Of a DNA stretch of 64,000 bases, positions 1 through 64,000 are shown in pieces (position 1 is the stretch's first letter; each line of letters starts with the position of its first letter). Under the pieces are notes generated by a model. That model saw nothing but the letters and a program-made list of their open reading frames with translations, was not told where the DNA came from and made no database searches. The position numbers and the translations under genes are program-made. The stretch covers positions 1 through 64,000 of the forward strand of contig DAHXNF010000030.1 in NCBI GenBank assembly GCA_027366585.1, in the 5' to 3' direction. This DNA comes from Thermoplasmatales archaeon. Its GTDB lineage: Archaea; Thermoplasmatota; Thermoplasmata; Thermoplasmatales; Thermoplasmataceae.

Positions 1-27
1 GTAGATATTCTGGACAATAGCGTCCAT
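1..27 (-). CDS. Possible 5' end of a gene leaving the window
   Basis: An ATG at 27 on the minus strand opens a frame that runs off the window (first residues MDAIVQNIY). A TATA-like stretch at about 49-57 lies about 26 nt upstream, the spacing seen at other leaderless genes here. The alternative is a plus-strand gene ending at the TAA at 52-54, whose last residues would read VDILDNSVHAVVSLKCI. Too little is present to name either product or to be certain which strand is coding. Confidence 0.35.
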
Positions 28-85
28 GCGGTAGTATCGCTGAAATGCATATAAATTGATTTCCTCCTATTATGTGTACCTTGGT

Positions 86-1123
86 TCATGCGATCTGTAC
101 CTCGGTTATTACATGCCAGTGATGCGGGGAGTATGATTTCACAACCCTGCTTGACAGAATATTGAATGAAGCGCAAATATCAAGCAGCTTTTTCTCTATC
201 TCGGCCGCAGAAGACGGAAGATTTTCTGTTGAGACCAGGTGATGAATCATTATGACACCGGCAGGGTTCAGATTCTTCAATGCATCCGGGAGGAATGAGG
301 GTGAACTGTAGTGACCCATGATTATCAGGTCAACTTTTTCTGGGAGAATGACTGATTTGCAGTCGTCGTTGTAGATTGTGAAGAATTTCTTGACCTTGTT
401 CCTTGCAATGTTTGATTCCAGGTACTCGTAAGAGACGGGATTGATTTCAGCAGCATATATGTGATTCGGGGAACCATATTTTGCGATTGGAATCGAGAAG
501 TAACCAATCCCTGCAAACATGTCATATACAGTCTTGTTCCGGACATCTAAGCGTTTCATGGAAGTTCTTATACCCACATTTCCTGGCGAGAACAATATCT
601 CGGCTGGATCAAACGTATACCTTATGCCATTCTCCAGGTGCGTAACAGATCCACCAGGCCCAAAAAGTAACTCAACTGAGGGTTTTCTCGTGCTGTAGCG
701 GACTCCTCCCCGGTAACGGTAAACGGATTTCACGCCGAGAACTTCAGCGAAAATACCTGCAAGTAAGGATGGATCCTTACCGTCATACCTGATAACAATG
801 GAGTCACCATATCTGACCCATCTCTCGGGTATTGCTTCCAGGGGGATCCCATGGCCGGCTGCTTTCTCTTTTACCTGTTCCACCGGTGAACCCGGCAGAG
901 TTCTGTCTACCGGATCGACGTCCACGACCCCGAATTTTGATGATACCTGATCCGTTAAGATGGGAACATAGACAAAATTGCTGTCTGCGGTTATCCTGTG
1001 CGTCCTGTCCACGCTGTCAGCCCTGAGAAGCCTTTTCAACTCCTTATCCGCTATATCCCTTGGAAGTGCGATTGCCTTCATTCCCATCCCAATCCGTTTC
1101 ATTCCTTTGCCATTGAATCTCAA
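86..1123 (-). CDS. taw2: tRNA(Phe) wyosine aminocarboxypropyltransferase Taw2 (TYW2/Trm5 family)
   Basis: Probable archaeal Taw2, which transfers the 3-amino-3-carboxypropyl group of S-adenosylmethionine to the tricyclic base at G37 of tRNA-Phe during wyosine synthesis. The Rossmann methyltransferase-like core carries motif I (DMFAGIGYFSIP, about residues 201-212) and AAEINP (224-229). Trm5 methylases have an NLP motif after the core. Here that place reads IIMGHYSS (about 267-274), and the C-terminus has YSPHHWHV, both like TYW2 proteins. The upstream FSPGN motif (178-182) is shared by Trm5 and TYW2. The start is unsure: the longest frame begins at a TTG, and internal ATGs at residues 8, 13 or 15 (position 1102, 1087 or 1081) are as likely; the conserved part begins near MKAIALPRD. 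Divergent from the hemL remnant. Trm5 is the alternative call. Confidence 0.82.
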   Translation of the reverse strand: MRFNGKGMKRIGMGMKAIALPRDIADKELKRLLRADSVDRTHRITADSNFVYVPILTDQVSSKFGVVDVDPVDRTLPGSPVEQVKEKAAGHGIPLEAIPERWVRYGDSIVIRYDGKDPSLLAGIFAEVLGVKSVYRYRGGVRYSTRKPSVELLFGPGGSVTHLENGIRYTFDPAEILFSPGNVGIRTSMKRLDVRNKTVYDMFAGIGYFSIPIAKYGSPNHIYAAEINPVSYEYLESNIARNKVKKFFTIYNDDCKSVILPEKVDLIIMGHYSSPSFLPDALKNLNPAGVIMIHHLVSTENLPSSAAEIEKKLLDICASFNILSSRVVKSYSPHHWHVITEVQIA

Positions 1124-1228
1124 AATGCCTGGTTGATTTTGATACCTGCCTGACCAAATCCCTGCTCACCCTATTTATTTTGCCAAAAACATGTGGCAAC
1201 GTTTAATCTCTAATTGCGATTTACAACC

Positions 1229-1852
1229 GTGACGCAATCCTCAGGCAAATTCACGCTCGCCTCTGAGTTGTTTCAAAGAGGCGTGAATTCCCCGATCAGG
1301 AATTACGGACCCAAGCCCAGGTATGTTTCAAGAGGGGAAGGTTCCAGGATATTCGATATCGACGGGAATATATACACGGATTACCGCCCTGCATGTGGAT
1401 CCTTGATACTTGGGCGTGCCCATCCATCAATGAAAAGGGCCCTTGAAAGAGCAGGCAAGACAGGAATAAATTTTCGCGCTTCTACCGAATATGAGGTGGA
1501 GCTTGGATCTGCAATAAAAAGCGCGATACCAATGATTCAAAAGATACAATTCTCCTCATATGTTACAGAAGCAACTATGCATGCGGTAAGTCTTGCACGA
1601 CCATATACTAATAGAAAGGGGATTGTAAAAGCGGAAGGCTTCCTCCATGGATCACAAGACTACGCACCCTTAAAGGCAGGACGCGTTGTCCTGACTCATG
1701 GCATCCATTCATCTCCAGGGATACCAGAAGAACTTTATGGTGATGTATCAATTGCAAGATTCAGTGACATCGGATCCTTCATGAAGATTTTCCATGAAAG
1801 TAAAGACGCTGACTGTCTACTCGCGGCTACTGGGGGGTTTCTCAGACAATGA
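1229..1852 (+). pseudogene. hemL: Truncated glutamate-1-semialdehyde aminomutase (hemL remnant)
   Basis: About 207 residues that align with the N-terminal half of HemL (family about 420-430 aa), the PLP enzyme making 5-aminolevulinate. Recognisable blocks include GVNSPIRNYG, FDIDGNIYTDY and SSPGIPEELYG. The whole half with the PLP-binding lysine is absent. Inside the surviving part the phosphate-binding SGTEA-type motif reads YVTEATMHA, and the usual YHGH-type motif reads FLHGSQD, so active-site residues are eroded. The frame ends exactly at the hemC start (ATGA overlap), so no C-terminal half lies downstream in any frame. I prefer the GTG at 1229 because GTTTAATC at 1200-1207 sits about 25 nt upstream; a TTG at 1214 is possible. 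It cannot be a normal aminomutase; it is decayed or re-used. Confidence 0.8.
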
Positions 1853-2736
1853 ACGGAATTAGAATCGGTACACGTGGCAGCAAACTTGCTATGATCCAGG
1901 CTAAAATGCTGTCTGCCCACCTAAATTCATCTGGGATAACGACCGAATTAATTGTGGTAGAAACTGCGGGTGACAGGGATAAAGAGGCACCAATATACAC
2001 CATGGGTGGTACCGGAGTGTTCGTTTCTGCGTTGAATGAAAAGATTCTTTCCGGAGAGATCGATGTGGCAGTCCACAGCGCAAAGGACATTCCAACTTCT
2101 ATCCCGGAAGACATAGAAATTGCCGGGGTTCTCGAGCGTGGTCCAGTCGAAGATCTCCTTGTTTCAAGAACCCCGCTGGAAAGAATGCCCAAAGGATCTG
2201 TTGTCGGCACCTCGAGCTTGAGGAGGAGCCATGAAATCCTGTTCGCTAGGCCCGATCTGGAGGTTAAGAGCATTAGGGGGAATGTTGACACCAGGATCCG
2301 CAAATATGTGGAGGGGCAGTATGATGCGATCATACTGGCAAAGGCAGCATATGACCGTCTTGGACTGGATGAGAACGCGTATGTTCTTGATGTCCACTCA
2401 TTTCCACCGGCTGCAAATCAGGGAATCATTGCTGTTACAGCAAAAGCTGGTTCTGAATACGCATCTATTTTAAGGAGTCTTTCTGATAGAATGTCCATGA
2501 CTGCAATGCTCATTGAGAGGACCGTTCTAATGCAGTTGAAGCTCTCGTGCGATGATCCTGTTGCGGTGCTTGCAACCGGATCTGATCCGATACGGCTTTT
2601 CATCAGGATATATTCACTTGCCGGCCGTTCTTACAAGGATTTTGTCTTCACAGTACATGATCCAGAAGAAGCAGCGGGATATTCCAGTGCATTGAAGGAA
2701 AAAGTTCCGGAGTCGTTCGGTTACAAATGGAGATAA
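1849..2736 (+). CDS. hemC: Hydroxymethylbilane synthase (porphobilinogen deaminase)
   Basis: Polymerises four porphobilinogens into hydroxymethylbilane in the tetrapyrrole pathway; cytosolic. 295 aa, a normal length. It shows IGTRGSKLA near the N-terminus, the catalytic aspartate in HSAKD (Asp80), the substrate-binding TSSLRR (121-126) and GNVDTR (144-149), and Cys234 in LSCDDPVA, which is placed to carry the dipyrromethane cofactor. The start overlaps the stop of the hemL remnant by 4 nt, and the 3' end overlaps hemD by 10 nt, so hemC and hemD are translated from one message. Confidence 0.96.
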   Translation: MNGIRIGTRGSKLAMIQAKMLSAHLNSSGITTELIVVETAGDRDKEAPIYTMGGTGVFVSALNEKILSGEIDVAVHSAKDIPTSIPEDIEIAGVLERGPVEDLLVSRTPLERMPKGSVVGTSSLRRSHEILFARPDLEVKSIRGNVDTRIRKYVEGQYDAIILAKAAYDRLGLDENAYVLDVHSFPPAANQGIIAVTAKAGSEYASILRSLSDRMSMTAMLIERTVLMQLKLSCDDPVAVLATGSDPIRLFIRIYSLAGRSYKDFVFTVHDPEEAAGYSSALKEKVPESFGYKWR

Positions 2737-3467
2737 AGAGCTTCCTGGTCACAACGCGTCCTGCAGAAAAATACAGGACAATCGCCGGTGGAAAGTGCTT
2801 TGATGTGAGAAATATCCCATTAACTAGAATTGTCTACAACCAGGATCCGGTGAACCTTAAGATTAAGATAGAAGCTTACGAGCCCAGCCTCGTTATTGTT
2901 ACCAGCAGCATTGGGGCAAATGTCTTTCTTGGTGCTGGAATAGTTGGAGATTTCACGATTATATGCATTGGCAGAAAAACCGCGGAACCTTTTTCTGCTT
3001 TAAAGAGAAAGGTTCTGGTGCCGGGCGAAGAAAATTCAACCGGCATTGTTGATCTTGTTTCTCATTACCCCAGGGATAGAACGAGAATTGCCTTATGCCG
3101 AAGCAAAAAACATAGCAGTGAACTCGACGAGTTTCTCTCATCAAATGGCTACAATTATAGGTGCTTCGATCTCTATGATATAGAGGAATTGCGTTCATCC
3201 ACTCTTGTGAGCGATTTTATGAATGAGAATTGCAGGGGAATAATCCTGACTTCCTCGATGGAAGCAGGGGTCTTTGCATCCATTGCGCGTGACGTTGCCG
3301 ATACCTCCGCTTTCAGGAATAGGAAAATTTTCTGCATCGGGAGACCCACCATGGAAACGGCGGCGTCTCTGGGTCTGCATTGCGAGCCATTAAATACGGA
3401 GAGCGATTTTGATGCAATAGTCAAAGAAATCTCAAAAATTCATTGCAATAGCGGGGAATGGATTTGA
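2727..3467 (+). CDS. hemD: Uroporphyrinogen-III synthase
   Basis: Cyclises hydroxymethylbilane to uroporphyrinogen III. 246 aa, typical of HemD. The family is poorly conserved, so the call rests on a two-lobed alpha/beta pattern, the N-terminal LVTTRP stretch, the hinge region GIILTSSMEAGVF, CIGRPTMETAASLG near the end, and the tight coupling to hemC (10-nt overlap). Its last codons (HCNSGEWI) lie over the 3' end of the convergent initiator tRNA gene. Confidence 0.9.
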   Translation: MEIKSFLVTTRPAEKYRTIAGGKCFDVRNIPLTRIVYNQDPVNLKIKIEAYEPSLVIVTSSIGANVFLGAGIVGDFTIICIGRKTAEPFSALKRKVLVPGEENSTGIVDLVSHYPRDRTRIALCRSKKHSSELDEFLSSNGYNYRCFDLYDIEELRSSTLVSDFMNENCRGIILTSSMEAGVFASIARDVADTSAFRNRKIFCIGRPTMETAASLGLHCEPLNTESDFDAIVKEISKIHCNSGEWI

Positions 3468-3523
3468 ACCATTGATCTACGGGTTATGAGCCCGTCGGGA
3501 TTTCCTAACTACCCTACCCCGCT
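3450..3523 (-). tRNA. Initiator tRNA-Met (CAT)
   Basis: A 74-nt cloverleaf on the minus strand with acceptor AGCGGGG/CCCCGCT, anticodon loop CTCATAA and T-loop TTCAAAT. Three consecutive G:C pairs next to the anticodon loop (GGG/CCC) and the A1:U72 pair are the marks of an initiator. CCA is not encoded. Its 3' 18 nt lie under the end of hemD on the other strand. Confidence 0.95.
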
Positions 3524-3542
3524 TTGTGCCCTGTATCAAATA

Positions 3543-3553
3543 TTGATATAAGG
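3543..3553 (-). promoter_or_regulatory. TATA box of the initiator tRNA
   Basis: On the minus strand CCTTATATCAA is centred about 26 nt before the tRNA 5' end (3523), so transcription should begin almost exactly at the mature 5' end. Confidence 0.6.
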
Positions 3554-3653
3554 TTCTTCGCTGCCTTATTCAATCAACCAAAATTGTTAGATGTTCAATT
3601 GGCTATATCCAAGGTAGGTCAATCAATATAGAATGCTTGAGGAGTGTTATGAA

Positions 3654-4202
3654 TCATCTAAAAGATTCCTCAAGTTTCTTCAGTTTTATGTTCCTGACCT
3701 GTTTCTCGAGATACTGGTAAACTGTTCTCTGTTTACTTCCAGCTATCAGTCGCATCACCGCCTCTTTTCCATACTCTATCGAGATGTAATCGCCAATGAT
3801 GGACACGGTATCCCCGTAGATCGATATGTGAGTCATTGTCATTTCCTCGACAATCTGCCTGGTCCTGCCGTTCCTTCCTATGAGACGGCCTTTTATCTCT
3901 GATATCCTGTGACTGCCGGGCTTTGCAAATTCACGCAAAGAAATCACGTAAAAGCTGTAATCCTCCTCGTAAAGTAGAAAAGCCTTCTCAGGGCTGAAGC
4001 CCCTGGCGATTGCCTGAATCACCGACATCGTCAGCGTGGCCTTCAGTGCATCGTCTCTCTGGACAACGGAGACCTCTCCGGCTTCGGAGTCAACATGAAG
4101 TGAAACATGACCTTTTGACTCGATCTGCCTGCGGGTATCACCGTTCCTGCCGATAACTGCTGCAATTCTGTCCTTGGGTATCTTTTTGGTTCCAACAATC
4201 AT
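3654..4202 (-). CDS. KH-domain rRNA-processing protein (Pno1/Dim2/KRR1-like)
   Basis: Archaeal homologue of Pno1/Dim2, an RNA-binding factor for 16S rRNA 3'-end maturation and small-subunit assembly. 182 aa with two KH domains: the first GXXG loop is IGRNGDT (about 18-24), the second LIGRNGRT (about 107-114). Between them, ARGFSPEKAFLL (66-77) is typical of this family. Start overlaps the rio1 stop by 4 nt. Gene order aIF1A-rio1-pno1 is widely kept in archaea and fits a joint role in ribosome biogenesis and initiation. Confidence 0.93.
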   Translation of the reverse strand: MIVGTKKIPKDRIAAVIGRNGDTRRQIESKGHVSLHVDSEAGEVSVVQRDDALKATLTMSVIQAIARGFSPEKAFLLYEEDYSFYVISLREFAKPGSHRISEIKGRLIGRNGRTRQIVEEMTMTHISIYGDTVSIIGDYISIEYGKEAVMRLIAGSKQRTVYQYLEKQVRNIKLKKLEESFR

Positions 4203-4963
4203 GCACTTTCACCGGTAACGAAGGATAGCAGATCGTTAACATCGCATTTAATTCCTTTCCTGTTGAAGAAGTTACAGACATTCCTTGCGTCACGCTCCAG
4301 GAAAATCTGTGCTGAGGGGTGTTCAATGCTTACTGACTGCCCAAAATCAATCATGTATACCTTATTTCGGTAAGTGAGCATGTTGTATTCGCTTAGATCG
4401 GCGTGAACAAGTTTTGCTTTTGTGTATAGCAGATGCATGCTTTCCCTTACCTGTGAATATGCATCTTCCATATCGATCGAAGACTTGCGCAGCTCTGGGG
4501 ATGGCGAGGCTGCTGTCCCTAGGTATTGCATCAGTATTATGTTCTGATGGAATCCAATCGGATTGGGGACGGCAATATGGCATTCCCTGGCAGTCCTGAG
4601 ATTGATGAATTCCTTTCTCGTCCAAAGGTAGACGATTCGGGATCGATCCTTCTTCTCATTCTCAAACCTCCTGTCACCCTGCACATAGAGATAAAGGTTT
4701 GAAAACCTCAATGTTGACATCTTAAAAATCTTCACGACTATAGGCTTCTTCCTGCTGTATGCCTTGAAAACTATGCTCTCTTTTCCTGACATTATCGGAA
4801 AATCCAGGTAATCGATGTTGAATTTCTTCATGCTCTCGAAAACGGCTTTCAGTGTCCTGAGGTCGAAAACAATATCCTGGGTTTTCCTCCCTGGATCCCC
4901 GGATCTGATAAACTCCTTTGAAAAAATTAGTTGCTCCAGTGCTGATCGATCTTCGGCTGTCAT
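4199..4963 (-). CDS. rio1: RIO1-type serine protein kinase
   Basis: Atypical kinase/ATPase of the RIO1 family acting in late 40S-type subunit maturation. 254 aa from the ATG at 4963. The flexible P-loop is SGKESIVFKA (59-68), the likely ATP lysine is K78, the catalytic loop is HADLSEYN (187-194, Asp189) and the metal-binding segment is IDFGQS (205-210). The spacing SIEHPSAQIFLERDARNV after it is RIO1-like rather than RIO2-like. A longer in-frame start at 5164 would add 67 residues that lie entirely over aIF1A and look non-coding, so the ATGA-coupled start at 4963 is preferred. Confidence 0.95.
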   Translation of the reverse strand: MTAEDRSALEQLIFSKEFIRSGDPGRKTQDIVFDLRTLKAVFESMKKFNIDYLDFPIMSGKESIVFKAYSRKKPIVVKIFKMSTLRFSNLYLYVQGDRRFENEKKDRSRIVYLWTRKEFINLRTARECHIAVPNPIGFHQNIILMQYLGTAASPSPELRKSSIDMEDAYSQVRESMHLLYTKAKLVHADLSEYNMLTYRNKVYMIDFGQSVSIEHPSAQIFLERDARNVCNFFNRKGIKCDVNDLLSFVTGESA

Positions 4964-5295
4964 TTGAACATGTTTATGACTTCTGGTAAAATTCTGTTTC
5001 GGCTCAGGTAACCCGCCTGCGTCTGGGTATACCTGTAAACTACATCTGCACGATCCTTCTGGAATTCCCATGGCTTGACTATGACGAGATCGCCTTCCCG
5101 GATCCACATTCTTTTCTTCATCTTTCCTGGGATGCGGGAATTTCGGGTAAATCCATCCTCGCACATAACGCTTAATCTCGATGCCCCTGATAGCTTCTCA
5201 ACTAATCCGAACATTTCCCCCTTCTTCCTGTTTGGAAGTATGACTCGAATGTTCTCAGCATTCTCGCCTTCCGGTGCTGGTTGGTTGAAGCTCAT
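4960..5295 (-). CDS. eif1A: Translation initiation factor aIF1A
   Basis: OB-fold initiation factor that binds the A site of the small subunit. 111 aa, matching the family. It contains LPNRKKGEMFGLVEKLSGASR, MCEDGFTRNSRIPGKMKKR and the basic WIREGDLVIVKPW strand typical of eIF1A/aIF1A. It is first in the aIF1A-rio1-pno1 unit. A TATA-like ATATAATAT element lies about 23 nt upstream of the ATG, consistent with a leaderless message. Confidence 0.96.
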   Translation of the reverse strand: MSFNQPAPEGENAENIRVILPNRKKGEMFGLVEKLSGASRLSVMCEDGFTRNSRIPGKMKKRMWIREGDLVIVKPWEFQKDRADVVYRYTQTQAGYLSRNRILPEVINMFK

Positions 5296-5298
5296 TGT

Positions 5299-5683
5299 AG
5301 CATCGTGGATATTATATCAATGAATATAAAGAGAGATGTTTTCGAAGATTCTCAAATCGTGGTTGAAACTCTGTAATTTCAATCCGATCTGAACCTGTGT
5401 AGTGCAGATTCAAGATAGATTGGTAACTCTCAAAGTCACACTCCTCTATTTCACTATTATTGCTATCACAAGAACCATTGATTCAAAATCGGCCAGAATC
5501 GGAAATTCTTGCTAAAACTCCTTGCAGCAGGTACGTTTATGCGATATAATCGCTATTGCCTGACACCACGAAGTTGTATCTGGTGTAACTTCCTTGAGAG
5601 TAATGTATTGTCGTTATGCTAACGTATCTGTCGCTGAGTGGATCATGATTCTTTTCGCGCTTTGTCTCACTTTGAGAAAAACA
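5299..5683. other. Gene-poor interval with a decayed reading frame
   Basis: No intact gene. On the minus strand, in the same frame as the transposase remnant at 5684-5815 but behind its stop, about 45 codons read SQSETKREKNHDP through YNFVVSGNSDYIA and end at TAA 5537-5539. The composition looks coding, but no start or homology is recognisable. The rest is AT-rich and without features I can support. Confidence 0.4.
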
Positions 5684-5815
5684 CTAGAATTTAGATAATC
5701 TTGGAAAATCTATGAAGATATCAACCCTCTCTTCCTGGTGATCGAACTTTATTTCCTTAATGATACTCGGCTTCTCTAAACCTATAAGTCTCCTGAACAG
5801 TTCCTCAGAATTCAT
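5684..5815 (-). mobile_element. Remnant of an ISL3-family transposase (N-terminus only)
   Basis: A 43-residue frame starting MNSEELFRRLIGLEKPS and ending FIDFPRLSKF matches my recollection of the N-terminus of ISL3-type transposases, just before the first zinc-binding CPVC motif. A TAG then ends it; the zinc ribbon, helix-turn-helix and DDE domain are missing. No terminal inverted repeats could be assigned. It is a dead fragment. Confidence 0.55.
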
Positions 5816-5909
5816 AAAATGTAAATGAGTGAGGGATATTATTTACCCAAAGAGTTCTAGAGATCCTTTTTTTCTTATATGTGAAGCCAGATGACATTGT
5901 ATCTCGCCC

Positions 5910-6677
5910 TCATTTCAATACGACCTCGGTATTTGCGTATATCGGCTGGTTGAAACCAACCAGTGAAGAGTTGAAATCCATGTAATAGGTAGAACTTGAA
6001 TCATACAAGAAGAAATATTCAAAGTAAATCGATAATACAAAGTGATACATGTGGACAGGACCCATGTTGGATTCGTTCAGTGGTGTGGCAAGGATAGATT
6101 GACAGGCTGAATTTGGGTAGTTTCCAGTCCTAAGAGGTATCCCACTGCCACACGAAAAGTTTTCACTGCCATGTAAATAAAAACATGGATACACATAAAA
6201 AAATGAGGAACCATAATATTCAACCGGGCCAGATATATTTGTGGACATGCGGATCCCCTTGATAATAAGGTTAGAGGAAAAATTAACAACAACTGCAAAG
6301 TCAGCCCATACCATTGTTGCGTTCTGATTGCTATCAAAAGGTGCCCAACCAGAACAATCCCTTGAATAAGTCTTCAGAGATGAGTTCAGCGCACCTTTTT
6401 CCAACACGCTGGCATAGTTGAAAATCCAGCCAGTAGTAAGATTGTTTGATCCATTCTCATGTAAATTCAACGGCCGGTTATACTGAAAATTCTGCACCCC
6501 ATCTTTAACAATTCCATCTACACTGGCAACTTGATGGGCAGTAATATTAGTAATTTCGTAGAAGGAAATAGGAACTGCAAGAATTATCGCAGATATTACT
6601 GCAATAAATATGATCCGGCCGTTCCTTCTCGTGACCATACTAAAGCTTAACATTTTCCAATATTTATGTCTAAGCAT
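5910..6677 (-). CDS. Membrane-anchored extracellular protein of unknown function
   Basis: 255 aa. A basic N-terminus (MVTRRNGR) is followed by one hydrophobic segment, about residues 22-40, acting as signal anchor. The rest is predicted outside the cell: rich in Ser, Asn, Tyr and aromatic residues, with many N-X-S/T sequons (NITA, NLTT, NSSL, NATM, NFSS, NISG, NFSC, NESN, NSSL), as in archaeal surface glycoproteins. Four cysteines could form disulfides. The start may be an internal ATG at residue 9 or 14. No family recognised. It sits alone in a gene-poor region, so lateral or lineage-specific origin is possible. Confidence 0.7.
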   Translation of the reverse strand: MLRHKYWKMLSFSMVTRRNGRIIFIAVISAIILAVPISFYEITNITAHQVASVDGIVKDGVQNFQYNRPLNLHENGSNNLTTGWIFNYASVLEKGALNSSLKTYSRDCSGWAPFDSNQNATMVWADFAVVVNFSSNLIIKGIRMSTNISGPVEYYGSSFFYVYPCFYLHGSENFSCGSGIPLRTGNYPNSACQSILATPLNESNMGPVHMYHFVLSIYFEYFFLYDSSSTYYMDFNSSLVGFNQPIYANTEVVLK

Positions 6678-6790
6678 GCAGACTATGGCGCCAAAAAACT
6701 GTCATGCCTCACATCATTTCCTTCGTCCTGTGCAAGCTCTGTTTTCCTTGCAATATAGGCAGTTTCCATGGTTTCATAAGAGACTGGATA

Positions 6791-6907
6791 TTAACCCATC
6801 TTTCCCCAGTCCACTAGCTCAAGCAACCTCTTCCTTGTAACTAGTCGAATTGCGTCCTTCCGCAATGCTTCCCTGCTATCGGCGACCCTAAAAGCGACAT
6901 CAGTGGA
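6791..6907 (-). pseudogene. Unassigned coding remnant
   Basis: A stop-to-stop stretch of about 38 codons on the minus strand reads FRVADSREALRKDA then IRLVTRKRLLELVDWG, protein-like with basic amphipathic helices but without a usable start. Together with the frameshifted fragments at 6986-7349 it suggests a decaying gene. I cannot name the family. Confidence 0.3.
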
Positions 6908-6985
6908 TCAGAATACAAGCTTCATGTAATCCGGCATTGTCAACGCCCATTCATTTTCTTGCTGCAATTAGGATATCGTTTCCTG

Positions 6986-7349
6986 TCAGTACAGGATACT
7001 TTCCTCATTTACCCTTATGAATGACTTCTTCAGCTTCAGGTCATTCTCCAGCACAATCATTCTTATGGATGATATTTCACACTTTACGCCTATCCTTTTC
7101 AGGATGTTCCTGATCTCTGAATCGGATATCTCCGTATCCGGGACCCTGTCCCTGGTAACCGGTATATTTCGCCTTCCCCTTTCCATTGACTCGTTTCACC
7201 TCATACAGTTTGTGCGCTGAATGCTTCAGATATTCAACCACTATCCTTGAAGAATACTGGATAGTGTCATGTGTAGCAATGGAGGTATTATTCAACTGTG
7301 AGCAGCGGCCAACTATGCTCTGAATCTCTCGGATCGCCATCGTCGACAA
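6986..7349 (-). pseudogene. Frameshifted hypothetical gene
   Basis: Two overlapping minus-strand frames look like one broken gene. The upstream one (7077-7349, from an ATG at 7340 or TTG at 7349) reads MAIREIQSIVGRCSQ to LYEVKRVNG, then turns into low-quality sequence. The downstream one (6986-7186) continues in another frame with DTEISDSEIRNILKRIG and LENDLKLKKSFIRV. A frameshift near 7180-7190 would join them. No family recognised. Lies directly behind the polymerase operon. Confidence 0.4.
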
Positions 7350-7507
7350 GCATTCTCTTTTCTATGGCTAAAGTCAGGGCTTTACTCTGTTCTGTATTTC
7401 AAAATTGCGGTATTATGTTTGGATCTTTTAATTGCCAAATTTCTGCAAAGAAGGTGCATGTGCGCTGCTGGCTAACAGGTTACGATTAACAAGAATGTTA
7501 TGCGTAA

Positions 7508-7936
7508 TTATTGCTTTATCGCCAGGTTCCGGATGTTGAAAAATCTCTGCACCGTGTCCCTGAAGAGCTTTATGTTTCTTCCTTCCTTTCCTATTGCTTT
7601 TCCTATCTCCATCGGATCCACGGAGACAAGGACATCTGTCATTCCCTCTTTCCAGTTGACCTGGATCTCCTTTACACCAAGCCGGAAGAATATGTTCCTG
7701 ACGAAGTTTATGAGATCATGAGATGCTTCCGCAACCAGGATGTGCTTGTTGGTCTTCTGCTTAAGTTCGGCCACGAACGACGGATTGCGCTTGAAAAGCT
7801 CAGCCATCCTCTTTTCACCTACGATGAAGATGATCATGTCCTCGTTTTCCAGGCATTCCTTGAGTTCAGTATGGGCTATTCTTTCAAATATCGCGATATA
7901 GCCCATTATCTTGTTGTCGACCACTATGTCTTTCAT
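7508..7936 (-). CDS. nusA: NusA-like KH-domain transcription factor
   Basis: Short archaeal NusA: two KH domains without the bacterial N-terminal and S1 domains. 142 aa, usual for archaeal NusA. The second KH loop is IGKAIGKEGRNIKL near residues 112-125; the N-terminal part has the IIFIVGEKRMAELF strand-helix of the first KH. Eight nucleotides after rpoA2, the expected neighbour. The ribosomal protein L30e gene often found between them in archaea is absent. Confidence 0.92.
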   Translation of the reverse strand: MKDIVVDNKIMGYIAIFERIAHTELKECLENEDMIIFIVGEKRMAELFKRNPSFVAELKQKTNKHILVAEASHDLINFVRNIFFRLGVKEIQVNWKEGMTDVLVSVDPMEIGKAIGKEGRNIKLFRDTVQRFFNIRNLAIKQ

Positions 7937-7944
7937 CTTGTTAT

Positions 7945-12124
<4,180 letters not shown>

Positions 12125-12128
<4 letters not shown>

Positions 12129-15100
12129 TTCAAATCACCCAAAATAAGACGCATCATTACACCCATTGAAGATAATTCATCCCTCATCAGCTTGAACGCG
12201 TAGCTTGTCTCCACAGGATGTATGTTGCCGGTATTGCCGCAGACAGGGCATTTAAGCGTTCCCTTTCTCCGGTCGTAGATAGCAAGATGTCCGCATTTCG
12301 GATTTCCGCATATGTACAGGATAGTGCCATCGCTCTGGTCAAGCAGTCGATCCTTGATGACCATTGCAGCTCCATGAGCGATGAGCGTGTCCCGCTCCAT
12401 TTCTCCGAACCTCAGACCGCCCTGCCTGGATCTCCCCTCTGTTGGCTGCCTGGTGAGTATCTGTACTGGTCCTCTTGACCTTGCATGGAATTTGCCTGCA
12501 ACCATGTGATGCAGCTTCTGGTAATATATCACGCCGGTGAAAATGTCAGCCTTGAATTTTGTGCCAAGGATACCGTCGTACATGACCTCTGTCGACGAGC
12601 GCCTGAAACCGTATTTCTCAAGCCCGTCCCGCAGTCCTCTTTCCGGCTCTCCGGAAAAGATTGTGCCGTCGATTGTTGTGCCCTTCATGCTTGCGACCTT
12701 GCCACCAATCATTTCCAGTATGTGACCGACGGTCATTCTTGATGGAATAGCGTGAGGGTTGATGATGATATCAGGAATTATTCCTTCTTCGGTGAAAGGA
12801 AGGTCTTCCTGTGGCACAACTGCGCCAATAACGCCCTTCTGGCCATGCCTTGAAGCAAACTTGTCTCCAAGTTCCGGTATTCTCTCGCTTCTCACCTTGA
12901 TCTTGACGACCTTGCTGTTGCTTTCAGAAACAGTAAGAATGACGTTGTCAATGTAACCCTGCTCATTAGGCCTCATGGTTATGGATGACTCACGCCTGCG
13001 CTGTGGACCGAGTTTATCCCCGCCTTCTTCAAGGAATCTTGGAGGCGATGTCTTTCCTACGAGAACATCTGATCCCTGAACATAGGATTCAGGATAGATT
13101 ATACCCTCTTCATCTAGATTCTTGTAATATTCCTCTGCCCTTGCTCCGAGTACATCATGCGTTGGAATTTCGAACTTATCCTCCTGCCCTCCGGGATATC
13201 TGCGTTCTTCTGCACTGTAAGTCCTGAAAAATGAGCTTCTCCCCAAGCCACGCTCGATTGCTGCCTTGTTGAAAACAATGGCATCCTGTATGTTGTATCC
13301 CTGGTAAGAAAGGATGGCAACCACAAAGTTCTGTCCTGCAGGCTTCCTGTCGTACTTGATGTAATCCATGACACGGGTCTTGACCAGAGGTGCCTGAGGG
13401 TAGTGAAGCAGATGCCCGCGGGTGTCGCTCCTTATCCTGAAATTCGATGCATATAGACCGATACTCTGCTTGGTCATTGCTGCAGCCATTGTGATCCTTG
13501 GTGAAGAGTTATGTTCCGGGTATGGGATCACGGATGCGACAACACCGAGAATAAGCGAAGGATCTATTTCGAGATGGGTATGTTCCTTATTGAGTAGCTT
13601 CCTTGATGTGAATCTTGCGCCGCATTCATTGCATTCAAGCTGCACGGTTGAAGCGTCGGTTTTGCCGGGGTTAACCCAGCTCACTATATTCCTGTGAAGG
13701 TAAACGTTGCATTTAGGGCATCTCTCGGGTATCTCATAAGCGTAGATGGATATGAAGAGGTTCTCCTCCTCCTCTGCGTCAATCCATTCGATATATCCAT
13801 GCTCGACTGCTTCGTTGATTGAAAAATCACCGCTATCTATTTTTTTAAGTATTTCCTTGTCCAGTGTGACATCACCGTCAGTAACGGTGAGAAGAGGTCT
13901 CCTTAGTCTCCCCCTGTCGCAGTTGATAATGACTTCATTTGTCTCTGTATCGTATTTAACGTTGACTTCATTAGAGAGTCTTCCTGCTCTTCTTTCCTTT
14001 CTCATGAGGGTTGTCAGGTTTGCCGGGTTCTCGTGGTATCCCACAAAATCACCGTTCACGTAAACTCTTCCGAGCTTGTTTCCAATCTCTGCCTCTTCGA
14101 GAAGCTTGTTGGCTGATAGAAGCTGCATCACCGGTGTTTCGTCTACACCCTCTGTTACGTTAATAAGTAGGGCCGCATTCTTCACCAGACCGCAGTTCTG
14201 CCCTTCTGGCGTCTCGTTAGGACACATCCTCCCCCACTGTGTTGGATGAAGATCCCTCGCTTCAAAGTGCGGCTGAGATCTTGTGAGTGGAGATATTATC
14301 CTTCTAAGGTGACTCAGGGTACTTACGTTTGAGACCCTGTCCAGAAGCTGTGAAATACCGGTTCTTCCGCTGTTCCAGTTTCCGGTTGACATCGCATGCA
14401 GTATCTTCTGTGTGAGGAGATCCTGCCTGATAGCCGGCTTGAGCCTGATTCCTTTCTTCCTGTTGAACGTTCTTTCAAGCTGATATTTCAGGTCTTTCAT
14501 TACTGACTGAAATGCGGCCCTGAAAAGCTCTTCCATCAGGTCACCGGTCAGCTTAATCCTCTTGTTTGAGAGATGGTCTTTGTCATCCTCCTTTCTTATT
14601 CCAAGATGAAGTTCCAGAAGAGACCTGGCCATTCTTCCCAGGTAGACAGCTTTCTTCAGCCTGTCTTCAGGTGTATCGCCAAGGTGTGGCAGGAGTGACT
14701 TGTCCAGCATCTGTGATACCTTCTTTTCCCTGAATTCTTTGGCCTGGCCGGCTGCAAATCTTTTTTCTAGATACGAGATTGCATCGACTGTGGTATTTAC
14801 ACCGGAAGGCGGGAGATATTTTGGATCATGAGCATCCTCTATGTTGGAGTAGATGATTGGCTCCATCCCCCTCACCGAGGCTATCGAGTCATGTATCCTG
14901 ACGTCTTTTTCAAGGCCGAGTGCCTTCATCAGGATTACAAGCGGAATTGTTCCTGCAACTGATGGTATGGTAACACTTGTGCCTCCATCTGCCTGCTTTT
15001 CCATTGATGTGAGAGCTCGGAATCCTCCTTTTTGTGAGAACACCTTAGCCACTTCAAGCATAGCATCGTATTTTTCCTCGTGCTCAACCAGGATCTTGTT

Positions 15101-15721
15101 TGGTGCAAGATCTTCCAGTGACACTATGGCACGTTCTCCGCCGCCAATAATGAAGTATCCGCCTGCATCGTCCGGGTCTTCGCCCACATACTGCAACTTC
15201 TCTCTTCTTGTTCCGTTTACTGGCCCGCTATTCTTCTCTATGTAAGAGTCAAGGTTACTCTCATGCAGGGTGCATACTTTCGACCTGACCATTACAGGGA
15301 TATCACCAATCTTTATTGTCTCCGGTTCCTTCTCTACCCCGTCCTCAATAATTCTTACCTTTAGGTTTACGGGTGCAAGATAATGGAGATCTCTCAGTCT
15401 TGCTTCGTTCGGCGTTATCTGGTTGGAAGCTCCTGATGCTTCCTTGATCTCTGGTCTCTCGACCCAGATGCTCCCTTCGATAGCGTTCTTTCCATTCCCC
15501 TTCTTCCTGGAAAAGTAAATCTTGATGTCGCGCCCCCCAGTTTTCGACTTGTCGAGCGTCATGGAACCTGGTTCATCTTCATCGGTAACCTTAGTTTCAT
15601 CTACAACCTGCTGCATTATGCTGACAGGATTGTTTCTTGTAGCGACAAAATAGTTGAACGATTCAATTTGGTGATTTACAATACTTTCTGTTTTAAAAAA
15701 CGCGTTGACAATCTCCTTCAT
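12125..15721 (-). CDS. rpoB: RNA polymerase subunit B (undivided Rpo2)
   Basis: Second-largest polymerase subunit as a single 1198-aa chain; in many euryarchaea (methanogens, halobacteria) it is split into B'' and B'. It contains the fork and hybrid-binding regions ([17 protein letters not shown]), [10 protein letters not shown], and LRFGEMERD near the C-terminus. Zinc ribbons are CPKC...CNECG in the middle and CGNPKCG...CPVCG at the end. The ATG overlaps the rpoH stop by 4 nt. Confidence 0.98.
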
Positions 15722-15981
15722 CTGGAAACCTCTCTAACTACAACCCTGTAATATCTCGAAATTCCAGCCGTGGGACTCTTTCTCACGATCTCAACTATCC
15801 TTCCTGGCTCGATAGGACCATGAATTTCTTCTAGCGCTCTAACGGCAGGGTCACTTTTAATAATTTTGGGCAGCAGTTCCTTCGATATCCCCAATTCAGA
15901 TAAAACTCTTTCCTCGTTTCCCTTCTCGACTAGATGATGCTCTGGCACCATTTCATGGTGCAATACGTTGTACTTCGCCAT
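15718..15981 (-). CDS. rpoH: RNA polymerase subunit H (Rpo5)
   Basis: Archaeal homologue of the C-terminal domain of Rpb5, part of the jaw. 87 aa, as usual. [10 protein letters not shown] at the start and VREVSR at the end are typical. The ATG lies only 16 nt after the tRNA-Lys gene on the same strand, with no room for its own TATA box, so it must be transcribed through the tRNA. A weak GGTGGATGTGAT stretch precedes the ATG. Confidence 0.95.
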
Positions 15982-15997
15982 TTTATCACATCCACCG

Positions 15998-16071
15998 CGG
16001 GCCCGGGGGGGATCGAACCCCCGACCACCTGGTTAAAAGCCAGATGCTCTACCTGACTGAGCTACGGGCCC
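15998..16071 (-). tRNA. tRNA-Lys (TTT)
   Basis: A 74-nt cloverleaf with acceptor GGGCCCG/CGGGCCC, D-loop GCTCAGTCAGGTAGAGC, anticodon loop CTTTTAA and T-loop TTCGATC. CCA is not encoded. Lies 16 nt upstream of rpoH and probably forms the 5' end of the polymerase operon transcript. Confidence 0.96.
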
Positions 16072-16102
16072 TAAACGATAGCGTTCTGCATTGATACTCA
16101 GA

Positions 16103-16110
16103 ATATAAAT
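16103..16110 (-). promoter_or_regulatory. TATA box for tRNA-Lys and the polymerase operon
   Basis: ATTTATAT on the minus strand, centred about 35 nt before the tRNA 5' end, predicting a start near 16081 and a leader of about 10 nt. No other TATA-like element lies between here and rpoH. Confidence 0.55.
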
Positions 16111-16272
16111 ATTGGTGATTCCATTTACCCCTATATCGAAAGTTGGTACCTGCGTTATAGATTTTAGATAGGCCAGGTCTTCAGATAACGTTGTACTGTG
16201 CAATAATAGTATCTTATCGGGATGAAATATGTGTTATTTATTAACCATCTTTCTATCTCGAAGCGAGAAAGG

Positions 16273-17289
16273 ATGAAGGTTATCACAGACGGTGAAGCAA
16301 AGAATATTCTCGCGGTGTGGATGGAAGAAAACTGTGTCCGCATGATCGATCAGCGGAAGATACCGGAGACGGTTGAGATATATACTGCGAGGAACAGTCA
16401 GGACATAGCTTATTCAATTAAGGACATGATTGTCAGAGGCGCTCCTGCAATTGGCGTCACAGCTGCTTATGGCCTTGCAGTGGCCAAGAATTCCGGAGAA
16501 GATATGGACAAGGCAGTTGAACTCATTAGAAATACAAGGCCAACAGCCTTCGACCTTTTCAAGGCAATATCATACATGAAGGCGAACATGTTTGACTCCG
16601 GTGCGGCAAGGAGATACGCGAATGAGATCACCGGGAGATGCAAGAAGATAGGTGAAATAGGAAACACCCTGATTAAGCAGAACAGCAGGATACTCACACA
16701 CTGTAATGCCGGAGCCCTTGCCGTGGTCGATTGGGGGACTGCTCTTGCGCCTATGCGAATCGCAAATTCTGAGGGAAAGAAGATAACGGTATTTGTTGAT
16801 GAAACGAGACCTAGGCTGCAGGGTGCACGCCTGACAGCATGGGAGCTCGCACAGGAAGGTATCGAGCATTATATCATCGCTGACAATGCGGCCGGCTACT
16901 TCATGAAGAAGGGTGAGATAGATTTGGCAATAGTCGGCGCAGACAGGATTGCTGCAAATGGAGATTTTGCAAATAAGATAGGCACCTACGAGAAAGCTGT
17001 TCTCGCAAAAGAAAACGGCATACCGTTCTATGTGGCAGCACCGGGAAGCACGTTCGACTTTTCCCTTAAGACGGGGGATTCTATTCCAATTGAAGAGAGG
17101 GGTGAGGAGGAAGTCCTCAGCATAGGTGACAGGAGATTGGCGCCAGAATTGTCGCACTCAAGGAATCCTGCCTTCGACGTCACTCCAAGCAGGTATGTTA
17201 CTGCATTTATCACAGAGTATGGGCTTTTCGAACCAGGCAACCTGCGGGCGCTGAAAACAAGGATTGATGCTGATCTGTTTATGCGTTAA
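16273..17289 (+). CDS. mtnA: S-methyl-5-thioribose-1-phosphate isomerase family protein
   Basis: Member of the aldose-ketose isomerase family related to eIF2B alpha; closest in layout to MtnA, which converts methylthioribose 1-phosphate to methylthioribulose 1-phosphate in methionine salvage. 338 aa from the ATG at 16273; an upstream ATG at 16222 would add 17 unconserved residues. Seen: RGAPAIGVTAAYGLA (about 55-69), Cys144 in THCNAGALA, Asp224 in VGADRIAANGD (the two catalytic residues of MtnA), and NKIGTYEKA. No other salvage genes lie nearby. Ribose-1,5-bisphosphate isomerase, a sister archaeal enzyme, is the main alternative. Confidence 0.85.
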   Translation: MKVITDGEAKNILAVWMEENCVRMIDQRKIPETVEIYTARNSQDIAYSIKDMIVRGAPAIGVTAAYGLAVAKNSGEDMDKAVELIRNTRPTAFDLFKAISYMKANMFDSGAARRYANEITGRCKKIGEIGNTLIKQNSRILTHCNAGALAVVDWGTALAPMRIANSEGKKITVFVDETRPRLQGARLTAWELAQEGIEHYIIADNAAGYFMKKGEIDLAIVGADRIAANGDFANKIGTYEKAVLAKENGIPFYVAAPGSTFDFSLKTGDSIPIEERGEEEVLSIGDRRLAPELSHSRNPAFDVTPSRYVTAFITEYGLFEPGNLRALKTRIDADLFMR

Positions 17290-17298
17290 TCGTTGGGC

Positions 17299-18432
17299 TC
17301 AGTGATCATCCAGGAATACCTGAAGAGTGCTCTTCGCTCTTTCCCTTGCTTCCTGGTGGCGCTTGAGGAAGGAATTTACTCGCTCAATGAGTATTGCTTT
17401 CATCTCACCGCTCAATAAGGCTCCGGATCTATAATCATCATGTATTTTCTTTAGTTTAGAATCATCCGGCTCAAACATTATCTTCAGCCATTGATAGCTT
17501 ACATCTATATCCGGGTCTCCGCCGAGTTTGCGATGTTCCTCGACCGATGTCCTTCCTCCGGAGAAAGCATATTTATTGATCTTTCTCTTTACAACAGCTT
17601 CCGAATCGGTGACGAAGATGGCGTTGTTCGGATCTGAGGAACTCATCTTGCCGTCTACGCCTGAAAGAGGTGGTATGAAGATACTCATAATGCTTGCAGG
17701 CTTGAGATAACCCAGCCTGGGTAGCACATCCCTCGCTATCCTGAAGTGAGGATCCTGGTCTATTCCGTATGGAATCAGACATGGTATATTCTTCCCGTTC
17801 CTCACGCTCTCGATCATTGCAGGAACTGCCTGGATGCTGGTGTAAAAAATCATTCCGATGTTGGCGGATTGATCGAAGCCGAAGGTCGCCTTGACGGTGG
17901 AAAATGTAATCTTCTTGGCAATTTTCACAGCCTGGGGGTAAAGAAGTCCTGATCTGTCCGTATCGATCATGATTTCAGTTAGCTTTGGGTCAAATCCAAG
18001 TGCCACAATATCCAGCGCATTGTCTAATGCAAGCGAGTGAGTCGTTTCCGAATCCAGATTTTCATTGAAGAGAAATTTCTCGTCATCTGTGATCTGAAAA
18101 ATGAGTTTTGCATGGAACTTTTCCTGCAACCACTTTGTGAACACCCAGGGAACAAGGTGTCCAATGTGTGTATGATCCGATGGACCCCGCCCGGTGTAGA
18201 GGTAGAAATTCTCACCGGCCTTTTTTCGGTTCAGAAGCCAACCAAGGTCCCTGTGCGTGAAAAAGATGCCTCTCCTGAGCATAAAATGAATGTCGCCACT
18301 TGTCAGATCAGAGAGTTGTTTCAGTATTTTCTGGTCGATGGGTTCGGTACCAAACTTAGTCATGATTTTTTCATAGTCAACCTTGCCCGTAACTTCCCAG
18401 GGCGTGATCTTGGTCTTCTCTGTAACGTTCAT
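17299..18432 (-). CDS. trpS: Tryptophanyl-tRNA synthetase
   Basis: Class I synthetase charging tRNA-Trp. 377 aa. The HIGH motif is HTHIGH (87-92) and KMSKS appears as KMSSS (262-266); FTHRDLGWLL and the VDGKMSSSDPNNAI context are typical of archaeal/eukaryotic TrpRS. CAATTTAATAACC about 25 nt upstream of the ATG is a likely TATA element, giving a leaderless message independent of the 5S gene 86 nt further up. Confidence 0.95.
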   Translation of the reverse strand: MNVTEKTKITPWEVTGKVDYEKIMTKFGTEPIDQKILKQLSDLTSGDIHFMLRRGIFFTHRDLGWLLNRKKAGENFYLYTGRGPSDHTHIGHLVPWVFTKWLQEKFHAKLIFQITDDEKFLFNENLDSETTHSLALDNALDIVALGFDPKLTEIMIDTDRSGLLYPQAVKIAKKITFSTVKATFGFDQSANIGMIFYTSIQAVPAMIESVRNGKNIPCLIPYGIDQDPHFRIARDVLPRLGYLKPASIMSIFIPPLSGVDGKMSSSDPNNAIFVTDSEAVVKRKINKYAFSGGRTSVEEHRKLGGDPDIDVSYQWLKIMFEPDDSKLKKIHDDYRSGALLSGEMKAILIERVNSFLKRHQEARERAKSTLQVFLDDH

Positions 18433-18471
18433 TAATACGGTACCTGATTGCCGGTTATTAAATTGTTATAG

Positions 18472-18477
18472 AAAAAA
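18472..18477 (-). terminator. T-tract terminator after 5S rRNA
   Basis: Six consecutive T on the minus strand about 41 nt beyond the 5S 3' end and upstream of trpS; T-runs are the common archaeal termination signal. Confidence 0.4.
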
Positions 18478-18518
18478 TATCCGATTCCTGCACCAGAATG
18501 AAAAATGGATTGGAAAGT

Positions 18519-18639
18519 GATGACAGCGACCCCCATTTCCCGTCCCCTCGCGGAAGACAGTACGCGTGAAGGGCACAGTGAGCTTTACCGTCGGGTTCGG
18601 AATGAGACCGGGTGTTACCCCACTGTTGTGGCCGTCACC
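18519..18639 (-). rRNA. rrf: 5S ribosomal RNA
   Basis: About 121 nt on the minus strand. Helix I closes with GGTGACGGC at the 5' end and GCTGTCATC at the 3' end (nine pairs, two of them G-U). The inner part has the archaeal 5S stretches GTGGGGTAACACCCGG and CATTCCGAACCCG. No 16S or 23S gene is nearby, so the 5S gene is a separate unit. Confidence 0.93.
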
Positions 18640-18658
18640 AGTTCGAGATTGATAGACA

Positions 18659-18666
18659 GTATATAA
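18659..18666 (-). promoter_or_regulatory. TATA box of the 5S rRNA gene
   Basis: TTATATAC on the minus strand, centred about 24 nt before the predicted 5' end (18639). Supports independent transcription of 5S. Confidence 0.6.
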
Positions 18667-18667
18667 T

Positions 18668-19129
18668 CGTGATCGTTGTACAATATCCCCCGCCCGGGTG
18701 TAATGAAGAAACAGATCCCTAAGAATCGAACGAATTTTCACTGAATCATAAATAACTGCATCACGGCCCATACTGCTATTAAGTAAAGGTGAGGGGACAT
18801 TTCATAATCGTCTTACCGGATCTATTGTGAAAACTGTCCAGCATGATAAACTGTTATAGAGTTCATGTCTTTTTGTTTTTCTGTACTCAGTCAATCTGCT
18901 GGATTCTTTGTGGATCAGAGGATAGTATCAGAAACTTGAGTACATTGATAAACCGTACTTTATGAGACCGGTATTTATTTGGTGAAGAATAAAGAATTAA
19001 GGTTAGATTGCCACTCTCATGACATACTATTTTATAGATATCGTTAGGTAAAGAGAAGATATATCTAAAAAAAGGATAGTATTTTTATACTGTATATCAT
19101 TAGGTATAGATAAAGAAGGAGAGTCAGAG
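18668..19129. other. Non-coding interval between 5S and the GvpD-like gene
   Basis: No gene supported. The last 130 nt are AT-rich and contain an imperfect direct repeat and TATA-like sequences belonging to the gene at 19130. The earlier part shows nothing recognisable. Confidence 0.6.
19038..19106 (+). repeat. Direct repeat upstream of the GvpD-like gene
   Basis: ATATCGTTAGGTA at 19038-19050 recurs as ATATCATTAGGTA at 19094-19106 (12 of 13 identical), centre to centre 56 bp. Both are followed by purine-rich AAGAGAAG or TAGATAAAG. The pair brackets a likely TATA region (TTTTTATAC, 19082-19090), so operator sites are possible. Confidence 0.5.
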
Positions 19130-20587
19130 TTGCTAAATGATTATCTATTATCGCTTTTCAGGTCCTTTTTTAGGCAGAATTATGGTAATTCACTTATAAT
19201 AAAGGGTAAACCTGGAGCGGGGAAAACTTCTTTTGCTCTTGAGCTGTTGAACATGGTTAGGGCGGAGGTTCCAATTCATTATATATCAACGAGGGCATCA
19301 GAGGACCCATTGCTCCAGAAGTTCCCTTGGCTTCAGGAAATCTCTTCCGGAAAGCGGAGCAGGAACAGGGAAACCGAGAATTTATCCGAAGCCTCGAAAG
19401 TGAACCTGGAAAGTCTCGAAAAGATGATAGAGGAGGGTCGCCTTGCAAACGGGGCTCATGGCGAGATACAAACTGGCCTCGTCCTGAACGTTGAGGAGCT
19501 TCTCCCAGAACTGGAATTCCTCTATACTTTTGTCGACAGTAACCTTACAAGGAACCCGATTATTGTTATAGACTCAATAGAAGCACTGTCAGAGAAATAT
19601 GACATTGATTCCGGATTACTTTTCTCGATTATACAGAAAGATCTTGTTGAGGGTTCTGGCGCTAACGTGATTGTGGTGATGGAAAGTGAAGGAGAGAACA
19701 AGCTAGATTACTATTCCGATGGGGTCGTTGCCATGACTTACGAGCTTTTCAACAATTTTCTCATCAGGAACGTTAGAATAGAGAAACTTAGAGGAGTTTC
19801 AATTGGTTCAAGCCCTATCTATATATATTCACTGGACGAGGGAAGATTCCACTCCTTCAACAGGGATACCATCAGGTACCCTTCCACGAAGATCTCCGAA
19901 CCATTGCAAGATATTCAGAGCCAGCTCGAGGTTCCATTCGGGAATGATGGTTTTGATACGCTTCTCGAACCTGGTTCCAGCAGCATTCCTGTTGGCTCTG
20001 TCCTTGTCGTTCACAGGAAAGGAAAGTCGACTTCTGTCGATAAGTATGTTAACTTGCTGAAGAATAACCTGATTAAACAAACCATTGCCCAGGGAAGGGG
20101 AGTCATAGACGTAAGTTCATCCAATTATGAATCCTCCAGGATACTTTCTCAATGCATTGATCCAGACTGGATGACGCATTACATAACAGCAGAGAAGTCA
20201 GATCGGCAGAGTCCTTATATCGTAAACCTGGGAGGGAAGAGCATGATCGAGGATTTCCCGACAGAGGTGGTCGATTTTTACCTTTCTTCATCGCAGAAAC
20301 CAAATGTATACATTTTCTCCACCGATTTCCTCCAGTTCGTATATGGTTCAACATTTTACGGTGATCTCGCTACGCTTATCAACAGTCTCAGGTCAAGCGG
20401 CATCATCATGATAATTGCTGATGATGAGGAGTACGAAAAGATTCTCCACTTCGGAACTTACGTTTTCCATATGTCTGACAGCTTTGGTTATGTTACGGTG
20501 AACTCCAGCCCTTCAGAAATGTATCTTTGCAGCATTGATAATAACGCCGAAGGGTGGCCCACCATCAAGCTTTCAATCATGGTATAG
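19130..20587 (+). CDS. P-loop ATPase of the GvpD/KaiC (RecA-like) group
   Basis: 485 aa. Walker A is GKPGAGKTS (26-34) and Walker B probably NPIIVIDSIEAL; the ISTRASEDPLLQKFPWLQ stretch after the P-loop resembles haloarchaeal GvpD regulators and KaiC-like ATPases. The second half (after about residue 275) looks like a second, degenerate RecA unit: VLVVHRKGKSTS stands where a P-loop would be. The start is a TTG, with AAGGAG about 9 nt upstream; no earlier start fits. It has no gas-vesicle genes nearby, so a role as ATP-dependent regulator is inference. Convergent overlap of 11 bp with the next gene. Confidence 0.75.
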   Translation: MLNDYLLSLFRSFFRQNYGNSLIIKGKPGAGKTSFALELLNMVRAEVPIHYISTRASEDPLLQKFPWLQEISSGKRSRNRETENLSEASKVNLESLEKMIEEGRLANGAHGEIQTGLVLNVEELLPELEFLYTFVDSNLTRNPIIVIDSIEALSEKYDIDSGLLFSIIQKDLVEGSGANVIVVMESEGENKLDYYSDGVVAMTYELFNNFLIRNVRIEKLRGVSIGSSPIYIYSLDEGRFHSFNRDTIRYPSTKISEPLQDIQSQLEVPFGNDGFDTLLEPGSSSIPVGSVLVVHRKGKSTSVDKYVNLLKNNLIKQTIAQGRGVIDVSSSNYESSRILSQCIDPDWMTHYITAEKSDRQSPYIVNLGGKSMIEDFPTEVVDFYLSSSQKPNVYIFSTDFLQFVYGSTFYGDLATLINSLRSSGIIMIIADDEEYEKILHFGTYVFHMSDSFGYVTVNSSPSEMYLCSIDNNAEGWPTIKLSIMV

Positions 20588-20912
20588 AACGTATACTGTT
20601 TATCCCTGCATCCTTTATTCTGGCAGTGTATTCACTTATCTCTTCTTCCATATCGTAAAGCTGAAGCAATATCTCCGTAAGATGGTTCATTGCTTCCTTT
20701 ATACCTGATTGCCTGTCCTCATGCTTGCAAACAATAGTTACCTTCAGCCTGTTACCCGAAAGATCGTAAGTAACGGTACCCGTTTCATTTTCTCCATTAC
20801 CTGTGTGGATAGCTGCCTTGAAGATTTCTTTCTCGTTCTTCATCTCCTCTGATACTTTCGCCTGCATCTTTGAGCTCATCGTAATTTCCCCGCTTGCAGT
20901 CAGCAAAAACAT
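20577..20912 (-). CDS. Small protein, possibly Pcc1-like
   Basis: Up to 111 aa; the ATG at 20879 (MSSKMQAKV) gives 100 aa. Predicted order: helix, two beta strands (VTYDLSGNRLKVTIVC), and a long helix (KEAMNHLTEILLQLYDMEEEI). This layout and the LKVTI...NHLTEILL pattern recall Pcc1, the small dimerising subunit of KEOPS (t6A modification), but the match is weak. It could be an unrelated small protein. Transcribed divergently from hemB with a 47-bp gap. Confidence 0.55.
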   Translation of the reverse strand: MFLLTASGEITMSSKMQAKVSEEMKNEKEIFKAAIHTGNGENETGTVTYDLSGNRLKVTIVCKHEDRQSGIKEAMNHLTEILLQLYDMEEEISEYTARIKDAGINSIRSIP

Positions 20913-20959
20913 ACCGCATGGAATTATAGAGTAACATTTAACTCATTCCTTGCGGTAAC

Positions 20960-21925
20960 ATGGATGTGTTCCCGACTGAGAGGATGCGCAGACTTAGGAA
21001 GAATGAGTCCATGCGCGATCTTGTATCTGAAACCCTGATAAGTAAGCAGAAACTAATAATGCCAGTTTTCGTGGACGAAAACCTGAAGGAACCGAAGAAG
21101 ATTGATACAATGCCCGGGATCCTGCGACTACCGCTTGCAGCACTCGAGGAATACTTTGGAAGGCTGGAGGATCTTGGCATTCGATCCGTTCTAATGTTTG
21201 GAATACCCAAATCTAAGGATGCGATGGGTACATCGGCATATGATCCTGAAGGGGTAGTGCAAAAGGCCCTCAAGATATGCGATGAGTCGTCAAGACTTAT
21301 CAGTATCGCAGATCTGTGCCTCTGTGAGTATACGGATCATGGGCACTGCGGGCTCGTTCAGAACGGAAAGGTAGATAATGATTCCACGCTCGAGACTTAT
21401 GGAAAGATCGCGACTTCGTACGCAGAGGCTGGAGCCGACATGGTTGCACCAAGCGGGATGATGGATGGGCAGGTTGCAGCAATCAGGTCTGCCCTCGATG
21501 CCTCAAATTACAGGGATACATTAATAATGGGCTATAGTGCCAAGTATTCTTCATACCTGTACGGACCTTTCAGGGATGCTGCAGAATCAACACCAAAGTT
21601 TAGTGATCGCAAAACTTACCAGATGGATTTCAGGAACTCCAGAGAAGCCCTCAGAGAGGTCGAGTTGGATGCTGAGGAGGGTGCGGATATCGTAATGGTC
21701 AAGCCATCACTCTTCTATCTTGATGTAGTGAGCGAGGTTCGCAAGATCACAAGGAAGCCCCTGGCAGTATACAGCGTAAGCGCAGAGTACACGATGATAA
21801 AGAACGCTGTTGATCTAGCACTTGCACAGAAGGAAGTGATTCTCGAGTCCCTGTATGCTCCGTTCCGTGCTGGTGCCGACATGCTTATTACTTATTTCGC
21901 AGAATACTTTGCCGAGAATTTCTGA
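20960..21925 (+). CDS. hemB: Porphobilinogen synthase (5-aminolevulinate dehydratase)
   Basis: Condenses two 5-aminolevulinates to porphobilinogen, the step before HemC. 321 aa. The Schiff-base lysines are K195 (GYSAKYSS) and K248 (MVKPS). Cys120, Cys122 and Cys130 in DLCLCEYTDHGHCG form the zinc site, so this is the Zn-dependent type. SGMMDGQVAAIR is also diagnostic. Lies 17 kb from hemC-hemD and stands alone, with its own promoter. Confidence 0.97.
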   Translation: MDVFPTERMRRLRKNESMRDLVSETLISKQKLIMPVFVDENLKEPKKIDTMPGILRLPLAALEEYFGRLEDLGIRSVLMFGIPKSKDAMGTSAYDPEGVVQKALKICDESSRLISIADLCLCEYTDHGHCGLVQNGKVDNDSTLETYGKIATSYAEAGADMVAPSGMMDGQVAAIRSALDASNYRDTLIMGYSAKYSSYLYGPFRDAAESTPKFSDRKTYQMDFRNSREALREVELDAEEGADIVMVKPSLFYLDVVSEVRKITRKPLAVYSVSAEYTMIKNAVDLALAQKEVILESLYAPFRAGADMLITYFAEYFAENF

Positions 21926-22031
21926 GATTTTCTGGAGTAAATTAGATCCGGAAATGATCAAGCGTCACAGATTTTGCGTCTTTCGTAATGATTATTTACC
22001 TTCAGGGAATTGCTATGAAGGTGAAATAAAA

Positions 22032-22643
22032 ATGCCAGTATATCTAGGAATGAAAGCTCCAGAATTTACAGTGAATACCACAAAGGGTCCCCTGGTTTTT
22101 TCCTCTTTGAAGGGGAAATGGGTCCTGCTCTTTTCGCACCCGGCAGATTTTACTCCGGTGTGCACGACAGAATTTCTCGCGTTCACGGAGAGATACGACG
22201 ATTTCAAGAAGCTTGGCGTTGAACTTATCGGGCTGAGCGTGGACAGTATATACAGTCACATAGCCTGGATGAGGGACATAAAAGAACACTACGGTGTTGA
22301 GATCCCATTCCCTGTTATCGCGGACATAGACAAGGAAGTGGCGAAGGCTTACAATCTTTTCGATGAGAAGTCTGGAGTTACTGTCAGGGGCGTCTTCATC
22401 ATAGATCCGAACCAGGTTGTGAGATGGATGATCTATTATCCGGCCGAGACGGGAAGGAACATGGATGAGATCATCAGAGTGGTCAAGGCACTTCAGTTTA
22501 ACTGGGACAAGAAGCTTGCAACACCTGCAAACTGGAAGCCGGGTGAGGCTGGAATAGCAGGTGCACCCCTAACACTAGAGGACAGCCTACAGAGAGACAA
22601 AGAGGGAGCAGAGCGCTGGTACTTGAAGAGAGTAAAGGCTTAA
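22032..22643 (+). CDS. 1-Cys peroxiredoxin
   Basis: Thiol peroxidase of the Prx6-like archaeal type. 203 aa from the ATG at 22032, preceded by a GAAGGTGA ribosome-binding site; a longer frame from 21855 overlaps hemB and lacks conservation. The peroxidatic Cys44 is in FTPVCTTEF. No second cysteine exists anywhere in the protein, so it must be strictly 1-Cys and needs an external reductant. The C-terminal extension (PANWKPGEAG) is typical of Prx6-type proteins. Confidence 0.95.
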   Translation: MPVYLGMKAPEFTVNTTKGPLVFSSLKGKWVLLFSHPADFTPVCTTEFLAFTERYDDFKKLGVELIGLSVDSIYSHIAWMRDIKEHYGVEIPFPVIADIDKEVAKAYNLFDEKSGVTVRGVFIIDPNQVVRWMIYYPAETGRNMDEIIRVVKALQFNWDKKLATPANWKPGEAGIAGAPLTLEDSLQRDKEGAERWYLKRVKA

Positions 22644-22651
22644 ATCCCCTA

Positions 22652-22993
22652 ATGACGGAATGCATAATGTTCAACATGGTGCTGGGTGACTTCCACCCAT
22701 CCACCATATGTGTTGAAAGATCTGGCTTTCCTGCTTCTTTGAAGGGCCTTCTTTCGTTGGCAAGCAGTGAATATGTCGAGGAGAGTCTGAAAGAGTATAT
22801 TGAAGAATATGCAAGGACAGACGAAATCTTACCGGAAGACAGGACGATAGGCTTTGTCGTTTTCAACCTGCCGAAGAAGGTTGCATCTGTCTCAATCAGC
22901 ACAATGAATGAGGAAGAGGCGTCGACACTTAACGAACTGAAAGGAAGCCTTACCGAATTGGGATTCAAGTTTGAGCTTGACGCACCAGCTTGA
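22652..22993 (+). CDS. Conserved-looking small protein of unknown function
   Basis: 113 aa, starting 8 nt after the peroxiredoxin stop and so probably co-transcribed. Predicted mixed alpha/beta, acidic, with VVFNLPKKVASVSIS as a beta hairpin and a helical middle. Two cysteines (Cys4, Cys19). No membrane segment or family recognised. The link to peroxiredoxin suggests, but does not show, a redox role. Confidence 0.7.
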   Translation: MTECIMFNMVLGDFHPSTICVERSGFPASLKGLLSLASSEYVEESLKEYIEEYARTDEILPEDRTIGFVVFNLPKKVASVSISTMNEEEASTLNELKGSLTELGFKFELDAPA

Positions 22994-23044
22994 AGGAAGC
23001 GGTGCGACTTGCCTTCTATCATATGAAATAGAATGGAATCTAAA

Positions 23045-23054
23045 AGTTAAATAG
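23045..23054 (+). promoter_or_regulatory. TATA box of tatA-tatC
   Basis: AGTTAAATAG centred 26 nt before the tatA ATG (23075), implying a leaderless tatAC message. Confidence 0.55.
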
Positions 23055-23074
23055 GGGCTTTTGATTGCTATATT

Positions 23075-23359
23075 ATGTTTGATTCACCCATAGAGTGGGC
23101 CATTGTTGTCCTTGTGATCCTTGTGCTTTTCGGCACAAAGAAGCTTCCTGAATTTGCCAGAAACGTTGGTAAGGCAACTGGGGAGTTCACGAGGGGTAAG
23201 ATGGAGATTGAGAGGGAGATTAGAGCTGCTGCAGCCGCTCCTGCTCATTCCGATAATGAAAGCGTCGTTAATGCCGCAAAAGCGCTTGGCATCGATACTT
23301 CAAACAAGGACGAGACGGTCCTGAGAAGAGAGATATCTGACAGAATCAAGACATCCTGA
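23075..23359 (+). CDS. tatA: Twin-arginine translocase subunit TatA
   Basis: Pore-forming component of the Tat pathway, which exports folded, often cofactor-bearing proteins. 94 aa: an N-terminal membrane helix (IEWAIVVLVILVLFG), the FG hinge, the amphipathic helix (KKLPEFARNVGKATGEF) and a charged tail. Overlaps the tatC start by 1 nt. Confidence 0.93.
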   Translation: MFDSPIEWAIVVLVILVLFGTKKLPEFARNVGKATGEFTRGKMEIEREIRAAAAAPAHSDNESVVNAAKALGIDTSNKDETVLRREISDRIKTS

Positions 23360-24180
23360 TGGATACCGAAGGCTTCATCGGGGTATTTCTCCGTCACTTT
23401 GATGAGTTGAGACGGAGGATATTCACTATATTAAAAGTGTTCGGGGTTTTTTTCGTTGTTTTCCTGGTTTTCGACGTCCGTTATGTATCATTATTTGGAT
23501 ACCGCTTCCCGTTCATTTATCCAGACATCTTCGGGAATGTAGGAGCTCAGTTCCTGACTGCTATCGAAGCCCATGTCCTACCCAAAGGATTCACAATACT
23601 GACGATAAATCCGACGGATGGGGTAGTAGCCGATTTCTATAGCTGCCTCTTTCTGGCAACTGTCTTCTCCATTCCTGTTATAGTTGACCAGGTAGCAAAA
23701 TTCCTGACGCCGGGTCTTAAAAGAAATGAGGTTGCGGCATTAAAGTCAGTTGTTGTACCTGGATCTCTCCTTTTTATTTCAGGCGCATTCATTGGTTTGT
23801 GGCTGTTCCTGCCGGAGATATTGCGCATCTTCCTGGATTATGATATTGGGCTGAACGTGCAGCCGTACATCAGCATCTCATCATTCGTTAGTTTTATCCT
23901 GATTTATGTTCTTGGATTTGGGCTTGCTTTTGAAGTCCCTGTCTTCATGACCATGCTGACCAGGTTTGGCGTCGTTTCTGCAGAATTCTGGTCAAGTAAA
24001 TGGAGATATGCCGTTGTTGGGGCACTCATCATTGGGCTCATATTGTCCCCTGGCGTGATAGGCTTCACGATGATGGCAGTCGCTATTCCCATTATAGCAC
24101 TGTACTTTGGAGGCATATACTTCGCAAGGAGGGCAGAAAGAAAACAGGAAGCAGAAAAACAGGTCCCGGTAGATGCCTAG
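23359..24180 (+). CDS. tatC: Twin-arginine translocase subunit TatC
   Basis: Receptor for twin-arginine signals. 273 aa with six predicted membrane segments. The N-terminal HFDELRRRIF and the FLTPGLKRNEV loop are conserved TatC elements. With tatA it forms a minimal two-gene system; no tatB, as is usual in archaea. Confidence 0.95.
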   Translation: MDTEGFIGVFLRHFDELRRRIFTILKVFGVFFVVFLVFDVRYVSLFGYRFPFIYPDIFGNVGAQFLTAIEAHVLPKGFTILTINPTDGVVADFYSCLFLATVFSIPVIVDQVAKFLTPGLKRNEVAALKSVVVPGSLLFISGAFIGLWLFLPEILRIFLDYDIGLNVQPYISISSFVSFILIYVLGFGLAFEVPVFMTMLTRFGVVSAEFWSSKWRYAVVGALIIGLILSPGVIGFTMMAVAIPIIALYFGGIYFARRAERKQEAEKQVPVDA

Positions 24181-24183
24181 TGC

Positions 24184-24432
24184 CTAGTACATTGTAAGGT
24201 TGTATTTCCTGTCCATTTCCTCGTAACTTTTTCGATCTCCAATGCCCAGGATGCTTGACAGCTTCGCCATTTCCGACGCATCGGATTGGTCGTAAAGCTC
24301 CCTGCCGAGAGCCAGCCTCTTCTTTTCGCTGCTGAAGAATATGATTTCACCGTATTTTCTGAGGCAGTGAATGCACTCGGCAGCCTGGTCCTCGTCATCT
24401 CTTACCGTATCAAAGCATTCCTTGTAGCTCAT
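24184..24432 (-). CDS. Small nuo-linked protein of unknown function (distal)
   Basis: 82 aa, charged and soluble, mostly helical. Three cysteines (Cys6 and the pair in ECIHCLRKYGE, a CxxC). Its ATG overlaps the stop of the gene before it by 4 nt, so it is the last gene of the nuo unit. No family recognised. The CxxC might bind metal or be redox-active; this is inference. Confidence 0.7.
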   Translation of the reverse strand: MSYKECFDTVRDDEDQAAECIHCLRKYGEIIFFSSEKKRLALGRELYDQSDASEMAKLSSILGIGDRKSYEEMDRKYNLTMY

Positions 24433-24794
24433 AGGTCACCACACCTCTTTGGATCAAAAACGGGAAGCTTGACGTTATAGCGATCCATCGTTATTTTCAG
24501 GTAGTATGCAAGGTTGGAAAGATATTCCATAGCAGCGTCCGCTTCAAATTGTGAAAATCCATAACTTCCTATAATCGAGGCAAATTCTACGATCGATTCA
24601 ATTGGTGCATCGCCAGACAATATATTCCTTATCTTTGACAGAAGGTCGGCAGCGGCCCTGTATTTTTCCTTGTGAGAGATAGAGTAGGAGAATCTGTATT
24701 TTGCCTCCCTTTTCGTTATCCTGGAGGTTGCGTCGTCGATCTCCCCGAACAGTACTGCGCTCCTGATTATTTCCAGATCTGTCAGTATATTCAT
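24429..24794 (-). CDS. Small nuo-linked protein of unknown function (proximal)
   Basis: 121 aa, all-helical in appearance, without membrane segments. Starts 12 nt after nuoN and overlaps the next gene, so it is translated as part of the nuo operon. A helical pair (YRAAADLLSKIRNIL; FEADAAMEYLSNLAYYL) suggests a small helical bundle. No homology recognised; assembly factor or accessory subunit are guesses from position. Confidence 0.7.
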   Translation of the reverse strand: MNILTDLEIIRSAVLFGEIDDATSRITKREAKYRFSYSISHKEKYRAAADLLSKIRNILSGDAPIESIVEFASIIGSYGFSQFEADAAMEYLSNLAYYLKITMDRYNVKLPVFDPKRCGDL

Positions 24795-24806
24795 ATTTTT
24801 ACCACC

Positions 24807-26228
24807 CTACACCCCGCCTACTAGAGGCAGTATTGAGAAGAACAGTCCAAATATGAAGAAAAGAACAACCACAACAATAGCCGAGAAGTATACCGGAAGC
24901 CTGTTCTGGATTGATAGATCGAATTTATCTTCGCCAGTACCCTGCCTCCAGTACATAAACATCATCACCCGGAAGTAGTAGAATACTGAGATCGCACTGT
25001 TAAGTATTGCTACCACCGCAAGCCACCAGAGACCGCCCTGCACAAGGGACAGGAACAGGAAGAATTTTGCAAGGAAACCGCCTGTGAGAGGAATTCCCGC
25101 AAGCGATAGAAGGATAATGGAGAATGAGAGTGCCACCCCCGGCGACCTTTTAGCAAGACCTGAGATATCATCAACACTGATTCGATCGCTCTTGAAAATG
25201 TTCATCGTGAGGAATGCGCCTCCCTTCATGAATATATACACCAGTGAATAGAGCATTCCTGCGGCGATCGCATACTCAGCTGCCGTCGTTCCCGGAGCAT
25301 AACCCGTTACGGCGAACACAAGTATCAGGTAACCGGCCTGTGCAACGCTTGAATATGCAAGAAGCTTCTTCAGGTTGTTCTGCGAGAGGGCAGCAACATT
25401 CGCGTACGTCATTGTGGCTACTGCAATGATTGCAAAGAATACATAAACGTATGAATCAAGCCCGGAAAAGCCTACCACGAATACCTTGAGCATTATCATG
25501 AAGGCAACCAGCTTGCTTCCAGTTGACAGGAAGCTGGAAACTGAGTTTTCTGTGCCATCGTAGGTATCGATGGCCCACTGATGCATCGGGAATATTGCGA
25601 GCTTGAATCCAAACCCTATTACAAGGAATGCAAGTGCAATCAGCATGTCGGGAGTGGACGATATCTTCAGTGCTCCCGTCAGGCTGAATGTCCCGGTAGA
25701 GAGGTAAAAGTATGAAAGCCCGAATATGATAAAAGCTGTAGCAACCGTTCCTGTGAAGAAATATTTTATAGCTGATTCCAGGGTCTTTTTTGTCTTGTGG
25801 AATCCTGCTATTATGTAAGTCCCGATGCTGACTGCCTCGAAGGCTATGAATAGCGTGATCAGGTTGTAGCTGAACGCAGCCACCAGCATTCCTGTCGTTA
25901 CGAACAGCAGCAGGGCATAGAATATCTCGCTCCTGGCTGCAATGTTCCTTAGCGCCGGATAAGTGATGAACCCTGATGAAACAAGGAAAAGGAGTGCAAA
26001 GTAAAAGCCGAAGCCGTTAAACTGAGTGCCTGCGGATACCGAGAAAGGCAGGATGCCATACCATTCCATTAGTATCAGGAGGAACGAGACAACAAATGCA
26101 CCCATCGCAACGGTGGAATAGATCCTGGACTTAAGCCGGAATATTCCAAGGGCCAGTATCAGGAAACCGGCAGCTCCGAGAACAAGCATGGGGTAGTAGA
26201 ATGCAAGCTGATTGATGTCAAACGTCAT
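24807..26228 (-). CDS. nuoN: NADH dehydrogenase-like complex I subunit N
   Basis: Antiporter-like proton-pumping subunit in the membrane arm. 473 aa, about 14 membrane helices. The conserved glutamate/lysine sites are visible in FIAFEAVSIGTYIIAG and FKLAIFPMHQWAIDTYDG. Overlaps nuoM by 4 nt. Confidence 0.94.
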   Translation of the reverse strand: MTFDINQLAFYYPMLVLGAAGFLILALGIFRLKSRIYSTVAMGAFVVSFLLILMEWYGILPFSVSAGTQFNGFGFYFALLFLVSSGFITYPALRNIAARSEIFYALLLFVTTGMLVAAFSYNLITLFIAFEAVSIGTYIIAGFHKTKKTLESAIKYFFTGTVATAFIIFGLSYFYLSTGTFSLTGALKISSTPDMLIALAFLVIGFGFKLAIFPMHQWAIDTYDGTENSVSSFLSTGSKLVAFMIMLKVFVVGFSGLDSYVYVFFAIIAVATMTYANVAALSQNNLKKLLAYSSVAQAGYLILVFAVTGYAPGTTAAEYAIAAGMLYSLVYIFMKGGAFLTMNIFKSDRISVDDISGLAKRSPGVALSFSIILLSLAGIPLTGGFLAKFFLFLSLVQGGLWWLAVVAILNSAISVFYYFRVMMFMYWRQGTGEDKFDLSIQNRLPVYFSAIVVVVLFFIFGLFFSILPLVGGV

Positions 26229-27733
26229 ATTATGCCTCCAAAGAGAATGCCATGTGCATAGGCCTGTATCGGACCGAAGAAGAGAACAGGAAATATTCCA
26301 AGAACAAGGATCACTGTGAACACTATAATTAACATTGCCAGTGGAGCACCCGTGATGTCAGATATCTTGCCAAGTTTCTCGTTGTATGGCCCATATAGTG
26401 CTTTCTGGGCAGCCCAGATATGGTATGATGCAGTGATAAGCATTCCAAATATCAGCAGGAATATCCAGTAGCCTATGACCTGGTAGGACCCAACAATGAT
26501 GGAGAATTCACCAATGAATCCGGCGAGGCCGGGAAGACCAAGTGACGCCAGAAGACCGCCAAGGAGGATTGTGGATAGGAACGGGGCATCGCGGTATATG
26601 CCCCCAAGCGATGGTATCCTGTCGCTTCCGGTCTTTACAAGAATGTAGTAAATGGAAGCAAACACCAGGAGCATTATTATCCCATGCGTGGCAACCTGGA
26701 ACATGCCTCCTGAAGCGGCAATAAGTGCATTTTCGCTCTTAACCGGATCCAGGAAGGCGGAAGCAAAAGCAAGCGTGACAAAACCCATTGAAGCGGCACT
26801 TGCATATGCCATCATCCTCTTGAGCGACTGCTGGAACATGGCAGTAAGTGCGAAGTAGGATACACTTATCAGGCCAAGCACAACCAGGATGTCAAGACCC
26901 GCTGTGCCGATGAGCCCGCCGAAGGGAAATAATATTCCAAACAACCCATAGCCGCCCATTGCGGACAAGGCACCAGCAAGTATTATGGTTCCCGGGTACG
27001 GAGCCTGCTCATAAGAATCTGCCAGCCAGGCATGCACCGGGAATGATGGAAGCTTTACAAGGAAGGAGAATACAAAGCCGAAAAGGATAAAATCCTTAGC
27101 AATCAACGGAAGTGTTGCCGTGAATGCGGGGTTCTGCATCGCGCTCAATAGAAGATCCATCTGGAATGTCAGCACGCCATATTGCAGGTCATAGTAACTA
27201 TAGAGGGCAAAGATTGAGAGAAGCATGAATATTGATGCAATGTGTGTATATACGAAGAATTTCAGTGAAACCCTGTCCTTTCTGGGTCCACCGAATTTTC
27301 CAAGTATGAAATATACCGGGATGAGCACAAGCTCCCAGAATACGTAAAAGAACAGGAAGTTTCTTGAAATCAGGAGACCTAGCATTCCCGCCTCGGTAAG
27401 TAGAATAAGCAGGAACATTGATGGCGGGTATTGCTTCTTGTCTGTCACGAAGACTGCAGCAGCAAATATTATACCCGTCAATATGAGAAGAGAATCAGCG
27501 AATCCTGAGACGCCGATGGAGAAATATATGCCAAGTGAAGGCGAGAGAGCAATGTTGGACTGGGACAGGAAGCCTCCGGTATAGCCGGATGAAAACCTCA
27601 ATACGCTGTATATCAGGATCGCGGCAAGAGTGATTAGGGTGGAGATTCGGGAAAACGCTGATGATCTGTTTTTCGCAAGGAACGCAATAAAAGCCGAAAT
27701 CAGGACCCAGATGAATATACCAAGAATGATCAT
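26225..27733 (-). CDS. nuoM: Complex I subunit M
   Basis: Antiporter-like membrane subunit. 502 aa, about 14 helices. FFYVFWELVLIPVYFILG holds the conserved helix-5 glutamate, and VKLPSFPVHAWLADSYEQAP the lysine-helix region. Overlaps nuoL and nuoN by 4 nt. Confidence 0.95.
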   Translation of the reverse strand: MIILGIFIWVLISAFIAFLAKNRSSAFSRISTLITLAAILIYSVLRFSSGYTGGFLSQSNIALSPSLGIYFSIGVSGFADSLLILTGIIFAAAVFVTDKKQYPPSMFLLILLTEAGMLGLLISRNFLFFYVFWELVLIPVYFILGKFGGPRKDRVSLKFFVYTHIASIFMLLSIFALYSYYDLQYGVLTFQMDLLLSAMQNPAFTATLPLIAKDFILFGFVFSFLVKLPSFPVHAWLADSYEQAPYPGTIILAGALSAMGGYGLFGILFPFGGLIGTAGLDILVVLGLISVSYFALTAMFQQSLKRMMAYASAASMGFVTLAFASAFLDPVKSENALIAASGGMFQVATHGIIMLLVFASIYYILVKTGSDRIPSLGGIYRDAPFLSTILLGGLLASLGLPGLAGFIGEFSIIVGSYQVIGYWIFLLIFGMLITASYHIWAAQKALYGPYNEKLGKISDITGAPLAMLIIVFTVILVLGIFPVLFFGPIQAYAHGILFGGII

Positions 27734-29637
27734 ATGGCGCCTCCTATTATCTCAACAACCAGGAATACGAGTGCCGCGACGAGAACGATTACAATGAAGT
27801 AATTTTCAATAATACCTGTCTGTAATTTCCTGAGGGCGGACCCCATCCTTGTAACATCCTGTCCAAAGGTCTCATTTGCTGAATTATATCTGTCCTCGAA
27901 GCCGGAAAATGCCGAGGATAGGGGCAGGATTCCCCTGACTGCTATTATGTTAGTAAAGAGTTTATCAAGGTAGTACTTCTTCTTCAGCACCCTGTAAGCC
28001 CTGTTGCTCGTGGAATCCAGTTTCTTCCACCTGTTTGCTGTTCCAACGAAAAGGCCAAGGAGAACACCAACAGCAATGAGCCCATACACGAGGATTTCTT
28101 CCATAAGCGGTTCTGTGAATGCAGCATACGATGCATCAAGATAACGATAGAAGCTTGTCTGGAAGAGGCCGAATGAAAGAGCGAGGACTGCAAGTGCCAT
28201 GAGCGGTATCAGTACGTATTTTGGTGGATCACGTGAATGCTCTGCCAGGTATGATCTTGGTTTACCCAGGGCAACCATTGAGAACATACGGAATGTATAG
28301 AACGCAGTAAAGAATTCACCAAAAGTAAGAAAGACCCATGGGAGTGCATTCGCCAGATTATAACCGGACGAGACATAGTATGCCCATGAGGCGTCAACTA
28401 TTGCTCCCTTCGAGAAGAATCCTGCAGCCGGAGGTATTCCGGATAGCGTTATGGCTCCGATAAACAACAGCGTTACTGTCCATGGCATCCTGCGCCATAA
28501 GCCTCCCATTTCCCTCAGATCCCGGAGATCCATAAGAGCAATTAGTATAGCGCCTGCGGAAAGGAAGAGGAGTGCCTTGAAGAAAGCATGCACAACCAGC
28601 TGGTAAATGGCGAGCGATACGCCTGCCGGTCCAATTCCGGCTGAACCAACAATTCCTATGATTCCCAGCGCTGCCATCATATAACCGATCTGGCTTATAG
28701 TTGAATAAGCGAGCACCCTCTTGATATCATTCATCACCCAGGCCAGGGTGCCTGCGTAGATTGCGGTGAACGCGCCAACGAAAGCAACGGCATAAAGTGA
28801 GTAATAAGCGGATGCGGTAAACAGGGGATAGATTCTTGCAATAAGATATACTCCGGCTGTTACCATGGTGGCAGCATGTATCAACGCTGACACTGTCGTC
28901 GGGCCTTCCATGGCATCTGGTATCCATACGTGCAACGGGAACTGTGCAGACTTCCCGACAGCACCGCCAAGTATCAGGATGGTGGCTAATGCGAGCTTGC
29001 CCGATCCCATGATAGCAGCAACTTGTGGTGCATTCTGTATGAGGTAGGGAATGCTCAGCGGATCTGAGGCTGTTGCCGACAGTGAGGCGTAGATAATGGC
29101 AAGGCCGATAATCAAAGACATGTCTCCCACCCTGGTGACAATGAATGCCTTCTTCGCCGCAGAAGCCGCATTGGGCTTGAAGTACCAGAAGCCGATGAGC
29201 AGGTAGGAGCAGAGACCGACTATTTCCCAGAAGAGGAAAAATATAACAAGATTGGATGATAGTACGACGCCCAGCATTGCGGATGTGAAAAGAGCAGTTT
29301 CCGCAAAATAGACATGTTTCTTTGGATCCTCTTTCATGTAATATGTAGCAAAAAGATGTATCATCAGGGATACGAATGATACCATCAGCACCATGACGAG
29401 TGCAAGATGATCCACGTAAACGCCGTAGCTCAGGTTCGCAAACCATGAATAAGATTGATTGATGGTAGTTGATCCAATAGTAAGAAAAACGTAACCGGAA
29501 AGGATGAATGATATCGCAATGGATGCGGTGCTGATGATCCCGGCAAGCCTGATCTTCTTCATCCCAGCTACTAATGCGATAGGTGAAGCCAGAAGCGGCG
29601 ACAGGAAGATAAACCAAACTGCAAAATCCATATTCAT
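27730..29637 (-). CDS. nuoL: Complex I subunit L
   Basis: Distal antiporter-like subunit. 635 aa: the 14-helix core with FFLFWEIVGLCSYLLIGFW and GKSAQFPLHVWIPDAMEGPT, then a C-terminal part with a lateral-helix-like amphipathic stretch and a last membrane helix. Overlaps nuoK by 4 nt. A 296-aa frame in the other phase at 28727-29617 is a shadow. Confidence 0.96.
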   Translation of the reverse strand: MNMDFAVWFIFLSPLLASPIALVAGMKKIRLAGIISTASIAISFILSGYVFLTIGSTTINQSYSWFANLSYGVYVDHLALVMVLMVSFVSLMIHLFATYYMKEDPKKHVYFAETALFTSAMLGVVLSSNLVIFFLFWEIVGLCSYLLIGFWYFKPNAASAAKKAFIVTRVGDMSLIIGLAIIYASLSATASDPLSIPYLIQNAPQVAAIMGSGKLALATILILGGAVGKSAQFPLHVWIPDAMEGPTTVSALIHAATMVTAGVYLIARIYPLFTASAYYSLYAVAFVGAFTAIYAGTLAWVMNDIKRVLAYSTISQIGYMMAALGIIGIVGSAGIGPAGVSLAIYQLVVHAFFKALLFLSAGAILIALMDLRDLREMGGLWRRMPWTVTLLFIGAITLSGIPPAAGFFSKGAIVDASWAYYVSSGYNLANALPWVFLTFGEFFTAFYTFRMFSMVALGKPRSYLAEHSRDPPKYVLIPLMALAVLALSFGLFQTSFYRYLDASYAAFTEPLMEEILVYGLIAVGVLLGLFVGTANRWKKLDSTSNRAYRVLKKKYYLDKLFTNIIAVRGILPLSSAFSGFEDRYNSANETFGQDVTRMGSALRKLQTGIIENYFIVIVLVAALVFLVVEIIGGAI

Positions 29638-29933
29638 CCCTTTATCTCACTGAGCAATGGAATGTCGACCTTACCGAAACGCCGGTAAACGGCAACCAGG
29701 AGGCTGAATCCGACAACCGACTCGACGGCGGCGATAGCTATCACAAAAAGGGCAAGAACTATCGGGTCCGGGAGCGATCCTGCCACAGATATCAGGTTCA
29801 GGACAGCAGAGTTTATCATGATCTCAAGAGAAATCAGCATCTTGATTCCAACCTTTGAGCTCATGACACCATAAAGGCCGATACAGAAGAGGAGGAGCGA
29901 AACGGTTTGGGGCAGGATCAGCGGCATTGACAT
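29634..29933 (-). CDS. nuoK: Complex I subunit K
   Basis: 99 aa, three membrane helices, with the buried glutamate in LISLEIMINSAVLN and a second in AIAAVESVVGFSLL, both needed for proton transfer in the E-channel. Directly follows nuoJ2. Confidence 0.94.
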   Translation of the reverse strand: MSMPLILPQTVSLLLFCIGLYGVMSSKVGIKMLISLEIMINSAVLNLISVAGSLPDPIVLALFVIAIAAVESVVGFSLLVAVYRRFGKVDIPLLSEIKG

Positions 29934-30149
29934 TTAATCTTCCCTCCCTGTTATGTACAGCATTCCGATTATTCCGCCGACAAGAATGAGCGATAGGAGC
30001 TCAAAAGCAGCAATATATGTAGAGAAAAGAGATGTTGCAACCGATCCTATATCCTGTACTACAGGTTGGAAGCTCGTTATGCTCCTGAGCATTGTAGCAA
30101 AGAAAACTATGAAAAATACTGTAACTGCGGCGAATGCCTTCTTATTCAA
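29934..30149 (-). CDS. nuoJ2: Complex I subunit J, C-terminal piece
   Basis: 71 aa with two membrane helices, the second (FELLSLILVGGIIGMLYITGRE) matching the C-terminal end of NuoJ. With the preceding 87-aa gene it makes up one NuoJ. The start overlaps nuoJ1 by 8 nt. Halobacterial nuo operons are also split here. Confidence 0.85.
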   Translation of the reverse strand: MNKKAFAAVTVFFIVFFATMLRSITSFQPVVQDIGSVATSLFSTYIAAFELLSLILVGGIIGMLYITGRED

Positions 30150-30405
30150 ATTCCTTACCTCCGGTGAGCATCAGTGTAAATACAAGAAGCGTTACTATCG
30201 CACCAACGTATACGAGAAGTTCGATACTTGCCACAAGTGACGAACCAAGCAACAGGAAAACACCGGCCATGCTGAATAGGAAGAACATGAGCCATGTTGC
30301 GGAATGGACTATATTCTTGTCCTGTATTGCCTTGATTGCCGTTACTATGAGCAGTATGGCGAATATGAGGAAAAGTATCGTAAAAATTATGGTTGAATCA
30401 CTCAT
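30142..30405 (-). CDS. nuoJ1: Complex I subunit J, N-terminal piece
   Basis: 87 aa with three membrane helices. LLVYVGAIVTLLVFTLML is the conserved helix-3 pi-bulge region of NuoJ. Ends with a short charged tail (TGGKEFE), after which nuoJ2 begins in another frame. Both pieces look intact, so it is a stable split rather than decay. Confidence 0.88.
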   Translation of the reverse strand: MSDSTIIFTILFLIFAILLIVTAIKAIQDKNIVHSATWLMFFLFSMAGVFLLLGSSLVASIELLVYVGAIVTLLVFTLMLTGGKEFE

Positions 30406-30833
30406 TTCTTGACCTCCTTCTCATCCATCGTTAGCTCAACGGGAGAATACAGGAAGCTATTCCTTGTCCTGGAGGTTTCGAATTCATGGGTTAGATATAT
30501 TGCCGTTGTCGGGCAGATTTCCTCGCAGTTCCTGCAGACAGTGCATGTGCCGAAGTTCACGTCAGGATAAAGCATTCTTTTGTTCCTTGGATTTTCCCTC
30601 TCCAGCTTTTCCATCTTTATGCTGCCGTTCGGGCAAACCTGCTCGCACAGGGTGCATCCAACGCAGTCGTCGAGCTTCAGCGATATGCGGAACCTGAATC
30701 TTTCAGGCTCGTATGGCTTCTGTTCCGGGTACTGTACTGTAAGCGGCTTCTTGAACAGGTGCGAGGCTACGCTGATCATCCCGGCTATTATGCCGACCAG
30801 TGGAATTCCTTTCTTTGGTTCCTTGACTTCCAT
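30402..30833 (-). CDS. nuoI: Complex I subunit I (two [4Fe-4S] clusters)
   Basis: Electron-transfer subunit bridging to NuoB. 143 aa. Both ferredoxin motifs are complete: CVGCTLCEQVCP and CTVCRNCEEICP. An N-terminal hydrophobic or amphipathic stretch (IPLVGIIAGMISVASHLF) docks it to the membrane arm. Overlaps nuoJ1 by 4 nt. Confidence 0.95.
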   Translation of the reverse strand: MEVKEPKKGIPLVGIIAGMISVASHLFKKPLTVQYPEQKPYEPERFRFRISLKLDDCVGCTLCEQVCPNGSIKMEKLERENPRNKRMLYPDVNFGTCTVCRNCEEICPTTAIYLTHEFETSRTRNSFLYSPVELTMDEKEVKK

Positions 30834-30834
30834 T

Positions 30835-31875
30835 TTACCATCCCAGTCCGAGTGTTAGGACACCAGCCAATACTAGGTTTATGAAGGATATCGGTAGAAG
30901 ATATTTCCACCCGACGTTTACAAGCTTATCAATCCTGATCCTTGGCATTGACAGCCAGACTGTGAAAGAGATAAGGACCAGGACGATTCCCTTTACCAGG
31001 AGCCATATGAACCCAACCTGAGATGAAATCGGTCCGTTGAACCCACCAAGATATAGCAGGGAAACCAGCAAAGATCCCAGGAAGATTGTACCAAACAGCC
31101 CCATGTAAAAGAGACCAAATCTCAGTCCGGTGTACTCAGTTGAGTAACCGGAAACAAGCTCGCTGTCGCTCTCCCCCATGTCGAATGGTGCATAAGAAGC
31201 GCGGGCAATCATTGCAATGAAGAAAACAAAGAGCCCGATTGGCTCTAATATACCATAAGGAAGGATCTCTGTCGTGACTATAGATTCAAGGTTCAGCGAT
31301 GTTGCTGTCCTGGCGGATGCCATCATGACTATCGCAAGAACCGAGATCATCATTGGTACCTCGAAGGAAACGTCCTTCGCTACCGATCTCAGGGCTCCCA
31401 TGAGTGCATACTTGTTGTGCGAACCGATTCCCGCAAGCACCTCTCCGATTGGCATTATGGATAGGATTGCAAAAATGAAGATTATGCTAACATCTGAATA
31501 AGTGATTGTGAGGTCTCCAAATATAGATAGATTACCATATGGCAGGAATGCGAACGCGAGTACAAGACCGAAAAAGACTACAAAAGGTGCGACCTTGTAT
31601 GGCAGGTCATCCCTCTCCTTTGGAAATATAACTTCCTTCCCGGCCAACTTTAGCGCATCCGCAATGAGCTGAAGGAGGCCGAATTTTCCGACCCTGTTTG
31701 GTCCTATCCGCTGCTGCACCCTGGCCATGTATTTCCTGAACAGATATACCATAACGATAAGAGAGATGCTTACAAAAATCAGGAGAATTATGCTCTCAAT
31801 AATGTAAGCAAGTGCGTATCCTACATCGTGGCCCAGGAAGCTCAGTACACTGTATATCCACTGCAGAATGCTCAT
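30835..31875 (-). CDS. nuoH: Complex I subunit H
   Basis: Membrane subunit forming the quinone channel. 346 aa, about eight helices. RVQQRIGPNRVGKFGLLQ and the acidic loop FDMGESDSELVSGYSTEYTG are diagnostic. Overlaps nuoD by 4 nt. Confidence 0.95.
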   Translation of the reverse strand: MSILQWIYSVLSFLGHDVGYALAYIIESIILLIFVSISLIVMVYLFRKYMARVQQRIGPNRVGKFGLLQLIADALKLAGKEVIFPKERDDLPYKVAPFVVFFGLVLAFAFLPYGNLSIFGDLTITYSDVSIIFIFAILSIMPIGEVLAGIGSHNKYALMGALRSVAKDVSFEVPMMISVLAIVMMASARTATSLNLESIVTTEILPYGILEPIGLFVFFIAMIARASYAPFDMGESDSELVSGYSTEYTGLRFGLFYMGLFGTIFLGSLLVSLLYLGGFNGPISSQVGFIWLLVKGIVLVLISFTVWLSMPRIRIDKLVNVGWKYLLPISFINLVLAGVLTLGLGW

Positions 31876-32978
31876 CTGTCGATCTCTCCAAACACAAGAT
31901 CAATTGAACCGCTAATCGCAATCATATCTGCAAGCATGACGTCTTTGGAGAGCACCGGAAGTATAGAAAGATTCTTGAATGTCGGGCTTCTAACGCGTAC
32001 CCGATAAGGCTTTACGCCGCCATCACCAACGATGTAAACGCCAAATTCACCCTTGGACGATTCCGTCCTGGCATAGTACTCCCCGTCACCGCGCATCCTT
32101 ATCATCATGGATTTCTTCGCCTTCGGGTTGAAGTATGGCCCTTCGGGGAGCTTGTCAAGAGCCTGCTTAATGATCTTTAGGGACTGCCTCATCTCCTCGA
32201 ATCGGACGAGGAATCTTGCAAGATTATCTCCCTTGTGGGATATCGGGATATCAAAGTTGACTTTGTCGTATACCAGGTACGGTTCAGCTTTCCTAACGTC
32301 GTATTCAACACCGGATGCCCTAAGCATTGGCCCTGTTACACCGTATGCGATCGCCAGATCCCTGCTGAGGACACCAATTCCCTTCGTTCTCGAAAGAAAA
32401 ACATCGTTCTTGACATAGATGTTGTATATTATCTCCATCCGCTTTGGGAATGTTTTCAAGAAATCCTTGATCTCCTCTATGATTTTCTCATTGAAGTCCT
32501 GGTATACGCCTCCGATGCTCATGTAGTTTGTTTCCTGTCTTGATCCGCAGGCCTCGGTGAAGATTGTGAGTATCTTTTCCCTCTCGCCGAAGCAGTAGAA
32601 GAATGGAGTAAGCATGCCAAGGTCAAGGCCGTATGCCCCGGCCCAAACGAGATGGGCTGCCAGTCTGCTCAGCTCTGCCATTATGACCCTGATCCACTTG
32701 GCCCTCTCTGGAGGCGGTACGCCAAGAATCTTCTCGGCTGCCTCCAGGTAGCCGACCTCCATGTTCATTGCGCCAACATAGTCCATGCGGTCAAAATAGA
32801 TCAGGTTGTCACAGTAGAAGCCCATTTCACAGAGTTTTTCAGCATTCCTGTGAAGGTAACCAATAACTGGCTCAAGCTCTTTGATCACCTCGCCATCAAG
32901 CTTTGCTTTCAGCCTCAGTACGCCGTGCATCGAAGGATGCTGGGGCCCGATGTTCAGTTCCACCCATTGATCGCTCAC
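31872..32978 (-). CDS. nuoD: Complex I subunit D
   Basis: 49-kDa-type, hydrogenase-derived subunit lining the quinone site. 368 aa. NIGPQHPSMHGVLR at the start (quinone-site histidine) and the C-terminal SIDLVFGEIDR are conserved. Nickel ligands of hydrogenases are absent, as expected. Overlaps nuoC by 4 nt. Confidence 0.96.
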   Translation of the reverse strand: MSDQWVELNIGPQHPSMHGVLRLKAKLDGEVIKELEPVIGYLHRNAEKLCEMGFYCDNLIYFDRMDYVGAMNMEVGYLEAAEKILGVPPPERAKWIRVIMAELSRLAAHLVWAGAYGLDLGMLTPFFYCFGEREKILTIFTEACGSRQETNYMSIGGVYQDFNEKIIEEIKDFLKTFPKRMEIIYNIYVKNDVFLSRTKGIGVLSRDLAIAYGVTGPMLRASGVEYDVRKAEPYLVYDKVNFDIPISHKGDNLARFLVRFEEMRQSLKIIKQALDKLPEGPYFNPKAKKSMMIRMRGDGEYYARTESSKGEFGVYIVGDGGVKPYRVRVRSPTFKNLSILPVLSKDVMLADMIAISGSIDLVFGEIDR

Positions 32979-33433
32979 CAGCCATCACCAGCGTCAAAAG
33001 TCGCATAATCTTCACCGTCTTCATCCATGTTGACGTACTGGACCTTGCTCAGATCGTAATCCTTCCTGAGCGGATGCCCTATCCAGCCTTCGGGAAGGAA
33101 AAGCCTCTTGAGGTTCGGATGTCCCTCGAACTTGACCCCAACCAGATCATATTGCTCCCGCTCGTCCCAGTTTGCACTTGGCCATATTCCAGTCACGCTG
33201 GGTACAACGTAGTTCTTTGTATTCACCTTGACAACAACATATTCGTTGCGATCCATAGAATGAAGGTGGTAAACCACGTCGATGGAATCTTTCCTGTCGA
33301 TAGCTGTGACAAGAGATAGGTGATCAAATCCGTTGCTCCTCATCTCATTCATGAGAGGGATGAGGTTTTCAACTGAAACCTGTATTATTTTACGACCATC
33401 CTTGCCCATGCTCTCCTGTATGATGTCGACCAC
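32975..33433 (-). CDS. nuoC: Complex I subunit C
   Basis: 30-kDa-type peripheral subunit. 152 aa, separate from nuoD. The signature WDEREQYDLVGVKFEGHPNL and the C-terminal GHPLRKDYDL are present. Overlaps the start of nuoD; 4 nt after nuoB. Confidence 0.93.
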   Translation of the reverse strand: MVDIIQESMGKDGRKIIQVSVENLIPLMNEMRSNGFDHLSLVTAIDRKDSIDVVYHLHSMDRNEYVVVKVNTKNYVVPSVTGIWPSANWDEREQYDLVGVKFEGHPNLKRLFLPEGWIGHPLRKDYDLSKVQYVNMDEDGEDYATFDAGDGW

Positions 33434-33437
33434 ATGA

Positions 33438-33902
33438 TCACCTGTCCGTTTCCCCTCGGATCTTCTTCTGCAGAGTTATGATCCCATATGTAAGGGCCTC
33501 CGGGGTCGGCGGACATCCTGGTACGTAAACGTCAACTGGAACAACTCGATCCACTCCCAGCACGACAGAATAACCTCTTGCGTAGGGTCCACCCTGTATC
33601 ACACAAACGCCCATGGCGATCACGTACTTTGGATAGGGCATCTCATCGTATACCCTTCTTATCCTCGGAGCCATTTTCTTCGTTACTGTGCCAGAGACTA
33701 TCATCAGATCGGATTGTCTCGGTGAATTTCGGAATATCTCGCTTCCGAATCTTGATATATCCAATGTAGAAGCTTGAATTGCCATCATCTCGATCGCACA
33801 GCATGCCAATCCCAATGTTAGCGGCCAGAGCGAATTGCTCCTTCCCCAGGTAAGCGCATTCTCAAGCGTTGTAGTGAGAACTCCGGTTTCACCAGTCTTC
33901 AT
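33438..33902 (-). CDS. nuoB: Complex I subunit B (cluster N2)
   Basis: Holds the terminal [4Fe-4S] cluster. 154 aa. The ligands are visible: the tandem cysteines in LACCAIEMM, the Cys in MGVCVIQGG, and that in [11 protein letters not shown]. Overlaps nuoA by 4 nt. Confidence 0.96.
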
Positions 33903-34333
33903 TTAATCCACCTCATGTAGCCCTCCTTGAAGGCATAATATACGGCGAAGAGTGGCATCAGGAGAAATATTATGGTTTCAATAAATGCGTACACTTTGAG
34001 TTGATAAAAATTGAAAGCCCATGGAAACAGTAGAACCATGTCAACATCGAACAGTACAAAAAGCAGCACCACAACATAATATTGGATATTTACGAATTTA
34101 CCAAAATCTCCTCTGGATACCTCACCTGTCTCATAAGGTTCCATGTAGGTCGAGTCTTCTACCTTCGGCGACATTGAATTACCAAGATTTTTCAATATGT
34201 CAGATGGTTTCAGGCTTATACCAGGTTTTTTGTATCTGCCCTCGCTCAAGCTTGGAAGCACAGCGAAAGCCATAGTCATAGCCAGTATGAGGAGAATCAG
34301 TATTATGGCTATGGGCAGGTATCCCTCAAGCAT
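33899..34333 (-). CDS. nuoA: Complex I subunit A
   Basis: Membrane subunit with three helices. 144 aa. [20 protein letters not shown] resembles the conserved YECG...QRFSVRFY loop (here Thr replaces the loop cysteine). [12 protein letters not shown] is highly conserved. First gene of the operon. CTTAAATAC about 24 nt before the ATG is a plausible TATA box. Confidence 0.93.
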
Positions 34334-34453
34334 GCTTCGGAAATCGCAAGAATGTATTTAAGAATTTATGAGTCCTGTTCAAGAAAATACTTATTATATA
34401 CGATTTTCTAAGCGATAGGGGTCAGTTACGCCGGGTCGATCGAATTTTAACAC

Positions 34454-35626
34454 TTATATGTTACCAATTTCATCAATGATGCCATCCGTAGCCCACCCAT
34501 AATTGTAGAAAATAATGGAATCAGACCCGGCGGAGACGGCACTGCGTACTGCTTCCTTCAATCTCGAGGCATTGAATGCATATGGATAGCTTATGTTTAT
34601 TCCCGCCCTCAATGGAACACTATCCGGTAATTCCCGCCTGATTTCGAAGATGTTATTCTTGATCGTTTTCGAGTCCTGGAAGTATGCAACCAGGTCCAGT
34701 CCTTTGATCTTCCCTGCCAGGTTTTTAAATCTAAAGCAGTTTGCCCGGAATCCCATGCTGGTTCCAACAATGCTTATCCTTGTGCCAGCATCCGTTGCAT
34801 CCTCTGTGTAATCTCGTAAAATGTTTCCGACAATTTCTTCCTTAAAGGATACGAGGTCACCGAATCCGGCTTCCTCCAACAAATCCAGAATATTTCCGGA
34901 AGAAGCAAGATCCGGTGAATTGGTATTCTTAATATTCATGATTTCATCTTGAATAAAAGAAATGGCCCTTTTTCTTGCAAATGCAAGATCGAACCCCCGT
35001 TCTTTGGCATTCGCAATGCAATCAGCGCAGAAGCATGTAGAAAGGAGGAAGGACATTACAGGACTTACTCTAACCCCAAAAACTTCATGATGCGATCCAT
35101 GGATGAATCCGGATGGAAAGAACGCTGATTCAAGTTCTATTTCACCCAGATCATATTGAGATCCGAGGGTTCTGATCATTGAGGTCACATAGTTTTTCGA
35201 ATCTTTCTTAACAGGACAGATGAAATTGACATCCTTCTCGCCGTAAATGTTTTCAACCGCCAGGTCGGTTCTAGCTGATGCAAACACTGCGTTGTGAAGG
35301 CATACTGTCCATGCGTTTACCGTGACACCGATATTCCGGGCAGCGTCAATGGTTTCCTTCAATAGATCCCTTTCTCGATATGAACTGCTTCTTACAGGCT
35401 TAAGGCTACTATTTTTGAAGCACTCCTTCGGTGACCCGAAATAAGTCACGCCTTCCTCCGCGTTATAAACCTTGAATTTCGGGTTGTGTGGCAGGAAGAA
35501 CCTGCCGCCATGATAGCTCACAGCCAGGTTTATGGATTCGATGCCTACCCTGCTTAGACGTGAAACAACCTTATCTGCACCCTCTTCCGCAATGTCCCAT
35601 GGATGCACATATATTCCAAAATGCAC
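34454..35626 (-). CDS. Predicted TIM-barrel protein, glycoside-hydrolase-like
   Basis: 390 aa, soluble, no signal peptide. It begins GIYVHPWDI, then alternates beta strands and helices in TIM-barrel fashion (ESINLAVSYHG; VTVNAWTVCLHN; IELESAFFPSG; RISIVGTSMGF; LDLVAYFQDS; LRAGINISYP; SIIFYNYGW). The aromatic and acidic strand ends recall glycoside hydrolases, but no specific family or catalytic pair can be named. CFCADC around residues 196-201 is a cysteine cluster that might bind metal. Upstream of nuoA on the same strand, with 120 nt between them and a separate promoter for nuoA. Confidence 0.65.
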   Translation of the reverse strand: MHFGIYVHPWDIAEEGADKVVSRLSRVGIESINLAVSYHGGRFFLPHNPKFKVYNAEEGVTYFGSPKECFKNSSLKPVRSSSYRERDLLKETIDAARNIGVTVNAWTVCLHNAVFASARTDLAVENIYGEKDVNFICPVKKDSKNYVTSMIRTLGSQYDLGEIELESAFFPSGFIHGSHHEVFGVRVSPVMSFLLSTCFCADCIANAKERGFDLAFARKRAISFIQDEIMNIKNTNSPDLASSGNILDLLEEAGFGDLVSFKEEIVGNILRDYTEDATDAGTRISIVGTSMGFRANCFRFKNLAGKIKGLDLVAYFQDSKTIKNNIFEIRRELPDSVPLRAGINISYPYAFNASRLKEAVRSAVSAGSDSIIFYNYGWATDGIIDEIGNI

Positions 35627-35785
35627 GCTGAATAAACTCTTTCTATATCTAAGTTGTTTACTTTTTCACACTCTATTAGCATTTCATTTCTCAATCGTTG
35701 ATGCTATTGCATATAGACGGGGCAAAAAATTTCAGGCACTCCGGTACAACCGAAGTTTTAAACCAAAAACTTAATACAATTATGA

Positions 35786-36568
35786 TTGAGAAAGAAAAAA
35801 TGCACCAATTGCGGAGAACTCATCTCCGCATCAGAAGCGGTATGCCCTTATTGCGGAGCCATTCAAACTTCAGAAAAAAAAAGTAACCTGATTGCCGAAC
35901 AACCGGATGTTGCTGAAAGCCATCCTAAGCGAAACGATGGCAGATCGTTCCTTTTGGACGGCGAAGACGCGCTGGGCATATTCAAGCCCGATAGGAAGCT
36001 TAAGAAGAAGATTCTCCTAACACAAACACTGACGGCTTTCCTTCCACTGATCTTCTTGGTTATATTGGGAATTTCTCATGGACTTGGCACAATAGGATCG
36101 CAAGGACTGCTTGCCATTGTTTTGCTTGTAGTAACAGCGATTTTTGTCCCTCTTGGTCTTTCACTGGCAACTTCATATTATATGGTAAGGAAAATTTTCA
36201 GGGTTGTCTACGTAATCAGCAGAACGAGGATTATAATTCCTCAAATCAGGAGGAAAGTGCCTCCACGTGGAATGCAGATAGCAAGTGTTGCCGATGCGGT
36301 CATCATCGGGAGAGAAAAAACAACTAAAAAGCAGCAGTCCTATTCTCTGATGTTTATCCCTGAGGGCGTAAATGTTTACCATGGATCTGGTGGCGATCCA
36401 GTTCCCGCAATGGAGCTATTGAGGTCGCTAAGGGACTCAGGAAGTAGGCTCATGTTCAGGTCCTTAATGGAAAATTCCTTCAGGTACATGTCTCTGGATG
36501 AAGCAAACAAGGCTCTTGCATTGTTTAATTCACTAAAGCATCCGCCAGAAGTAAGCAAGATGAATTAA
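35786..36568 (+). CDS. Zinc-ribbon membrane protein of unknown function
   Basis: 260 aa. An N-terminal zinc ribbon (CTNCGELISASEAVCPYCG) is followed by a linker, two membrane helices (about 80-103 and 107-133), and a cytosolic domain with strand-rich YVISRTRIIIPQI then YSLMFIPEGVNVY, reminiscent of the PH-like domain fused to ribbon-TM proteins. The start is a TTG at 35786 directly behind an in-frame stop, so no longer start exists. Function unknown. Confidence 0.75.
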   Translation: MRKKKCTNCGELISASEAVCPYCGAIQTSEKKSNLIAEQPDVAESHPKRNDGRSFLLDGEDALGIFKPDRKLKKKILLTQTLTAFLPLIFLVILGISHGLGTIGSQGLLAIVLLVVTAIFVPLGLSLATSYYMVRKIFRVVYVISRTRIIIPQIRRKVPPRGMQIASVADAVIIGREKTTKKQQSYSLMFIPEGVNVYHGSGGDPVPAMELLRSLRDSGSRLMFRSLMENSFRYMSLDEANKALALFNSLKHPPEVSKMN

Positions 36569-36582
36569 TTCCGGCACATAGG

Positions 36583-38391
36583 TCACTTCTTTATTGATTC
36601 TGCAATTTCAATCAGTTTCTTTGGATCAAATGGCCTGCTGGTCCTCTTTTTAACGGATGCTATCATCTCTCCCGCGTTGTTCTGCTTCTGAATGCGCGAT
36701 ATCTCATTGATAATTGCCGCCAATTCTTCCTTAGATAGAGGCTCTATATCAGGTGACCTTGTTATTTCCTCTATGCTTAACCCCTTCAGTAGAAGATCAA
36801 GAGAAGCATCCAGAGAGAGTTCACCAAGTCCCCTCTCCTTTATAGCAGCTACAAGGCGTCTCAACTCTTCCTCGGATACCTTATTCCCGCTCTTCTTCTC
36901 GAGTTCCGGCAATCTCTGGAGAATAAGCCTGGCGCTGTATCTTGCATTCAGCACACTTGAAAGCGATACGAAGAGTCCAAGTTTAGACTCTGTAACCAGA
37001 GTGGATGCATCCTGCTGTGATATATTGTAGTCAGATGCCAGTTTTTTTATCCTGTCCTCTGCCGGAAGTTTACCAAAATCCAGAGCAGAGCTTATTTCTT
37101 CCTTGCTCAGACGGAATGGCTCCAGATCCGTTTCGGGATACATCCTTTCCGCGCCCGGGAGGGGACGCAGGAATGCCGTCCTTCCCTGGTCAGAGAAGTA
37201 CCTGGTCTCATCCAGCCTGAGGGCAAGGATGTGCTCTATCCTGGATGGGATCTCCTTTTCGAGAAGGGATGCCTTCGCCTTGCTGGCTATTACAATCATG
37301 AAGGCATCAAGGTCTCCGCATTCAGCCCTTTTGAAAAGTTCGCGCACTTCTTTCCCGCTCAAACCGTACCCCGGGAGCTCATCTGAGTGCATTATCCCCT
37401 GTACTGCGAACACCTTTGTCAGGTCGGCAATCTCCCTGCCCAGACGCATATCGCCCGATTTCAGAACACCGGACATATTATTGAGTCTTGAAAGGTATAC
37501 ATGCTTGCCTTCCCTGATCCCGCCGGATATCATGGTACTACCCGATTCACGGAGATACTCTGACACATCGACAAAATGAAAACCCTTACTGGATAAGCCA
37601 CCTCTTTTCTCCACAGTTGAAGCAACCCTTTCCAGCATCATTTGTCTTTCTGTCTCGCTTTCGATTGCATCCTTTATCTGTGAGATTCTGGAAATTCCCT
37701 TTATCTCGACGCGCCCATGGCCCATGGATAGGTTTACATCCTGTCGGATCGAATCCGAATCCCTCCTTGTCATGCCTGTTGTCATTGCCGTGAGACCAAT
37801 TTTCCTTGCAACCTCAACCGCATGATCCTGGTCAACTATATCGGGATCGGTCGTTATCTCGATCAGCGGGATGCCAAGCCTGCCGAGGGAATAATGAACC
37901 TGATCTCCCCCGTCCGATAGCTTTCTCGCAGAATCCTCCTCCAGGCACACCGACGTTATCCCTACCCTACCCCTGGATGTCTGGATACTTCCGTTGACGG
38001 CAACGAGAGAAGTTCTCTGGAACCCGGATGTGTTTGATCCGTCGATCACGATCTTCCGCATGCATTCAATAACTGGCAGGATTGTGCAGCCCAGTGAAGC
38101 AGCAACCTTTAGCGAAACGTTGAGTGCTTCCCGGTTTATCGATCTGGGAGGTTCCTCATCATACTCAACAAGGCATGTGTTTTCAGGGCACAAATAAGTG
38201 AACGATCGATCCCTTTCCTCTTCGTATCTTGCCGCCCTGTCCACCCCTCCTGCCTCACCCACTGTAGGCTTCAACCTGCGGCTAAGCTCAAATGATCCTT
38301 CATCGGATCCTTCGACGGGACAACGGCAGAAGAGCTTGCCTGTATTAAGCTGGACATGTACCTCCAGGCCTATCATAACGGGGTTTGGCAT
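36583..38391 (-). CDS. gatE: Glu-tRNA(Gln) amidotransferase subunit E
   Basis: Archaeal-specific kinase/tRNA-binding partner of GatD that converts Glu-tRNA(Gln) to Gln-tRNA(Gln). 602 aa: GLEVHVQLNTGKLFCRC at the start, the GatB-like core (ITTDPDI), an AspRS-like insertion in the middle and the C-terminal tail with YqeY-like helices. The ATG overlaps the gatD stop by 1 nt (TGATG). Confidence 0.95.
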   Translation of the reverse strand: MPNPVMIGLEVHVQLNTGKLFCRCPVEGSDEGSFELSRRLKPTVGEAGGVDRAARYEEERDRSFTYLCPENTCLVEYDEEPPRSINREALNVSLKVAASLGCTILPVIECMRKIVIDGSNTSGFQRTSLVAVNGSIQTSRGRVGITSVCLEEDSARKLSDGGDQVHYSLGRLGIPLIEITTDPDIVDQDHAVEVARKIGLTAMTTGMTRRDSDSIRQDVNLSMGHGRVEIKGISRISQIKDAIESETERQMMLERVASTVEKRGGLSSKGFHFVDVSEYLRESGSTMISGGIREGKHVYLSRLNNMSGVLKSGDMRLGREIADLTKVFAVQGIMHSDELPGYGLSGKEVRELFKRAECGDLDAFMIVIASKAKASLLEKEIPSRIEHILALRLDETRYFSDQGRTAFLRPLPGAERMYPETDLEPFRLSKEEISSALDFGKLPAEDRIKKLASDYNISQQDASTLVTESKLGLFVSLSSVLNARYSARLILQRLPELEKKSGNKVSEEELRRLVAAIKERGLGELSLDASLDLLLKGLSIEEITRSPDIEPLSKEELAAIINEISRIQKQNNAGEMIASVKKRTSRPFDPKKLIEIAESIKK

Positions 38392-39644
38392 CAGAATTCG
38401 CCTCCGATAAGAGATCTCTCGGCTATCTCACCGCGGAGGTTAGTGGTCATCCACCTGCCAAATTCATCCGGGTAATGTGCAAGCACGTACATTGACTTGG
38501 CAAGTGCTGTTTCAGGCAGCATGTTTTCAAGAGGGGTAGCTCCTGCGGCAAGCAGTTTTCTTCCGCTGGCGTAGACCTCAAGATCGACCCTGCCGTACAG
38601 GCATTGGGAAGTGATAACAAAATGCTTTCCCTCATCAGTCAGTTCCCGTATTTTTGGAAGAAGCCGCTCTGATACGTGGCCGAGGCCTGTAGCCATTATG
38701 ACAATGGCCTTTTTTCCCCTGGAAAAAGCTTCAAGATCCTCCGCACTGGAAAGGGGATTGAAGTAGTAAATTCCTGCTGCGGTGTCCAGTTTGTCTGAAA
38801 ATGCGTTCTCTTCATCGGGTCTTTTAATATCATTGCTGAGCGAGACTTTCCTGTCCGAAATCGTTCCTATGTTACCTGATTCTATAGCCCTGAAAGCATC
38901 CCTCCTTGTTGTGTGCATCTTGCGTGCCCTGACTCCTCTTATAAGAGTGGATCTTCCGTCCGAGATTGATGAATGCATGCAAATTCCGACCTCCCCGATA
39001 TCCTCCAGCGAGAAACGGATCGAAGCCTCAATGTTTTCAAAAGCATCGCTGCTGGGCCTGTCGGAACTCCTCTGTGACCCGGTGAGAATTATTGGTCCTT
39101 TCTGCTTCTCGAACATGAAGGAGAGGGCGGAAGCGGTATACGACATCGTATCGGTCCCGTGGAGCAGAACGACGGCATCTTCATGATCAAGCGCTTTGCT
39201 TACCAGCCTGGCGTTCCTGATCCAGTTTTCGGGCTGCATGTTCTCGCTTAATATGCTGTCGATGATTTTCGCGCTCAGTGTCATCCTGTCCTGGATATCC
39301 TTGATTGAATCAAGGATGAAGCTCAGATCTTCGGTGGGCTTGACTGCGCCCGTTGCATAATCCACCTTGCTTGCAATAGTTCCGCCCGTCGAAAGAAGGC
39401 TGATCCGTCTTGAACCTGTTCCCAGGGTTGCGATATCTATAGACTTATTCCTGAAACTGCCGCTTTTCTCAAGCTCCTCCAAGATCTTTACGGTTTTCAA
39501 TGAAAATCGGACATTATATCCACTTGTGAGTTTGAAAACCAGTTCTTCACCATCGCGTTTTATAAAAGTTACATCGAGCGTCTGTCCTTCATGTTCTATT
39601 CTGAGCCTCGATCCGAATTCGGCGAATTCCTTCCCATCCATCAC
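38391..39644 (-). CDS. gatD: Glu-tRNA(Gln) amidotransferase subunit D
   Basis: L-asparaginase-like subunit that releases ammonia from glutamine for GatE. 417 aa. An N-terminal beta-barrel (1-75) precedes the asparaginase fold with STGGTIAS (85-92, catalytic Thr), LHGTDTMSYT (161-170) and TGSQRSSDRPSSD (188-200). Coupled to gatE. Implies the organism uses the indirect Gln-tRNA route. Confidence 0.96.
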   Translation of the reverse strand: MMDGKEFAEFGSRLRIEHEGQTLDVTFIKRDGEELVFKLTSGYNVRFSLKTVKILEELEKSGSFRNKSIDIATLGTGSRRISLLSTGGTIASKVDYATGAVKPTEDLSFILDSIKDIQDRMTLSAKIIDSILSENMQPENWIRNARLVSKALDHEDAVVLLHGTDTMSYTASALSFMFEKQKGPIILTGSQRSSDRPSSDAFENIEASIRFSLEDIGEVGICMHSSISDGRSTLIRGVRARKMHTTRRDAFRAIESGNIGTISDRKVSLSNDIKRPDEENAFSDKLDTAAGIYYFNPLSSAEDLEAFSRGKKAIVIMATGLGHVSERLLPKIRELTDEGKHFVITSQCLYGRVDLEVYASGRKLLAAGATPLENMLPETALAKSMYVLAHYPDEFGRWMTTNLRGEIAERSLIGGEF

Positions 39645-39742
39645 AACACCTTTATCAGCCAGTGCCTTTCATGTGTACACAACGCATGGCTTAGCCGGAT
39701 TTCTTGAGACAATAAAAGCTTAGTTCACGAACACTGAAAGTG

Positions 39743-40564
39743 TCAGTATTCCGAAAGCGAGTGCACGCTGTCGCTGGAAGACAATCCCACCATTCCTGCA
39801 AGTGCTGTGGCGTTTCTAGGAGCATTTCCCTGCGGATGGTTGTTGAAGTAGACATAAAGGTCACTGTACCTGGAAACCGATTCGGTAATCTTTCCGGCAA
39901 ACCCTTTCAGTTCGGTCTCCCGGTAGCTGTAGAGATACTTGTCCATCCCCTGACTGGAAGGATTATTCCATTCCCCGGAATTCTGGCCATGAAGTCGTAT
40001 GTAAGCCCACCCAGTTTTCGATTTTATGTCGTAAAGACGGTTCTCCGGGCTGTCAATTGCAACATAGCTGATACCGTGTTCAGAAAGCTTTTCCTCAACA
40101 TCGATGTTCCCGTACAGGTCACGATTGCGGACCTCGACCGCGTACCTGTATCTGGACGTATCAATCATCGTTGCAAACTTCAGCAGGTTGTTGACCTGCC
40201 TGGAACCGAAGAATGGCGGCAGCTGAAGCAGGATCGCGCCAAGTCTTTCATTCTTCCGCAACGTCTCGAGAACAGAAGCTTCGAATGACTGAGCGAAAAA
40301 GCCTGCAGCTTCTGCGTTTCGAAGCAGTATATCATGTGACAGGTCTTTAGGGAGCTTGACAGAGAACTTGAAGCCTGGAAACCTCCGCACTTTACCTATC
40401 CATGATTCTACAGTCCTGTCACCTGGAACCGAGTAAAAGGTGCTGTTAATCTCGACTGACTGGAACCTGGTTGCGTAATATGAAAGCTTGTCCCTGCTTG
40501 CGTCGGGGTAGAATGGGCCTTCCCAGTCCCTGTAAGACCATCCGGAGCACCCAAGATAGATCAT
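39743..40564 (-). CDS. DUF72 (YecE-like) TIM-barrel protein
   Basis: 273 aa. N-terminal LGCSGWSYRDWEGPFYP, SVEINSTFYSVP and the later YAVEVRNRDLY and YVYFNNHPQGNAPRNA are signatures of DUF72. The family is widespread without an established activity. Its ATG overlaps the acyl-CoA dehydrogenase stop by 4 nt. Confidence 0.93.
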   Translation of the reverse strand: MIYLGCSGWSYRDWEGPFYPDASRDKLSYYATRFQSVEINSTFYSVPGDRTVESWIGKVRRFPGFKFSVKLPKDLSHDILLRNAEAAGFFAQSFEASVLETLRKNERLGAILLQLPPFFGSRQVNNLLKFATMIDTSRYRYAVEVRNRDLYGNIDVEEKLSEHGISYVAIDSPENRLYDIKSKTGWAYIRLHGQNSGEWNNPSSQGMDKYLYSYRETELKGFAGKITESVSRYSDLYVYFNNHPQGNAPRNATALAGMVGLSSSDSVHSLSEY

Positions 40565-41709
40565 TTGGAAGCCTTGAGCATCTCTCTGGCAATGATGACC
40601 CTCTGAATCTGGTTAGTGCCCTCATAGATCTGCGTTATCTTTGCATCCCGCATATGCCGCTCCGCATCGAAGTCTGTCGTATATCCGTATCCGCCGAAAA
40701 GCTGCACGCAGTCCGTTGTGATACGCATCGCGGAGTCGGAGGCATGCAACTTGGCCATGGATGACTCCATGATACATGATTCATGCTTGTCCCACTTCGA
40801 AGCTGCATTATATGTAAGAAGGCGGGACGCTTCAAGTTCGGTGCCCATCTCGGCAAGCATGAACTGAATGCCCTCGAATTCTGCGATCGCCTTTCCAAAC
40901 TGTTTCCTCTCCTTGATGTAAGCCATGGCCTCGTCAAGCGCACCCTGTGCTATGCCAACTGCCTGTGCAGCGATTCCTATCCTTCCTGCGTCGAGTGTTT
41001 CCATGACTACCCTGAATCCATCATCTTCCGATCCTACGATGTTTTCGACCGGAATAACTGCATCCTCAAACACTATTTCCACTGTGCTAGATCCACGGAT
41101 GCCCATCTTGTGGATATCCCTGCTTATCCTTATGCCAGGATAGCTTGATTCGGCCACAAACGTCGTTATTCCCCGGTGACCCTTTGATGGATCGGTTACA
41201 GCGTCAAAGACAAAGAATTCTGCTATTCTGCCGTTTGAGACAAAAATCTTCGAACCGTTAACGATATAGTTGGATCCTTTCCTGACGGCCCTGGTCTTGA
41301 TCGAGGCCGCATCGCTTCCTGCTCCCGGTTCCGTTATTGCGAGCCCGCCGACGCTCCCCCTGGCAACCCGCGAGAGATATTTCTTCTTTAGTTCTTCACT
41401 TCCAAACATGAGGAGCGGTTCTGCGAAAAGGGTGAGCGCTCCATCCAGTACTAAGGCAGTACTTGGGCATGCCCTGGATATTTCCTCGATGACCCTGACC
41501 AGGAAGGAGAAACTCAATGAGTTTCCTCCATACTCTTCCGGTATGTATGAAGAAAAGAGTCCCATGTCGATCATCTTATTGATGAGTTCTTTCGGGACGT
41601 TGGCTTCCTCGTCTATCTTCCTTGCAATTGGTCTTATCTCTTTATCAGCAAATTCCCTGACGTATGAAAGCACGTCGTTTTCAAGGGCAATCTTTTCTTC
41701 ATTCACCAT
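40561..41709 (-). CDS. acd: Acyl-CoA dehydrogenase
   Basis: FAD-dependent alpha,beta-dehydrogenation of acyl-CoA, first step of beta-oxidation or of branched-chain amino acid breakdown. 382 aa. ITEPGAGSDAASI (FAD contact), ERKQFGKAIAEF, and QLFGGYGYTTDFDAERHMRD followed by YEGTNQIQR (catalytic glutamate position) are all present. The chain length preference cannot be told. No electron-transfer flavoprotein gene is in the window. Confidence 0.95.
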   Translation of the reverse strand: MVNEEKIALENDVLSYVREFADKEIRPIARKIDEEANVPKELINKMIDMGLFSSYIPEEYGGNSLSFSFLVRVIEEISRACPSTALVLDGALTLFAEPLLMFGSEELKKKYLSRVARGSVGGLAITEPGAGSDAASIKTRAVRKGSNYIVNGSKIFVSNGRIAEFFVFDAVTDPSKGHRGITTFVAESSYPGIRISRDIHKMGIRGSSTVEIVFEDAVIPVENIVGSEDDGFRVVMETLDAGRIGIAAQAVGIAQGALDEAMAYIKERKQFGKAIAEFEGIQFMLAEMGTELEASRLLTYNAASKWDKHESCIMESSMAKLHASDSAMRITTDCVQLFGGYGYTTDFDAERHMRDAKITQIYEGTNQIQRVIIAREMLKASK

Positions 41710-41758
41710 GATTAGCGAAATGTGAATGTGAATTAATTGTTTTTCTCTATCTGGAGAA

Positions 41759-42343
41759 TTACTGCTTTAGCTCAGCTTTGAGCGTTTTTAGCAGTTCTTC
41801 CGGCACACGGGCGCTTTCTGCGTAGTTGGGATGCCTTGTCTCGATGAATGCGTTCCTGCAGTTCAAGAAAGCTTCCTTCTCTGAATCCAGGAACCTGAAT
41901 TTCAGGTACTGAAGAGTGGATTCAAGTGTCTCCGTGGATCTCCCCTCTTCAGGCGTTGCCTTCAGCGATTGATCATCGAATGCCAGATATACCATCTTCT
42001 CGATTCCCGCGAGCTTTGGCATGCCGCTAAGCATCGCCTTTTCATCAGGGAATTCAATGAACATTGTAACGCTCAATTCGTTGCGGTCCGGAAGGATTTC
42101 GCTATAGATGTTGATCAGGTCCTGGATATCTGCCTTATCGTAAATCCTTTCGAGAAAGATCATCTCGTTTATCTGATTCACAACGATCTTTGGATGCTCG
42201 AAAAGAAAGCTGAATGTCCTTGTGACAAGCCGCCTGCCATTTTCAATCGCAATCACGTCACGGTACTCTGCATCCCTCACTTTCTCGTACTCATCGGGCG
42301 TATACAGGTCTTCCGGCTGTATTGGATGCATAAAAGAGCTCAC
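41759..42343 (-). CDS. DUF3501 family protein
   Basis: 194 aa. EYRDVIAIENGRRL, FSFLFEHPKIVVNQINEM and the ELSVTMFIEFPDE block match DUF3501, a family that in bacteria sits beside rubrerythrin and an iron-sulfur oxidoreductase. Here it overlaps the rubrerythrin stop by 4 nt, the same pairing, but the iron-sulfur partner is missing. Activity unknown; oxidative-stress role inferred from context. Confidence 0.8.
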   Translation of the reverse strand: MSSFMHPIQPEDLYTPDEYEKVRDAEYRDVIAIENGRRLVTRTFSFLFEHPKIVVNQINEMIFLERIYDKADIQDLINIYSEILPDRNELSVTMFIEFPDEKAMLSGMPKLAGIEKMVYLAFDDQSLKATPEEGRSTETLESTLQYLKFRFLDSEKEAFLNCRNAFIETRHPNYAESARVPEELLKTLKAELKQ

Positions 42344-42774
42344 GGTGAGTTCAATGATGCAAGTGTCTTCTCGTATTTTGCAGCATGAGATTTCTCAGCC
42401 TTGGAAAGAACCTCGAACCAGTGAGCGATCTCCTCGAATCCCTCTTCCCTTGCGGTTTTCGCGAAGCCTGGATACATCTGGGAGTACTCGTATGTCTCAC
42501 CAGCAATCGCGGATTTCAGGTTCTGTGTTGTTGTTCCTATAGGTTCGCCAGTAACCGGATCTCCAACCTGCTTCAGGTATTTCATGTGGCCAAACGCATG
42601 TGAGGTCTCTCCATCTGCGGTAGATCTGAAAACAGAAGCCACTTCCTGGTAACCTTCCTCATCGGCAGCGAGTGCAAAATAAAGGTATCTCCTGTTAGCC
42701 TGGCTTTCGCCCGCGAATCCCGCCTTCAAGTTGTCTAGCGTTTTGCTATTCTTCAAATCCATGATAATCTGCAT
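42340..42774 (-). CDS. Rubrerythrin-type diiron protein (no rubredoxin domain)
   Basis: Ferritin-like peroxidase fold. Up to 144 aa; the ATG at 42762 (MDLKNSKTL) gives 140 aa and better matches the family. Diiron ligands are visible in GFAGESQANRRY, ADGETSHAFGH, AGETYEYSQMYP and KAEKSHAAKYE. The C-terminal rubredoxin (two CxxC) of classical rubrerythrin is absent and no cysteine is present, so it is of the erythrin/sulerythrin type. First gene of a unit with DUF3501. Confidence 0.92.
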   Translation of the reverse strand: MQIIMDLKNSKTLDNLKAGFAGESQANRRYLYFALAADEEGYQEVASVFRSTADGETSHAFGHMKYLKQVGDPVTGEPIGTTTQNLKSAIAGETYEYSQMYPGFAKTAREEGFEEIAHWFEVLSKAEKSHAAKYEKTLASLNSP

Positions 42775-42841
42775 GTAATCTTACACGGATATTTTAGGCT
42801 TTTCTAATTTTGTTTATATATTATAAAATAACAATTAAAAT

Positions 42842-43993
42842 TCAAATGAATTCGCCTGCCCTGCTTGCAGCGGCGAAGAGTGCTACATATCTTGGTACTT
42901 CAACCTCACCTGCAAGAGAGAAAGTTTCTCCCTTCATCGTTATGTTCATTGGCCTGTTGATTCTAATCATATCTTGCTTTCCGATGAAGATTTCGGGAAT
43001 CGCTGAATCCAGTGGATTGAATGCTTCCAGGTCCGTTAAGGCAATTCTCGTGACTGCAAGTCCGGTCTTTCCATGCAGGCTTCCCGGGAACCTAATGAGC
43101 CTGTGCACATCAGTTGTTACGGGTTCATCGATTTCGCACTTTACCCGGTCTATTGCGGTTCTCGCAATGTCTTCTGATATTTCAAGATCTTGCTTGCCCA
43201 TTGCTGCGTATTTCCTTACTCCCGGGAGGGAAAATGCATCTGCTTTCCTGACGGTGTTACCTTCCAGCCTTACCATCTTGTCTAGGCTGGAAACATACTT
43301 AGCGACCTGGTCATTCTTTTTCAGCAATAGTTTCAGGATACTGTTACTATCCGGTGATCCCCTGGCGACCTCATCAAATACCTTCACAACCTCGTCGTCG
43401 ATAATGGAGAACCACCCTGAAGGGTCTCGTCTGTACGTATCGTGCACCGTTAGCATTGCCGACAAAGATACGCCTTCTCCACGCACTAGATTTGATATCT
43501 CCCTTCTTGAATTTGAATCGAGTGGATAAATGCCCTCGTCCTGTACATGAACATGATATCCCCTTCCGCCTGAAAAATACAGTTTTATTGATTCCTCGTT
43601 GATGCCAAGCATACCAATCAGGAATGTAAAAATCAGCCTCAGCGTGTGCCTCTTAACCTCTCCGAGAATCTGCTCATAAGACATTCCTGATGCACCCGCC
43701 AGGTGATCTGCATCAAGGTCGAAAATCAGTTCTGCGCCTTTCCATCCTTTCTCCTGCATTGATCGTTTTGTTGGTTTATCATAATATGCGAGGCTGTAAT
43801 ACATATGCCTTGGGACCACATCAACAAGAAATTTGCCCAACTCATCCCTCCCTCGAAGGGATCGATGCCTGATCATTGTGCCGCTGAATGGAATGAAGCC
43901 AATTTCCCTGGACCCGAGAAGATCCGGTATCTCATATCTAAGGCTGCGGTAATACTCCCGGAACAACTCCTTAATCCTGCTTTCAGAATCCAT
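42842..43993 (-). CDS. priS: DNA primase small (catalytic) subunit
   Basis: Archaeal/eukaryotic-type primase catalytic subunit that makes primers for replication. 383 aa. Metal-binding aspartates are in IFDLDADH (DLDAD, 92-96). YYRSLRYEIP, YYSLAYYDKP and FSGGRGYHVHV are further signatures. Leaderless from an AT-rich element shared with the divergent sedolisin gene. The large subunit priL is not in the window. Confidence 0.95.
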   Translation of the reverse strand: MDSESRIKELFREYYRSLRYEIPDLLGSREIGFIPFSGTMIRHRSLRGRDELGKFLVDVVPRHMYYSLAYYDKPTKRSMQEKGWKGAELIFDLDADHLAGASGMSYEQILGEVKRHTLRLIFTFLIGMLGINEESIKLYFSGGRGYHVHVQDEGIYPLDSNSRREISNLVRGEGVSLSAMLTVHDTYRRDPSGWFSIIDDEVVKVFDEVARGSPDSNSILKLLLKKNDQVAKYVSSLDKMVRLEGNTVRKADAFSLPGVRKYAAMGKQDLEISEDIARTAIDRVKCEIDEPVTTDVHRLIRFPGSLHGKTGLAVTRIALTDLEAFNPLDSAIPEIFIGKQDMIRINRPMNITMKGETFSLAGEVEVPRYVALFAAASRAGEFI

Positions 43994-44010
43994 CCTTGCC
44001 AGAACATCGA

Positions 44011-44027
44011 TTAATCATATTAATTAG
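44011..44027. promoter_or_regulatory. Shared bidirectional TATA element, priS / sedolisin
   Basis: TTAATCATATTAATTAG, nearly symmetrical, lies midway between the priS ATG (43993, minus) and the sedolisin GTG (44046, plus). Its centre is 26-27 nt from each start codon, the usual distance for leaderless messages on both sides. Confidence 0.55.
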
Positions 44028-44045
44028 ATTTGTATTCAGGTTGAA

Positions 44046-47000
44046 GTGAATAAACTTATACCCGCCCTGATCTTGGTTGCATTAGTCGCACCTGGACTTG
44101 CTTTCATGACTCATTCAGGCACTTCCTCAATTCATTCAAACGAATTGCGGGTTTACACCCCACAGGAAGTGAATTCGAATTTTACGACCCTCCAGTTGTT
44201 CTCCTCCAATCCTGACGTAACATTTCCACTCCTTTCAAAGATTTCCAGTGGTTCATTCACCAAGGTAGTGTCATATGGCTTCGTTGAGAAGTTGACTTTT
44301 CCCTCATCGAGAGCGACAGACATTGCCAGCGAGATATCACTTGCTTCGAAAATGGGGGGTTCTCTGTCATATTTGAACACCACAACTCCCTTCATTCCAT
44401 ATGTTTCTTATTTTCCATCCCAAAGTTCATCAGGTTATTATACCCCTCAGAATATCTACCAGGCATACTCATTCAATTCTTCCAACGCAGAGGGGATAAC
44501 GGGCAACGGTACCAGCATCGCCATTGTGGATGCTTACGGTGACCCTCTGCTTCAATACGATATCTCTGCCTTTGATAACTTAACTGGCCTCCCGCCAGTT
44601 CAGCTTCAAACAATCTACATGAATAATACACCCAATGCCTATAACCAGAGTTGGGCAGTAGAGACGGCACTGGATGTTGAATGGGCTCATGCTTCTGCTC
44701 CGGGAGCCAAGATAATTCTCGTAATCACTCAGGATGCACAGGCATCACTTACGGATGCTCTCAGTTATGTGATATCCAGGCATGTTTCCAGCATAATATC
44801 CCTTAGCTGGGGTCAAGCGGAAGCAAGCGTTGGCTCAAGTTCGCTTAATTCCGAGAATTCAATGTTCAGGCTGGCAGCCCAGGATGGGATAACCGTTCTT
44901 GCTGCCAGCGGCGATCTTGGGGCTTATGATGGCACCAAATCACTGAACGTGAACTTTCCTGCAAGCGATCCCTACGTACTCGGAGTTGGAGGAACATCGC
45001 TTGACTACAATAACGGGAAATATGTGGAGACTGCATGGGGCGGCAACCAGAGTGGCTCTTCCTATGGCAGTGGAGGCGGTGTCAGTAAATTTTTCGATAG
45101 CCCTTACTGGCAAATTTCTTCCAACATCAATATGACTGCAAGAGGCGTTCCAGACGTTTCGGCAGTTGCTGACAAAAATACCGGTGTTCTGCTCATTGCA
45201 GGTGGAAAGACTTATGTTGCCGGCGGAACAAGTCTTGCCACCCCAATATGGGCTGGTATAGTCAGCAGGATGGAACAGCATCTTGGCTACCCGATTGGTT
45301 ACCTCAACCCGGTTCTTTACCAGATTTACAGATCTCCGCTCTATAAGACAGCGTTCGACGAAGTAACTAGCGGTGGCAACGGGTATTATACCGCTGGCCC
45401 TGGCTGGAACCCGGTAACAGGACTTGGCTCACCCATCGTGAGCGGATTGATTTCAGCAGTTGCAGAGATAAAGTCAGACTATGGCTCGATGGTGAAATTC
45501 GACAGCGGATATGCATTTTCTTCCTTAAACGGGACGCTTTCAATCCCGGATGTTGCGCAGAGCAACTTATCATTGAATGGTACCGTGTTCTACTACCTTT
45601 CCATGTACTATTCCAGCACCTCGTACCTGAGATTTGGCATAGCATTGAATTCGTCCGGCGTGTATGACAGGTTCTCAGAAGTTGATGGGTCTGTCGCTTA
45701 CAGTGATACCAAGTACCTGGGCTCACTTAAGAGCAATATAAGTTTAAGTTACAAGCTAGAACTGGACTACAATGGAAGCTATGCGACAACAGGACTTAAT
45801 GGCGCTCTCACCGGAACTTATCCGATCATGCAGGCTTATTCCGGCAGTTCTGCCCCTGCACTGGGAGTTGAGATAATTAATCCAGTTGATAATCTCACAG
45901 TTATTCCTGATGCCAATTTTTCGTCTGTTGCTTTGCTGAACTCATCCGGGATATCATTACCGCTTAAGGCGTATCAGATGCACTATTCAGGAATTGCTGG
46001 TGATTCCAGATATTCAACGATAAACATTGCTCAGAACGGCACTGATTTTTTCTTAAGTTCCGGGAACAATACTGCGGACTCATTTCTCGATGGGGCCACA
46101 TCTGCTGGCCCGTGCATAATTTATTCCACGGTATACTCGAGCCATCCGACCCTTACCTTCAACCTTTCCACCCCCGAGACAGTACTTTATTGGAAAGTCA
46201 ATGGATCAGATGCAACATCAAATGTTATTCAGTTCACCAACCCGGGGATTTATAACGTGACCGCTGACTTCGAAGGAGGGAATGTTTCAAGAGAGGTGGT
46301 GGTTCCGCGCATACTAAAATCAGATCTGAGGGTGTATAACCATTACCCATTCTATATCCCACAAGTATCGTACGTTGTGGATCATTCCCTAAATGGAAAT
46401 GGCCTGATAGGATCCAACCTCTCCATTTACGGATTCAGTGGTATTAACACGTTATCCGTGAACGCCTCGGGATATTATCAGTCTAATATTTCATTTGCGG
46501 GTGGATCAAAGTTGGATGTCAATTTGACACCTGCTAATGCAAGCATCAGTATCTTCGTTTTTGCTGGTAATTCGTCGGTTAATCTGAATGGTAGCATATT
46601 GATAGGAAGATCAGGTTTTTATCATGATTCTGTTATGCCGGGCACATACTTCGTCAATGTATCTGCGCCAGGGTTCTATAGCAGGAATAGCACTTATGAG
46701 CTGTCTCCTGGACATAATTACAGCTTCCAGTATATCCTGATACCTACGGAACAGGTTTATTCGCTTCAGGGAATCATAACAGATGCTGTACATAAGTTCC
46801 CAATCCAGGGAGTCGAGGTGAGTTCCGGCGGTAAGATATATGGGTATAGTAATGACACAGGGTTTTACGAGATCTTCGCTCCACCCGGATCTTATAATTT
46901 CACTTTCTCCAAAGACTACTATAACTCCACGATAATTAATGAGCACCTGACAAGCAACCTCACAGAGAATGTAGGCTTGTTTCCGACCTCGGTAAACGTT

Positions 47001-47393
47001 TCTGAGGTGTATCTCGCGGGTGTGAGTTTCTTCTTCCCAATAGGGTATCTCTCTCTTTACGTATCATGGACGCTTCCGAGCCAGCCCGGAGTCAGTGAAT
47101 TCAGGATAGATTATTCAACGAATGCAAATATGTCCGGATTCAGCTATGTAGTAGTCCCTGCAACTTCAAGCTACACAATCCTGTTTCCGGTTACACCTGC
47201 TGCAACCTATTACGTACAGGTACTATCTATTCTTGCATCAAACCAGATAGTCGCAAGCAAGATATTCACATTGAATGCTGTATCACTTCCGGACGTTCTT
47301 ATAAACATCGCCATGTACGTTGCAATAATAACCTATCTTGTAGTGGCGGTACGGATATTGCGAAGGGCATTCAAGAAAAAGAAGATTGTCTAG
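44046..47393 (+). CDS. Sedolisin-family (S53) surface protease with C-terminal membrane anchor
   Basis: Serine-carboxyl protease active at acid pH. 1115 aa. A signal sequence (residues 3-20) is followed by a partial pro-region and the S53 domain with Glu206 and Asp210 (AVETALDVEW), oxyanion Asp290 (AASGD) and Ser396 (GGTSLATP). The Ca-site region is near GWNPVTGLGSP. After about residue 475 comes a long beta-rich, N-glycosylation-prone stalk, a carboxypeptidase-regulatory-like repeat near 915-960 (IQGVEVSSGGKIYGYSNDTG), a fibronectin-like unit (ISWTLP-type, about 1015-1080), and a final membrane helix with a basic tail (RRAFKKKKIV). GTG start placed by the promoter. Probably a cell-surface peptidase for nutrition. 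Confidence 0.92.
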   Translation: MNKLIPALILVALVAPGLAFMTHSGTSSIHSNELRVYTPQEVNSNFTTLQLFSSNPDVTFPLLSKISSGSFTKVVSYGFVEKLTFPSSRATDIASEISLASKMGGSLSYLNTTTPFIPYVSYFPSQSSSGYYTPQNIYQAYSFNSSNAEGITGNGTSIAIVDAYGDPLLQYDISAFDNLTGLPPVQLQTIYMNNTPNAYNQSWAVETALDVEWAHASAPGAKIILVITQDAQASLTDALSYVISRHVSSIISLSWGQAEASVGSSSLNSENSMFRLAAQDGITVLAASGDLGAYDGTKSLNVNFPASDPYVLGVGGTSLDYNNGKYVETAWGGNQSGSSYGSGGGVSKFFDSPYWQISSNINMTARGVPDVSAVADKNTGVLLIAGGKTYVAGGTSLATPIWAGIVSRMEQHLGYPIGYLNPVLYQIYRSPLYKTAFDEVTSGGNGYYTAGPGWNPVTGLGSPIVSGLISAVAEIKSDYGSMVKFDSGYAFSSLNGTLSIPDVAQSNLSLNGTVFYYLSMYYSSTSYLRFGIALNSSGVYDRFSEVDGSVAYSDTKYLGSLKSNISLSYKLELDYNGSYATTGLNGALTGTYPIMQAYSGSSAPALGVEIINPVDNLTVIPDANFSSVALLNSSGISLPLKAYQMHYSGIAGDSRYSTINIAQNGTDFFLSSGNNTADSFLDGATSAGPCIIYSTVYSSHPTLTFNLSTPETVLYWKVNGSDATSNVIQFTNPGIYNVTADFEGGNVSREVVVPRILKSDLRVYNHYPFYIPQVSYVVDHSLNGNGLIGSNLSIYGFSGINTLSVNASGYYQSNISFAGGSKLDVNLTPANASISIFVFAGNSSVNLNGSILIGRSGFYHDSVMPGTYFVNVSAPGFYSRNSTYELSPGHNYSFQYILIPTEQVYSLQGIITDAVHKFPIQGVEVSSGGKIYGYSNDTGFYEIFAPPGSYNFTFSKDYYNSTIINEHLTSNLTENVGLFPTSVNVSEVYLAGVSFFFPIGYLSLYVSWTLPSQPGVSEFRIDYSTNANMSGFSYVVVPATSSYTILFPVTPAATYYVQVLSILASNQIVASKIFTLNAVSLPDVLINIAMYVAIITYLVVAVRILRRAFKKKKIV

Positions 47394-48412
47394 AGCTCTT
47401 TCCTGATTTCGTTCACTGCATCAACCATATTTTTCAGTTTTGCATAGCCTATTTCCCTGGATCGGGTTCGAAGGCCACAGTCAGGGTTGATACGGATCAT
47501 CCTGGGGTCGCCGATAGCACCCATAGCATATTTAATCCGATCCTCGATCAACTGCACTGGTTCCACGTAATCAACATGAACATCGGTCACACCGATACCG
47601 ATGAATTTAGTGCTGTCTATATCCCATAGGTTCTTCAGCTCCGCGAAAGCCTTCCTGTGTTCTCCGGACAACCCAAGCTCATTGGTATCCCTGTTCGCGA
47701 ATTCCAGGTTGTATCCATGGAGCTTCAGGTCAGCCCCCCTTTCAAATAACATACTGTAATCGGCACTGTAACATACATGTATGGAGAATTCACAGCCATT
47801 TATTCCCTCTATTGCCCTGTTGACGGATTCAACCACCATGTCCATTTCTGCCGGATGAGTAGTTGCAGCGGGTTCATCTATCTGGATCTCGAAGACCTCC
47901 GACCTGGACCTGGACCAGATTCCCTGAAGATGCCTTATTTCATCCCTCAGGATGTCAGCGAAGGCGAGTGCCAGTTCCCTTTTATCCCTGTAATGCTCAT
48001 TGAATGACCAGTCCGCCATGGTGTATGGGCCAGTTATCGGGAATTTAATCTTCTTCCTGGCATTGTTCATTATGAATATCAGTTCATCATCATGGAAGCT
48101 TTCCTTTCTCCTTATAGCAGAAACAACGCTCCCCTTACGATAATACCTGTTATCAAAGGATCGCACAGGGCCATAGAACTTTACTCCTTCAAGTGAGGCG
48201 GCAACATGCTCGTACATTTCCCACCTGTACATTTCACCAGCAACACCAATGTTGTCCAAGCCTGCCTTGTTGAACAGGTCAAGCGTCTCAAGTGCTGCCC
48301 TTTCCTTGAGCCTTGAAAGCTCCATGGGCGGGGCTTTTCTGAAGACAGAACTGAGATACTGGGGTTTCCTGAAGCTACCTATCTCCTGTGTTATGAGGAT
48401 GTCATTTTTCAT
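47390..48412 (-). CDS. metE: Methionine synthase, core (C-terminal MetE-like) subunit
   Basis: Cobalamin-independent methyl transfer to homocysteine. 340 aa, equal to the catalytic half of bacterial MetE (about 750 aa). Zinc/homocysteine residues are seen in IQIDEPA, FSIHVCYSAD (His, Cys) and NPDCGLRTRS (Cys). Archaeal core enzymes are thought to take methyl groups from donors other than methyl-folate. Starts directly after the stop of the next gene and so is translationally linked to it. Convergent 4-nt overlap with the sedolisin gene. Confidence 0.9.
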   Translation of the reverse strand: MKNDILITQEIGSFRKPQYLSSVFRKAPPMELSRLKERAALETLDLFNKAGLDNIGVAGEMYRWEMYEHVAASLEGVKFYGPVRSFDNRYYRKGSVVSAIRRKESFHDDELIFIMNNARKKIKFPITGPYTMADWSFNEHYRDKRELALAFADILRDEIRHLQGIWSRSRSEVFEIQIDEPAATTHPAEMDMVVESVNRAIEGINGCEFSIHVCYSADYSMLFERGADLKLHGYNLEFANRDTNELGLSGEHRKAFAELKNLWDIDSTKFIGIGVTDVHVDYVEPVQLIEDRIKYAMGAIGDPRMIRINPDCGLRTRSREIGYAKLKNMVDAVNEIRKEL

Positions 48413-49342
48413 TCAATCACCTACCTTTCCGATGATCTGAACCTTCTTGTCTGCAATTATTCTTGGAAGGAAATCCAGGTATTCTGTGTGAGTAACAAGG
48501 ATTTTTTCAATACCAAGAGATGAGGAGGCTTTTGCAGCCCTCTCCCTTAACTTTCGCGGATCTTCAAGAAAAGTGTTCTGCGAATCTATCAGAGCAAATC
48601 CAGGTACCTCGGAATGCTTAGCCGAAACCCTGAGCTCTGCTTCATTCCCGGCAATAAGGCTATAAGGTTTCACCTTCTGGGTTGTACCGAATATTTTTTC
48701 TGTTATTCCATACCGGATGTAGAATACCTGGGCTGAATCAAAAATATCCTGGTATCCATGATATATTGAGGTATCCGGATACGGCTCAAAAAGCAGCAAC
48801 CTCTTCGTTTTGTTTACCTTTATCAAATCCAGGTATATTTCAAGAAGAGAATCCATTATCCTTTCTCTTCTCAGTTCAGGAGAGGCTAATGACATGTTTA
48901 CAAAGCTCTCAATACCGGGGAGGAAATGCACATAATGATCCGTGTTATCGTTCACGTACATGGATCCGGGTAGATGTGAGTCTGGGGTTGAATCCTCCTC
49001 CTTAATCTCACCAATGACAGGATAGCTCTCAATGTAAGGCTGGCGATAAAAAGTATTTGTTTCCCTGTACCTGGAAATCTTCTCGAATGGAGTATCCAGG
49101 GAGAGAGATGCCACCATTCGTAGGATATCCTGCCAGTTGATAAGTGGATCTGTGTAGTAGTTCACCCCAGATTGCCTGAAATAATTGAGGAGATCTCTCT
49201 TTTCGTCGTCCAATAATTTTCCAAGGGAGTGATGATCCAGAGCTTTCCTTTCCCACTTGCTTATGGAAAGTCTTGCCGTCTCTGTCCTCGGATACAAACC
49301 ATATTCTATGCTTTCAATTTTTACCATAATCAGCTTTCCCAT
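48413..49342 (-). CDS. MetE N-terminal-domain-like protein
   Basis: 309 aa with the layout of the N-terminal, catalytically silent barrel of MetE: YGLYPRTETARLSISKWE at the start, VNYYTDPLINWQDIL and FVNMSLASPELRRERI. The sequence is divergent, so the family match is modest. Abuts the core gene (stop then ATG with no gap), so it likely supplies the partner domain. The ATG at 49327 may be the true start. Confidence 0.75.
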   Translation of the reverse strand: MGKLIMVKIESIEYGLYPRTETARLSISKWERKALDHHSLGKLLDDEKRDLLNYFRQSGVNYYTDPLINWQDILRMVASLSLDTPFEKISRYRETNTFYRQPYIESYPVIGEIKEEDSTPDSHLPGSMYVNDNTDHYVHFLPGIESFVNMSLASPELRRERIMDSLLEIYLDLIKVNKTKRLLLFEPYPDTSIYHGYQDIFDSAQVFYIRYGITEKIFGTTQKVKPYSLIAGNEAELRVSAKHSEVPGFALIDSQNTFLEDPRKLRERAAKASSSLGIEKILVTHTEYLDFLPRIIADKKVQIIGKVGD

Positions 49343-49482
49343 TTAAGTGATCCTATCAGGAGCATATCTGCAAACATTCCAGAAGGAAGTAATACGCGCT
49401 TTGCGACATGCGTGACGGACACTATCTTTAATGCACTCATCATTAAAATCAATTGGTGAATGAATAATTACCTCAAGTAATA

Positions 49483-51042
49483 CTATATCTTGAATTCGAC
49501 TCCCTGGGCAAGCGGTAGTTCCTTCCCATAGTTTATAGTGATTGTCTGCCGTTTCATGTAGTTCTTCCAGGCATCACTGCCGCTCTCTCTTCCTCCGCCA
49601 GTATCCTTTTCGCCGCCGAATGCACCGCCAATTTCTGCACCGGCTGTACCTGTATTCACGTTGACTATACCGCAGTCTGAGCCGCGGTGTGAGATGAAAT
49701 ACTCGCTCTCAAGCAGGTCCCTGGTGAATATTGAAGATGACAGGCCCTGCGGGACCGAATTGTGGATCCGAACGGCCTCTTCCAGATCCCGATACTTAAA
49801 AACATAAAGGATGGGGGCAAACGTTTCGGTCTTGCAAATCTCCATGTCCGGTTTTGCCTCAATGAGTGCTGGTTTAACGTAATGGCCCTTGAGTCCCTGA
49901 ATCTTCGCCCTTGTTCCACCTGCTAGCAGCTTACCGCCCTGTCTCATTGCTTCCGAGATTGCGGATTCGAACTTCGCGGTAGCAGACTCATCGATCAGAG
50001 GACCCACAAGGACTCCTGTACTTCTGGGATCACCTACCGAGACTTCCTTGTATATCCTAACCAATCTTTGCAAGAACTCACTGTATATCTTATTGCTAAC
50101 AATGACCCTCCTTGTTGAAGTGCATCTCTGCCCTGCTGTTGCAAGAGCACCGAAAGCAACGCCTTTCAAAGCAATGTCAATGTCGGCATGTTCTGAAACA
50201 ACGGCTGCATTGTTGCCGCCCAGTTCGAGAATGGATTTCCCAAGTCTATCGGAGACAAGCTGTGAAACCTTCTTTCCTGAATTTACTGATCCAGTGAAGG
50301 AAACAAGTTTTATCCTTCTGTCCGAAGCCATTCTTGATCCAATTTCCTCGCCGCTGCCTGTGACAAGGGAAAAGATCTGCGGAACCCCTTCTGTTTCAAG
50401 GACCTTGCTTAATATTTTTGTTATTGCGATGGCAGCAAGTGGAGTCTTGGAGGAAGGTTTCCAGATAGACGTGTCACCACAGACTGCTGCAATGAATGCA
50501 TTCCATGACCAGACAGAGGAGGGAAAGTTGAAGGATGAAATAATCCCAATCGGGCCGACAGGTACATACTGCTCCATCATCCTGTGCCATGGTCGCTCGC
50601 TGGCAAAGACCGAACCTTCAAGCTGCCTTGATAGGCCGATAGAGAAATCAGCTATGTCAATCATTTCCTGTATCTCGCCTCTACCTTCAGTTATGGTCTT
50701 ACCTGCTTCCAGCGTGACGAGCATACCAAGGTCGTCCTTTGCTTCACGCAGTGCCTGACCGATCTTCAGCATTATAGAACCTCGCTTCGGCGGTGGAAGT
50801 TCTACCCATTCCAGGTAGGCTTTTTCAGAGAAAGAAACAGCATGGTCGTAATCTGCCCTACTGGTTGGGGTAACCGAAGCCAGAAGCAGGCCGTCAATTG
50901 GACTGTACGACGCTATCTGTTTCGATGCAGAGGGTTTTGCCCATTTACCATAAAAGGTTCCTGAATTGATTTCTCCCAATGACAGGTGGTCAAATAATTC
51001 CTGTTTTTTCTTGTCGCTTGAAGCCATAATAATCATGGCCAT
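49483..51042 (-). CDS. Aldehyde dehydrogenase, ALDH7 (antiquitin-like)
   Basis: NAD(P)-dependent oxidation of an aldehyde to an acid. 519 aa. The active Cys is in AGQRCTSTRR, the general base in ELGGNNAAVV, and FTGSVNSGKK binds the cofactor. ERPWHRMMEQYVPVGPIGI and the C-terminal INYGKELPLAQGVEF are characteristic of ALDH7, whose known members oxidise alpha-aminoadipic semialdehyde or betaine aldehyde. Substrate here unknown. It may be expressed from an internal ATG a few residues on. Confidence 0.92.
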   Translation of the reverse strand: MAMIIMASSDKKKQELFDHLSLGEINSGTFYGKWAKPSASKQIASYSPIDGLLLASVTPTSRADYDHAVSFSEKAYLEWVELPPPKRGSIMLKIGQALREAKDDLGMLVTLEAGKTITEGRGEIQEMIDIADFSIGLSRQLEGSVFASERPWHRMMEQYVPVGPIGIISSFNFPSSVWSWNAFIAAVCGDTSIWKPSSKTPLAAIAITKILSKVLETEGVPQIFSLVTGSGEEIGSRMASDRRIKLVSFTGSVNSGKKVSQLVSDRLGKSILELGGNNAAVVSEHADIDIALKGVAFGALATAGQRCTSTRRVIVSNKIYSEFLQRLVRIYKEVSVGDPRSTGVLVGPLIDESATAKFESAISEAMRQGGKLLAGGTRAKIQGLKGHYVKPALIEAKPDMEICKTETFAPILYVFKYRDLEEAVRIHNSVPQGLSSSIFTRDLLESEYFISHRGSDCGIVNVNTGTAGAEIGGAFGGEKDTGGGRESGSDAWKNYMKRQTITINYGKELPLAQGVEFKI

Positions 51043-51070
51043 ATTGCAGGAGAGTATACTATTTTAATCC

Positions 51071-52081
51071 TCAAGCCATGTTTCCAATACGATCGATTAC
51101 GATCATAGCGAGATCCATCAAGAGGTTTATGTTCTCCGAACTTCCGCTCTTGTTAAGTGCCTTGACTGATTCCTCTACGTAGAATTTAGCCTTGTTGAAC
51201 GCATAGTCAATAGAGCCTGTCTTTGCAAGTATCCTCTTGAGTTCATCCTTATTGTTTGCATCTCCGGTTGGGAACTTGATTATCTCAACAAGTCTGTCAT
51301 AAAGCGGACCGGAGTTCTTCAACGCGTGGATCGTTGGAAGAGTTATGGCATTATGCTTGATATCTGCAAACACTGCTTTCCCAAGCTTTGCCTCCTCTCC
51401 CACAATATCAAGGATGTCGTCTGTTATCTGGAATGCTATTCCCAGGTTGTATGCAAATTCAGAAAGGTTCTTCTTGAGTTCAGGAGGTGACTTGGCCGCG
51501 GTTGTAGCCGCTAGCGTGCATACGGAAAAGAAGTAAGCAGTCTTTTTAGAAATTATTTCCAGGTAAGCATCCTCAGTGAGATCCAGCTTCCCGAGATTCA
51601 GGTATTCTAGAATTTGACCTTCCGCCAACTGCGACGCACAATCCGACATGATTTTGGATACTTCATATCCATATCTTGAGCCTAGTTCGTATGCCTTTGC
51701 GAAAAGATAATCCCCGACGACAATCGCATTGTCGATGCCATAAAGGGAGTTGAGAGTTTTCTTTCCCCTCCTTGTTGGCGCGTTGTCTATGATATCATCG
51801 TGAACCAGACTGGCAGTATGAATTAACTCACAAGATGATGCCAGGTCGAGGATGCGTTCATATGGACCGGGAGAAGCAATCTCGTATGCAAGAATCGTCA
51901 ACAGAGGACGAAATCTCTTTCCGCCAGCGTCAACAATGTAACTGGTCATCTGGTAAAGCTCCTTCTGGTCAGTGTATATTGCTGCCTTAAGCGATGTGTT
52001 GATCTTTGTTATTTTTTCAGATAGGCTACTCTCCCATTCTACCAGGAAATCCTTCATAAAGTCTGCAGCACCATATTGCAA
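51071..52081 (-). CDS. idsA: Polyprenyl diphosphate synthase (geranylgeranyl type)
   Basis: Chain-elongating synthase for archaeal membrane lipids. 336 aa. First aspartate-rich motif DDIID (95-99), second DDILD (221-225), GGKRFRP (53-59). The residues four and five positions before the first motif are small (Ser91, Ala90), which in this family allows C20 or longer products. Stands alone with a plausible promoter upstream. Confidence 0.94.
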   Translation of the reverse strand: MQYGAADFMKDFLVEWESSLSEKITKINTSLKAAIYTDQKELYQMTSYIVDAGGKRFRPLLTILAYEIASPGPYERILDLASSCELIHTASLVHDDIIDNAPTRRGKKTLNSLYGIDNAIVVGDYLFAKAYELGSRYGYEVSKIMSDCASQLAEGQILEYLNLGKLDLTEDAYLEIISKKTAYFFSVCTLAATTAAKSPPELKKNLSEFAYNLGIAFQITDDILDIVGEEAKLGKAVFADIKHNAITLPTIHALKNSGPLYDRLVEIIKFPTGDANNKDELKRILAKTGSIDYAFNKAKFYVEESVKALNKSGSSENINLLMDLAMIVIDRIGNMA

Positions 52082-52141
52082 CTAAAGATTTAATGTATCC
52101 GTGTTTATTTTCAACCCAGCTAAAAGGTTTGAAATAAAGAA

Positions 52142-52411
52142 TCAACGCGAGAGGAGTATCTCTATAGAGGACACATTGGATTCGCCGCGTTCGCCTTCCA
52201 GGACTTCAGTGTCGAGTTTTATAGACTGGTACTTCAGTTCCTTGATGAACTTGTGCTTCGTTATTTCCGCAATGTCCACTGCCTTGCTGATAGACTTTCC
52301 CCTTGCTTTGATAGTAATCTTGTCCACGTTGTTGTTGAATTGCGTTACTATTGCAAGAACGTAGTTCATTGTTGGTTTTTTCCCGACGTAAATGATGTTC
52401 AATTCTGCCAT
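52142..52411 (-). CDS. albA: Alba DNA/RNA-binding chromatin protein
   Basis: 89 aa. IIYVGKKPTMNYVLAIV with the paired lysines K11-K12 (one normally acetylated in some archaea), TIKARGKSISKAVDIAE and the loop following are typical. Thermoplasmatales use Alba and HTa rather than histones; no histone is in the window. Confidence 0.95.
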   Translation of the reverse strand: MAELNIIYVGKKPTMNYVLAIVTQFNNNVDKITIKARGKSISKAVDIAEITKHKFIKELKYQSIKLDTEVLEGERGESNVSSIEILLSR

Positions 52412-52480
52412 AGGAATCCTCCGGCTAAAAGTATTTTACTGTATATAATTATATCGCGCCCGAAGGTTTAATGAAAATTC

Positions 52481-52873
52481 TTAGACTAGTCGGATGAGTG
52501 TATCAGTTTCTCGTACCCCTTCAATTGATCTTATAGTATCAACCGCTTTGTTGATTTCATCAAGCTTTTGCGCTATGATCCTGACGGAGAAGTCATAGGA
52601 ACCTGACAGCTCGTAAATTTCGTTGAACCTTCTTCTTAAGTCAAGGAGAACATTACCTGAATCCTCCGGATTAACCTTGACAAGGATAATTGAAGTGAAA
52701 GCCCCTGATCCAAGAGACACCGTGAAGTTGCGAATCACGCCATCGTTCAGAAGCTTATGTATCCTGTGCCTGACAGTTCCTTCGGAGATCCCAAGTCGAG
52801 TTGCAATCTCTATATTCGAGATCCGCGAGTTCCTGTTAAGAAGTTCTATGATCTTCCAGTCTCTTTCGTCCAC
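52481..52873 (-). CDS. Lrp/AsnC-family transcriptional regulator
   Basis: 130 aa. N-terminal helix-turn-helix (DWKIIELLNRNSRISNIE; LGISEGTVRHRIHKL), then an alpha-beta RAM/ligand domain (SIILVKVNPEDSG; YELSGSYDFSVRIIA). Close to the 150-aa family size. Targets cannot be read from the sequence. Confidence 0.93.
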   Translation of the reverse strand: MDERDWKIIELLNRNSRISNIEIATRLGISEGTVRHRIHKLLNDGVIRNFTVSLGSGAFTSIILVKVNPEDSGNVLLDLRRRFNEIYELSGSYDFSVRIIAQKLDEINKAVDTIRSIEGVRETDTLIRLV

Positions 52874-52970
52874 CTGAGAGAATGCAATCCTTCAAAAATA
52901 AATTGTGCCTCACCTGAAGCATAATAGCCGGGAACAATCTGGCCTAAGTCATACCAAATAGGTTTGGCGA

Positions 52971-53246
52971 TTACCTGTAAAGCGACTTTCCCTGGTCCTC
53001 AGACGACTTTTTCTTGGCGATCAATTCTTTCGGTACCTTTTGTAGACGTATGATGTTTGTGGCCTGTACCATATAGATGGGGAGACCGGAATTCATGTCG
53101 TTTCCAGACCTTGCGATTGAGACTATTTCCATCTTGATCTGTATAACTGAGCCATCCTGAAGCCTTACTGTTAACCACTTTGGCTCCTCGTCAATTTCGA
53201 ATCCAATAAGTTCAGCGTCACCGGGCATTCCCCCCTGCATTGCCAT
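52971..53246 (-). CDS. Small beta-rich protein of unknown function
   Basis: 91 aa (89 if the second ATG at 53240 is used; CTTTTAAAC lies about 27 nt before it). A run of beta strands (WLTVRLQDGSVIQIKMEIVS; LPIYMVQATNIIRLQKV) followed by a basic tail. Looks like a conserved small archaeal protein, but I cannot assign a family. Confidence 0.7.
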   Translation of the reverse strand: MAMQGGMPGDAELIGFEIDEEPKWLTVRLQDGSVIQIKMEIVSIARSGNDMNSGLPIYMVQATNIIRLQKVPKELIAKKKSSEDQGKSLYR

Positions 53247-53282
53247 GGCACCGCTATTCTAATTTGTTTAAAAGCATTGCCC

Positions 53283-53560
53283 AATTTATTCGCTCATTCA
53301 TCATAATTTTATTAGAGCCCGTTTCCGAAGCATACAAAGTGCTTTAATAAAATCTAGAGAACGAGGCCATATTATTGAATAAAGTGAACCTAGAACAGAT
53401 TCCTTGAAGTTTATACTTTTTACTCAGCTTTCAAATTGGCTTGTTATATCTTAAGATGATTTATCTGGGATTTCAACTAAAAATGTACTAACTGACGTTT
53501 GGGAAATTACTGATATGCAAACTGGCTGTTTGATTCTACCCGGGATTTTCAATTTTTAGC
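53283..53560. other. Non-coding interval
   Basis: About 280 nt of AT-rich sequence between the small gene and the tRNA-Leu promoter; no gene, repeat or structure that I can support. Confidence 0.6.
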
Positions 53561-53563
53561 ATT

Positions 53564-53573
53564 TTTAATATAT
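53564..53573 (+). promoter_or_regulatory. TATA box of tRNA-Leu
   Basis: TTTAATATAT centred about 29 nt before the tRNA 5' end at 53598. Confidence 0.55.
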
Positions 53574-53597
53574 TCCCGGAGTATTTGCACCCTCACA

Positions 53598-53682
53598 GCG
53601 AGGGTAACAAAGCCAGGTTAAATGTGCAGGACTTAAGATCCTGTCCCGTAGGGGTTCGTGGGTTCGAATCCCATCCCTCGCA
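53598..53682 (+). tRNA. tRNA-Leu (TAA)
   Basis: 85-nt class II tRNA: acceptor GCGAGGG/CCCTCGC, anticodon loop CTTAAGA, a long variable arm (CCCGTAGGGG) and T-loop TTCGAAT. CCA is not encoded. A short T-run follows at 53684-53688. Confidence 0.95.
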
Positions 53683-53689
53683 CTTTTTA

Positions 53690-54024
53690 TAAGAGAGAAT
53701 AGAAACGCGGATTAGAGGCAAAGCATCGGCGTTTATTCAAACACAAATCTAAATTTAAGCATATATTTAAACAATCTGCAGAACATAACCAGCAGTTTTT
53801 CACCTCAATCTCACCTTTTCTGAACACATTCCATTTTAAAACTATTTACAAAAACTTAATATTATACAATCTGAATATTGTTAGACAATGGAAACGGTGT
53901 TTATTGACCCCCAATGGACTACCAAAATTTCTCCAGCAATATTATATATTTTTATTCCTATATAATTATAGAATTATATCTATGAAATACTATATAAATA
54001 ATTATATTTAATACCAACCATAGA
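53690..54024. other. AT-rich non-coding interval
   Basis: About 330 nt of very AT-rich sequence with many TATA-like words, most densely at 53940-54012. No gene supported. The dense TATA region could drive the small frame at 54025. Confidence 0.55.
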
Positions 54025-54138
54025 ATGCCTTCTTCGATGATAACCCTAAAACAAAAAAGAGCTGAGATCCAAGAAAAAGATGAGAAGGAGGTGCGAATTC
54101 TGATGGAGCCTGTAATTGGTGGGACCTACGTTTGGTAA
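54025..54138 (+). CDS. Possible 37-residue leaderless small protein
   Basis: ATG at 54025 opens a 37-codon frame: MPSSMITLKQKRAEIQ, then EKDEKEVRILMEPVIGGTYVW and TAA. TATATAAAT at 53991-53999 is about 30 nt upstream, near the usual leaderless distance. The charged helix followed by a hydrophobic tail is protein-like. Its 3' end overlaps the convergent TPR gene by 13 bp. No homologue recognised. Confidence 0.35.
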   Translation: MPSSMITLKQKRAEIQEKDEKEVRILMEPVIGGTYVW

Positions 54139-55436
54139 TCTCTTGACAAAAATTGACTTATATACTCTTTATATTCATTGATTAATCTCGTGTTTTTCAG
54201 GTTATTTATTATGTTTTGGTTTGTTTCTTTTATTAGTTGTTTGTCAGTTTGATAAATGACCATTGTTCTGAGGACTTTTATTCCTGCTGCCTCAAGACCA
54301 ACAAAATCCTGGATCTTAGTAAGCTTTTCTAGTAAATTTCTTAAAGCGGATCTTGTCTCATGATGCATTGAGTTGGCGACATAATACTGAGTCAAGATGT
54401 CATAGCAATAGGCAAGGTCTATCTCGCTTGAAAGATCTTCAAAATAATCGATTGCCTCTTTGAGGAACTGGTACTCAAGATTTGGTCTTCTTGCAGAGAT
54501 ATCAATTGCGAGAATGGAAAGCCGCGATAGATGGAAAATCCTCTTGTTTCCGGTTTCAAGCGATAAATAATATGAACTCATGGTAGTTTCAAATGCGTCC
54601 TTGTGCCGTCCAAGTACCAAGAGCAGGGCACTTCGGTTAAGATAAGCACTTTGCAGTAGTGATATGTCCTTGATTCGTTCGCATAACTCAATTGCCTCCT
54701 GGTTAGCTTCGGTAGATTTAAGAAGTTGCCCCATCTTAGAATATGTGTAGGACTGGTTGATCTTGATTCGAGCCATCCCCTGCAAGTTATCCTTTTCCTT
54801 GAATAACAGATACGCCCGCTCGTATTTTTGGAATGCTTCTTCGTAGTTCCCCATTGATCCATAAACGTTACCTAAACCAAGAAGGCTTGAAGCAACGCAA
54901 TCAATGTCATCTGACGATTCACCTTGCCTGACTGCATCAGTAAGGTATTTTATAGATGCATCACGATTTCCCTTGAAGAATTCGATTGCGCCTTTTATTC
55001 TTGAGACCTTTCCAATGCTGCTGGCGACCTGCAAAGAGAGATGTGTCTTCTCTAGTATTTCCAGCGTATCCAGTGCCTCGTCAACCTTACCTTCCTGCAG
55101 AAAAGTTTCGGCGAGGAATATTTCTGCATCAGAAAGGGTCAACTTTCCTGCGTTTATCAGATCTACTTTGCTCAAGATCTCGGCAAGTTTCCCGCTATTT
55201 TTCCTTTTTTTCTGCTCCTCTATTATAATGGGGGCATTACCCTTGCTTGCATCGTAACTTGGCACTCCTCCTTTATCTACCCTTACAGAAGCGACTCCAA
55301 GAAACCTCAGGGATTCAAGAAGCATGAACATTGCATCAGATCTGATCACCTCTGTCAAGTCAGGACTGACCCTGACCTGCTCCTCGAAAATCTCCCGCAA
55401 AGATTCGAGGACCTGATCAGACGCCTTGTAATCCAT
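54126..55436 (-). CDS. TPR-repeat protein
   Basis: 436 aa, all-helical. Tetratricopeptide-like repeats run from about residue 100 to 330, for example LAETFLQEGKVDEALDTLE, LGNVYGSMGNYEEAFQKYE and NQSYTYSKMGQLLKSTEANQ. An N-terminal 90-aa part (FLGVASVRVDKGGVPSYD) is not TPR. Role as a scaffold or regulator is general to the family; no partner is evident. Confidence 0.85.
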   Translation of the reverse strand: MDYKASDQVLESLREIFEEQVRVSPDLTEVIRSDAMFMLLESLRFLGVASVRVDKGGVPSYDASKGNAPIIIEEQKKRKNSGKLAEILSKVDLINAGKLTLSDAEIFLAETFLQEGKVDEALDTLEILEKTHLSLQVASSIGKVSRIKGAIEFFKGNRDASIKYLTDAVRQGESSDDIDCVASSLLGLGNVYGSMGNYEEAFQKYERAYLLFKEKDNLQGMARIKINQSYTYSKMGQLLKSTEANQEAIELCERIKDISLLQSAYLNRSALLLVLGRHKDAFETTMSSYYLSLETGNKRIFHLSRLSILAIDISARRPNLEYQFLKEAIDYFEDLSSEIDLAYCYDILTQYYVANSMHHETRSALRNLLEKLTKIQDFVGLEAAGIKVLRTMVIYQTDKQLIKETNQNIINNLKNTRLINEYKEYISQFLSRDYQT

Positions 55437-55524
55437 GCGTCTCTCAGAATCTCTTTTTATATAATTCTTGTGGTGCTATTTTTAAAAACGTTGTTCAAGA
55501 TCTTCTAATCTTATCGCTTAAATC

Positions 55525-56775
55525 CTATGCCGGTGCGGCTGGTAACTGATCATTAGTGACGGACTTAGGTATGGCGAATGTTATCAGGAATGACGCGATG
55601 GATGCACCCCATACAACTTCCCAGAGGTACTCGAAACCCAAGGTGTAGAAAAGCGTTAAGGGAAGAGAAACAAGGGCAGCTGCTACGCCAACGACTTGAC
55701 GTTGCACCCCGCCGAAGAGCCCCCTATTCTCCTTTCCTATTACCCTTACTTCAAATGACATAGCGCCGGTTATTGTAATAATACCAGGACTTGAGAAGAA
55801 GGCAGCTGCCAGGAAAAGATAGGCATCCTTCTCAAAAACTGCAAGAAGAATGAGCCCGTAAGTGACAACATCTGTAAGCATCGTTAATGATACGAAACTC
55901 CTTCCAAGGTTACTTTTACGGTCGATAAAGCGCTCACTGTATCTTCCCAGGAATGAGGCGATCAAGTAGGTACCAAGAAGTACTCCAAATGAGTATTCAG
56001 CTGGAACGCCGATCAGCAGACCGGAAGGTACGTAGAAGAGGCTGAAGCCGATCACACCAACTGTCATTAGTGCTTTAGAACTTATCAATGGAGCAATGAA
56101 GCCTCTCTTTTCCTTAAGCGCCCGCAGGCTCTCAAAAAAACCTGGCCTGCGAGTCCGAGCCACTTCATCTTTCATGACCTCCTTTTCTTTTGTGTAAAGA
56201 ATGAAGAATGCAAGGAATGACATGCATATCAACAGCAGACCGCTTCCAACAAAGACATATGAAAAGTCATCAGACAATAATCCAAGGATAAGTACCAGAT
56301 AGGCTACCGTGCTCCCGACTGCCTCCCCAGTTAGTATCCTGGCATAGTTCTTGCCAATAATGTTGGAAGCGCTCGCCTTAGCGATGAATGAGTTTAGAGA
56401 TGATCTGAATAATCCCTCAGAAATTATTATGATCGCAATGAATGCAGGTATGAATTCAACCGCTACCAAAGCCCTGGATATGTCAAGATAAAGCAGGATC
56501 AAGCCGACCCCATACAAAAAACTGCCTGCTATCATCATGGTGAAAGAATGCCCTTTGTCAATTGCTCTTCCCTGTATCATTGAGATGCCGATAAGTATTG
56601 CCTGCCCGGCCGTCAGGCCTACGCCTGCCAGATAGACAGGTATATTTGCGCCGTCCAGGTATACGATGATTGCAAATGAAAAGACGGTCATCGAGAGAGA
56701 GAAAATAGAGTTGAGTGCTGAAAGATTGGAGACAAATGGATTAATCCCCGACCTTTCTGCGCTCTCAGTGACCAC
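55525..56775 (-). CDS. Major facilitator superfamily transporter
   Basis: 416 aa, about 12 membrane helices. ISMIQGRAIDKGHSFTMMIAG (loop 2-3) and LIASFLGRYSERFIDRKS are MFS-like loops with the conserved G-R/K-D pattern. The substrate cannot be inferred; upstream of nothing informative. Confidence 0.8.
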   Translation of the reverse strand: MVTESAERSGINPFVSNLSALNSIFSLSMTVFSFAIIVYLDGANIPVYLAGVGLTAGQAILIGISMIQGRAIDKGHSFTMMIAGSFLYGVGLILLYLDISRALVAVEFIPAFIAIIIISEGLFRSSLNSFIAKASASNIIGKNYARILTGEAVGSTVAYLVLILGLLSDDFSYVFVGSGLLLICMSFLAFFILYTKEKEVMKDEVARTRRPGFFESLRALKEKRGFIAPLISSKALMTVGVIGFSLFYVPSGLLIGVPAEYSFGVLLGTYLIASFLGRYSERFIDRKSNLGRSFVSLTMLTDVVTYGLILLAVFEKDAYLFLAAAFFSSPGIITITGAMSFEVRVIGKENRGLFGGVQRQVVGVAAALVSLPLTLFYTLGFEYLWEVVWGASIASFLITFAIPKSVTNDQLPAAPA

Positions 56776-56822
56776 TATTGGCTAAGATCGGATAATATAA
56801 AATTCTTTTCACCTTTATGTGT

Positions 56823-57467
56823 TCAGATTCTACCATTGCTGATCATTTGAATGAAATGCATAATGTTACTTCGCTCATTTCCGATGGTGGATGGCTCCCC
56901 ATGGCCAGGGTAAATGGTTGTTTCCGGTGGAAGCTGGAGGAACCAGTTAAGGCTTTTCAACATATCCGTTGGATTGCCGCCGAGGTCCATTCTTCCAATG
57001 TTGCCCCTGAAGATACAATCCCCAGTGAATATAGACGAGCCCGCGATTATGGAGATGCTTCCCGGAGTGTGACCAGGAGTGTTCTTGATAAGGATTTCAG
57101 ATCTGCCAATAAGTGTGGCTCTATCCGAGTCGATCAGGAACCCAGGCTTTGGAGGTTTTCCAACTATTCCCAATTGCTTGCCAAGAGACCATGTATCCCG
57201 CATCACAGAAAGATCCTTCTTGTGCATACCAAAAGAGGTGCGTAATTCGGAAGCAACGAGATCGGCAACGAGCGTGTGGTCAAAATGACCATGCGTGGAA
57301 AGAACACCGACAGGATTTCCAGGCATGCTCTCTGCGGCTTGCATTATTGAATCAAAATCCCCGCCGGCATCAATAATCATGTATTCCCCTCCAGACGATA
57401 TAAAGTAGCAGTTTGTCCGAAGTCCGCCCACGACCAGGCGTTTCATTGAAAGCGAGCTCTCGCGCAT
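56823..57467 (-). CDS. Metallo-beta-lactamase-fold hydrolase (glyoxalase II-like)
   Basis: 214 aa. Metal ligands are complete: THGHFDH (His59, His61, Asp63, His64), His133 in TPGHTPGS, Asp150 in FTGDCIF and His189 in YPGHGEPS. The compact size and TNCYFI start resemble hydroxyacylglutathione-hydrolase-like enzymes of unknown substrate; archaea of this group lack glutathione. Confidence 0.9.
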   Translation of the reverse strand: MRESSLSMKRLVVGGLRTNCYFISSGGEYMIIDAGGDFDSIMQAAESMPGNPVGVLSTHGHFDHTLVADLVASELRTSFGMHKKDLSVMRDTWSLGKQLGIVGKPPKPGFLIDSDRATLIGRSEILIKNTPGHTPGSISIIAGSSIFTGDCIFRGNIGRMDLGGNPTDMLKSLNWFLQLPPETTIYPGHGEPSTIGNERSNIMHFIQMISNGRI

Positions 57468-57705
57468 CGCTTAATCTTAGTGTAATCGACAATAAAAGGT
57501 TGATAGTTAGTTGGGGCTATCAATAAATTGGGTCCGAGATCTATCTTCCCAGGAAGCCAAGCATGCTTAGTTCAGAATTTGATCCGGTTTCATATTGGAT
57601 CCTGCATGAGTTGTTCAAAGTTCTTTTCTTGAAAAGTTAAATCCAAGGTAAAGAACCAGTCTGAAATGACCTATCCTTACAACGCTTTTGTTACAAAAAT
57701 ACAAT

Positions 57706-57779
57706 GCAGGTGCCGGGATTTGAACCCAGGTCGAAAGCTTGGAAGGCTTCCGTGCTAGACCAGTCTACACTACACCTGC
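57706..57779 (-). tRNA. tRNA-Gly (TCC)
   Basis: 74-nt cloverleaf on the minus strand: acceptor GCAGGTG/CACCTGC, anticodon loop CTTCCAA, T-loop TTCAAAT. CCA not encoded. An AATATTAAC element about 29 nt upstream is a likely TATA box. Confidence 0.95.
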
Positions 57780-57824
57780 TTTTTCCCGAGAATGTTGAAC
57801 CTGTTAATATTTCTTGTTTATAAC

Positions 57825-58505
57825 CTAACTTATGCTAAATATTTGTACTTCGAATAGAGTAGAATAAGAAGTATTATGAACAACAACATCGACATTGAAA
57901 TCATAAATGACAGGGGGGACAACATAACTTTCGTTAAAGTAAGCATAATCGTTGTGATAAGTTACAGGGAGAGAAATTGGTGTACCACCTCCGCTTGAAA
58001 CAGTCATTGTGACATTGCTTATTGTTGAAATGTATGATGCGTAAACCCTGAACGACAAATTGGAATTATGAGGGATTGAGTAGGAGTATGCACCGTTTGA
58101 TTGTGCAAGTGCAGTCCATGAGGAAGTTGAAGCATCGTATACCTGAAGTCCAGTAACCTGAGGACCACCAACCGAAGTTATAGGCGGATTTAGTGAAACT
58201 GTCCAGAATAGTATCCATGTAAGCATGAAAACCATGACAAGAATGAATACCTGTGAACCCCTCTGCGGCAGTTTCAGGTGAAGAGCCTCCACAAGTCTCT
58301 TGAAGCTTAGCAGTAGGATAAACATCAGGAGTAGGCCAACATACCAGATACCGATTATGAAGAGATATCCGGAAAATAATCCAAGTCCCGCAGCGAGGAG
58401 AAATATGACTATAGTTGACTTGGCCCGCTCCTTCTCGCTCAGAAGGAAATCCTTCTCCACAAACTCCGGCTCGACGAAGATTTCCTGATCCTTTTCCTTT
58501 GCCAT
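57825..58505 (-). CDS. Membrane protein with extracellular beta domain, unknown function
   Basis: 226 aa. An acidic cytosolic start (MAKEKDQEIFVEPEF) is followed by three membrane helices (about 31-50, 51-68 and 86-104), then an outside beta-rich domain with N-glycosylation sites (NLSF, NVTM, NESY, NTSY). Starts 14 nt after the triosephosphate isomerase stop and may be co-transcribed. No family recognised. Confidence 0.75.
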   Translation of the reverse strand: MAKEKDQEIFVEPEFVEKDFLLSEKERAKSTIVIFLLAAGLGLFSGYLFIIGIWYVGLLLMFILLLSFKRLVEALHLKLPQRGSQVFILVMVFMLTWILFWTVSLNPPITSVGGPQVTGLQVYDASTSSWTALAQSNGAYSYSIPHNSNLSFRVYASYISTISNVTMTVSSGGGTPISLPVTYHNDYAYFNESYVVPPVIYDFNVDVVVHNTSYSTLFEVQIFSIS

Positions 58506-58519
58506 CTAACCCGGGTTAA

Positions 58520-59206
58520 TCAAATGTTGATTAATGAAGTTATTGCGTCTGCTGGATTACTGGATAACACTACGCCGGATGCAACGAGCCCTCCAACCGC
58601 GCCCAGTTTTAGCGATATTGAAATATCCCTGCCGGTTTTGATTCCAGCACCAACTATGAGCCGGGAATCGTTATTTTCGCAGATATTCGCGGCCTTCGCT
58701 ATTATATCAGGCTTTTCCGTCGATACAGAGATATTCCCTCCAATGAGTTCCGGTGGCTCGTATGCAACGATTCGTGCACCAGACTTAGCAAAACTGGTAA
58801 CTTCATCAATGTTCTCCGCGCACACTACTAAATCGAATTCCATATTCCTGGCTTTTGCAATCACTTTTTCAATAATTCCACTGCTGACCCTGCATTCGGA
58901 GTGATTGATAAGAGAACCATTGATTTTAGAATCGATGAGCATCTCCATAGAGATTCTTCCTGTGAATGCTCCATAACCGTTAGGGTCGACGTGCTGGGCA
59001 ATGAAGACTTTGTCACTGAACTCCTTCGCAAGGTAGAGATCGTAAGCTCCTATTGCATAATGGATCTGCCATCCGTCGAATGAATTACTGCCTGGAAGTG
59101 ATTTAAAAAAATTCTTGGCCCTCTTTCCGACAGCATTTTCGTAGTGCTTGACGTTGATGATTAGCCTTCTTTCGTTGCTCATGATTGATTTGTCCTTCAC
59201 AGACAT
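58520..59206 (-). CDS. tpiA: Triosephosphate isomerase (archaeal type)
   Basis: Interconverts glyceraldehyde 3-phosphate and dihydroxyacetone phosphate. 228 aa, the short archaeal form. Active residues: Asn18 and Lys20 in IINVKHYE, His102 in LINHSE, Glu150 in VAYEPPELIG, and the phosphate loop VGAGI. The ATG at 59206 is kept because an AATAAAATT element sits 26 nt upstream; an internal ATG at 59182 would fit homologues equally. Confidence 0.95.
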   Translation of the reverse strand: MSVKDKSIMSNERRLIINVKHYENAVGKRAKNFFKSLPGSNSFDGWQIHYAIGAYDLYLAKEFSDKVFIAQHVDPNGYGAFTGRISMEMLIDSKINGSLINHSECRVSSGIIEKVIAKARNMEFDLVVCAENIDEVTSFAKSGARIVAYEPPELIGGNISVSTEKPDIIAKAANICENNDSRLIVGAGIKTGRDISISLKLGAVGGLVASGVVLSSNPADAITSLINI

Positions 59207-59227
59207 GTATCGGATAACACATTAACA

Positions 59228-59239
59228 AATTTTATTATC
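59228..59239. promoter_or_regulatory. Shared bidirectional TATA element, tpiA / acyl-CoA ligase
   Basis: AAATTTTATTAT lies about 26-27 nt from both the tpiA ATG (59206, minus) and the ligase ATG (59261, plus), matching leaderless starts on both strands. Confidence 0.5.
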
Positions 59240-59260
59240 CATTTGCAATTGACTGCATCA

Positions 59261-60970
59261 ATGGTAGAAGAACCTTCGGCTGCAACGGAAATGGAAGATG
59301 TTTGGAAGAAGAGTTATCCCGAGGGAAACGAGAGGAGAATTGAAATTCCAGATTACACGATCTACAAGCTTCTTGCAGAATCTGCATCCAAGCACCCAGA
59401 CTCCACAGCCATCATTTTCTTTGGAAAGAAGTTAACCTACAGGAAACTTCTTGCAATGGTTGATTCTTTGGCCTTCAATCTTAAAGAGCGCCTTCGCCTC
59501 TTCAAGGACTCAAAGATAGGTTTAATTTTGCCGAACTCCCCACAGTATGTCATATCATTTTTTGCCATAGCGAAGATTGGCGGTGTAGTTGTCCAGACAA
59601 ACCCTATTTACACAGAAACTGAGATACAGAATGAATACAAGACTACCGAGGCTTCTGCAGTCATAACGCTTGACATGTACTATTCAAAAGTCAAGGCGCT
59701 GGAAAAGGATGGCATGTCCATTGTAGTTACAAGAATAAAGGATTTCCTTACTCCGCTTGCTTCCATGGTGTATTCAAGAAAGACGAGAAAAGATCCAAAG
59801 TTGGAGAAGATTACGTTCGAGGGCAAGGTCTTCAAGTTCATGGATCTTCTGAAAGGGGGACCCGCATTAGAGGAGCAGATTGAATCAAAGGTTGATCCTG
59901 TCCTGTTCCAGTTCACCGGAGGCACGACAGGGGTTCCAAAAGCTGCAATGCTTTCACACCGGAACCTTATTGCCAATGTAACTCAGCTTAAGGCCTGGCA
60001 TTCCAGCCTGCGTGATCCTGGGAGATTCATGTCCACCCTGCCGTTCTTCCATGTCTATGGAATGATGACCTCTCTTGTTCTTCCGGTCGCGACGGCCTCA
60101 ACTATGGTCCTGGTCCCTGATCCAAGAGATACGGAAATGCTTCTCAAGCTGATAAAGAAATACAAGCCTGACTATCTTCCGGGAGTTCCAACACTTTACA
60201 AGTCCTTATTGAACCACCCAAGTGTGAAGAAGTTCGATCTGAAGTCAATAAAAGTGTGCGTATCCGGAGGAGCAGCTCTTCCCGTTGAAACGTTGAAGAA
60301 GTTTGAGGAGGCAACCGGCGGACTCCTGATTGAAGGGTATGGACTTTCTGAAACATCGCCTGTAATTGCCGCGAATCCAGTTGATCGGAACAAGAGAAAG
60401 ATTGGCTCGGTTGGGCTTCCGCTAGGCAATACTGATTTCAAGATCGTGAATCCCTATAGCCTGCAGGAGGTACCCTTGGGCGAGGAAGGAGAGATATTTG
60501 TTCGTGGACCTCAGGTAATGCTAGGATACTGGAGAAGCGAATCGGAAACAGCAGGCGTTATGGATGATGGCTGGCTCAGGACTGGTGACATCGGACGATT
60601 CGATAGCACCGGTTTTCTCTACCTGGTGGACAGAAAGAAGGACATGATAATATCAAGCGGTTACAACGTTTATCCCCGCGAAATAGAGGAAGTCTTCTAC
60701 CGGCATCCTGATGTCATAGAAGCCGCTGCGATTGGTGTTCCGGATGAGAGAAGAGGCCAGAGTGTCAAGGTGTACGTGGTAAAGAAAGAAGGATCCAGTG
60801 TTACGGAGCAGGAGCTTATGGCCTTTGCCTCTAAGCAGCTTGCACCCTACAAGCGGCCGAGATCGGTCGAGTTCAAGAAAGATCTGCCGAGGACACTTGT
60901 GGGAAAGGTTCTGAAACGCGAATTGCGTACAGACCAGGCGAGGAGTCTGAGACCTGGACGAAAACCATAA
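59261..60970 (+). CDS. fadD: Long-chain acyl-CoA synthetase (AMP-forming)
   Basis: Activates a carboxylic acid to acyl-AMP and then acyl-CoA. 569 aa from the ATG at 59261; a TTG at 59243 would add six residues. The P-loop-like FTGGTTGVPKAAMLSH, YGLSETSP, the hinge region TGDIGRFDSTGFLYLVDRKKD and the C-terminal catalytic lysine context RTLVGKVLKREL are complete. With acyl-CoA dehydrogenase elsewhere in the window it fits fatty-acid degradation. Exact chain length unknown. Confidence 0.92.
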   Translation: MVEEPSAATEMEDVWKKSYPEGNERRIEIPDYTIYKLLAESASKHPDSTAIIFFGKKLTYRKLLAMVDSLAFNLKERLRLFKDSKIGLILPNSPQYVISFFAIAKIGGVVVQTNPIYTETEIQNEYKTTEASAVITLDMYYSKVKALEKDGMSIVVTRIKDFLTPLASMVYSRKTRKDPKLEKITFEGKVFKFMDLLKGGPALEEQIESKVDPVLFQFTGGTTGVPKAAMLSHRNLIANVTQLKAWHSSLRDPGRFMSTLPFFHVYGMMTSLVLPVATASTMVLVPDPRDTEMLLKLIKKYKPDYLPGVPTLYKSLLNHPSVKKFDLKSIKVCVSGGAALPVETLKKFEEATGGLLIEGYGLSETSPVIAANPVDRNKRKIGSVGLPLGNTDFKIVNPYSLQEVPLGEEGEIFVRGPQVMLGYWRSESETAGVMDDGWLRTGDIGRFDSTGFLYLVDRKKDMIISSGYNVYPREIEEVFYRHPDVIEAAAIGVPDERRGQSVKVYVVKKEGSSVTEQELMAFASKQLAPYKRPRSVEFKKDLPRTLVGKVLKRELRTDQARSLRPGRKP

Positions 60971-61061
60971 ACACGATTCATTGCGACAGTTTTTTTGAGC
61001 AGCACACGCTCACAAAAGTGTAAGAATAATATTTACATTCGCTTAATGAGGGTACCGCGTT

Positions 61062-63044
61062 TTGCTTCATTTCGTTTATGTGATTCTTCTGCTGCTGATG
61101 CTTGCAATGGGAGGGGCAATGTCCTTTCTTATCCTCTACGCACGCAAAGCCACGAACGTCTTGCAGCGCCTGTTCACTTATCTTATAGCTTCAATGATGA
61201 CCGGCATGCTCGTTGGCCCAATGATCTATCTGGTTATTCCCGGCAGCTTAAGTGTTGCAGGGGCGGTAGAGGTCTCTCTATTCGCCATGACACTGCTTGT
61301 TATACCAGCACTTGTAGTTTTCATTGATGATTTAATTGAAAGGAGAGATGAGAGATCGAGGTCCTTCATTCTATTAGTAACCGCAATCACCGTGATTGCG
61401 GATGAGGTGATGATGAGCATTGTATTCAACCTCATCATGGATCAGGAGGGATATCTTGCAATGCTGCATTCCAACCCGCTTGGTTTTATCTGGAGCGCCA
61501 TCTCAAGTTACTGGTTTGTCTTTCCCATGGCCCTCGAAATGCTTGTCACCATAATATTCATGTGGAAAGAACTGAAAGCAAATGTCAGGGTTGTCCTGAT
61601 TGTCCAAGCTGCGCTGATGTTCCTCGAACCTACAGCACTGTCTTCGCAGATATGGTCGCTGTCAACCATATATATATCCGGCGCCCTGATGACTGCATTT
61701 TTCGTCTACTTGTTTGAATATCTTTACAGGAAGCAGTCATTGAAGATGAGCCTCAGCAACTACCTCCTTCTCCTTCTTTTTGTGTATGGCATTATGATGG
61801 CCGGAATCTTTGCATGGATTTCTCTTCGCAGTTATGCCTTGATTGCAATCGCCATGGTCAGTGACATGATAGTTTATCTGTCTGCTTCCCTCAGTCTGAA
61901 CCGATTGTCTTCAGGCAAAAGCCTTTATTGGATCGCCAGCAGGTCGTGGTCATTCCTTTTCCTCCTGCTGGTTTTTGCAGCAGAATTCTTCATGGGCGCA
62001 GTATTTGATCTCTCTTACTACGGATCAACAGCATTCATCCAGTCGACCGGCATTGTGGATTTCTCGGGTCCCATTCCGATGTACCCGGGGATCGCCTTTT
62101 ATGATTTCTTCACCTTTTTTGCTCATGTTTCACTCTCCTCGTGGTTCCTTGTTATGATGGGCATTGAGATGGGATCACTTGTTGTATTCAAGATTCGCAC
62201 AACCAGGGAACTGGAAACGAGGATCCGGCTTGGCCTGATGCTTGCTGCATATGCAGTCTATTCGATCTACCTGCCGTCTTTCCTGCTGTCGAGTCCATCA
62301 AGCATGCCATTCATTGGATGGACGATGGGCATTGGATCCGGAGGAGCATTTTCCCTTGTCTTTTTGATCCCGATACTTCTAACTTACCTGATAAGCGGCG
62401 TTCTCTCCCTGCTTTTCGGGTCCAGGCAGTTATGCTCAACCTTCTGCACTGCCCCGGTCATGTACCAGGGCACTTTCTATGACTCAATGAAGAAATTCAA
62501 TGGTTCATCCTCAACAGCAACCCTGCTGACGAGACAGTCAAGGGTCGGCGGAACTGTATACAGGGTGGTTTCCCTTAGCGTATATACAGCCCTGATACTT
62601 TCTGCTGCTGCATCCCTGCTTGATTCCATGGGATACCTGCATTTCTACTTTTACGGGTCAGATCCTTCATACATGGTTTACCTGTTCCTCTTCGGCTTTC
62701 TCTGGTATGCTGTCTTCATCTCGATGCCTTTCCTTGGGTCGTATGGATGCATCAATACCGGTTACTGTCACTGGGGAAACTTCAACAGGTTTCTTTCAAG
62801 ATTTGGCTTCTTCAGGCTCAAGGTCCGGGACACAAATCAGTGCGTAACATGCGAAACAAAGGACTGCGCCTCTGCCTGCCCAATAGGTAACTACGGACAG
62901 CCTGGAAAGTTCATTCAGTCAGGAGAGTATAAGGAATCCAGGTGCGTGGGTATTGGAGACTGCGTTGATGCGTGCCCGTACGAAAACATATTCTATTATG
63001 ATGTCAGGCATTGGCTAAGGGAGAAGCTTTCAAAGAAGGACTAG
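61062..63044 (+). CDS. Polytopic membrane protein with C-terminal iron-sulfur domain
   Basis: 660 aa. About 14 membrane helices in two blocks (1-230 and 235-570), then a cytosolic ferredoxin-like tail. The first block resembles the 291-aa protein encoded convergently downstream. Cysteines RQLCSTFC and YGCINTGYC lie at the ends of loops in the second block. The tail has Cys594, Cys597, Cys602 and Cys606 (CVTCETKDCASACP) and Cys628, Cys634 and Cys638 (CVGIGDCVDACP), with Ile631 where the second ligand of a [4Fe-4S] motif is expected. NapH/CcoG-type membrane ferredoxins are the closest general picture, but not a match. Likely moves electrons between a cytosolic donor and the membrane. Start is a TTG at 61062, with GAGGG upstream. 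Confidence 0.75.
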   Translation: MLHFVYVILLLLMLAMGGAMSFLILYARKATNVLQRLFTYLIASMMTGMLVGPMIYLVIPGSLSVAGAVEVSLFAMTLLVIPALVVFIDDLIERRDERSRSFILLVTAITVIADEVMMSIVFNLIMDQEGYLAMLHSNPLGFIWSAISSYWFVFPMALEMLVTIIFMWKELKANVRVVLIVQAALMFLEPTALSSQIWSLSTIYISGALMTAFFVYLFEYLYRKQSLKMSLSNYLLLLLFVYGIMMAGIFAWISLRSYALIAIAMVSDMIVYLSASLSLNRLSSGKSLYWIASRSWSFLFLLLVFAAEFFMGAVFDLSYYGSTAFIQSTGIVDFSGPIPMYPGIAFYDFFTFFAHVSLSSWFLVMMGIEMGSLVVFKIRTTRELETRIRLGLMLAAYAVYSIYLPSFLLSSPSSMPFIGWTMGIGSGGAFSLVFLIPILLTYLISGVLSLLFGSRQLCSTFCTAPVMYQGTFYDSMKKFNGSSSTATLLTRQSRVGGTVYRVVSLSVYTALILSAAASLLDSMGYLHFYFYGSDPSYMVYLFLFGFLWYAVFISMPFLGSYGCINTGYCHWGNFNRFLSRFGFFRLKVRDTNQCVTCETKDCASACPIGNYGQPGKFIQSGEYKESRCVGIGDCVDACPYENIFYYDVRHWLREKLSKKD

Positions 63045-63916
63045 ACATCGGGTACCGCAATCTTCTCATCCTGAAACATTCCAAGTATAATCGTGAAATA
63101 TAGCGTCATTGCCACCATCATGGAAACTGCGAATATTAACCAGGACAGTCCGAACGGATGTGTATACAGGACCGGTTCGAGCAAGCCTGCTGCAGAAATA
63201 ACGATTAAAACTATGATCCACCGCAAAATCTTTCGACTGCTCAACGTGATTTCATCACGATGCGCATAGACATAGCTGAAAAGATAATAGATTGCCGCAA
63301 TCATGAGGAGCGAATATGCAGCGAGGAGAGGTACGACGAGAGATGATTTACCGAGCATTGCCGGATCTGCAAGCTGCATTATTAGTATTGTAATCACCGA
63401 TCTCTTTTCAAAACCGGGGCTCATCCTGAAGAAGATGAAGTAAACCATCTCGGCCAGCATTGGTGCAAGGAAAAGGATGCTAGTTATTGATAGCGAGAAA
63501 TAAGAGATATAGGAACCGAGCGATGATACTCCGTCAAATCCGAAGCCGATTACTCTCAGGAACAGCGCCATAGAAATCTCGTTCCACGAAAGCAGCAATG
63601 CGAATACAAAAACTTCAAGTCCCGCGAATCTAGAATATGTTTCAGTGGTCGCAGCAATCAGTATGTAGACTACGGCAATTGTCATTATTATCATTGAAAT
63701 ATTGACGGCAAGTATCGAGTTCAGGAATGATGGAGGGGCAACGATATAATACAGGAGAGCATCCAGCATGCTTCCCATCATTGTAATGAGGAAGAGACCA
63801 AGTGCAAAACCCTTAAGAGTGATTTTATGCCTGAACAATCTGAGATAATTTATTACCCAGATAATGAAGGCGGTCATGACCACTTCAGTGAAAATCACCC
63901 AGAATAAATTCTGCAC
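63041..63916 (-). CDS. Polytopic membrane protein related to the block 1 of the preceding gene
   Basis: 291 aa, about eight membrane helices, no cysteine cluster. Its middle (WNEISMALFLRVI ... AEMVYFIFF ... QLADPAML) lines up by eye with ADEVMMSIVFNLI ... LEMLVTIIFMW ... MFLEPTAL of the 660-aa protein, including the acidic residues. Convergent with it, overlapping by 4 bp. No family recognised. Confidence 0.7.
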   Translation of the reverse strand: MQNLFWVIFTEVVMTAFIIWVINYLRLFRHKITLKGFALGLFLITMMGSMLDALLYYIVAPPSFLNSILAVNISMIIMTIAVVYILIAATTETYSRFAGLEVFVFALLLSWNEISMALFLRVIGFGFDGVSSLGSYISYFSLSITSILFLAPMLAEMVYFIFFRMSPGFEKRSVITILIMQLADPAMLGKSSLVVPLLAAYSLLMIAAIYYLFSYVYAHRDEITLSSRKILRWIIVLIVISAAGLLEPVLYTHPFGLSWLIFAVSMMVAMTLYFTIILGMFQDEKIAVPDV

Positions 63917-63946
63917 GAGTTCAGCATTAAATGATATTATTATAAT

Positions 63947-64000
63947 TTAATCTTGCTTGGTTGATGCCCTGAGTCCTGCATGTAATACAGTTGGATCAGT
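63947..64000 (-). CDS. Possible 3' end of a gene entering from the right
   Basis: Seventeen codons before a TAA (63947-63949) read TDPTVLHAGLRASTKQD in an open minus-strand frame that continues past the window edge. Too short to identify. Confidence 0.35.
   Translation of the reverse strand, partial: TDPTVLHAGLRASTKQD

Follow-up and report, generated by a model that had tools for sequence, protein, structure and literature searches.

A convergent pair of methionine-rich membrane proteins, one with a NapH/CcoG-like iron-sulfur half: a possible copper reductase and Cu(I) relay of Thermoplasmata

Copper loading of archaeal respiratory oxidases is poorly known, and we know of no archaeal membrane protein that reduces copper and hands it over to respiratory enzymes. 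CcoG, a cupric reductase for oxidase assembly, carries two tetranuclear clusters and two copper sites; its homologue YccM lacks the Ig-like domain of CcoG, and the sole archaeal cupric reductase named in a 2020 review is CopZ, a cytosolic chaperone (PMC7558416). In the NapH/NosR/CcoG-YccM proteins (COG0348, Fer4_5), membrane helices, a CX3C(P) motif, a second cysteine motif and two ferredoxin motifs follow one another in an order that recurs in the larger of the two archaeal proteins described here. This large protein differs from them in an added N-terminal block of two methionine/glutamate (Met/Glu) units, in a second motif that reads C-x5-C and not CX3CP, in a two-residue insertion in ferredoxin motif I and a motif II of three cysteines, and in being archaeal and accompanied by a small partner protein. 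To our knowledge, CcoG has no Met-rich repeats. As with CcoG, an iron-sulfur membrane protein of the same superfamily stands beside an oxidase gene cluster (PMC7558416), but the oxidases linked to our family in relatives are other haem-copper oxidases rather than cbb3, and the pair studied here is unlinked; the C-terminal Ig-like domain is also absent, the large protein ending just after its ferredoxin domain.

Methionine motifs in membrane helices are likewise found in the CcoA/CalT importers, with M-x3-M in CcoA (PMC7558416), and in Ctr-type transporters, and the large protein has M156-x3-M160 and M366-x3-M370; CcoA, however, is an MFS protein, whereas models of our two proteins have no significant match in the PDB. 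Sco, Cox11/CtaG and caa3-CtaG resemble the pair only in the copper-delivery role proposed below and are unrelated to it in sequence, and the haem-ligand histidines of haem A synthase (CtaA/COX15) are not conserved in the membrane units. Two published proteins probably correspond, by gene context, to an oxidase-linked paralogue of the large protein: the 'Fd, ferredoxin' of the sulfocyanin cluster in Acidiplasma, Ferroplasma and Picrophilus (PMC12524180), and the COG0348 member FAD_0146 of F. acidiphilum (PMC5473848). Both were published only as ferredoxins, without membrane repeats or a copper role, and our literature search found no paper on either aspect of the large protein.

Membrane units and their methionine/glutamate signature

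The window, the whole stretch of 64,000 nucleotides that was analysed, is part of contig C61 (71,938 bp) in a 1.7-Mb Thermoplasmata genome. Two of its genes converge and overlap by four bases, a CTAG palindrome common to both (63041..63044) that supplies both TAG stops. The large protein (61062..63044, plus strand; 660 aa, TTG start), described from its open reading frame, family alignments and an AlphaFold2 model, consists of two Met/Glu membrane units, a NapH/CcoG-like membrane part and a dicluster ferredoxin tail. The small protein (63041..63916, minus strand; 291 aa) comprises one full Met/Glu unit and the first three helices of a second.

Aligned directly by BLASTP, the two proteins are no more than 26% identical (E = 0.002). 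Single-gene relatives of the large protein nevertheless match residues 1-288 of the small one with up to 33% identity (E = 3e-49), and profile-profile alignment (hhalign, 99.7%, E = 3.9e-26, 268 columns) joins residues 1-279 of the small protein to residues 3-278 of the large one, so that homology is beyond doubt despite the weak BLASTP result. The original prediction of a homologous pair was therefore right, but the region that it proposed, residues 1-230 of the large protein, was too short. The acidic-helix motifs that it singled out are indeed the conserved ones: E115 and M118 of the large protein pair with E113 and M116 of the small one, M156-E159-M160 with M153-E156-M157, and P190 with P185, the prolines of the motifs read as LEP and ADP.

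A second membrane block had also been noticed in the large protein, and it proves to be a second copy of the same unit. Residues 1-194 (61062..61643, plus strand), delimited by conserved columns and homologous to the small protein, align with residues 195-412 (61644..62297, plus strand) as tandem copies (hhalign 95%, P = 2.6e-8). ADEVMMS pairs with AAEFFMG, which sets E115-M118 against E308-M311, and SxWFxxxMxxEM is present in both units, as M156-E159-M160 and M366-E369-M370. Conserved residues are M16, M45, M46, M49, M76, E115, M118, M156, E159, M160 and P190 in unit 1, and M210, M245, M269, E308, M311, M365, M366, E369, M370 and P405 in unit 2. This internal duplication, with the methionine signature and the oxidase linkage described below, is absent from the original prediction.

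AlphaFold2 models of the large protein (pLDDT 82, pTM 0.86) and the small protein (pLDDT 88, pTM 0.86) have predicted helices in the same order and with the same spacing, those of the small protein spanning residues 4-27, 34-59, 64-91, 99-125, 133-163, 169-182, 194-218, 225-250 and 260-277. The small protein had no match among Pfam, NCBIfam or PDB sequences, the membrane block of the large one had none in Pfam, NCBIfam or the PDB, and Foldseek searches of the PDB with both models returned no match with E <= 0.001. The best match of the small model, itself non-significant, was haem A synthase 8aw5 (E = 0.15, TM 0.30, rmsd 11 Å).

Methionine dominates the conserved residues of these units. The membrane block of the large protein has 39 columns conserved at 95% (59 sequences), of which 17 are Met, five are Glu and none is His; the Met background of the block is 6% (enrichment P = 2.5e-11). 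Within the small family, where identity falls to 16%, Met accounts for five of the nine columns conserved at 95%, and the seven invariant columns are five Met, E113 and P185. This bias is missing from other proteins encoded at these loci, Met making up 1 of 66 conserved columns in COX1, 2 of 64 in UbiA and 2 of 145 in cytochrome b. By our reading of the models, most of the conserved Met and Glu lie near mid-helix. The pattern suggests soft-metal sites, most naturally for Cu(I); conserved membrane methionine is by itself no proof of copper. The haem-binding unit envisaged in the original prediction is rejected, since the membrane units conserve Met and Glu and not a single His.

The C-terminal half and its ferredoxin tail

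No known oxidoreductase had been recognised in this layout. That still holds for the membrane block, which remains unmatched, but the C-terminal half aligns end to end with NapH, NosR and YccM (CcoG), so the layout is not wholly unrecognisable. A NapH-family profile, built from NapH and YccM of E. coli together with 13 relatives encoded on plasmids, several of them annotated NapH or NosR, matches this half at E = 3e-15 across 184 columns; when the ferredoxins are excluded, the membrane part gives P = 6e-8 with the first CX3C(P) aligned. A tblastn search of 72,556 plasmids with one relative gave eight matches, yccM and napH among them, each insignificant alone. Pfam Fer4_5 has no match in the window protein and matches 20 of 36 members weakly, on the CX3CP, below the cut-off in all those inspected. 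Judged by these profile alignments, the C-terminal half is related to, but has diverged from, the membrane ferredoxins NapH, NosR and CcoG (COG0348).

The NapH/NosR/CcoG-like membrane part (residues 425-586; 62334..62819, plus strand) was placed by the profile alignment without ferredoxins and by Fer4_5 on the CX3C of relatives. Its cysteines, like both ferredoxin motifs, are invariant in the family. The CX3C motif CSTFC (residues 458-462; 62433..62447, plus strand) aligns with the CX3CP of NapH, the proline being present in the oxidase-linked clade and missing in the window protein, and in place of the second CX3CP of NapH, NosR and CcoG all members have C563-x5-C569 (62748..62768, plus strand). 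In three genomes, G011 (L060), G058 (L059) and G120 (G120:C1:1298670-1300579), two adjacent genes together encode the large protein, and the break lies close to where the membrane repeats give way to the NapH-like half, which supports this module border.

The tail (residues 587-650; 62820..63011, plus strand) is a dicluster ferredoxin domain by alignment and by Pfam (Fer4_10, E = 1e-5), and the proposal of a membrane redox protein with an iron-sulfur tail is supported. Motif I, aligned at 62841-62879 (plus strand), reads C594-x2-C597-x4-C602-x3-C606; it has the two-residue insertion seen earlier, and its spacing is that of the ethylbenzene dehydrogenase beta subunit. Motif II (62943-62975, plus strand) reads C628-x5-C634-x3-C638, with Ile631 where a cysteine is expected. 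The family lacks the two full four-cysteine motifs of NapH, NosR and CcoG: motif II has three cysteines in 36 of 36 aligned relatives, and the position of Ile631 is never Cys. The missing ligand is a family trait, in support of the [3Fe-4S] or three-cysteine cluster suggested at the outset. A three-cysteine motif II is compatible with the seven-iron, [3Fe-4S]/[4Fe-4S] type of ferredoxin, its spacing is also found in seven-iron archaeal ferredoxins, and a [3Fe-4S] cluster in the tail is plausible.

Gene neighbourhoods, co-occurrence and origin of the pair

The large protein had a match in 46 of 61 sampled genomes, the two or three weakest being ferredoxins or fragments, and relatives are encoded in 152 stretches of the genome collection, Nitrososphaerales included. 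Many single-copy relatives have the gene within or next to a cluster that encodes COX1, COX2, a cupredoxin, haem O synthase and a membrane protein with a CQC motif; some of these oxidase clusters also hold Rieske and cytochrome b genes, and other relatives have sulfocyanin in the cluster. Its companions in Nitrososphaerales are a CuA-like C-x3-C-x3-H protein and a CC-motif membrane protein. We compared 92 distinct loci. At 33 of them, similarity to reference clusters revealed a gene for an oxidase, a cupredoxin, Rieske, cytochrome b or haem O synthase no further than 9 kb away; at 40 there is a small homologue close by, a few of which may be truncated large ORFs.

The CuA-like neighbour of Nitrososphaerales, a 150-aa protein with C-x3-C-x3-H-x2-M (L090:5059-5517 and relatives), has no confident Pfam match. 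Three families of multi-helix membrane proteins adjoin the large gene in different lineages, C1 (L042:3114-4580), c6 (L090:4183-5046) and c8 (L114:8574-9947), with the invariant vicinal cysteine motifs CQCE, ACC and GACCST, respectively. None of the three matched Pfam, and profile comparison gave no significant match that would speak for common ancestry; these CQC/CC proteins are possibly copper-chaperone partners. At L081, L084, L088 and L089, all in one subclade of the paired loci, we read an ArsB-like transporter gene and an arsenate-reductase-like gene directly upstream of the large gene.

Across Thermoplasmata, a comparison already suggested in the original prediction, the large protein tracks COX1. 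Among 151 genomes of the class, 54 have both, 82 have neither and 15 are discordant (6 + 9), giving Fisher P = 2e-24 with genomes counted as independent and kinship uncorrected. A Thermoplasma-like genus has the large protein without COX1, with Rieske, cytochrome b and a cupredoxin-like gene close to it. The reverse is seen in a close genome, G035, and in two families of the class sample (f22 and f25), which have COX1 without the large protein; the two families should therefore use another route of copper delivery. A SCO1/SenC chaperone was considered as an alternative route: SCO1 hits were weak, the two best, which were the ones inspected, are peroxiredoxins, and we found no convincing Sco in the relatives. 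Caa3_CtaG had no match among 25 small-protein relatives. CtaA had none over the cut-off in 41 relatives, haem O synthase being in the cluster.

The window's genome, together with G015 and G016, has a syntenic oxidase cluster without the large gene, and its large/small pair lies elsewhere, away from copper genes. In a tree of N-terminal domains, the small proteins of the window's clade nest, with support 99/98, among large proteins linked to oxidases; the paired large protein belongs to a different clade, together with Nitrososphaerales. The subtrees of the paired large and paired small proteins largely mirror each other; more distant small proteins (L115-L137) lie outside, on long branches. 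From this nesting, the window's small protein looks like the retained N-terminal domain of a lost oxidase-linked paralogue, one that now seems to work with the other paralogue, the paired large protein. The pair takes the place of the large gene that the oxidase cluster lacks.

A candidate copper reductase and the alternatives

We propose that the pair forms a membrane complex that reduces copper and relays Cu(I) to haem-copper oxidases and cupredoxins during their maturation, a reading that we regard as evenly balanced between right and wrong. A cytosolic donor would feed electrons into the ferredoxin tail, from which they would reach the cysteine motifs of the NapH/CcoG-like membrane part and there reduce Cu(II) to Cu(I). 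Met/Glu clusters in mid-membrane, one per unit, with two in the large protein and a third in the small one, would then bind Cu(I) for delivery to COX1, COX2 or a cupredoxin. Presumably the small protein associates with the large one. That the metal is copper, that electrons flow in this direction, that Cu(I) is handed over and that the two proteins physically associate are points that we infer. We count in favour the Met/Glu signature, the relation to NapH, NosR and CcoG, the gene linkage, the co-occurrence with COX1, the lack of a convincing Sco, the replacement of an oxidase-cluster gene by the pair and the nesting of the small protein. Against it we count the second CX3CP and the one ferredoxin cysteine altered with respect to CcoG and NapH, the Thermoplasma-like genus without COX1, the presence of COX1 alone in G035 and two families, and the distance of the window's pair from copper genes.

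A broader version, which we hold tentatively and would sooner doubt than assert, is that a new membrane fold, made of a duplicated Met/Glu helix unit and joined to a NapH/CcoG-like reductase, is the main machine for copper insertion into haem-copper oxidases in Sco-less acidophilic archaea. A single chain would then both reduce copper and relay Cu(I) within the membrane, and the split-off domain would be a third relay unit. If the copper reading is true, what the literature on iron-oxidising archaea calls simply a 'ferredoxin' serves in copper maturation and has a membrane domain of an unfamiliar kind, and cultured Ferroplasma, Acidiplasma, Picrophilus or Thermoplasma would allow a test.

The main rival is respiratory electron transfer, in which quinol or ferredoxin would supply electrons to sulfocyanin, a CuA protein or the oxidase and the membrane units would bind quinone. 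This is unlikely but deserves weight: it fits the kinship of the C-terminal half with NapH and NosR and the neighbouring genes for Rieske, cytochrome b, sulfocyanin and CuA-like proteins, and it accounts for the Thermoplasma-like genus. However, the membrane units are dominated by Met and conserve no His, an unusual makeup for quinone sites; neither an FMN domain nor a redox domain on the extracytoplasmic side turned up, and in several genomes Rieske and cytochrome b already fill the step.

Clearly less probable is a role in the transport of, or resistance to, copper or some other soft metal (Ag, Hg), not specific to oxidases, in which the reductase would keep the metal in the transported state. 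The Met/Glu membrane sites, the acid mine and hot-spring habitats of many relatives and the ArsB/arsenate-reductase-like genes that we read beside a few paired loci are what such a role might lead one to expect, but the linkage to and co-occurrence with COX1, and the missing large protein in relatives without an oxidase, are not.

We give little credence to a haem-modifying enzyme that replaces CtaA and draws electrons from the ferredoxin tail. The missing CtaA beside a clustered haem O synthase and the Foldseek match to haem A synthase point that way, yet that match superposes poorly, the units have no conserved His, the Thermoplasma-like genus keeps the large protein without COX1, and in the sulfocyanin clusters (cluster 17) the large gene stands beside a gene published as COX15 (PMC12524180). 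Equally improbable is a thiol-reducing conduit, DsbD-like in effect, that with the CQC/CC neighbours would keep outside cysteines of CuA proteins or cupredoxins reduced: the vicinal cysteines of the neighbours and the two invariant cysteine pairs in the membrane region of the large protein suit it, but it leaves the methionines unexplained, and neither protein has a thioredoxin-like domain.

Three further observations concern the surroundings of the pair. Just past the window's end, the small gene is followed by one for a 195-aa protein (L031:5997-6584) that reads like a ribbon-helix-helix regulator and has a homologue near a distant pair in L051 (14949-15527). By ORF reading, the minus strand at 24807-34333 carries a complex I-like cluster in which NuoEFG-type NADH-input subunits were not seen, and the plus strand at 44046-47393 encodes an exported protein of 1115 aa whose sequence suggests a sedolisin-type acid protease.
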